Shown here: positions 1 through 36,433 of the stretch, one piece after another | Layout of the letters: each line of letters begins with the position of its first letter | How positions within the stretch are numbered: position 1 is the first letter of the stretch | Source: Streptomycetaceae bacterium | Lineage (GTDB): Bacteria > Actinomycetota > Actinomycetes > Nanopelagicales > Nanopelagicaceae | Length of the DNA: 36,433 nucleotides | Assembly (NCBI GenBank): GCA_900298985.1 | Contig: OMHY01000039.1 | Span: 1 to 36,433, forward strand | Direction of reading: 5' to 3' | Translations under genes and position numbers: made by a program | Notes under the pieces: model-generated | Database searches by the model: none | Seen by the model: the letters and a program-made list of their open reading frames with translations, nothing else | What the model was told of the DNA's origin: nothing

Positions 1-666
1 ATCTTTCTTAGTTCTTTCACTTAGTTTTTCGGAAAACATGGGTAATAACCTAGGCCCGGCTTCAATTAAATTTATTTTTACATGGGAAGCAGCGTGGGAA
101 TGATCGCTTGCAAGTGGACCTTTTACTAATTCTCCAATTGCACCAGCCATCTCAACTCCAGTTGGACCGCCACCTACCACTGTAATATTTAAAATAGTTT
201 CATCTTCAAATCTGCAAAGATCTTCATAGCGCCGCATTATTTCCGAGCGAATTGCAAGTGCCTCTCCCACTGATTTCATTCCCAGTGCATATTCACTTAC
301 TCCTGGAATTCCAAAATCATGATTCACCGAACCAAGTGCAATTACTAAATGATCAAAAGGAATTTGCTCAGAACTATCCAACTTTACTAATTTATTTTTA
401 TGATCAATATCAATTGGAGTAGCTAAGCGAAATCTTCCCCTAAATTTTCGCATTGCACCACGAATTGGATATGCCACATGATCTGCAGCTAAACCAGCGG
501 TACTAACTTGATAAAGTAAAGGTAAAAAAGTTTGATAATTATGATGGTCAATAACAGTTATGTCTGCAGCGGTACCAAGTTTCTTTGCTACTGCAAGACC
601 GCCAAATCCCCCTCCCAAGATAACGACCCTTGGTCGATTAGTGAATGTGGGCGGGACATTGCTCAT
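1..666 (-). CDS. ndh: Type II NADH dehydrogenase / FAD-dependent pyridine nucleotide-disulphide oxidoreductase, partial (C-terminus beyond window start)
   Basis: Reverse-strand translation from ATG at 666: MSNVPPTFTNRPRVVILGGGFGGLAVAKKLGTAADITVIDHHNYQTFLPLLYQVSTAGL...; GxGxxG dinucleotide motif and typical NDH-2 HNYQTFLPLLYQVSTAGL; open at window edge, so absent from the ORF track. Confidence 0.9.
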   Translation of the reverse strand, partial: MSNVPPTFTNRPRVVILGGGFGGLAVAKKLGTAADITVIDHHNYQTFLPLLYQVSTAGLAADHVAYPIRGAMRKFRGRFRLATPIDIDHKNKLVKLDSSEQIPFDHLVIALGSVNHDFGIPGVSEYALGMKSVGEALAIRSEIMRRYEDLCRFEDETILNITVVGGGPTGVEMAGAIGELVKGPLASDHSHAASHVKINLIEAGPRLLPMFSEKLSERTKKD

Positions 667-757
667 GGCGGTATTTTATTGGGTGAGAGATATTAATACC
701 CAAAATAAACTCAGGGACAGACTTTTACCCCGAACTTTTATATGGAACAATTCTTAA

Positions 758-2086
758 ATGCATCAATTTAATGCTCAAGTTGAGGAATTGGCAGCTGCGA
801 TATTGGAATATAGCTTAGAGCGGTTGAAATCAGATCCACCCCTAGATGCACCTAAAACTGAAGCAGAATTAAAAGAATTAGCAGGGGAAACAATTACTGA
901 AAGTGGAATGGGTGGAATTGCAGCATTAAATCTATTTAAAGAAGTATTAGCCCCGGCTTGTATCTCAACTGATCATCCAAGATATTTAGCATTTATTCCC
1001 TCTGCTCCAAGTGAATCAGCAAACTTATTTGATTTAGTAGTAGGTGCTAGCGCACTTTATGGTGGTTCCTGGTTAGAGGGTGCAGGAGCGGTGTATGCAG
1101 AAAATCAGGCGTTGGCTTGGTTAGCATCGCTCGCAAATTTTCCAGAAACTAGCAGGGGAGTATTCCTGCAAGGTGGAACTATTGGAAATTTATCAGCTTT
1201 AGTTGCGGCACGAGATAAAGCACGAAAAACACATCCGGAAATTGAAAAGTGGGCGGTAATTACCACCTCACTTGCGCATTCATCAATTTATAGCGCAAGT
1301 GAAATTATGGATATTGAATTAATTAAGCTGGAAGATAGCTATAAATTACAAGAAACTATTAATCATTATCAAAGCAAGCCTAAACATGGGATATGTGCTG
1401 TGGTTGCAACCGCTGGTTCTACTAATTTAGGAATTATTGATGATTTAATTAGTATTGGAATTGCGGCAAATAAAAATCACATTTGGTTTCATGTGGATGG
1501 TGCTTATGGGCTAGCTGGATTAGTGAGTGAAAAAGTAAGACCTTTGTTTGTTGGATTAGAACTAGCTGATTCTTTTATTGTAGATCCTCATAAATGGTTA
1601 TTTGCGCCCTTTGATGCTTGTGCTTTAATTTATAAAAATCCAAAAGATGGTAAGGATGCGCATACCCAGCATGCAACATATTTGGATACATTAAATCAAG
1701 ATGATGAATTTAATCCGAGTGATTATGGAATTCAATTAACCCGAAGAGCCAGAGGATTGCCTTTCTGGTTTTCAGTTGCGGCACATGGAACAAAAGAGTA
1801 TGAAGCAGCATTAGATCACACTATGGATATTGCTTTGCAAGCAGCGCAATTAATTAAGGAACATCCAAATTTGGAATTACTGATGGAGCCAAAATTATCG
1901 ATTGTGGCCTTTACTCGAAAAGGCTGGGAGCTTTCTGACTATGAAAATTGGTCAGATACTTTGCTATCAGACCAAATTGCTTTTGTCACCCCTTCCGCAC
2001 ACAATGGAGTTCCAATTTTGCGTTTTGCAATAGTCAATCCTTGGACTCAAATATCGGATATCAAAATAATTTTAGACCGGCTTTAA
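758..2086 (+). CDS. Pyridoxal-dependent decarboxylase (group II, aromatic-L-amino-acid/glutamate decarboxylase-like)
   Basis: 442 aa ORF; HVDGAYG and SFIVDPHKWLF PLP-lysine motif. Confidence 0.88.
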   Translation: MHQFNAQVEELAAAILEYSLERLKSDPPLDAPKTEAELKELAGETITESGMGGIAALNLFKEVLAPACISTDHPRYLAFIPSAPSESANLFDLVVGASALYGGSWLEGAGAVYAENQALAWLASLANFPETSRGVFLQGGTIGNLSALVAARDKARKTHPEIEKWAVITTSLAHSSIYSASEIMDIELIKLEDSYKLQETINHYQSKPKHGICAVVATAGSTNLGIIDDLISIGIAANKNHIWFHVDGAYGLAGLVSEKVRPLFVGLELADSFIVDPHKWLFAPFDACALIYKNPKDGKDAHTQHATYLDTLNQDDEFNPSDYGIQLTRRARGLPFWFSVAAHGTKEYEAALDHTMDIALQAAQLIKEHPNLELLMEPKLSIVAFTRKGWELSDYENWSDTLLSDQIAFVTPSAHNGVPILRFAIVNPWTQISDIKIILDRL

Positions 2087-2134
2087 TTTTGTAAAATTAA
2101 TTGGGAAGTAGCCACATTTTTATATTGAAATAGA

Positions 2135-2140
2135 TATTAT
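2135..2140 (+). promoter_or_regulatory. -10-like hexamer, leaderless promoter of the DUF3263 gene
   Basis: TATTAT, 6-nt spacer (ttacat), ATG 2147. Confidence 0.55.
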
Positions 2141-2146
2141 TTACAT

Positions 2147-2416
2147 ATGTCCTTGTCTGATCCGGCCTATCATTTATCAGAAAAATCCAGTAGTTCACTA
2201 ACGCCTCTGGAAGTAAAGATGTTGGAGTTTGAAGGCAATTGGTGGCGTTATGCCGGCGCAAAAGAAGCTGCAATCAAAGAGGAATTTAATTTCTCCGCAA
2301 CCACCTATTACCAGGCTTTAAACAATCTAATTGATCGGGATGACGCTTTGGCTTTTTCACCAATCTTGGTAAAACGCCTGCGCAGATTGCGGGAACGCAG
2401 ATTATCTAGAGGCTGA
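2147..2416 (+). CDS. DUF3263 family protein (small actinobacterial protein)
   Basis: LTPLEVKMLEFEGNWWRYAGAKEAAIKEEFNFSATTYYQALNNLIDRDDAL...LVKRLRRLRERR matches the DUF3263 pattern. Confidence 0.85.
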   Translation: MSLSDPAYHLSEKSSSSLTPLEVKMLEFEGNWWRYAGAKEAAIKEEFNFSATTYYQALNNLIDRDDALAFSPILVKRLRRLRERRLSRG

Positions 2417-2572
2417 TGTCGCCTAATATCTGGGTTTTCCAGGCTTGATTCCCTTTTCTCCATCGATTTCAACTCATAAACACCCATCAATTTGAGCCTA
2501 GTCTCCATGACCACTAGATTATGGGCCTGCTTAGCCGGGAATAAAACGCCCATCTACCTTGTTATTCCATAG

Positions 2573-4231
<1,659 letters not shown>

Positions 4232-4245
4232 AAATTTAAACGCTT

Positions 4246-4283
4246 AAAAGCCCCGCGTTTATCTCTAAAAACGCGGGGCTTTT
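4246..4283 (+). terminator. Rho-independent terminator of groL
   Basis: Perfect 15-bp stem AAAAGCCCCGCGTTT / AAACGCGGGGCTTTT with 8-nt loop. Confidence 0.93.
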
Positions 4284-4343
4284 ACCTTGTTCCTTACCAT
4301 GAATGAAACCATATATGAAAAAATGAGAAGCAAAATAGATAGG

Positions 4344-4349
4344 TAGAAT
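4344..4349 (+). promoter_or_regulatory. -10-like hexamer, leaderless promoter of the DUF3027 gene
   Basis: TAGAAT, 6-nt spacer (aagcaa), GTG 4356. Confidence 0.55.
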
Positions 4350-4355
4350 AAGCAA

Positions 4356-5039
4356 GTGAATTCAGAAGCATTAAAGCAAGCGGATCGATTTGATGCCGCT
4401 GATATTGCGCGCGCTGCATTGCTCTCTGATTCTGAGACTGCCACCCAAGTTGGCGAATTAATAAAAATTGAAACTGTAGAAGAACATATTGATGCCTATT
4501 ATTTTGAATCTTTGCATCCAGGTTATATTGGTTGGAATTGGTTAGTTACAATTTCAAAATTAGAAGATTACGCACCAACAATATGTGACACTGTTTTGCT
4601 ACCAACTGAGTCAGCATTAATGGCCCCAGCGTGGATTCCATATCAAGATCGATTACAGCCAGGGGATTTAAAACCGGGTGACATAATTCCTACAAGTCCA
4701 GATGATGTTCGACTTGTTCCTGCAAGTAATGTTTTGCCTGAGGATGAAGAATTAGATTTGATTGAATTGTTTGAATTTGGAGCAAGCAAGGCTCGAGTAT
4801 TGTCAGTAACGGGAAAAGATTTAGCAAGCAAACGTTGGCATGAAGGAGAGCAAGGACCCAAGGCTCTAATTGCCCAAAGTTCGAGTAAACCTTGTGGGAG
4901 TTGCGGTTTTTATATTCCATTATCTGGCTCTTTGAAAAAAGCTTTTGGTGTTTGTGCAAATTTATTAGCACCGGATGATGGCAAGGTAGTTTCAGTTGAT
5001 CATGGATGTGGTGCACATTCTGAAGTACTAGTTCGTTAA
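4356..5039 (+). CDS. DUF3027 family protein with C-terminal Cys/His putative Zn-binding region
   Basis: GTG start; YIGWNWLVTI and CGSCGFYIPLSGSL...VCANLLAPDDGKVVSVDHGCGAHSE typical of actinobacterial DUF3027. Confidence 0.82.
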   Translation: MNSEALKQADRFDAADIARAALLSDSETATQVGELIKIETVEEHIDAYYFESLHPGYIGWNWLVTISKLEDYAPTICDTVLLPTESALMAPAWIPYQDRLQPGDLKPGDIIPTSPDDVRLVPASNVLPEDEELDLIELFEFGASKARVLSVTGKDLASKRWHEGEQGPKALIAQSSSKPCGSCGFYIPLSGSLKKAFGVCANLLAPDDGKVVSVDHGCGAHSEVLVR

Positions 5040-5081
5040 TTGGATTTTGATTTAAAATTTTCTCAAGGAAAGGAGAAGGCT

Positions 5082-5465
5082 ATGCCACTAGGAAGAGTTA
5101 AATGGTTTAGTTTAGAGAAAGGTTTTGGTTTTATTTCCTCAGATGAGGGTGAAGATGTTTATCTTGCTGCTTCTGCTTTACCTGAAGGTATAGCTACAGT
5201 GAAGCCCGGAACCAAATTAGAATTTGGTGTTGCGGAAGGCAGGAGAGGACCACAAGCACTTTCAGTTCGAATCATTGAAGAAGGTCCCTCAGTTGTAGCA
5301 AATACTCGAATCAATGCTGATGATTTAGCAACTATGATTGAAGATACGATTAAAATTCTAGATCGTGTGGGAAATGGATTGCGCCATGGTCGTCACCCAA
5401 ATGCACAAGAAGGTGAAAGGCTCGCAAAAGTATTGCGCGGAATTGCATCTCAAATAGAAAACTAA
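5082..5465 (+). CDS. Cold-shock domain protein with C-terminal extension
   Basis: MPLGRVKWFSLEKGFGFISSDEGEDVYLAASAL; start at 5082 preferred over 5040 because of SD aaggaaaggag and the CSD boundary. Confidence 0.9.
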   Translation: MPLGRVKWFSLEKGFGFISSDEGEDVYLAASALPEGIATVKPGTKLEFGVAEGRRGPQALSVRIIEEGPSVVANTRINADDLATMIEDTIKILDRVGNGLRHGRHPNAQEGERLAKVLRGIASQIEN

Positions 5466-5645
5466 TTATTTCAATCTTTTTACGGAGTAAATGTATCCAA
5501 AAATTCCTAAAGCTACTCCGATAAAAGAGATCCAAAATAAATCAAAGTTTTTTTGAGTAAAAAGGCTGAAAATTAAAATAACAAACCAAACTACGGTACC
5601 CATTTTTATTACAGAGAGAGCAGAATACTTGGTTTGAATTTTCAC
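5466..5645 (-). CDS. Small DUF2530-like membrane protein (59 aa), not in supplied ORF track
   Basis: GTG start at 5645; VKIQTKYSALSVIKMGTVVWFVILIFSLFTQKNFDLFWISFIGVALGIFGYIYSVKRLK*; two hydrophobic segments, immediately abuts the stop of the cold-shock gene. Confidence 0.72.
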   Translation of the reverse strand: MKIQTKYSALSVIKMGTVVWFVILIFSLFTQKNFDLFWISFIGVALGIFGYIYSVKRLK

Positions 5646-5704
5646 CCTTCAATCTTAAGGTATATGTAGTTTCAAATCCAAAATAAAAGGACTAGAGTTT
5701 CTAA

Positions 5705-6928
5705 ATGATTTCAAAGAAAAATTCATTGAGATCATTTCAGCATTATAATTTTAGACTTTTTTGGTCAGCAAACTTTGTTTCTAATATAGGTACTTGGGCT
5801 GCAAGAGTGGCTCAGGATTGGTTAGTGGTTAATGACCTACATCGAGGTGGATCAGAGTTAGGAATAGTAACCGCTTTGCAATTCGCACCTGCTTTCTTTT
5901 TGAGTATTCATGGTGGAGTGCTTGCGGATAAATTTCCAAAAAGAAGATTGTTAATATTAACAAATCTCGGTGGAGGTATAACCTCGCTGATAATTGGCTT
6001 ATTGGTCATAGCCCATCAAATTACATTGATTGAAGTATTTTTGCTCGCATTTCTCTCTGGGATTTTCAGTGCAATAGATTCTCCTGTTAGACAAAGTTTT
6101 AATTCCGAGGTAGTAGCTAAGGAAAATGTGGCAAACGCTGTCTCTTTAAACTCCGCAAATTTTAATTCTGGAAGAATAATTGGACCTGCGGTATCTGGTT
6201 TATTGATTGAAGCATTTCACACTGGCCCATCTTTTATTGTCAATGCAATCTCTTATCTAGGGGTGATTGCAGCATTGCTATCAATGAAAAAATCTGAATT
6301 AAACATTCCTCCCACTCAAGAAAGCGCTCCAATTGCAGAGGTAATTAAGTACCTAAAGGAACGAAAAGATTTAGTTGTGGTGATGGCTACTGTATTTTTT
6401 GCCGCTACATTTGGTTTAAATTTTCAGATTTTTAACACCTTGTTAGCCACAAAAATATTTCATAAATCAGCGGGAGCGTATGGATTGTTGGGAACGTATC
6501 TTGCAGTTGGTGCTCTAGTTGCTGCATTAGTTTCTGCCAATATGGATAGTTGGCGAAAACCAAAAGCAATATCTCGAAACGCTAGATTATTTGGTTTTGC
6601 ATTGGCTTTACTGGCTTGGTCACCTAACTATATTTTTTATTCTATTGCATTACCTTTTGTAGGGTTTATTGCCTTAAGTACCATGATCAATGCTAACTCT
6701 TATGTGCAAACCACCGCTAAACCTAAACTTCGTGGCCGCGTTTTAGGAGTCTATCTATTTATTTTTCTAGGTACCTCACCTATTGGTTCTCTTTTTATTG
6801 GTTATCTATCAGATAAATTTGGCATCAGAGAAACTATGATTTTTTGTGGTGCAGTTACTCTCATTGGCTCTTTTGCCGTATATAGAGTACTGCAATCAAA
6901 AATAGTTGAATTTGAAATAACTAATTAG
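5705..6928 (+). CDS. MFS transporter (MFS_3 / enterobactin-exporter-like)
   Basis: 407 aa with multiple TM segments; NFRLFWSANFVSNIGTWAARVAQDWLV, GGVLADKFPKRRLL. Confidence 0.88.
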   Translation: MISKKNSLRSFQHYNFRLFWSANFVSNIGTWAARVAQDWLVVNDLHRGGSELGIVTALQFAPAFFLSIHGGVLADKFPKRRLLILTNLGGGITSLIIGLLVIAHQITLIEVFLLAFLSGIFSAIDSPVRQSFNSEVVAKENVANAVSLNSANFNSGRIIGPAVSGLLIEAFHTGPSFIVNAISYLGVIAALLSMKKSELNIPPTQESAPIAEVIKYLKERKDLVVVMATVFFAATFGLNFQIFNTLLATKIFHKSAGAYGLLGTYLAVGALVAALVSANMDSWRKPKAISRNARLFGFALALLAWSPNYIFYSIALPFVGFIALSTMINANSYVQTTAKPKLRGRVLGVYLFIFLGTSPIGSLFIGYLSDKFGIRETMIFCGAVTLIGSFAVYRVLQSKIVEFEITN

Positions 6929-6930
6929 AT

Positions 6931-8082
<1,152 letters not shown>

Positions 8083-8769
8083 TTAAGGATTTAATCTAAC
8101 TTTATTCCACTCAGATTCAGAATTACTTTCTGTACCTTCGAGGTTCAAACTATAGAGCACTCGGTCATGGAGCCGAGAATTTCTTCCTTGCCAAAACTCA
8201 ATTGTGCGAGGTATCACTAAATAACCACCCCAATATTCTGGTCTGGGGACTGGCTTGCCCTCTGGAAATTTCAATTTGAAATGATTGTATCTTTCAACTA
8301 ATTCCTTGCGAGATGCAATTTCTTCAGATTGCAAACTAGCCCATGCTGCAATTTGAGAACCATAAGGTCTTAAATCAAAATATAAATCACTCTCACTAGC
8401 CGCCAGTTTGGTTGCTCGCCCTTGAATGATTACCTGTCTTTCCATTGCATACCAAGGAAATAGCAAACTTACCCGATGTTCTTTGGCAATAGCTTGACCT
8501 TTGCGGGATTGATAATTGGTAAAAAAAGTAAAGCCCCGATTGCTAAATTCTTTTAATAATACCGTTCTTGCTATCGGACCATCAAAATTTAGAGTGGAAA
8601 GAATCATCGCATTTGGTTCTACAACAAATTTATTATTTGCTGCTTCTTGGAACCAATCCTTAAATAAATTAAAAGGTGAATTAGGAAGAGTTTCTTCCTC
8701 TAAACCAGTTTCTGCATATTGCCGACGCATTCCATAAAGTTCAGAACGAATCTCATCATCATTAGACAT
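8083..8769 (-). CDS. pdxH: Pyridoxamine 5'-phosphate oxidase
   Basis: PNAMILSTL, RTVLLKEFSNRGFTFFTNYQSRKG, FWQGRNSRLHDR; strong SD gcaggaggtggg. Confidence 0.95.
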   Translation of the reverse strand: MSNDDEIRSELYGMRRQYAETGLEEETLPNSPFNLFKDWFQEAANNKFVVEPNAMILSTLNFDGPIARTVLLKEFSNRGFTFFTNYQSRKGQAIAKEHRVSLLFPWYAMERQVIIQGRATKLAASESDLYFDLRPYGSQIAAWASLQSEEIASRKELVERYNHFKLKFPEGKPVPRPEYWGGYLVIPRTIEFWQGRNSRLHDRVLYSLNLEGTESNSESEWNKVRLNP

Positions 8770-9017
8770 GCACCCACCTCCTGCTTTGGTTCATAATTCT
8801 TGACCCAATCTTATTGTGAAGTTAAAAATAGTATTTTTATTGGATAAATGTATCTAACCTCACTATTTTTTTCAGATTTCAGGCTAGGTAGTGACTTTTC
8901 AAAAGCATATGACTAATAGCAGAATTAGCACCAGCGTTTTAAGTGATTTACCGGATTCCAATGGCGGAAAATCCCATCGAGAACTGCAAACTTTGGAAAT
9001 GAGAATGGAGAGCCCTA

Positions 9018-10133
9018 ATGGCTGATGATTTTAAACCTGGTTTAGAAGGCGTAATTGCTTTCGAATCTTTGATTGCGGAACCAGATAAAGAGGGCAGTGC
9101 TTTACGTTATCGTGGAGTTGATATTGAAGAGTTGGTTGGAAAAGTTTCTTTTGGAAATGTTTGGGGATTATTAGTTGATGATCAATTTAATCCTGGATTA
9201 CCTTTTGCAGAGCCTCATGAAATTCCGATTCATACTGGGGATGTCCGAGTAGATGTGCAGTCTGCCATCGCAATGTTGACCCCTGATTGGGGATTGAAAC
9301 CTTTATTGGATATTAGTGATGAAGAAGCTAGAGAAAATTTAGCAAAGGTTTCAGTAATGGTGCTTTCCTATGCAGCTCAAGCAGCACGTGGAGATTTGAA
9401 AGCGGTACCCGAGGCAGAAATTGCTAAAGGAAAAACAGTTGTAGAAAGAATGATGATACGTTGGAGAGGGGAACCCGATCCAAAGCATGTGCAAGCAGTT
9501 GATGCATATTTTGTTTCAGCAGCAGAACATGGAATGAATGCTTCAACTTTTACCGGCAGAGTAATTGCCTCCACTGGTGCAGATGTTGCAGCAGCAATTT
9601 CTGGTGCAATTGGTGCTATGTCTGGACCATTACATGGTGGTGCACCTTCCCGTGTATTGGGAATGATTGAAGATGTTGAACGTGCAGGGGATGCAAGAAA
9701 ATATGTAAAAGGTTTATTAGATCGCGGAGATAGATTGATGGGATTTGGCCATCGGGTTTATCGTGCAGAAGATCCTAGAGCCAGAACATTGCGTCGAATT
9801 GCACAAGAGTTGGGCGCACCTAGATATCAAGTTGCAGTGGAGTTAGAAAAAGCTGCACTCGCAGAATTACATGAAAGACATCCGGAGCGAGTACTAGAAA
9901 CAAATGTGGAATTTTGGGCGGCAATTGTTTTAGATTTTGCAGAAGTACCTGCAAATTTATTTACCTCGATGTTCACTTCAGCACGTACCGCTGGTTGGTC
10001 AGCACATATTTTGGAACAAAAAAGAGCTGGCCGAATTATTAGACCTTCTGCAAGATATATTGGTCATGCGCCACGTTCAGTAGCAGAGGTTTCTGGTTGG
10101 ACACCTGCGCTCACACAAATCTACGGTGCCTAA
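9018..10133 (+). CDS. Citrate synthase (citrate synthase 2 type)
   Basis: FKPGLEGVIAFES...ALRYRGVDIEELVG, GPLHGGAPSRV, MGFGHRVYRAEDPRA. Confidence 0.95.
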   Translation: MADDFKPGLEGVIAFESLIAEPDKEGSALRYRGVDIEELVGKVSFGNVWGLLVDDQFNPGLPFAEPHEIPIHTGDVRVDVQSAIAMLTPDWGLKPLLDISDEEARENLAKVSVMVLSYAAQAARGDLKAVPEAEIAKGKTVVERMMIRWRGEPDPKHVQAVDAYFVSAAEHGMNASTFTGRVIASTGADVAAAISGAIGAMSGPLHGGAPSRVLGMIEDVERAGDARKYVKGLLDRGDRLMGFGHRVYRAEDPRARTLRRIAQELGAPRYQVAVELEKAALAELHERHPERVLETNVEFWAAIVLDFAEVPANLFTSMFTSARTAGWSAHILEQKRAGRIIRPSARYIGHAPRSVAEVSGWTPALTQIYGA

Positions 10134-10171
10134 CTTCTGCGACTTATTGAATTGAGATTTAAACTCTATTC

Positions 10172-11509
10172 ATGGGGAAATCTTTATTCTGGTTTAGAAG
10201 AGATTTGCGTTTGGGTGATAACCCTGCATTAGCAAACGCCATAGCAAATGGGGATGAAACTTTAGTTATATTTCACATGGATGCTGATATTTGGAATCGA
10301 GCAGGTGAATATAGAAATGCATATTTAACCCAATCATTGAAAGAGTTATCCAAATCCCTCTCTGGTAATTTATTGATAGTCAGTGGTGATTTAACAAAAA
10401 CTTTTCAAGAAATTGTTAAAAAATATAATATAGATCAAATTCATGCTGCAAAACAATATGCACCATTTGGAGTGAATCAAGAAGTGCAGTTAGAAAAAGC
10501 TGGTTTTAAAATTGAATTTACCGGTTCACCATATGCAATTGCACCAGGAAGAGTTCAAAAACCAGATGGTGGAAATTATCGGGTTTATACCCCTTTTTAT
10601 AAAGCATGGGTAGCTCATGGCTGGCGAAAACCAATTGCAGTACCAGATAAATTGAATCTAATCTCTCCCTTAAAAAAAGATCAAGTGAATTTTTTTCAAG
10701 AAGTTCCTAAAGGTGTGGAGTTACAAACTGCTGGCGAGGCAGCAGCTCTCGCTAGATTTGAAGAATTCAAGAAAAATGGCTTAAATCAATATGATGAAAT
10801 GCGAAACTATCCTGGAGTAAAGGGAGTGAGTAGATTAAGTCCACATTTGCGTTGGGGAGAAATCCATCCTCGAACTTTGCTGGCTGATCTAAAAAATAAC
10901 TCAGCACATGAAGTGTTTCGCAAAGAAATTGCTTGGCGGGAATTTTATGCAGATGTATTACACCACTATCCTCACACCACTCGGGATTATTACAGTCCTA
11001 AATATGCAGAGATGCGATATGAAAAACCAGACGGGAAATTCAAAGCATGGTGTGAAGGTAAAACAGGTTTTCCAATAGTAGATGCAGGTATGCGACAACT
11101 TTTAGCAGAAGGTTGGATGCATAATCGGGTGCGAATGATTGTTGCTTCATTCTTAGTAAAAGACTTGCATTTAGAGTGGCATCATGGGGCCAATTACTTT
11201 ATGAAATATTTAATAGACAATGATGTGGCTTCAAATTCTCATGGCTGGCAATGGACTGCAGGATGTGGCACAGATGCTTCTCCTTATTATCGAATCTTTA
11301 ATCCCATAGAACAAGGAAGAAAATTTGATCCAGAAGGTACCTACATCAAAAAATATGTACCGGAGTTAAGAGAAGTGCCGGTTGAAGAAATTCATGAACC
11401 TCATCTATCAAATGCTTGGAAAAAATCGGGATATGTAAAACCTATAGTTGATCATGCTTTGGAAAGAAAGGAATCGCTAGCTAGATTAGCGGAGATAAAA
11501 GAGAATTAA
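10172..11509 (+). CDS. phrB: Deoxyribodipyrimidine photolyase (cryptochrome/photolyase family)
   Basis: LFWFRRDLRLGDNPAL, MRQLLAEGWMHNRVRMIVASFLVKDL, WQWTAGCGTDASPYYRIFNP. Confidence 0.95.
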   Translation: MGKSLFWFRRDLRLGDNPALANAIANGDETLVIFHMDADIWNRAGEYRNAYLTQSLKELSKSLSGNLLIVSGDLTKTFQEIVKKYNIDQIHAAKQYAPFGVNQEVQLEKAGFKIEFTGSPYAIAPGRVQKPDGGNYRVYTPFYKAWVAHGWRKPIAVPDKLNLISPLKKDQVNFFQEVPKGVELQTAGEAAALARFEEFKKNGLNQYDEMRNYPGVKGVSRLSPHLRWGEIHPRTLLADLKNNSAHEVFRKEIAWREFYADVLHHYPHTTRDYYSPKYAEMRYEKPDGKFKAWCEGKTGFPIVDAGMRQLLAEGWMHNRVRMIVASFLVKDLHLEWHHGANYFMKYLIDNDVASNSHGWQWTAGCGTDASPYYRIFNPIEQGRKFDPEGTYIKKYVPELREVPVEEIHEPHLSNAWKKSGYVKPIVDHALERKESLARLAEIKEN

Positions 11510-11510
11510 G

Positions 11511-12872
11511 TTATTTTTCTATCCAATTCGCATATTTCAATTCTGATTTTTTTGCACGATACATAGTCTGATCCACTAGGGAAAGAATCTCTGAAATATT
11601 GGAAATGTCCACTTCATCTGGTAAGTCTTTTAATTCCAGGTACCCAATACTTGCTGAAATTGAGAAGTTTTTGTCTGTTAAATAAATTGGGTAAGAGAGT
11701 GTAGATTGAATTTTTTGTACAAATTCATGAGCTGGCTTATCAATATCATTATTCAAAATTAGGAATTCATCTCCACCTAGCCTTACTAATAAGGAATTCT
11801 TTGAAAGTGCTTGTTCAAAACGACTAGCAACTTCTTTTAATACTTGGTCTCCTGCTGCGTGTCCAAAATTATCATTTATTAATTTAAATTCATTGAGATC
11901 AATCAAAAAAACTGCACCACTCTCCTTTAAGTATTTACTACCATCAAGTTGTAAAGTCCTTCGAGTTGCTAAACCTGTCAATTGATCCGTTTGATACTGT
12001 GACAGATTTACTATTTCTTTTTCTTTGTGCCTTAAATTTAACAGAAAAGAAAATATTGGGAAAATGAGAGTAGAACTGAGCAGCAGCATCATTTGAAATT
12101 GAATTTTTAATACTCCCAATAAAATTAAAAGGAATTCGCACCCAGAGATAGCCAGCATTATCGTGGCAGTATAGATTTCATTAAAATGCATAATTTGCCT
12201 AGAATTTTCAGCAAGGGAAAGAGCGATTATCAAAAGCGCTAATAGCCAAAGGTCATCAGAAATTAAGGAATCTTTATTTGAGAAGATAGAAAAGCTATCT
12301 GCAGTTAGAAATATTGCAATGCCAATAAATAGGATTAGTAGATTCCAGGAATTCTTACGAATTGAGTAAAAAAGTGCTATCAGCAGCAATGTGATGTCAT
12401 CTATTAGATTAAAAGAATTATATATACCGATTTGCTTTAAATAGTTGTTGGAAAAATTAGATTGAATTATGACTACAATTAAAGATGGGAAGGCGATAGT
12501 TAATAAAACCCCACTAAGGTAAGTGATACTTTTTTGATTGTAATTTTTAACAAGTTGAGCTGCAATCAGTGGATAAAAAATGAAATAAGAAACATATGAA
12601 ATATTTGGGTTGACCCTAATGCTAAAAACATTATCTAAAGCTGAAAGTATATTTCCCAGGAAATACCCAAAATACCCAAGGAAATAAAGGAGATTTTTTT
12701 GTTTTAAGGGCAAGAAAAATATAGTTAATAACAAGGGGAGAGAGGAATAGATTATTAGATCTGAAAATAAAGGAGAGAGTTTCAAAAATATCTTTGAATA
12801 AAGGTGTAATGCTAAGATTAAAAATGCAATTAGAGCCAAAATACTGTACTTTTTGTCTACTACCCGATTCAT
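11511..12872 (-). CDS. GGDEF diguanylate cyclase with N-terminal multi-TM domain
   Basis: LVRLGGDEFLIL with FLIDLNEFKLINDNFGHAAGDQ; about 290 N-terminal residues strongly hydrophobic. Confidence 0.92.
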   Translation of the reverse strand: MNRVVDKKYSILALIAFLILALHLYSKIFLKLSPLFSDLIIYSSLPLLLTIFFLPLKQKNLLYFLGYFGYFLGNILSALDNVFSIRVNPNISYVSYFIFYPLIAAQLVKNYNQKSITYLSGVLLTIAFPSLIVVIIQSNFSNNYLKQIGIYNSFNLIDDITLLLIALFYSIRKNSWNLLILFIGIAIFLTADSFSIFSNKDSLISDDLWLLALLIIALSLAENSRQIMHFNEIYTATIMLAISGCEFLLILLGVLKIQFQMMLLLSSTLIFPIFSFLLNLRHKEKEIVNLSQYQTDQLTGLATRRTLQLDGSKYLKESGAVFLIDLNEFKLINDNFGHAAGDQVLKEVASRFEQALSKNSLLVRLGGDEFLILNNDIDKPAHEFVQKIQSTLSYPIYLTDKNFSISASIGYLELKDLPDEVDISNISEILSLVDQTMYRAKKSELKYANWIEK

Positions 12873-12908
12873 TAGGAAATGTTAGTTAAACCAAAGAAAA
12901 GAGCAAAT

Positions 12909-13352
12909 ATGCAATCCCCTGATTTTTCCAAGGCAGAAATTTCGCGCAGAAATATTATTTGTACTGCTTTAGCCGCAACCGCCCTAGGCTTTATCCCAGA
13001 AGTTGCACATGCTTCTAACAATGGAATTACACAACTTAAAAGTGGGAAATTGCAAATTGATCTCAAATCCTATCCTGCTCTAAATAAAGCAGGTGGAGCA
13101 TTACAAATTCCACTAAGTGATGGAAGTTCCGTTGCCTTAGTTAGGGTTGGTGCAGCTAAATCTGCATTTTCTGCAATAAATTTGGCATGTACTCATCAAG
13201 GAGTAACAGTGCAAGAAATGGGAAACATGTGGGTTTGCCCAGCACACGGAAGTGAATTCACTCTAGCAGGAAAAGTGGTCCGTGGTCCCGCCCAAGTTAA
13301 TCTACAAAAATATCCGGTACAGGTAAATAAAAATTTTGTGGTTATTGGTTAA
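12909..13352 (+). CDS. Rieske (2Fe-2S) domain protein with putative Tat signal
   Basis: CTHQGVTVQEMGNMWVCPAHGSEF cluster-binding motifs; SRRNIIC twin-arginine; SD aaagaaaagag before 12909 (ORF track start 12879 is an alternative). Confidence 0.88.
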   Translation: MQSPDFSKAEISRRNIICTALAATALGFIPEVAHASNNGITQLKSGKLQIDLKSYPALNKAGGALQIPLSDGSSVALVRVGAAKSAFSAINLACTHQGVTVQEMGNMWVCPAHGSEFTLAGKVVRGPAQVNLQKYPVQVNKNFVVIG

Positions 13353-13363
13353 TAAATTTAGTT

Positions 13364-13395
13364 AAAAAAACTCCCAATTGCTTGGGAGTTTTTTT
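13364..13395. terminator. Bidirectional Rho-independent terminator between convergent Rieske and secreted-protein genes
   Basis: AAAAAAACTCCCAA-ttgc-TTGGGAGTTTTTTT, 14-bp perfect stem flanked by A- and T-runs. Confidence 0.92.
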
Positions 13396-13408
13396 ATTAT
13401 TAAATTTA

Positions 13409-14011
13409 CTATTTCTTGCAAGTAGTAGTAACGAGACTCTTTGCTTGATCTAGATTTCCAATAGCGTCAGTAGCAGAGGATTGGGCATTCTTAATTGCAT
13501 TTTGATATGAGGAAATTGCTGTTTGGTTTCTAGCTATTGCTTTTGCATAATTTGCCAGAGCACCTTGCGCAAGTTTTACCGTTGCATTTGGATTAGTTTG
13601 TTGGGAAGGATTTTTTGCTAAATAAGCATTTAACTCAGTAGTTAATTTTGTTGCCTTATCTTGCCAAGTCGAATTTTTAGTAGTCAAATCTGTAATCTTG
13701 GAATTGAAATTATCAACGGTGGAATTTATAGAAGCATTAATACTGTCCAAGGAAGATTTTGCAGAGTTGTATGACTTAATAGCTGTAATGCAGCCTGTTG
13801 AAGCCCAAATTAAAACACCAGTTGATGAGGCAGTGTTCTTAGTACAAACAACTGATTTTCCACCAACTACTGCTTTTTGACCGGCGGTAGTACAACTCCC
13901 ACCTACCTTACCTGCTGCCTGAGCAGCAGAGGAATTCAATACCACTCCAGATAACGATAATCCAGCCACTAGTGATAAAGAGGCTATCTTCTTATTACTT
14001 AGAAATTTCAT
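13409..14011 (-). CDS. Secreted coiled-coil protein with N-terminal paired-Cys module
   Basis: Signal peptide MKFLSNKKIASLSLVAGLSLSGVVLNSSAAQA; GGSCTTAGQKAVVGGKSVVCTKN...LIW; helical Asn/Ser/Thr-rich remainder; ATG at 14011 preferred over GTG 14020 because of SD aggtgg. Confidence 0.7.
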   Translation of the reverse strand: MKFLSNKKIASLSLVAGLSLSGVVLNSSAAQAAGKVGGSCTTAGQKAVVGGKSVVCTKNTASSTGVLIWASTGCITAIKSYNSAKSSLDSINASINSTVDNFNSKITDLTTKNSTWQDKATKLTTELNAYLAKNPSQQTNPNATVKLAQGALANYAKAIARNQTAISSYQNAIKNAQSSATDAIGNLDQAKSLVTTTCKK

Positions 14012-14223
14012 ATTTTCCACCTAATTTATTTGTACTTTCTTGGCAGTAATGTTTTGTTACATTAAGAACCCTAGACTACCCAATTTTATATGAACCTAAC
14101 TGTCAATTCGGCTCGGAAAGGTAGAAATACACTCAAAATTAACTGGGAATAGGGTTATATATGTCCGAATCCTTGGTTTTGTAAGAAATCTGGTCTCAAG
14201 GTAATCTAATTTAAATACTTTTT

Positions 14224-14296
14224 GTCCTAGTAGCTCAGTGGATAGAGCAACCGCCTCCTAAGCGGTAGGTCGCAGGTTCAACTCCCGCCTAGGACG
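14224..14296 (+). tRNA. tRNA-Arg (anticodon CCT)
   Basis: Cloverleaf by eye: GTCCTAG/CTAGGAC acceptor, GCTC/GAGC D-arm, ACCGC-CTCCTAA-GCGGT anticodon arm, GCAGG-TTCAACT-CCCGC T-arm. Confidence 0.95.
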
Positions 14297-14305
14297 CTTA
14301 CTTTC

Positions 14306-15151
14306 TTATTTTTTAAATACCACCGTTCTATTTCCCACGATAAAAATTCGATCTTGAGCATAATTTTGTACCGCCCTAGAAAGAACTCTTCTTTCTATAT
14401 CTCGACCAATAGCAACTAATTCCTCTGGCAAACAGGAATGGGTAACATTTTCTACATCTTGTTCAATGATTGGACCCTCATCAAGATCACTTGTTACAAA
14501 ATGTGCGGTGGCTCCAATTAGTTTAACTCCTCTTTCATATGCTTGGTGATAAGGCTTAGCACCTTTAAAACCAGGCAAAAAGGAATGATGAATATTTATG
14601 ATTCTCCCGGAAAATTCTTTACAAAATTCCGATGACAAAATTTGCATATATCTAGCTAGAATAATGAAATCAATTTTTTCTGATTCAATTATTTCACGCA
14701 TTTTTATTTCCGAGTTTAGTTTAGAGTTTTCATCATTTATTGGTAGAAAATAAAAATTCGTGTCATGACCCTCTGTTTCATTTGATAAATCCTCCCGATT
14801 AGAGGCAACCGCTACAATATCAATATCTAACTCACCAATTTCTTCTAAATATAATAAATCATGCAAGCAATGTGCTTCTTTTGTAACTAAAACCAAGGCC
14901 CGCTTCTTTTTTGTATTTTCTCTAATTTGAAAATCTGCATTAAATTGCGCCAAGCATTTAGAGATTTCAAGTTTTACTTCTTCAATATTTTTTGTAATTT
15001 CAAATCCTGTGCGCATTACAAAGGTATTGGTAAGTGGATCAGTAAATTGTTGATTTTCAATAATATTCCCACCGGAATTAAAAATTGTGCCAGTAAGTGC
15101 ATTCACTATCCCCGGGCGATCTGCGCAACTAAGGGTTACTATTAATTCCAC
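14306..15151 (-). CDS. purU: Formyltetrahydrofolate deformylase
   Basis: ACT domain LIVTLSCADRPGIVNALTG plus formyltransferase IDFIILARYMQILSSEF, INIHHSFLPGFKGAKPYHQAYERGVKLIGATAHFV; GTG at 15151 preferred over the ORF-track start 15229, which overlaps the upstream gene. Confidence 0.93.
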   Translation of the reverse strand: MELIVTLSCADRPGIVNALTGTIFNSGGNIIENQQFTDPLTNTFVMRTGFEITKNIEEVKLEISKCLAQFNADFQIRENTKKKRALVLVTKEAHCLHDLLYLEEIGELDIDIVAVASNREDLSNETEGHDTNFYFLPINDENSKLNSEIKMREIIESEKIDFIILARYMQILSSEFCKEFSGRIINIHHSFLPGFKGAKPYHQAYERGVKLIGATAHFVTSDLDEGPIIEQDVENVTHSCLPEELVAIGRDIERRVLSRAVQNYAQDRIFIVGNRTVVFKK

Positions 15152-15157
15152 CAGTAG

Positions 15158-15163
15158 ATTGTA
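15158..15163 (-). promoter_or_regulatory. -10-like hexamer, leaderless promoter of purU
   Basis: TACAAT (minus strand), 6-nt spacer (ctactg), GTG 15151. Confidence 0.6.
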
Positions 15164-15170
15164 GGGGTGA

Positions 15171-17270
15171 CTAATGCTTAACTGTAAATTTCTGTAATTT
15201 TTTAGGTGCCCACCAATTTGCTTCTCCAAATACCCGCATTAATGCCGGTACTAATAAGGCTCTAATAATTGTGGCATCTACCAATATAGCTACCGCTACA
15301 CCAAATCCCATCATTTTGATCATAGTCACTTTGCTAGTTAGAAAAGCCGCAAATACTACCGCTAATAATCCGGCAGCAGCGGTAATAATTCTGGCAGATC
15401 TTTGAACTCCTTTAATTACCGCAAAGGTGTTATCTCTACCTAAATCATGTTCCTCTTTAATTCGAGATAGAAGAAATACTTCATAATCCATTGATAAACC
15501 AAAAGCGACCACAATTATCAATACTAAAATCGATGTATCGACCGATCCCACATTTGTAAATTTTCCAACTAGGAAATGTAAATGGTTAGATACAAAAACA
15601 TAACTAATTGCACCTAACATCGATACTAGTGAAAAATAATTCAATATGACAGCTTTTATAGGCAATATAATCGAACCGGTAAAAACAAAAAGCAGGAGTG
15701 CGGTACCAAGTGAAATCCAAAGTAATGCCCAAGGCATGTCATGAGCAATAGATTCTTGGCTATCGGTATAACTTGCTGCAGCTCCGCCAATTAATGGATT
15801 CAAATCTGTTTTAATTTTACTAATTTTATCTATTAAATTTTGTCCCTGTCCCGATCTAGGTGGAACATTTTCAATTGCTTGAATTCGAAGCACATTATTA
15901 ACTAATTGAGGTTGTCCAAATCCAACAATCTCCGGAATGCTTTTAATATTAGATAAATAATCAATCAATTTCGGATCGTTTGGGTTAGTAAATTTAGGAA
16001 ATATAATTTCTATTGGATTACCGGCAACACTTGGAAATCTATCAGCCATTAACTGTGTAGAAAAAGCAACTTTGTCATTTGCTGGCAATGTTCTAGCATC
16101 TACTTGAGAGAATTTAATTTTGGTTGCAGGAAAAGAAATCAATGCAAGTATTGCAATAGTAATCATAATTACTGGAAGTGGACGTCGCATTACATATTTA
16201 GCAATCTTTGACCAAGCTCCTTCTTCTTTGATCATTTTAATATTTTTTCTAATTAAACCTTTATCTACTTTATCTCCCAATATTGCCAGGAGAGCAGGCA
16301 GTGGAAAAATTGAAGCAATAATTGCCATTGCTATTACTGAAATTCCAGCATAACCAAAGGATTTTAAGAAATCTAAATGAAATAAAGTAAGAGAAGCTAA
16401 TGAAATAATAACTGTTACCCCAGAGAAAAAGACTGTTTTCCCTGCAGTTCGCACAGTGTTATTTACAGCCTGGTATTTATTTATTCCACTAGCTAGTTCC
16501 TCCCGAAATCTATTTACTATTAGTAATGCATAATCAATGCCTAAACCCAGGCCCATTCCAGTTACTAAGTTAAGTGCAAATACACTGACATTTGATGAAA
16601 AACTAATTAGGTAAAGTACAAAAAGAGCTCCCAGAATTGAAAAAATTCCAATTATTAATGGCGTGGAAGAAGCAACTAAAGCACCAAAGACAATAAGTAA
16701 GAGCAAGAAAGTTAAAGGAACTGAAACACTTTCTGCAATTCTTAAATCATCTGCAATTTGTTTACTAACTTCATAACTGAATGCCCCCAAGCCACTAACA
16801 TATATCTGAAAACCATAATGTTGACCATAGAATTTGTGAAGTATATTTTCTGACATACTTTTATCTAAAGTCGGATCGGCATTTTTACCATATACAAACA
16901 GGTAAGTAGTTTTATGATCTGGGGATGCCATTAAGCTAAGCTTTCCAGAACTCCAATAAGATAAAGTTTTTACCACTCCAGGTTGAGATGTTATTTCTTT
17001 TTCTAATTTAGCGGCATTTTGAGCGACTAGTGGATCATCAATAGATTTTCCAGCATCTAGAGCTATTACCACTGCTGGATCGGTATCATGAAATACATTT
17101 TTCAAATATTGGTTAACTTTTATGGAATCACTACCATTGGCAAAATAGCCACCAGAGGTCATTTTCGGAATTACTAAGGAACCCAATCCGCCTAATAATA
17201 GAAATAAAATTAGGGATGAAATTAGAATTGCCCAACGATATTTAGTGATAAACCTTCCAAGGAAATTCAC
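15171..17270 (-). CDS. MMPL/RND family transporter
   Basis: 699 aa, two RND repeats; GLGIDYALLIVNRFREEL and GLSMDYEVFLLSRIKEEHD. Confidence 0.93.
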   Translation of the reverse strand: MNFLGRFITKYRWAILISSLILFLLLGGLGSLVIPKMTSGGYFANGSDSIKVNQYLKNVFHDTDPAVVIALDAGKSIDDPLVAQNAAKLEKEITSQPGVVKTLSYWSSGKLSLMASPDHKTTYLFVYGKNADPTLDKSMSENILHKFYGQHYGFQIYVSGLGAFSYEVSKQIADDLRIAESVSVPLTFLLLLIVFGALVASSTPLIIGIFSILGALFVLYLISFSSNVSVFALNLVTGMGLGLGIDYALLIVNRFREELASGINKYQAVNNTVRTAGKTVFFSGVTVIISLASLTLFHLDFLKSFGYAGISVIAMAIIASIFPLPALLAILGDKVDKGLIRKNIKMIKEEGAWSKIAKYVMRRPLPVIMITIAILALISFPATKIKFSQVDARTLPANDKVAFSTQLMADRFPSVAGNPIEIIFPKFTNPNDPKLIDYLSNIKSIPEIVGFGQPQLVNNVLRIQAIENVPPRSGQGQNLIDKISKIKTDLNPLIGGAAASYTDSQESIAHDMPWALLWISLGTALLLFVFTGSIILPIKAVILNYFSLVSMLGAISYVFVSNHLHFLVGKFTNVGSVDTSILVLIIVVAFGLSMDYEVFLLSRIKEEHDLGRDNTFAVIKGVQRSARIITAAAGLLAVVFAAFLTSKVTMIKMMGFGVAVAILVDATIIRALLVPALMRVFGEANWWAPKKLQKFTVKH

Positions 17271-17285
17271 GAGTACAATCTTTCC

Positions 17286-17405
17286 ATGTCTAAGCCAAAC
17301 TTGCTGCCAAATGATTCTGACTCAGAACGGGACCCGAGAGAGGATGAATCAAACAAAGAAAAAGAGGAGCGCATCTTAAAAGAACGCCCTCCACATCATG
17401 GCTGA
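17286..17405 (+). CDS. Putative 39-aa charged small protein (not in ORF track)
   Basis: ATG at 17286: MSKPNLLPNDSDSERDPREDESNKEKEERILKERPPHHG*; TACAAT -10-like hexamer 6 nt upstream (leaderless arrangement). Confidence 0.45.
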   Translation: MSKPNLLPNDSDSERDPREDESNKEKEERILKERPPHHG

Positions 17406-17605
17406 GTTGAATTTTGGGAATCTTTTTGAGGCCGGGAATCTGTTCGATAAAAACCACTGCCCTTGAAAACAACACCTACATTTGAGAAAACCTTATTTAC
17501 GGGTCCATTACAGGTAGGGCAATTAGAAAGTGATGGTCCATTAAGTGAGGCAACAACTTCAAAAACTTTCTCACACTTTTTGCATTGGTACTCATAACGA
17601 GGCAT
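17396..17605 (-). CDS. FmdB family zinc-ribbon protein
   Basis: MPRYEYQCKKCEKVFEVVASLNGPSLSNCPTCNGPVNKVFS with two CxxC motifs. Confidence 0.93.
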   Translation of the reverse strand: MPRYEYQCKKCEKVFEVVASLNGPSLSNCPTCNGPVNKVFSNVGVVFKGSGFYRTDSRPQKDSQNSTQP

Positions 17606-17611
17606 AGCGTT

Positions 17612-17617
17612 ATTATA
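17612..17617 (-). promoter_or_regulatory. -10-like hexamer, leaderless promoter of the FmdB-like gene
   Basis: Consensus TATAAT (minus strand), 6-nt spacer (aacgct), ATG 17605. Confidence 0.65.
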
Positions 17618-17696
17618 TTTTCTAATTTCTCTAGGCGCTAATTGATTAATTGCCGACTATGCTTGTACCAGTAAAAATTGGAACTTAAGGAAATAA

Positions 17697-18356
17697 ATGA
17701 ATAAATTTCTCCGAACAAATCTGGCAATCACTCTGATAGCCATTCCATTATTAAGCACAACCTTGCTCACTTTAGGAGCTGGAATAGCTAATGCTAATTC
17801 CATTATTACCTCTACCCCTAGTGCAAATGCAGTCTTAAATACAACTCCAAATATTGTGACACTCCAACTGCAAACAGCATTGAACCAAACTGGAAGCACT
17901 TTGAGCGTATTAGATCCAAGTGGCAACGAAGTAGATGATAGATCTGTAACTATCAATGGAACCACTATTGCAGTTGGTATGCAACAACTTACTGCAACTG
18001 GCAATTACACAGTTAACTATGCTTTATTTTCCGATATTGATCAACCATTAATTGGCTCTTATCAATTTACCTTTAATTCTCCGGGAAATATTAGCAGCAG
18101 TAACTCAAATACCAACACTTCTAGTAGCAATAATTCAAACAGTAATAGTTCAAACAATTCTTCAAACAATTCCTCTAACAGTACTCAAAGTAATTCAACC
18201 AGCAATACCAAGACTAATTCTAGTCAAAGCACTAATCTAAATAATTCTCTCAGTAGTGGTAATACTTTTATTTATATTTTGATGGGCAGTGCTTTATTTG
18301 TTTTAATCTTGTTGCTTTGGTATACCTATTTCTTAATTAAAAAAGCACGGAGATAA
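17697..18356 (+). CDS. CopC-like domain protein with Ser/Asn-rich linker and C-terminal TM anchor
   Basis: Signal peptide ending ANA; SIITSTPSANAVLNTTPNIVTLQLQ... and IGSYQFTF resemble the CopC fold; hydrophobic IYILMGSALFVLILLLWYTYFLIKKARR tail. Confidence 0.78.
   Translation: MNKFLRTNLAITLIAIPLLSTTLLTLGAGIANANSIITSTPSANAVLNTTPNIVTLQLQTALNQTGSTLSVLDPSGNEVDDRSVTINGTTIAVGMQQLTATGNYTVNYALFSDIDQPLIGSYQFTFNSPGNISSSNSNTNTSSSNNSNSNSSNNSSNNSSNSTQSNSTSNTKTNSSQSTNLNNSLSSGNTFIYILMGSALFVLILLLWYTYFLIKKARR
18085..18250 (+). repeat. Low-complexity Ser/Asn/Thr-coding tract (linker of CopC-like protein)
   Basis: ISSSNSNTNTSSSNNSNSNSSNNSSNNSSNSTQSNSTSNTKTNSSQSTNLNNSLSSG encoded by varied aat/aac/agt/tca/tct codons. 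Confidence 0.85.
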
Positions 18357-18371
18357 AACAGGCCCTTATAG

Positions 18372-20240
18372 ATGTTTTTAAAATCTGACCAAATCCATAT
18401 CTTTCTCTCTGGAAATAACACCTATTTAGTATTGCAAGCAATTTTTCATATTTTTACTTATCTGGTTGCGGCGCTTGCAATTGGGAATTTTTTATTAAGA
18501 ATATTTTTCATCTCAAATGAAGATGGAAAAATAAAATCAAGCAAGACTAGGTTGAATTATCTATTAATTGCCTGGCTAATTTCCCAAATTTGCTATTTGG
18601 TTTTTCAAATTGCATTACTTTTTCAAGTTAATTTCCTACAAAGTTTCAACCCAACTAACTTTTCGCCATTTCTTTCTCAATCTGGATTAGGTGAATCTGA
18701 GTTACTCTCGTTGATTTCAACTTTTTTTGCAATTCTATTAATTAATTTGAGCGACAAAATAATTAATAATTTCTTTGGCTTTTTATTTTCATTGTTAGCG
18801 GCCATTTCACCTACGTTTCAATCTCATTCCACATCTTTATCTAACCATGAGTTAGCTCAGGGATCTCTAGTGATCCATGTATTGAGTTTTCTACTTTGGA
18901 TCGGAGTTTTATTTGCTGGGATATCATTGAATCAATCCGAATTAGAAAAAGTTATAGGTAAAATTAGTGTAATTTCCTGGTGGGCTGCGATTTCAGTTGT
19001 GATTACTGGAGTGATAAACACAGTATTGAGATTGCCTGGCCTGAATTCGTGGAAAACACTTTATGCGCTTTTGATTATTGGGAAAATCATGATCACTATT
19101 TTTATGTTGGGATTTGGCTGGGCAGCGCGGAAAAAATTAAAGGAGAAATTAATACCAGCAAAAAGAGAGATTTTCTGGGAATTTTTACTTGCTTTAACTG
19201 TAATTACATTAGGGGGTTGGTTGAATTCTACAAATCCGCCAACTCCAACTAGATTATTTGAACCTGCTCCAGGATATTTAATAACTGGAATTAATCCACC
19301 TCCAGCTCCAAATTTGTTTCACTTATTATTTTCTTTTAATTTGGACGGTCTGTTTTTTGGTTTGTTTGTATTTGTCGGACTGTTATATTTCAAAGGAACT
19401 AGAACGCTAAAGGTTCGGGGAATAATTTGGCCAAAATATCGCATCATATGCTTTGTAGGCGGCTGGATTTTAGGAATTTATACAACTTGCGGGGGCCTTT
19501 CAATTTATGCACATTATTCTTTTGCCTACCACATGATTGCACATATGTTTTTTGGCATGGGAGTTCCCATACTTTGGAGTTTAAGTGCACCGATTACATT
19601 AGCATTAAGGACCTTGCCTGCTGGTTTAGAAAAAGATTCCTGGGGTCCAAGGCAAATTCTTAGTAAAATTCTTAATTCAAAATATGTGCAATTTATTACT
19701 AATCCAATAGTGGCACTTGGAATATTAGATGGCTCTTTATTTGCTTTATATTTCACCCCTCTTTTTGGGAATTTAATGAGTAGTCATACCGGACATTTCC
19801 TGATGAATTTACATTTCTTATTGGCCGGTATGTTATTTTTCTATCTGATTATTGGGATTGATCCAAATCCACATCCAGTTCCTTTTATTGGCAGAATTGT
19901 TTTGCTAGGAGCTGCTATGAGTATTCATTCTTTCTTTTCCATTGCAATTTTATCCTCCACTTCTTTGATGGATCATGGGTATTTTGCATCCTTAAGTAAT
20001 CCATGGCTGGGCAACTTATTAAACGATCAACATTCGGCAGGAGCAATTGGTTGGGCTTTGAGTGATTTACCAATTCTCTTTGCTTTGATTGCTACCTTTA
20101 TTCAGTGGGTGCGGGAAGATAAAAAAGAGACAATTCGAATAGAAAGAAAATCAAAATTAGCTCATGATTTGGGCCAAGATGATGATTTAGACAAATTCAA
20201 TAAATATTTGTCCAATCTTTCCAAAAAGAATTTAGATTAG
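18372..20240 (+). CDS. Fused CopD-like / CtaG cytochrome c oxidase assembly membrane protein
   Basis: 622 aa polytopic; C-terminal half YAHYSFAYHMIAHMFFGMGVPILWSLSAPITLALRTLP, SHTGHFLMNLHFLLAGMLFFYLIIGIDPNP, DQHSAGAIGW typical of CtaG. Confidence 0.88.
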   Translation: MFLKSDQIHIFLSGNNTYLVLQAIFHIFTYLVAALAIGNFLLRIFFISNEDGKIKSSKTRLNYLLIAWLISQICYLVFQIALLFQVNFLQSFNPTNFSPFLSQSGLGESELLSLISTFFAILLINLSDKIINNFFGFLFSLLAAISPTFQSHSTSLSNHELAQGSLVIHVLSFLLWIGVLFAGISLNQSELEKVIGKISVISWWAAISVVITGVINTVLRLPGLNSWKTLYALLIIGKIMITIFMLGFGWAARKKLKEKLIPAKREIFWEFLLALTVITLGGWLNSTNPPTPTRLFEPAPGYLITGINPPPAPNLFHLLFSFNLDGLFFGLFVFVGLLYFKGTRTLKVRGIIWPKYRIICFVGGWILGIYTTCGGLSIYAHYSFAYHMIAHMFFGMGVPILWSLSAPITLALRTLPAGLEKDSWGPRQILSKILNSKYVQFITNPIVALGILDGSLFALYFTPLFGNLMSSHTGHFLMNLHFLLAGMLFFYLIIGIDPNPHPVPFIGRIVLLGAAMSIHSFFSIAILSSTSLMDHGYFASLSNPWLGNLLNDQHSAGAIGWALSDLPILFALIATFIQWVREDKKETIRIERKSKLAHDLGQDDDLDKFNKYLSNLSKKNLD

Positions 20241-20851
20241 AAATAATGTAATTTTGAATTAGTTATCACTGCACTAACTTTTTGGTCATATATTCCAGTA
20301 GGAATTTTTTCTAGCGAATACTCAAAATCATAAATAATTGCCAAGGAAAAACCGGTGTAATTGGCAAGGTATCTATCATAGTAGCCACCACCTTTTCCAA
20401 GTCGATTGCCGAATTGATCAATACTTAATGCTGGCAGAATTAATAAATCAATTCCAGGTTTGTATGCAACATTGCTTTTTGGTTCTAGAAATTTATTAGG
20501 CAATAAAGTAGATGGCTCTAATTCAGTCGGGGAGCCCATGTATTCAATCCAATCAATTTGATTTTCAATTATTATTTTTGGCAGTAACAATTTTCGTCCG
20601 GTTGCCAAAACATCAAAGTGTAATTTGCTGGTGTCAGGTTCCGGAGAATTTGAAAGGTATGAACCTATACTCTTGGAACTTTGAAATTCTGGCATTTCAA
20701 TTAGCCAAGACCAGTTAAAATCTTTAGCTAGATTTGGATTTGATTCTATTTTTTGAGAGCGGGATTCTCTATAAATTTTGCGCAACTTGGATTTGGAAGT
20801 TTTTAAATCCAACCCATCAGATTGCATAGAATTCTTACCTAAATTAGGCAC
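20237..20851 (-). CDS. 5-formyltetrahydrofolate cyclo-ligase family protein
   Basis: LILPALSIDQFGNRLGKGGGYYDRYL motif; GTG start 20851 (ATG 20827 possible). Confidence 0.92.
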   Translation of the reverse strand: MPNLGKNSMQSDGLDLKTSKSKLRKIYRESRSQKIESNPNLAKDFNWSWLIEMPEFQSSKSIGSYLSNSPEPDTSKLHFDVLATGRKLLLPKIIIENQIDWIEYMGSPTELEPSTLLPNKFLEPKSNVAYKPGIDLLILPALSIDQFGNRLGKGGGYYDRYLANYTGFSLAIIYDFEYSLEKIPTGIYDQKVSAVITNSKLHYF

Positions 20852-20874
20852 CTTCTCAGTATAGGCTTACTTCC
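20852..20874. promoter_or_regulatory. Overlapping divergent -10 elements for 5-FCL (-) and MoeA/Glp-like (+) genes
   Basis: TATACT (- strand, 20863-20858) 6 nt before GTG 20851; TAGGCT (+, 20862-20867) 7 nt before GTG 20875. Confidence 0.6.
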
Positions 20875-21840
20875 GTGACTGATGAAAGCCAACTAAAAAG
20901 TGTGGATGAATTTTTGGCCACAGTTTTGGAATTAGCAGAGCCACTGGCGCCTTTTGAAATGCCGCTATTAGATGCACATGGAGCGGTTTTAGCCCAAGAT
21001 CTATATGTTGGCGATAGGTTAGTTTTGAAAGCTGGTTCACCTATTAGATCCGCACAAATTGGATTAGCAGCCTCATTGGGATTGAAAAGATTGCCCTGTA
21101 TTCCCCATCCACGAGTTGTAGTTATCTCAATTGGTAAAGATTTAGTGGAACCAGGAAGTGATTTTGCAAATGATTCAAAATCTTATGAAGTGAATTCTTG
21201 GATGCTAAGTACTATAGCGAGAGAAGCTGGTGCAACTACTTTTCGAGTTCACAGCGAGATATCAGATTCAGAAAAAATAAAAGATTTGATATTAGATCAA
21301 CTAGTTCGTGCAGATATTTTGGTCATTAGTGGTGATAATACTGTTAATACTCAAAGCCAGATTTCACAAACACTGCAAGAGTTAGGTGAGGTACAAAGTA
21401 TTGAATTAAAATTAACTCATGGCGGCTTATATCAGTATTTAGTGTTAGGACCTGATTCCACTGTATTGCTTCATTTGCCTAGTGAAAGCTTCCCAGCTTT
21501 TGTCGGTGGAGAAATTTTTTTAAGACCAATAATTAAAACGATGATGGGTGCTAAAAATTTACTGCGCTCCAGTGTAAAAGCTCAGCTTGCAGTTGATATA
21601 AATTCGGAAAAGGGAAAAAGAGAATTTATTCCAGTTACTTTAGAGGCGGGAGAGGATGGGAATTCTCGCCGAAAAATTATGGCAAAACCTCTTCTTAATT
21701 CAGAAACTGTGATTACAGATGTAGATAGTTATTTACTTAATTTGGCTGAAGCTCAAGGGTTACTAGTAGTGCCGGAAAATGCTGATCAATTAATATCCGG
21801 CAATATGGTGGAAGTTCTGTTATTGGACAGCAATCGTTAG
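20875..21840 (+). CDS. Degenerate MoeA-like / Glp-like (gephyrin-related) protein lacking the central MoeA domain
   Basis: N-terminal SVDEFLATVLELAEPLAPFEMPLLDAHGAVLAQDL and LKAGSPIRSAQIGLAASLGLKRLPCIPHPRVVVISIGKDLVEPG align to MoeA; the DNSAMDGYA segment is absent; C-terminal domain IV-like tail present. Confidence 0.82.
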   Translation: MTDESQLKSVDEFLATVLELAEPLAPFEMPLLDAHGAVLAQDLYVGDRLVLKAGSPIRSAQIGLAASLGLKRLPCIPHPRVVVISIGKDLVEPGSDFANDSKSYEVNSWMLSTIAREAGATTFRVHSEISDSEKIKDLILDQLVRADILVISGDNTVNTQSQISQTLQELGEVQSIELKLTHGGLYQYLVLGPDSTVLLHLPSESFPAFVGGEIFLRPIIKTMMGAKNLLRSSVKAQLAVDINSEKGKREFIPVTLEAGEDGNSRRKIMAKPLLNSETVITDVDSYLLNLAEAQGLLVVPENADQLISGNMVEVLLLDSNR

Positions 21841-21871
21841 TTGATGCATTTATTCCGGAGGATTTAAGCAA

Positions 21872-22468
21872 TTGAAAAATTATCAAATCTTGGGTGAAAA
21901 AATTGATTTGATCCCATTGCGATACCGGGATCATAAAAACTGGGTAGAGTTAAGGAATAGAAATAAGGATTGGCTTTCCCCCTGGGAAGCTACTAGGCCG
22001 AAAATTTTGGGGGAAATTCCTAATGGGAAATTACCTAGCTCTTACTGGGAAATGATTTATCAAAATAGGCAAGATATTAAGAACTTAAGAAATTTCGCAT
22101 TTGGTATCTGGTTAAATCATCTCCATTCTGGATGTAAATCAAAAACTCCGGAACTTATCGGGCAAATAAATTTAGCTGGCTTAGTTTTTGGGGCAATGCG
22201 AGGGGCCAATATTGGATATTGGATTGATGAGAACCACAGCGGTCAGGGATATATGACTGAAGCGGTTAAAATATTGAGTAGATTCTCCTTTGAAAAATTA
22301 GGTTTAAGAAGAATAGAAATTAATTGCAGACCAGAAAATCTAGCCTCAATTCAAGTGGCTTTGAAAGCTGGTTATCAATTTGAAGGATCAAGACCAAGCT
22401 TTTTGCATATTGCAGGGGATTGGCGAGACCACAATGTTTATGTTTTATTGAACTCTCAAATACTCTAA
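21872..22468 (+). CDS. GNAT acetyltransferase, RimJ/RimL type
   Basis: NIGYWIDENHSGQGYMTEAVKILSRFSFEKLGLRRIEINCRPENLASIQVALKAGYQFEG; TTG start. Confidence 0.88.
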   Translation: MKNYQILGEKIDLIPLRYRDHKNWVELRNRNKDWLSPWEATRPKILGEIPNGKLPSSYWEMIYQNRQDIKNLRNFAFGIWLNHLHSGCKSKTPELIGQINLAGLVFGAMRGANIGYWIDENHSGQGYMTEAVKILSRFSFEKLGLRRIEINCRPENLASIQVALKAGYQFEGSRPSFLHIAGDWRDHNVYVLLNSQIL

Positions 22469-22574
22469 TCCGGGAAACTAGACCCTCAACTAAAACTCGA
22501 GCCCTTGGCTTTCACTGCGACACAAACCGGATAAATCCCGAAGTTTTCCAAAAATTTGAATACTCTTTACTTCC

Positions 22575-23426
22575 ATGGCGAGTGCTCTCATCTACATTGT
22601 AATCATTGGAATGTGGGTGGCCTATTTTGTACCTAAGTGGTTGAGCCAAAGAGATAACTTGACTGGAAAATCTGCTGATAGATTCAAAAATGCAATTAAG
22701 ATGGTAAGTGAGGATTTTTCAGTTACACCTCCAAAGCCAGACAAAACTATTAGAGAAAAACAATTGAAATCTCGAAGAATTGGATTCTCCGTAGTTCTAC
22801 TTTCCTTAATTGTGGCTACGGTATTGGCAACACTTTCTATTACTACCTCATTGGTAGAGCTAATACCTCTTTCTGGATTTCTAATATATGTGGTTGCGGT
22901 TCGCAGACAAAAAGTTGCAAACCAACTCAGACAAAGAAGACACAAGGTAATTACTCAAATTGCCCAGGCTAGAATCGTAGGCACTTCAAGCTCCACTATA
23001 TTTGATCAAAATATAGAGTTTCAATCTAAAGATAGCATTTCACAGGTATCTGAAATAGATTTTGAAAAATATGAAGAATTTAGAGTTGAAGTTAAAAATC
23101 AAAGTTTAGAAATTGAAAGTAAAGAAGAAATTACTGGAGTCACAATTGTGGCGAAAGGTAGTTCCGCTATAAATAATGCAGATTCACCAAGTTGGAATCC
23201 AATTCAAGTTCCAGCGCCTACTTATTTATCTGCACCAAAAGCATTCAAGCCAAAGAGAATTATAGATTTAACTTCAACAGGTGAGTGGAGTGCAAATCAA
23301 GAAGCTGAAGTCTATGTTGATCAATATATTGCAGAGCAATCAATCATGCCAGAAAGAGAAGATGGATTTGCGCAAGATCTTAAAAATCAGAGAGCAAATA
23401 ACCAACATAAAGCCGCTGGCGAGTAG
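22575..23426 (+). CDS. SepX/GlpR-like divisome membrane protein
   Basis: N-terminal MASALIYIVIIGMWVAYFVPKWLSQRDNLTGKSADRFKNAIKMVS resembles the actinobacterial SepX/GlpR N-terminus; second hydrophobic pair; acidic C-terminal tail; genomic link to moeA/glp-rimJ. Confidence 0.78.
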   Translation: MASALIYIVIIGMWVAYFVPKWLSQRDNLTGKSADRFKNAIKMVSEDFSVTPPKPDKTIREKQLKSRRIGFSVVLLSLIVATVLATLSITTSLVELIPLSGFLIYVVAVRRQKVANQLRQRRHKVITQIAQARIVGTSSSTIFDQNIEFQSKDSISQVSEIDFEKYEEFRVEVKNQSLEIESKEEITGVTIVAKGSSAINNADSPSWNPIQVPAPTYLSAPKAFKPKRIIDLTSTGEWSANQEAEVYVDQYIAEQSIMPEREDGFAQDLKNQRANNQHKAAGE

Positions 23427-23484
23427 CATTTCTTAAACTTTTTTGTTGTTTGATATCTGCCTCTACTTAAAATAGCCTTATACA

Positions 23485-24078
23485 ATGTTAATTAGGCAAG
23501 CCCAAATCGAGGATAGAGAAGCGGTAAATTTTGTATGTTTGAATACCGGGGATTCGGGAAACGATGCATCTACCCAATTTAATTTTAAAGATATGTTGGG
23601 TGATTTATATGCCGCACCATATTTAGAAAGCGATCCAGATTTTTCCTTTGTGCTAGAAGATCAAGGAACTATTAAAGGCTATGTATTAGGAACTTTAGAT
23701 AGTAACAAATTTGCAAAATTTGCCAATGAAGATTACCTTCCAAGAATTAGAGCCAAATATCAAAAGTATGAAAATGATTTTACCCAAATTGAAAAAGATC
23801 TTTGGAAAGAAATATTAAGAGATTATGAAATGAGTAACGAAATACTAAAAAAATATCCAAGTCATTTGCATATTGATCTTCTTCCAGAGATGCAAGGAAA
23901 AGGGCATGGAACAAAACTAATGAATTTACTCCTAGAACAATTCAAGAAATTTAATTCCCCAGGAGTCCATTTAGGGTTAGCAGCATCTAATCTTCGAGCA
24001 TTTTCATTTTATGAAAAAATGGGGTTTAGCACTCTTTCAAAAAGCCCAGAGGTTATTTTCATGGGCAAATCTCTATAG
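23485..24078 (+). CDS. GNAT family acetyltransferase
   Basis: HLHIDLLPEMQGKGHGTKLMNLLLEQF...GVHLGLAASNLRAFSFYEKMGF. Confidence 0.85.
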   Translation: MLIRQAQIEDREAVNFVCLNTGDSGNDASTQFNFKDMLGDLYAAPYLESDPDFSFVLEDQGTIKGYVLGTLDSNKFAKFANEDYLPRIRAKYQKYENDFTQIEKDLWKEILRDYEMSNEILKKYPSHLHIDLLPEMQGKGHGTKLMNLLLEQFKKFNSPGVHLGLAASNLRAFSFYEKMGFSTLSKSPEVIFMGKSL

Positions 24079-24235
24079 ATTTAGTTTTTACAAACTTTTG
24101 TATAACTTTCCGGTTACAAATACAAAAAATTTAGCGGTAGACCATTGAAAATTACCATTTTTGAACTTAGTATTCTTTCGCTAGATGAACTAGTTAAATC
24201 AAAAACCTTTAGGTTAAGCATGAAAGGAATCTTCA

Positions 24236-25897
24236 ATGCTAAAAATATTTTCTAAGTTCCAAAAGGTAATTGGTGTTGCTCTGACTGGAATTGCTTTGGT
24301 ATTAACCCAAAGCTTAATTCCAACTTCAGCTAACGCTGCCCAAGTACCATTGAACTTAGCTAATGAGCAGGGAATGTTATGGCCCTGTTCTTTTAATCCC
24401 TTTAATCCAAGTTCTGCTCCATATTCAGTTGGAGTAACTTATGAAACTTTATCATTTGTAAATTCATTACAAAGTGGCAAGAGCACTCCTTGGCTAGCAA
24501 CAAGTTCAACATGGAGTAACTCAAATAAAACTTTGACATTTACAATTCGCGATGGTGTGAAATGGTCTGATGGAACTGCACTCACCTCCGGTGATGTGGC
24601 TTATACCTTTAATTTATTGAAGAAAAATCCAGCTTTAGATATCAATGCAGTATGGTCGGTACTTTCATCAGTAACCGCTTCGGGCAACAATGTAACTATG
24701 CAATTTGCTCAATCAGCAGTTCCATATTATTACTATATTGCCGGCCAGGTACCTATTGTCTCCCAATCAGTCTGGTCAAAGATTGCTAATCCAGTAACAG
24801 ATCCAATTAAGAATCCAATTGGTACTGGTGGTTACATTATGTCAAAGTGCACACCACAAAATATCCAATGGACAAATAATCCAAATTATTGGCAAAGCGG
24901 TAAAGCAGTAGTTAAAGTGGTAAATATGCCTGCATTTTTATCAAACGACACCTGTAACCAATATTTAGCAACTGGACAATCACAATGGGGATCTCAATTT
25001 ATTCCGAGCATTGAATCTTATTATGTGAAGAAAAAAGCAGGTAACACTTATTGGTTCCCACCAGTAGCAAATGTTTCGCTATTTCCTAATTTAACTGTTC
25101 CTGGGCTAAATGATGTTGCTGTTAGAAAAGCTATTAGTTATGGAATTGATCGGGTTGCAGTAAATAACATTGGCGAATATGGATATGAACCAGCTGCCAG
25201 CCAAACTGGTGTAGTTACACCAACATTTTCATCTTGGTTAGATGCTGCCTCTAGCACTGCAATTGGCAAGAGTTATGATCCGGCCAAAGCAGAATCAATA
25301 CTTAAAGCAGCAGGATATGCTAAAGATGCTAAAGGAATTTATGCCAAAGCTGGAAAAGAATTGGCATTTACCTTATCTACTAATGGTGGATATTCTGACT
25401 GGGTAGCTGCAATGCAAGTTGTTGCAACACAATTAGGAAAAATTGGAATTAAAATTACAGTTGCACCAATAGCAGCAAGTACTTTCTACTCCAATTTATA
25501 TGCTGGTAAATATCAATTGGCATATAACGCTGAGTCAGGTGGACCAACCCCATTTTATGAAATGAGACAATGGTTATATTCTAAAAATTCAGCACCAATT
25601 GGTACCGCCGCTTCCTCTAACTGGGAAAGATTTAGCGATCCTGCTGTTGATAAATTGTTAGATCAATACGGTGCAACTACTGATAGTGCATCTCAACACT
25701 CAATTACAAATCAACTGCAACAAGTTATGGTAAATCAACTTCCAGTAATTCCAGTATTGGAAGAGGTAGATTGGTTCCAATATAACTCCAAGGCATTTAC
25801 TGGTTATCCAAGCCCAAGTAATCCATACGCTCAACCTGGTTTATACAACATTCCAGATTGGGGTTATGTACTTGATAATTTGAAGCCAGGTGCTTAA
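24236..25897 (+). CDS. ABC transporter substrate-binding protein, family 5 (Opp/Dpp type)
   Basis: Signal peptide; TFTIRDGVKWSDGTALTSGDVAYTFNLLK; SD aaagga. Confidence 0.92.
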   Translation: MLKIFSKFQKVIGVALTGIALVLTQSLIPTSANAAQVPLNLANEQGMLWPCSFNPFNPSSAPYSVGVTYETLSFVNSLQSGKSTPWLATSSTWSNSNKTLTFTIRDGVKWSDGTALTSGDVAYTFNLLKKNPALDINAVWSVLSSVTASGNNVTMQFAQSAVPYYYYIAGQVPIVSQSVWSKIANPVTDPIKNPIGTGGYIMSKCTPQNIQWTNNPNYWQSGKAVVKVVNMPAFLSNDTCNQYLATGQSQWGSQFIPSIESYYVKKKAGNTYWFPPVANVSLFPNLTVPGLNDVAVRKAISYGIDRVAVNNIGEYGYEPAASQTGVVTPTFSSWLDAASSTAIGKSYDPAKAESILKAAGYAKDAKGIYAKAGKELAFTLSTNGGYSDWVAAMQVVATQLGKIGIKITVAPIAASTFYSNLYAGKYQLAYNAESGGPTPFYEMRQWLYSKNSAPIGTAASSNWERFSDPAVDKLLDQYGATTDSASQHSITNQLQQVMVNQLPVIPVLEEVDWFQYNSKAFTGYPSPSNPYAQPGLYNIPDWGYVLDNLKPGA

Positions 25898-25930
25898 AAA
25901 TAGAATTATTTAATTAGATTAATTCTATTT
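25898..25930 (+). promoter_or_regulatory. Intercistronic stem-loop directly after the SBP stop codon
   Basis: AAATAGAATTA-tttaattagat-TAATTCTATTT, perfect 11-bp inverted repeat. Confidence 0.7.
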
Positions 25931-25950
25931 AGAAGGTTCTGATACCGGGA

Positions 25951-26934
25951 ATGAAGTTTTTACTGAGGCGAGTAGGTTTTCTGCTCATAGCATTATGGGC
26001 AGCACTCACTCTTAATTTCTTCATTCCCCGTCTCATGCCGGGTAATCCGGCACAAGCAATGATGGCAAAATTTCACGGCCATGTTAATCCACTTGCTTTG
26101 AAAGCTTTAGAGGTGGCGTTTGGTGTTAATACCCACCAAAATCTAATTAGTGAATATTTTCAATACTTAGGAAATACTTTAACTGGAAATTTAGGGGTAT
26201 CAGTAAGTTATTTTCCGCTTTCAGTCACTTCGGTAATCGCTAAAGCATTACCTTGGTCATTAGCTTTGGTTGGAGTAGCAACTATCTTTGCATTTGCTAT
26301 TGGCACAGTTTTAGGTGCAATTACAGCTTGGAGACGTGGCGGCATTCTAGATAATTTAATGCCCCCAGTTTTTATTGTAGTTTCCGCCTTTCCATATTTT
26401 TGGGTTGGTTTATTATCAATTTGGCTTTTTGCTTTAACTCTGGGCTGGTTCCCACTTCTTGGTGGATATGATGAAACAGCCACTCCCACTTTTACTTGGG
26501 GTTTTATAGTTAATATTTTGTGGCACGCGGTATTGCCTGCATTCACAATTATTATCACTTCCATAGGTGGTTGGATTTTAACTATGAGAAATAACATGCT
26601 CACAGTTCTTTCCGAAGATTATGTAAAAATGGCAAGAGCCAAAGGTCTAAAAAATAAAAGAATCATATGGCAATATGCCGGAAGAAATGCTTTCCTTCCA
26701 AATTTAACTGGATTTGCCATGTCACTCGGTTTTGTAATTTCAGGTGCAATATTAGTGGAATATGTATATAACTATCCAGGTGTTGGATTTATGTTATTAC
26801 AAGCGGTTGTAAATGAAGATTATGCTTTAATGCAAGCTTTATTTCTCTTAATTACAGTCGCGGTTCTGGTTTCAATTTTTATTTCAGATATTTTAACTGC
26901 GGTACTAGATCCAAGGACTCGGGTTCAAACATGA
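25951..26934 (+). CDS. ABC transporter permease (DppB/OppB type)
   Basis: NFFIPRLMPGNPAQAMM; TMRNNMLTVLSEDYVKMARAKGL EAA motif. Confidence 0.93.
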   Translation: MKFLLRRVGFLLIALWAALTLNFFIPRLMPGNPAQAMMAKFHGHVNPLALKALEVAFGVNTHQNLISEYFQYLGNTLTGNLGVSVSYFPLSVTSVIAKALPWSLALVGVATIFAFAIGTVLGAITAWRRGGILDNLMPPVFIVVSAFPYFWVGLLSIWLFALTLGWFPLLGGYDETATPTFTWGFIVNILWHAVLPAFTIIITSIGGWILTMRNNMLTVLSEDYVKMARAKGLKNKRIIWQYAGRNAFLPNLTGFAMSLGFVISGAILVEYVYNYPGVGFMLLQAVVNEDYALMQALFLLITVAVLVSIFISDILTAVLDPRTRVQT

Positions 26935-27827
26935 ATAGAGTTAAGAAAATTTGGAAATTTTTTACGAGTAGTAAAAAAGCTGCGGTCGGTTCCTTACTTT
27001 TGCTAGCGTTATTAGTAGTAACTGCATTTCCAACTTTCTTTGCACCATACGATCCGTCAGCAGAGGAATACATTCCAAGACAAGGTCCCTCTATTTCACA
27101 TTGGCTTGGAACTACTGCTTTTGGTCAAGATATTTTGTCCCAAGTGATTGTAGGTACCAGGCAATCTATGTTAATAGCTTTAGTTGTTGGGCTATTTTGC
27201 ACAATACTTTCAGTATTAGTTGGAGTAAGTGCTGCATATTTTGGCGGCGCAATTGATGACTTTCTGGCTATGGCGACAGATGTAATTTTAGTAATTCCCA
27301 CCTTTCCATTAATCATAGTGATAACCGCTTACGCTAAAGCAAATAATTTTTGGTTACTGGTTCTAGTTTTGGTAATAACTGGTTGGTCATATGGCGCAAG
27401 ACAGCTCCGAGTCCAAGCTCTTTCATTTCGAAATCGTGACTTTCTCCAATCCGCAAAAGCTCGGGGCGAGTCAAGTTGGTATGTAATAATTTTTGAAATG
27501 TTACCTCCTATGACTTCATTAATTGTGGCAAACTTTTTAGGAGCAGCTTTGTATGCAGTTTTAGCAGCAGCAGCTTTGCAATTTGTAGGTTTAGGAAATA
27601 TTAATACTCAATCTTGGGGAACTATGTTGTATTGGGCGCAGAATAATGAAGCGCTAGCAACAGGTATGCCGCTCTGGGCGTTGGCACCTGGAATTGCAAT
27701 TGCTGTACTAGGAACTTCGCTAGCATTATTGAATTATGCATTTGATGAATTGGCTAATCCTGCTTTGCGCCCAATTCGAACTTTGAAACTATCTAAATTA
27801 TCTAAATTGGTGGGAAATAAATCATGA
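26931..27827 (+). CDS. ABC transporter permease (DppC/OppC type)
   Basis: HWLGTTAFGQDILSQVIVGTRQSM; FLQSAKARGES. Confidence 0.93.
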   Translation: MNRVKKIWKFFTSSKKAAVGSLLLLALLVVTAFPTFFAPYDPSAEEYIPRQGPSISHWLGTTAFGQDILSQVIVGTRQSMLIALVVGLFCTILSVLVGVSAAYFGGAIDDFLAMATDVILVIPTFPLIIVITAYAKANNFWLLVLVLVITGWSYGARQLRVQALSFRNRDFLQSAKARGESSWYVIIFEMLPPMTSLIVANFLGAALYAVLAAAALQFVGLGNINTQSWGTMLYWAQNNEALATGMPLWALAPGIAIAVLGTSLALLNYAFDELANPALRPIRTLKLSKLSKLVGNKS

Positions 27828-28789
27828 GCGAGAAACTTCTTCATGTTAATGATTTATCTGTTGCCTACCAGACAGCTAAAGGGGATGCTACTGCGGTAAA
27901 AAATGTAAGTTTTGATCTAGCACCAGGTGAATTTTTAGCCATAGTAGGTGAATCTGGATGCGGTAAATCAACATTACTTTTTGCTATTGCCCAGCTACTA
28001 AGTAATCCTGCTCGAATTTCCGGTGGAAATATTTACTACCAAAATCAAGATCTAAACACATTGAACAAAGAGCAATTAAGGCAATTGCGTTGGAGAGAGA
28101 TTTCTGTGGTTATGCAAAGTGCTATGAATGCACTTAATCCTGTTTTAACTATTGAGGCTCAATTATCAGATGTTTGTAAAGCGCATACCGATTGGGATGA
28201 AGGAAAAATAAAACAGCGCTCCCAAGAAGTAATGCAAATGGTCTCAATTGATCCAATCCATCTAAAATCTTATGCATTTCAATTGTCAGGCGGCATGAGG
28301 CAAAGAGCGATGATTGCAATGGCTATGATTCTAAATCCGAAATTAGTAATTATGGATGAACCAACCTCTGCGTTAGATGTGGTGGCACAAAGTTCGCTTA
28401 TGGTACAGATACAGCAGTTGCGCAAGGAATTAGGATTCTCAGTGCTATTTGTTACCCATGACATGCATGTAGTTACAAAGTTCTCGGACCGTTTGGCAGT
28501 TATGTATGCTGGTGAAATTGTGGAAATTGGAAAAACGCAAGAAATATTTGCTAATCCAAAACATCCATACACAATTGGATTATTAGATGCATTTCCTTCT
28601 TTGGTTGGAGTAAAAAAAGAGTTAACAGGTATTCCTGGCAATCCACCAAGTTTATTAAATAACATATTAGGGTGTAGCTTTGCACCGCGCTGTAAGCAGG
28701 TTCAAGGAATTTGTAAAACTCAAACCCCACCGGAAGTTATATTAGATTCCATAAATGTTCGATGTCATTTGTTAAGTAGTAGGAACTAA
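27824..28789 (+). CDS. ABC transporter ATP-binding protein (DppD/OppD type)
   Basis: GESGCGKST Walker A, LSGGMRQR, LVIMDEPTSALDV, C-terminal oligopeptide/dipeptide domain CSFAPRC. Confidence 0.95.
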   Translation: MSEKLLHVNDLSVAYQTAKGDATAVKNVSFDLAPGEFLAIVGESGCGKSTLLFAIAQLLSNPARISGGNIYYQNQDLNTLNKEQLRQLRWREISVVMQSAMNALNPVLTIEAQLSDVCKAHTDWDEGKIKQRSQEVMQMVSIDPIHLKSYAFQLSGGMRQRAMIAMAMILNPKLVIMDEPTSALDVVAQSSLMVQIQQLRKELGFSVLFVTHDMHVVTKFSDRLAVMYAGEIVEIGKTQEIFANPKHPYTIGLLDAFPSLVGVKKELTGIPGNPPSLLNNILGCSFAPRCKQVQGICKTQTPPEVILDSINVRCHLLSSRN

Positions 28790-28790
28790 A

Positions 28791-29759
28791 ATGAATGAAC
28801 AAATAATTTTAGAAGTTACTAATTTTTCAAAACATTTTAAAGTGGGTGGATTTGGTAAAACTGGAATTTTGCACGCCTCGGATAATCTCAATTTTTCCGT
28901 AAATGAAAGTGAAATTGTGGCACTTGTGGGAGAATCAGGTTCTGGTAAATCAACTATTGCAAGAACTTTAGCTGGTATCTACAAACCCACTACTGGGGAA
29001 ATATTATTTACTGGACAAAATATTTCAAGCATTGGGAAAAAAGAATTACGTGGAAATATGCCAATGGTTTTCCAAGATCCATTTGCCTCCATTAATCCGG
29101 TTTACCGGGTGGGACATGGTATTGATCGCACTTTAAAGTTGCATCGTCCGGAATTGAATAAAAATCAAAGAAAAGATGCAGCGGTTGATTTACTGGAAAA
29201 AGTGGGCCTAATTCCAGGTGTAGAAATAATAAATCGTTACCCCCATGAACTATCTGGTGGGCAAAGGCAAAGATTAGGTTTCGCTCAAAGTTTGGCTTCT
29301 AAACCGAAACTAATTTTGGCTGATGAACCAGTTTCTATGTTAGATGTTTCCATTCGTATTGGATTATTAAATTTGATGAGGAATTTAAGAGATCAAGAAA
29401 AAGTTTCTATTCTATATATTACTCATGATTTAGCGAGTGCTAGATATATAGCTGATCGCATGATTGTTTTATACGCCGGCCAAATTGTAGAAGAAGGTCC
29501 TAGTGAAGATATAGTCAAAAATCCAAAGCATCCTTATACCAAATTATTAATGCAAACTGCTCCTCAAAGTCGCGAACAGATTGCTAATTTTGGAAGCAAT
29601 ACTAATGATATGGGAGAACCACCGAAAGTTATTGATCCCAAACCAGGATGCAGATTTTCTAATAGATGCCCAGTAGCAATTAGTAAATGCCAAGATGAAG
29701 ATCCACAGTTAAAAAGTATTGATGCTTTCCGTAAATTGTCTTGCTTTGTGGAGTCTTAA
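28791..29759 (+). CDS. ABC transporter ATP-binding protein (DppF/OppF type)
   Basis: GESGSGKST, LSGGQRQR, LILADEPVSMLDV, CRFSNRCP. Confidence 0.95.
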   Translation: MNEQIILEVTNFSKHFKVGGFGKTGILHASDNLNFSVNESEIVALVGESGSGKSTIARTLAGIYKPTTGEILFTGQNISSIGKKELRGNMPMVFQDPFASINPVYRVGHGIDRTLKLHRPELNKNQRKDAAVDLLEKVGLIPGVEIINRYPHELSGGQRQRLGFAQSLASKPKLILADEPVSMLDVSIRIGLLNLMRNLRDQEKVSILYITHDLASARYIADRMIVLYAGQIVEEGPSEDIVKNPKHPYTKLLMQTAPQSREQIANFGSNTNDMGEPPKVIDPKPGCRFSNRCPVAISKCQDEDPQLKSIDAFRKLSCFVES

Positions 29760-31165
29760 TGAGTATTCCGCAAGTAAAAGTGCAGAAACAGATTCAAATT
29801 GATCTCAATGAACTTCAGCTTGCACCCAAAAATTGGTCTGAGGAAATTGCTTGCGACATAAAAATCTATTTGAATTCACAATTGCCCGCGGAAGGTTATC
29901 AACTAATTATTTCTGATTCACCGGCATTAATTGTGAGTGATTATGCTGGAGCATATTATGGCTGGATTACTCTAAAGAATTTTCAATTGCCAAAAGATGT
30001 AGTGATTTTTGATTATCCGGAATTTAGTTGGCGCGGTGTTCATCTAGATGTAGCTAGACATTTTTTCACTGTAACAGAGGTAAAAAAGTTTATTGAATTA
30101 ATTTCAATGCATAAATTGAACAAACTTCATTTGCATTTAAATGATGACCAAGGTTGGAGAGTAGAAATTCCAGATTGGCCATTACTAACTAAAATTGGAG
30201 CTTGGCGTGCAGGCTCACCAATTGGACATGAAATAGATAATTTAGGCAGTGATGGAATTCCACATGGAGGGTTTTATAGCAAAGCGCAGTTACTAGAAAT
30301 TGCAGATCATGCCAGAAAACATGCAGTAACAATAGTTCCGGAAATAGATTTACCGGGTCATGCACAAGCTGTGCTAGCAGCCTATCCAGATTTAGGAAAT
30401 ACAAATGAAGATATAAAAGTTTGGGAACACTGGGGAATAAGTGAATATGTGCTCAGTCCAACTCAAAAATCCTTGGAGTTTGCAAAATCGGTAATTAGTT
30501 ATGTAGCTGATATCTTTCCAAATTCTCCATTTCATATTGGAGGAGATGAATGCCCCACTACTCAATGGGAAGTAAGTGAAATTGCAAAAAATGTAATGCA
30601 GGAAAAGTCCTTGAAAAATTTCCAGGAATTACAATCAATTTTTACTGAAGCATTAACCAAATCATTAATTGCAAAAGGACACAAAGTCCTGGCATGGGAT
30701 GAAGTCATGGAATCTGGTGCAGCAAAAGATGTAGTAATAGTTGCTTGGCGGGATTATGAAAAAGTGGTAGAGGCTGTGAACAGCAACTATCAAACTATTG
30801 TGGCGCCAATGCAGAGACTATATTTTGATTGGGCACAAAGCCCAGAGGAAAATGAACCCATTTCACAAACCTCTCGTTATCAACCAACCATATATACTAC
30901 TTGGGAAGATGTTTATAACTTTGAAATTGTTGGGAAAGAGATAGCAAAAAATAAAAAAGAATTTATATTAGGTTCCCAAGTACAGCTATGGACTGAATAT
31001 ATTAAAAACTGGGATCAGCTCATGTATATGGCAATTCCTAGACTTTGTGCCTTTAGTGAAATAGTTTGGGGAAACCAAAAAGATATTTCAAGCTTCAAAA
31101 ACAGATTAATTGAACATCTTAAACAACACCAATCCGATAAAGTAAGTTATAGAAAAATAAGTTAA
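29759..31165 (+). CDS. Beta-N-acetylhexosaminidase, GH20, no evident signal peptide
   Basis: FSWRGVHLDVARHFF, LHLHLNDDQGWRVEI, FHIGGDECPTTQWE catalytic Asp-Glu pair; ATG 29759 overlaps upstream TAA (TAATG). Confidence 0.95.
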   Translation: MSIPQVKVQKQIQIDLNELQLAPKNWSEEIACDIKIYLNSQLPAEGYQLIISDSPALIVSDYAGAYYGWITLKNFQLPKDVVIFDYPEFSWRGVHLDVARHFFTVTEVKKFIELISMHKLNKLHLHLNDDQGWRVEIPDWPLLTKIGAWRAGSPIGHEIDNLGSDGIPHGGFYSKAQLLEIADHARKHAVTIVPEIDLPGHAQAVLAAYPDLGNTNEDIKVWEHWGISEYVLSPTQKSLEFAKSVISYVADIFPNSPFHIGGDECPTTQWEVSEIAKNVMQEKSLKNFQELQSIFTEALTKSLIAKGHKVLAWDEVMESGAAKDVVIVAWRDYEKVVEAVNSNYQTIVAPMQRLYFDWAQSPEENEPISQTSRYQPTIYTTWEDVYNFEIVGKEIAKNKKEFILGSQVQLWTEYIKNWDQLMYMAIPRLCAFSEIVWGNQKDISSFKNRLIEHLKQHQSDKVSYRKIS

Positions 31166-31177
31166 AAGGAGAAAACA

Positions 31178-31987
31178 ATGTGCCGCTTCTATCAAATATT
31201 TCCTAAGGCAAGTAAGAGTTACAAACCTTTGATAGCGATGGCGCATGTACCACCACTGCCTGGCACTCCACTATTTGATCAAAATAAAGGCGTCCAAGGT
31301 TTAATTGATCATGTAAAAAGAGACACTGAAATTTTGCTTGCTGGTGGGTTTGATGCAATTCTTTTTTGTAATGAGGGAGATCGCCCTTATCAACTAAATG
31401 CTGGCTTAGAAGCTTCTGCAGTTATGACTCGAGTTGCGACAGAATGTAAACCAACAGATAGACCATTTGGAGTTGATTTTCTTTGGGACGCCCAATGTGC
31501 GCTTGCAATTGCAATTGGAAGTGGAGCAAGTTTTATGCGAGAGGTTATTTCTGGAAGCTGGGAATCTGATATGGGGCCATGGAATCCAGACGCAGCAAAA
31601 TTATTGAGAGACCGCAGAGCATTCGGCCGAGAAGATTTAGGAATATTTGCAAATATCACTCCGGAATTTGCTTCTGCAATAGGAAATCGAACCGCAGCCC
31701 AAATTGCAAAATCTACAGTGGTCTCTTCCTTGCCAGATGTAATTCTAGTATCTGGACCAATGGCAGGCAGTGAACCAGATGTAAATACTGTGGCTAAAGT
31801 AAGAGAAGCGGTGGACTCCAATATTCCGGTATTGCTTAACACTGGTGCGAAATCAAATACTATTAAAGAATTTTTTAAATATGCTGATGGCTGCATTGTT
31901 GGAAGTGATTTGAAAAGAGATGGCTATACCTGGAATGAAGTTGATCCCGAGCGGGTAAAGAGATTTATAGATGCCGCCCGCAGTTAA
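31178..31987 (+). CDS. BtpA/SgcQ family protein (TIM-barrel-like)
   Basis: AMAHVPPLPGTPLFD...ILLAGGFDAILFCNEGDRPY, DGCIVGSDLKRDGYTWNEVDPERVKRF; SD aaaaggag. Confidence 0.88.
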   Translation: MCRFYQIFPKASKSYKPLIAMAHVPPLPGTPLFDQNKGVQGLIDHVKRDTEILLAGGFDAILFCNEGDRPYQLNAGLEASAVMTRVATECKPTDRPFGVDFLWDAQCALAIAIGSGASFMREVISGSWESDMGPWNPDAAKLLRDRRAFGREDLGIFANITPEFASAIGNRTAAQIAKSTVVSSLPDVILVSGPMAGSEPDVNTVAKVREAVDSNIPVLLNTGAKSNTIKEFFKYADGCIVGSDLKRDGYTWNEVDPERVKRFIDAARS

Positions 31988-33467
31988 ATCAGAGGTTTTA
32001 CTACTTGGCATCGACCTTGGCTCTTCGGGAGTAAAAGTAACTTTATTTTCTACTGAAAAAGGAATATTAAATAGTGCTACTTCAAATGTAGATTTAATTA
32101 GTAAATATCCAGGTTGGTCGGAAGCAGATACCAATGACTGGTTAAAAGCAACTTCTCTCGCGATAAAAGAGTTATTTGATATCTCAAGGGTTCATGGTAA
32201 TCAAATTTCAGCAGTTGCGATTAGTGGCATGGTACCAGCTCTAGTAATATGTGATGAACAGGGCAATTCACTTAGAAACGCAATTTTGCAAAATGATGCT
32301 CGGGCAAATTTAGAAATTTCCATATTAAAAGCCAAATTAAAAGATTTGGATTTTCTTAAAAAAACTGGTTCCACAATTTCGCAACAATCAATTATACCTA
32401 AATTAATGTGGCTTGCGAAAAATGAAAAAGAATTATTTGCGAATACTAAAATTGTTTTGGGTTCTTATGATTGGTTAGCTTTGCAAATAGGTGCTAAGCC
32501 ATCAATTGAATCTAATTGGGCGTTAGAGAGTGGAATTTTTTCAGTTGAATTAAAGCCCTTAGATGAAATTAGAAACGCTGCAGGCATTAATTGGCCAACT
32601 CTTCCTGAAGTTGTTTATCCAGGAGAGGTAATTGGTGAAATCAATCAAAAAGGTCATGAAATTACTGGTTTACCAATAGGAGTACCAATAGTAGTCGGAG
32701 GAGCAGATCACGTGCTGTCTGCTTATGGCGCAGGGTTGGTTAATGAAGGTGATTGTTTAGTTAAATTAGGAGGAGCTGGAGATATATTAGTAGTTAGCAA
32801 CAAAATTAATATTGATTCCAGATTGTATTTAGATTTACATCCAATCACCGGTAAATGGTTACCAAATGGCTGTATGGCTACAAGTGGTTCTCTATTGCGC
32901 TGGGAACAGTCAATTTTTAACAACATTTCTCTAACTGATTTAGATGATGCGGCTGCAAAAAGTAAGCCCGGCAATTTAATTACACTTCCCTATTTTTTGG
33001 GGGAGAAAACTCCATTGAATGATCCAGATTTAAGGGGAGTGATGATTGGGATGAATCTAAGCACTACCCAGGGTGATATTCACAGATCATTTTTAGAAGC
33101 TATTGCATATGGATTTAAAGCTCATATTCAAGTTTTTGAACTATGCAATATTTCAATTAACTCGATAAAAGTCACAAATGGTGGTTCAAAATCAAAACTT
33201 TGGCGAGAGATTTTGGCAGATGTATTGAACCAAGAACTTAGATCTATAGTGCAACATCCAGGAGCTTCCCTAGGCGCGGCTATTGCAGCTGGAATTGGAA
33301 TTAAAGCAATTGATAATTGGGAAGTTATCAATGAATTTGTGGAAGTTGGACAAGTAATAAAACCAAATGATAAAAATATTGAAATTTATCAATCAAGGTT
33401 TGAAGATTTTATTGAGTTGGGAAAAAGTACTAAGGAAATCTCACACAATTTAGCCAAGCATCAATAG
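31971..33467 (+). CDS. FGGY-family carbohydrate kinase (xylulokinase-like)
   Basis: LLLGIDLGSSGVKVTLFS, VGGADHVLSAYGAG, VTNGGSKSKLWREILADVLNQEL; overlaps the BtpA gene by 17 nt. Confidence 0.92.
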   Translation: MPPAVKSEVLLLGIDLGSSGVKVTLFSTEKGILNSATSNVDLISKYPGWSEADTNDWLKATSLAIKELFDISRVHGNQISAVAISGMVPALVICDEQGNSLRNAILQNDARANLEISILKAKLKDLDFLKKTGSTISQQSIIPKLMWLAKNEKELFANTKIVLGSYDWLALQIGAKPSIESNWALESGIFSVELKPLDEIRNAAGINWPTLPEVVYPGEVIGEINQKGHEITGLPIGVPIVVGGADHVLSAYGAGLVNEGDCLVKLGGAGDILVVSNKINIDSRLYLDLHPITGKWLPNGCMATSGSLLRWEQSIFNNISLTDLDDAAAKSKPGNLITLPYFLGEKTPLNDPDLRGVMIGMNLSTTQGDIHRSFLEAIAYGFKAHIQVFELCNISINSIKVTNGGSKSKLWREILADVLNQELRSIVQHPGASLGAAIAAGIGIKAIDNWEVINEFVEVGQVIKPNDKNIEIYQSRFEDFIELGKSTKEISHNLAKHQ

Positions 33468-33503
33468 TTAGAGGGAAGAAAAGAAAGCAAAGGTGAAATA
33501 AGC

Positions 33504-34268
33504 ATGAGTAAAGAGGTAGCAGTGGTTACGGGCGCAGGTTCCGGTATTGGCGCAGAGATAGCTCGAACATTATCTAGTAGAGGTTTTGCAGTAGTTGTGA
33601 CTGATATCAATTTAGAATCAGCAAAAGCTGTATCTGGAGGACTTAATGATTCAATCGCTTTACAATTAGATGTCACAGATATTGACTCAATTCAAAAAGT
33701 TGCAGATCAAGTGGTGAATCAATTTAAAAGATTAGATGTGTGGGTTTCCAATGCCGGTATCTCAAAAATGCAAAGATTTGAAGAGATTAGCAAAAACGAT
33801 TTAATCAAGACTTTTGAAGTAAATACATTTGGTGTTTTTTATTCTGGTCAAGTTGCTGCGAAAATGATGATTAAATTAGGAAAAGGTGGGGTAATAATTA
33901 ATACCGCTTCGATGGCAGCTAAACAAGGACGGGTACCTTTTCTAGCAGATTATGTCGCAAGCAAATTTGCAGTGATGGGATTAACTCAGGCAATGGCTTT
34001 TGAACTAGCAAAACATAAAATAAGGGTAAATGCGGTTTGCCCAGGTTTTGTTGCAACTCCGATGCAGGAGCGGGAATTGAAATGGGAAGCGGATTTGCGT
34101 GGAACTGACCCGGCCACTGTAAAACAAATGTGGATTAATGACACTCCATTGGGAAGACTTCAAACTCCATTGGATGTGGCAAAAGTAGTGGCTTTTTTAG
34201 CATCACCAGATGCAGAATTCATGACTGGGGAATCTATTTCTATTAATGGTGGAGCGTACATGGATTAA
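33504..34268 (+). CDS. Short-chain dehydrogenase/reductase
   Basis: VTGAGSGIGAEIA, VSNAGI, YVASKFAV (YxxxK), NAVCPGFVATPM. Confidence 0.95.
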   Translation: MSKEVAVVTGAGSGIGAEIARTLSSRGFAVVVTDINLESAKAVSGGLNDSIALQLDVTDIDSIQKVADQVVNQFKRLDVWVSNAGISKMQRFEEISKNDLIKTFEVNTFGVFYSGQVAAKMMIKLGKGGVIINTASMAAKQGRVPFLADYVASKFAVMGLTQAMAFELAKHKIRVNAVCPGFVATPMQERELKWEADLRGTDPATVKQMWINDTPLGRLQTPLDVAKVVAFLASPDAEFMTGESISINGGAYMD

Positions 34269-34306
34269 AGTTTTGGATTTATTCCAGAATAGATAATAAT
34301 TAGAAA

Positions 34307-35152
34307 ATGCCACTAATTTTTGCTGCAACACCTTTAGGGAATTTTTTAGATGCTTCCGAAAATCTAAAAAATGCAGTTACTCAAGCAGAAATTATATTAG
34401 CAGAGGACTCGCGGCGCTTTTCCAGGTTGGCGAAAGATTTAAATGTCAGTTATGTTGGTAAAGTAATTTCTTTTTTTGAAGGAAATGAAATCAAAAGAAT
34501 AGAACAGATATTGTCTTTGTTGAAGGCGGATAAAATGGTTCTGGCTTTAACAGATGCTGGTATGCCTGGAATTAGCGATCCAGGATTTAGATTGGCCCAA
34601 ATTGCAATTGAAAATAAAATCAAATTCTCAGTTATACCTGGGCCAAGTGCAGTTACTACTGCGCTATTACATTCCGGATTACCTTGTGATAAATTTGTAT
34701 TTGAAGGATTTATTGGAAAAACTTCGACAGCTCGCAAAAAATATTTTGAGAGTATTAAAAATGAATCTCGAACTTTAATTTATTTTGAATCCCCTAAAAG
34801 AATAACCAACTTTTTGCAAGATGCAGCAATTAATCTTGGCCCAGAAAGAAATGCTTGTATTTGTCGAGAAATGACCAAAGAATATGAAGAGATTGTGCGC
34901 GGCACATTATTGGAGTTACTTGAATGGTCTAAGAGTAAAGAAATGTTGGGTGAATTTACCGTAGTGGTTGCGGGAAATTTGCTGCAAAGCAAATTGAGCA
35001 AAAAAGAGGTTTTGATTTTGCATGCCAACTTAGTAAAAAAAGGGCTAAGTAAAAAAGAAGTAAATGAGCAAGTTATCAATGAATCTGGTTGGTCAAAGCG
35101 GGAAATTTTCGATCTATTAGTTTCGGAAAAAACTAATCAAGGTAAGCGGTAG
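34307..35152 (+). CDS. rsmI: 16S rRNA (cytidine(1402)-2'-O)-methyltransferase
   Basis: LIFAATPLGNFLDASE, ILAEDSRRF, LTDAGMPGISDPGFRL, VIPGPSAVTTALLHSGL. Confidence 0.95.
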   Translation: MPLIFAATPLGNFLDASENLKNAVTQAEIILAEDSRRFSRLAKDLNVSYVGKVISFFEGNEIKRIEQILSLLKADKMVLALTDAGMPGISDPGFRLAQIAIENKIKFSVIPGPSAVTTALLHSGLPCDKFVFEGFIGKTSTARKKYFESIKNESRTLIYFESPKRITNFLQDAAINLGPERNACICREMTKEYEEIVRGTLLELLEWSKSKEMLGEFTVVVAGNLLQSKLSKKEVLILHANLVKKGLSKKEVNEQVINESGWSKREIFDLLVSEKTNQGKR

Positions 35153-35161
35153 GCTTAGCCC

Positions 35162-36433
35162 ATGAAGCCGTTTTATTTAACGACTCCGATTTATTATGTC
35201 AATGACAAACCTCATATCGGGCATGCCTACACCACTATCGCAGCTGATGTTGCTACCCGATTCCAAAGACAATTAGGAAAAGAGGTTTGGTTTTTAACTG
35301 GCACAGATGAACATGGCCAAAAGGTTATGAATACCGCCCACACAAACAATGTAGCTCCACAAAAATGGTGTGATGATTTAGTGGAAGGTGCTTGGAAACC
35401 ACTTTGGAAAGATTTAAACATATCCAACGATGATTTTATTAGAACAACTGAACCTAGACATATGAAGCGGGTAGGAGATTTCATGTCCGCTCTGAAAGAA
35501 AAAGGTTTTATATATCAGGATAAATATGAAGGACCTTATTGCGTAGGCTGTGAGGAATTTAAGTTGCCGGGAGATTTAGAGAGTGGAAATTGTAAAATTC
35601 ACGGCAGACCAGTTGAAATTATTAGTGAAACAAATTGGTTTTTTAAACTATCTCACTTTGCACCAATTTTGTTGGAGCATTATCAAAAAAATCCAGATGC
35701 CTGCCAACCAGATTCTGCTCGAAATGAAGTAATTTCCTTTTTACAAAGTGAAGTAAATGACTTATCTATTTCCAGATCTACTTTTGATTGGGGAATACCA
35801 GTTCCTTGGGACACTAACCAAGTAATTTATGTTTGGTTTGATGCATTATTAAATTATGCAACTGCTCTTGATTTAGATATGAGTAGAACAAATGGAGGGG
35901 ATAAATTTGCAAAATACTTCCCAGAGGTTACTCATTTAGTAGGAAAAGATATCTTGCGTTTTCATGCAATTATTTGGCCAGCTATGTTGATGGCTGCGGG
36001 TTTACCAACACCTAAGAGAGTATTTGCCCATGGCTGGCTATTAGTAGGTGGTGAAAAAATGAGTAAAAGTAAATTAACTGGAATTGCTCCAGTTGATATT
36101 ACTGCTCATTTTGGAGTAGATGCATTTAGATATTATTTCTTACGCGCCATTATTTTTGGCTCTGATGGTTCTTTTTCTTGGGAACATATGGAAGCGGTCT
36201 ATGAAAGTGAATTAGCAAATAATTTAGGAAATTTGGCTTCCCGAGTAGTTAGCATGATTGATCGTTATTGTTCCGGGCAAGTACCAGTAGAAAAAAGTAA
36301 TAAAGAAATATCGTCCATAATTAATTCATCAACTGATATTGCGATTGTTGCTATGGAGAAACTTGATTTTCAGAGCGCAATTAATTCAATTTTAGAAATT
36401 AGCAAGGCTGCTAATCTATATATAACTCAAAAG
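35162..36433 (+). CDS. metG: Methionyl-tRNA synthetase, partial (3' end beyond window)
   Basis: MKPFYLTTPIYYVNDKPHIGHAYTTIAADVATRFQRQLGKEVWFLTGTDEHGQK...GEKMSKSKLTG (HIGH and KMSKS motifs). Confidence 0.97.
   Translation, partial: MKPFYLTTPIYYVNDKPHIGHAYTTIAADVATRFQRQLGKEVWFLTGTDEHGQKVMNTAHTNNVAPQKWCDDLVEGAWKPLWKDLNISNDDFIRTTEPRHMKRVGDFMSALKEKGFIYQDKYEGPYCVGCEEFKLPGDLESGNCKIHGRPVEIISETNWFFKLSHFAPILLEHYQKNPDACQPDSARNEVISFLQSEVNDLSISRSTFDWGIPVPWDTNQVIYVWFDALLNYATALDLDMSRTNGGDKFAKYFPEVTHLVGKDILRFHAIIWPAMLMAAGLPTPKRVFAHGWLLVGGEKMSKSKLTGIAPVDITAHFGVDAFRYYFLRAIIFGSDGSFSWEHMEAVYESELANNLGNLASRVVSMIDRYCSGQVPVEKSNKEISSIINSSTDIAIVAMEKLDFQSAINSILEISKAANLYITQK

Follow-up and report, generated by a model that had tools for sequence, protein, structure and literature searches.

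The closest described relative of the gene considered here encodes Glp (MoeA2) of Corynebacterium glutamicum (Cg Glp), whose crystal structures (8BVE, 8BVF) divide the chain into domain I (residues 20-45 and 146-181), domain II (46-145), domain III (1-19 and 182-331) and domain IV (332-417) (PMC10522489). Two proline-rich hinges between domains I and III are the mark of Glp, and in C. glutamicum the protein is joined to Wag31/DivIVA through the membrane receptor GlpR (PMC10522489), a family known as SepX/GlpR from Streptomyces and Corynebacterium (PMC8748795, PMC10522489). The E domain of gephyrin, at animal synapses, is a second scaffold with the MoeA fold that has been recruited to a membrane receptor. 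It keeps its insertase activity and builds filaments through contacts of subdomain II; gephyrin from which this subdomain has been deleted neither forms filaments nor undergoes phase separation or clusters receptors (PMC12441120, 2025; see also PMC13086950). The enzyme to which both are related is the MoeA insertase (E. coli, 1FC5/1G8L). In two open-access publications on the evolution of Glp, Nanopelagicales go unmentioned, and domain II figures there as a structural definition only.

We analysed a stretch of 36,433 nucleotides (the window) from a metagenome-assembled genome (MAG, 89% complete) of the family Nanopelagicaceae. It contains an uninterrupted open reading frame of 321 codons that we read, with a probability of roughly three in four, as a Glp that lacks domain II, has given up molybdenum insertion and serves as a scaffold in cell division. 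The original prediction had already proposed a scaffold-only Glp, and the identity of the protein, the loss of domain II and of catalytic residues, and the absence of molybdenum cofactor (Moco) genes all support this idea. The features of the locus are listed in Table 1.

Table 1. Features of the glp-glpR locus in the window
Feature	Position	Strand	Basis
5-formyltetrahydrofolate cyclo-ligase, conserved upstream neighbour	20237..20851	-	PF01812, E 6.3e-29
glp, domain-II-less Glp, 321 aa, GTG start	20875..21840	+	ORF, Pfam, NCBIfam, phmmer, relatives
Pro-rich hinge 1, EPLAP, residues 22-26, between N-terminal domain III segment and domain I	20938..20952	+	aligned to Cg Glp hinge 1 (hinge definition of PMC10522489)
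Domain I, first half, residues ~26-44	20950..21006	+	alignment to 8BVE
Excision junction, QDLYVG, residues 41-46, ~100 domain II residues gone	20995..21012	+	Pfam and alignments; position good to about 5 residues
Domain I, second half, residues ~45-76, strongly conserved across the short clade	21007..21102	+	relatives' sequences
Pro-rich hinge 2, IPHP, residues 76-79	21100..21111	+	alignment to Cg Glp hinges
Domain III (MoCF-like), with eroded SIGKD, ISGDNTVNTQS, THGGL, HLPSES	21103..21555	+	Pfam and alignment
Domain IV (MoeA_C)	21556..21828	+	PF03454, E 7.9e-9
Domain-IV beta-hairpin, counterpart of the FtsZ-binding loop of Cg Glp, residues ~254-271	21634..21687	+	alignment
GNAT acetyltransferase, between glp and glpR	21872..22468	+	PF13302, E 5.9e-20
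glpR/sepX, membrane receptor homolog	22575..23426	+	NF050099, E 6.8e-28; conserved synteny
GlpR conserved C-terminal motif WNPIQVPAPTYLSAPKAFKPKRIIDLT, limits approximate	23178..23309	+	relatives' GlpR sequences

That the N-terminal region of this short protein is joined to a late segment, with about 100 residues gone, is agreed upon by Pfam and phmmer. The Pfam profile MoeA_N, which covers domains I and II, matches residues 9-44 only, equivalent to profile positions 2-39 of 160, and phmmer aligns the protein with Cg Glp (8BVE) as a weak N-terminal piece followed by residues 41-319 against chain residues 147-417. By these alignments the missing block corresponds, almost residue for residue, to domain II of Cg Glp, so that the window protein departs from the four-domain architecture by this domain, whereas both hinges are present. 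Alignment speaks for absence and against divergence, since the two halves of domain I can be aligned in each of the 37 short sequences with no insert between them. A domain II encoded by a separate gene is ruled out in the Moco-less relatives and in the window genome, where searches for PF03453 and PF00994 (the latter searched in this genome only) gave no match. The original prediction had spoken of an excised central MoeA domain; the excision stands, but the domain lost is domain II, and the central, molybdopterin (MPT)-binding domain III is still there. Its MoCF match is weak (16.5 bits against a Pfam cut-off of 26.6). The motifs that had been named are all found in the reading frame, namely MPLLDAHGAVLAQDLY (residues 29-44), SIGKD (85-89), ISGDNTVNTQS (151-161), THGGL (181-185) and HLPSES (200-205); however, some of the eroded motifs, such as HLPSES, are peculiar to the fast-evolving window copy and a few further members, and 32 of the 37 short relatives retain the LPG(D)P loop at the alignment level.

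The protein was first proposed to be a Glp, and this holds. Among NCBIfam models the highest-ranking is 'molybdotransferase-like divisome protein Glp' (NF045515, E 1.5e-63), with the actinobacterial MoeA model behind (7e-40), and a SepX/GlpR gene lies two genes downstream. Neither the window protein (214.9 bits) nor that of Ca. Planktophila versatilis (266.5 bits) reaches the equivalog cut-off of 475 bits, mainly because about 100 positions are missing, and Glp is still the best family for both; full-length relatives of the genus labelled g6 exceed the cut-off with 507-511 bits. An AlphaFold2 model built with 40 family sequences (pLDDT 86, pTM 0.84) has as its four best PDB fold matches the 8BVF/8BVE structures, which show Cg Glp alone and with the FtsZ tail. 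In a tree built without non-Glp MoeAs, short Glps group with the full-length Glps of the family (support 99/98). Separate MoeAs of relatives match weakly, at 22-27% identity. Sequence and predicted fold support the reading of the frame as an ortholog of Glp without the MoeA/gephyrin domain II. Cg Glp is its best sequence and fold match in the PDB, and the two have in common the genomic partner GlpR, the two hinges and an eroded active site, but Cg Glp has four domains and the FtsZ contacts M361 and Y369, whereas in the window protein the hairpin is altered and the catalytic motifs are changed further. Common ancestry with E. coli MoeA is still recognisable in domains I, III and IV, although domain II, DNSAMDGYA, T100, R137, E188, SGGVSVG and KPGKP are gone.

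As the source is a fragmented MAG, the absence of some 100 codons might be an artefact of assembly or a frameshift. This possibility is refuted by the identical deletion in closed genomes, including those of the acI bacteria Ca. Planktophila versatilis (NZ_CP016774) and IMCC19121 (CP015605), and no frameshift is seen at the window gene; we give this explanation practically no weight. The short form is, indeed, the rule in the family. Matches (at 1e-20) were found in 148 of 151 genomes of the order, which consists of one family among the genomes searched, and in 144 of these 148, belonging to 13 of the 15 genera sampled, the alignment crosses the junction without an insert. The exceptions are three genomes of g6 (G005, G019, G031) and one of the genus g14 (G013), whose proteins (L031-L034) measure 404-409 aa and have domain II. 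In a first search of relatives, the best-match open frames of 39 genomes from 30 other families were all at least 396 aa long. Two genomes carry an interrupted short glp, with an in-frame stop or split frame (G190:C1:355930-356571 and G047:C172), which may reflect either faulty assembly or a pseudogene.

When the domain II columns are left out of the tree, the 35 short sequences included in it group as a single clade (100/100), with the full-length proteins of g6 and g14 outside. One label change suffices, and multiple independent losses of domain II can be set aside. The stem of the short clade is long (0.97 changes per site), as is the window copy's own branch (1.42). L001, L035 and L049 are also long branches and call for caution in inferring a single loss; long branches might change how parts of the tree are resolved, though hardly the existence of a single short clade apart from g6 and g14. 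An intact protein at the locus, which at first sight might speak against the excision, is confined to these two outgroup genera and dates the loss of domain II instead of refuting it.

The locus itself appears to record this history. In g6 the order is 5-FTHF cyclo-ligase, galU, full-length glp, moaC, a MoCF protein of the MoaB/MogA type, GNAT and glpR, where galU and MoaB/MogA were named from reading the sequence and the MoCF protein and MoaC also by Pfam. In P. versatilis and the window the order is 5-FTHF cyclo-ligase, short glp, GNAT and glpR; none of the short members inspected has galU, moaC or the MoCF gene at this locus, and glpR adjoins glp in conserved synteny among relatives, P. versatilis included. 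The full-length Glps of g6 and g14 are the nearest relatives of the short form in the tree and share the same glpR locus (seen in g6), but have domain II and most catalytic residues, with moaC adjacent; no further MoeA was detected in the genomes that carry them. We infer that the ancestral Glp stood beside moaC with its catalytic residues intact, and that, before most Nanopelagicaceae diversified, domain II would have been lost once and moaC would have left the locus.

What became of catalysis can be followed by mapping E. coli MoeA residue numbers onto the alignment of the 37 short sequences. D59, T100 and R137 are absent from all 37 because these positions fall within the excised segment. 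E188 has been replaced by D in 35 of the sequences, and G252-G256 (SGGVSVG) and K279 are changed. Among D59, T100, R137, E188, D228, D259, K275, K279, P298 and P301, the window Glp retains P298 only, whereas the full-length Glps of g6 and g14 and most of those of other families retain these residues except K275 (S/T) and K279 (Q). The gene context agrees: the window MAG (89% complete) gave no match to PF03453, PF00994, MoaC, the MoaA C-terminal domain or MoCoBD_1, and six single-contig relatives (G001, G009, G015, G017, G027, G029) gave none to PF03453, MoaC, MoaA or MoCoBD_1. Thus neither the window genome nor these closed relatives show a full MoeA or a xanthine-dehydrogenase (XDH)-type molybdoenzyme, and the predicted loss of insertase activity is supported. 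No paper combining Nanopelagicales or Planktophila with Moco terms was found in open-access text.

A remaining metabolic role, in which domain III would go on binding a ligand such as molybdopterin or a nucleotide, might be argued from the predicted fold of this domain and from the LPG(D)P loop of most short relatives. However, the other MPT/Mo-site motifs are lost, MoaA, MoaC and a full MoeA are missing from the window genome and the six closed relatives, and the GlpR neighbour is conserved, and we regard such a role as improbable. The short Glp is also retained in six other relatives (G003, G004, G014, G025, G028, G033) that encode MoaA and MoaC together with a full-length MoeA of their own, whose similarity to Glp is weak; this argues against the short protein as a stand-in insertase. 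As judged from these gene inventories, Glp and Moco synthesis are separable in both directions.

Three further observations concern the distribution of these genes. The separate Moco sets, in which moaA, moaC and moeA lie near one another in most cases, are scattered among family members, a pattern compatible with re-acquisition. In G005, G013, G019 and G031, and also in G065, G068 and G079, XDH-type molybdoenzymes occur with MoaA and MoaC, and the sole MoeA_N protein is that of the Glp locus, with catalytic residues intact where checked; such Glps are probably bifunctional, as opposed to the published view of an enzymatically inactive Glp accompanied by a MoeA paralogue. Finally, a full-length Glp with eroded catalytic motifs (L049) occurs in a 1.4 Mb genome of the family f5 (G064), in which no MoaA, MoaC or MoCoBD_1 match and no second MoeA_N were found. 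It is apparently an independent scaffold-only Glp that has kept domain II, in a second family with reduced genomes.

Loss of Moco genes, the long branch of the window copy and its extra motif erosion could also suggest a former MoeA decaying without function under genome reduction. For the short clade this is largely refuted, and we consider it very improbable: open frames of about 300 aa persist across nearly all genomes of the family, synteny with glpR is maintained, and dN/dS in relatives is 0.02-0.05. The exact range is 0.019-0.053 for six close pairs of relatives with estimable dS, the window copy, which has no close relative among the genomes searched, standing outside the comparison, and the values are rough because dS exceeds 1 in five of the six pairs. 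Short glp is under purifying selection in the relatives.

Constraint is also distributed differently in the short clade. For a given level of domain III identity, that of domain I reaches 0.68-0.83 in the short clade as opposed to 0.36-0.55 in full-length proteins, while domain IV, the least conserved domain, is slightly less conserved. To us this suggests that constraint has shifted to the rebuilt domain I.

The partners of Glp in C. glutamicum provide the next comparison. The window MAG (89% complete) yielded neither ftsZ nor sepF, and FtsZ tails were taken from relatives; in the family they mostly read (E/D)(E/D)(I/L)D(I/V)PDF(M/L)(K/R) and closely resemble the DDLDVPDFLK seen in other families. 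The short clade does not conserve the Cg Glp residues that contact this tail, M361, Y369 and L343, and most of its members have a shorter hairpin. The window Glp has the hairpin in altered form, with E for M361 and N for Y369, both variable positions among the 37 short members. With these domain-IV contacts lost, FtsZ binding by the short Glp is inferential, and it may be different or lost. In other families the contact residues are partly conserved, M361 not even in full-length Glps, and they may thus be a corynebacterial detail.

On the receptor side, the gene downstream is a recognisable SepX/GlpR member, and GlpR homologs share the motif WxPxxVPxPTYxxAPKAxxxKRxIDLT, a conserved cytoplasmic stretch that is a candidate for the Glp-binding peptide. 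The difference from the known systems is that it occurs here in a family apparently without DivIVA/Wag31, the elongasome partner of GlpR in corynebacteria. DivIVA (PF05103) matched none of 25 family genomes, g6 and g14 included, whereas 15 of the 16 genomes searched from other families have it. In two family genomes (G015, G005; L191, L192) the order ftsZ-ylmD-ylmE-sepF-yggT is followed directly by ileS on the opposite strand, with no divIVA, whereas in G065, from another family, divIVA occupies the slot after sepF-yggT. SepF was detected in nearly all genomes searched. Judging from these gene contents, the Wag31/DivIVA link of GlpR seems to be missing in Nanopelagicaceae, while Glp, GlpR, FtsZ and SepF are kept. 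Among the matches listed for literature on DivIVA/Wag31 there was no Planktophila or Nanopelagic paper.

These observations leave room for a narrower division role, in which the short Glp is a scaffold for GlpR or another divisome protein only, possibly through the newly conserved domain I, and has lost FtsZ binding. The missing FtsZ contacts, the shortened hairpin, the higher identity of domain I against the slightly lower one of domain IV, and the long motif kept in GlpR would all fit. On the other hand, the FtsZ tail is conserved, though SepF or other FtsZ partners could account for this, and the variability of M361 in full-length Glps elsewhere weakens the argument from contact residues. 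We see this narrower role as possible but rather unlikely. A more specific proposal, which we offer tentatively and hold to be well below even odds, is a gephyrin-fold scaffold working without subdomain-II filaments, catalysis or Wag31/DivIVA, whose rebuilt domain I would offer GlpR or FtsZ a new and highly conserved surface and take over part of the role of the FtsZ site in domain IV.

Under our preferred reading of a non-enzymatic division scaffold, the short Glp would dimerise through domains I, III and IV, with the open hinge of Glp retained, and would hold the C-terminal tail of FtsZ as well as the cytoplasmic part of GlpR. The Z-ring would in this way be tied to the membrane through Glp and GlpR, presumably at the septum. 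Gephyrin, which shares domains I, III and IV, needs subdomain II for its filaments, whereas Nanopelagicaceae have a Glp without it, and the window protein thus lacks the element that defines a gephyrin-type filament scaffold. That Glp and GlpR were kept long after the deletion of domain II indicates that the function selected in this lineage requires neither the filament interface of subdomain II nor the insertase site. Either Glp never needs subdomain-II filaments, or Nanopelagicaceae have replaced them. The domain that was lost forms half of the active site of the old enzyme and is, in animal gephyrin, the builder of filaments. The questions of enzyme against scaffold, and of filament against none, can now be put to simple swap tests that draw on the proteins of complete genomes, that of Ca. 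Planktophila versatilis among them. On this reading, the scaffold-only Glp that would otherwise have to be engineered has already been made by nature, across a whole family of tiny freshwater actinobacteria.
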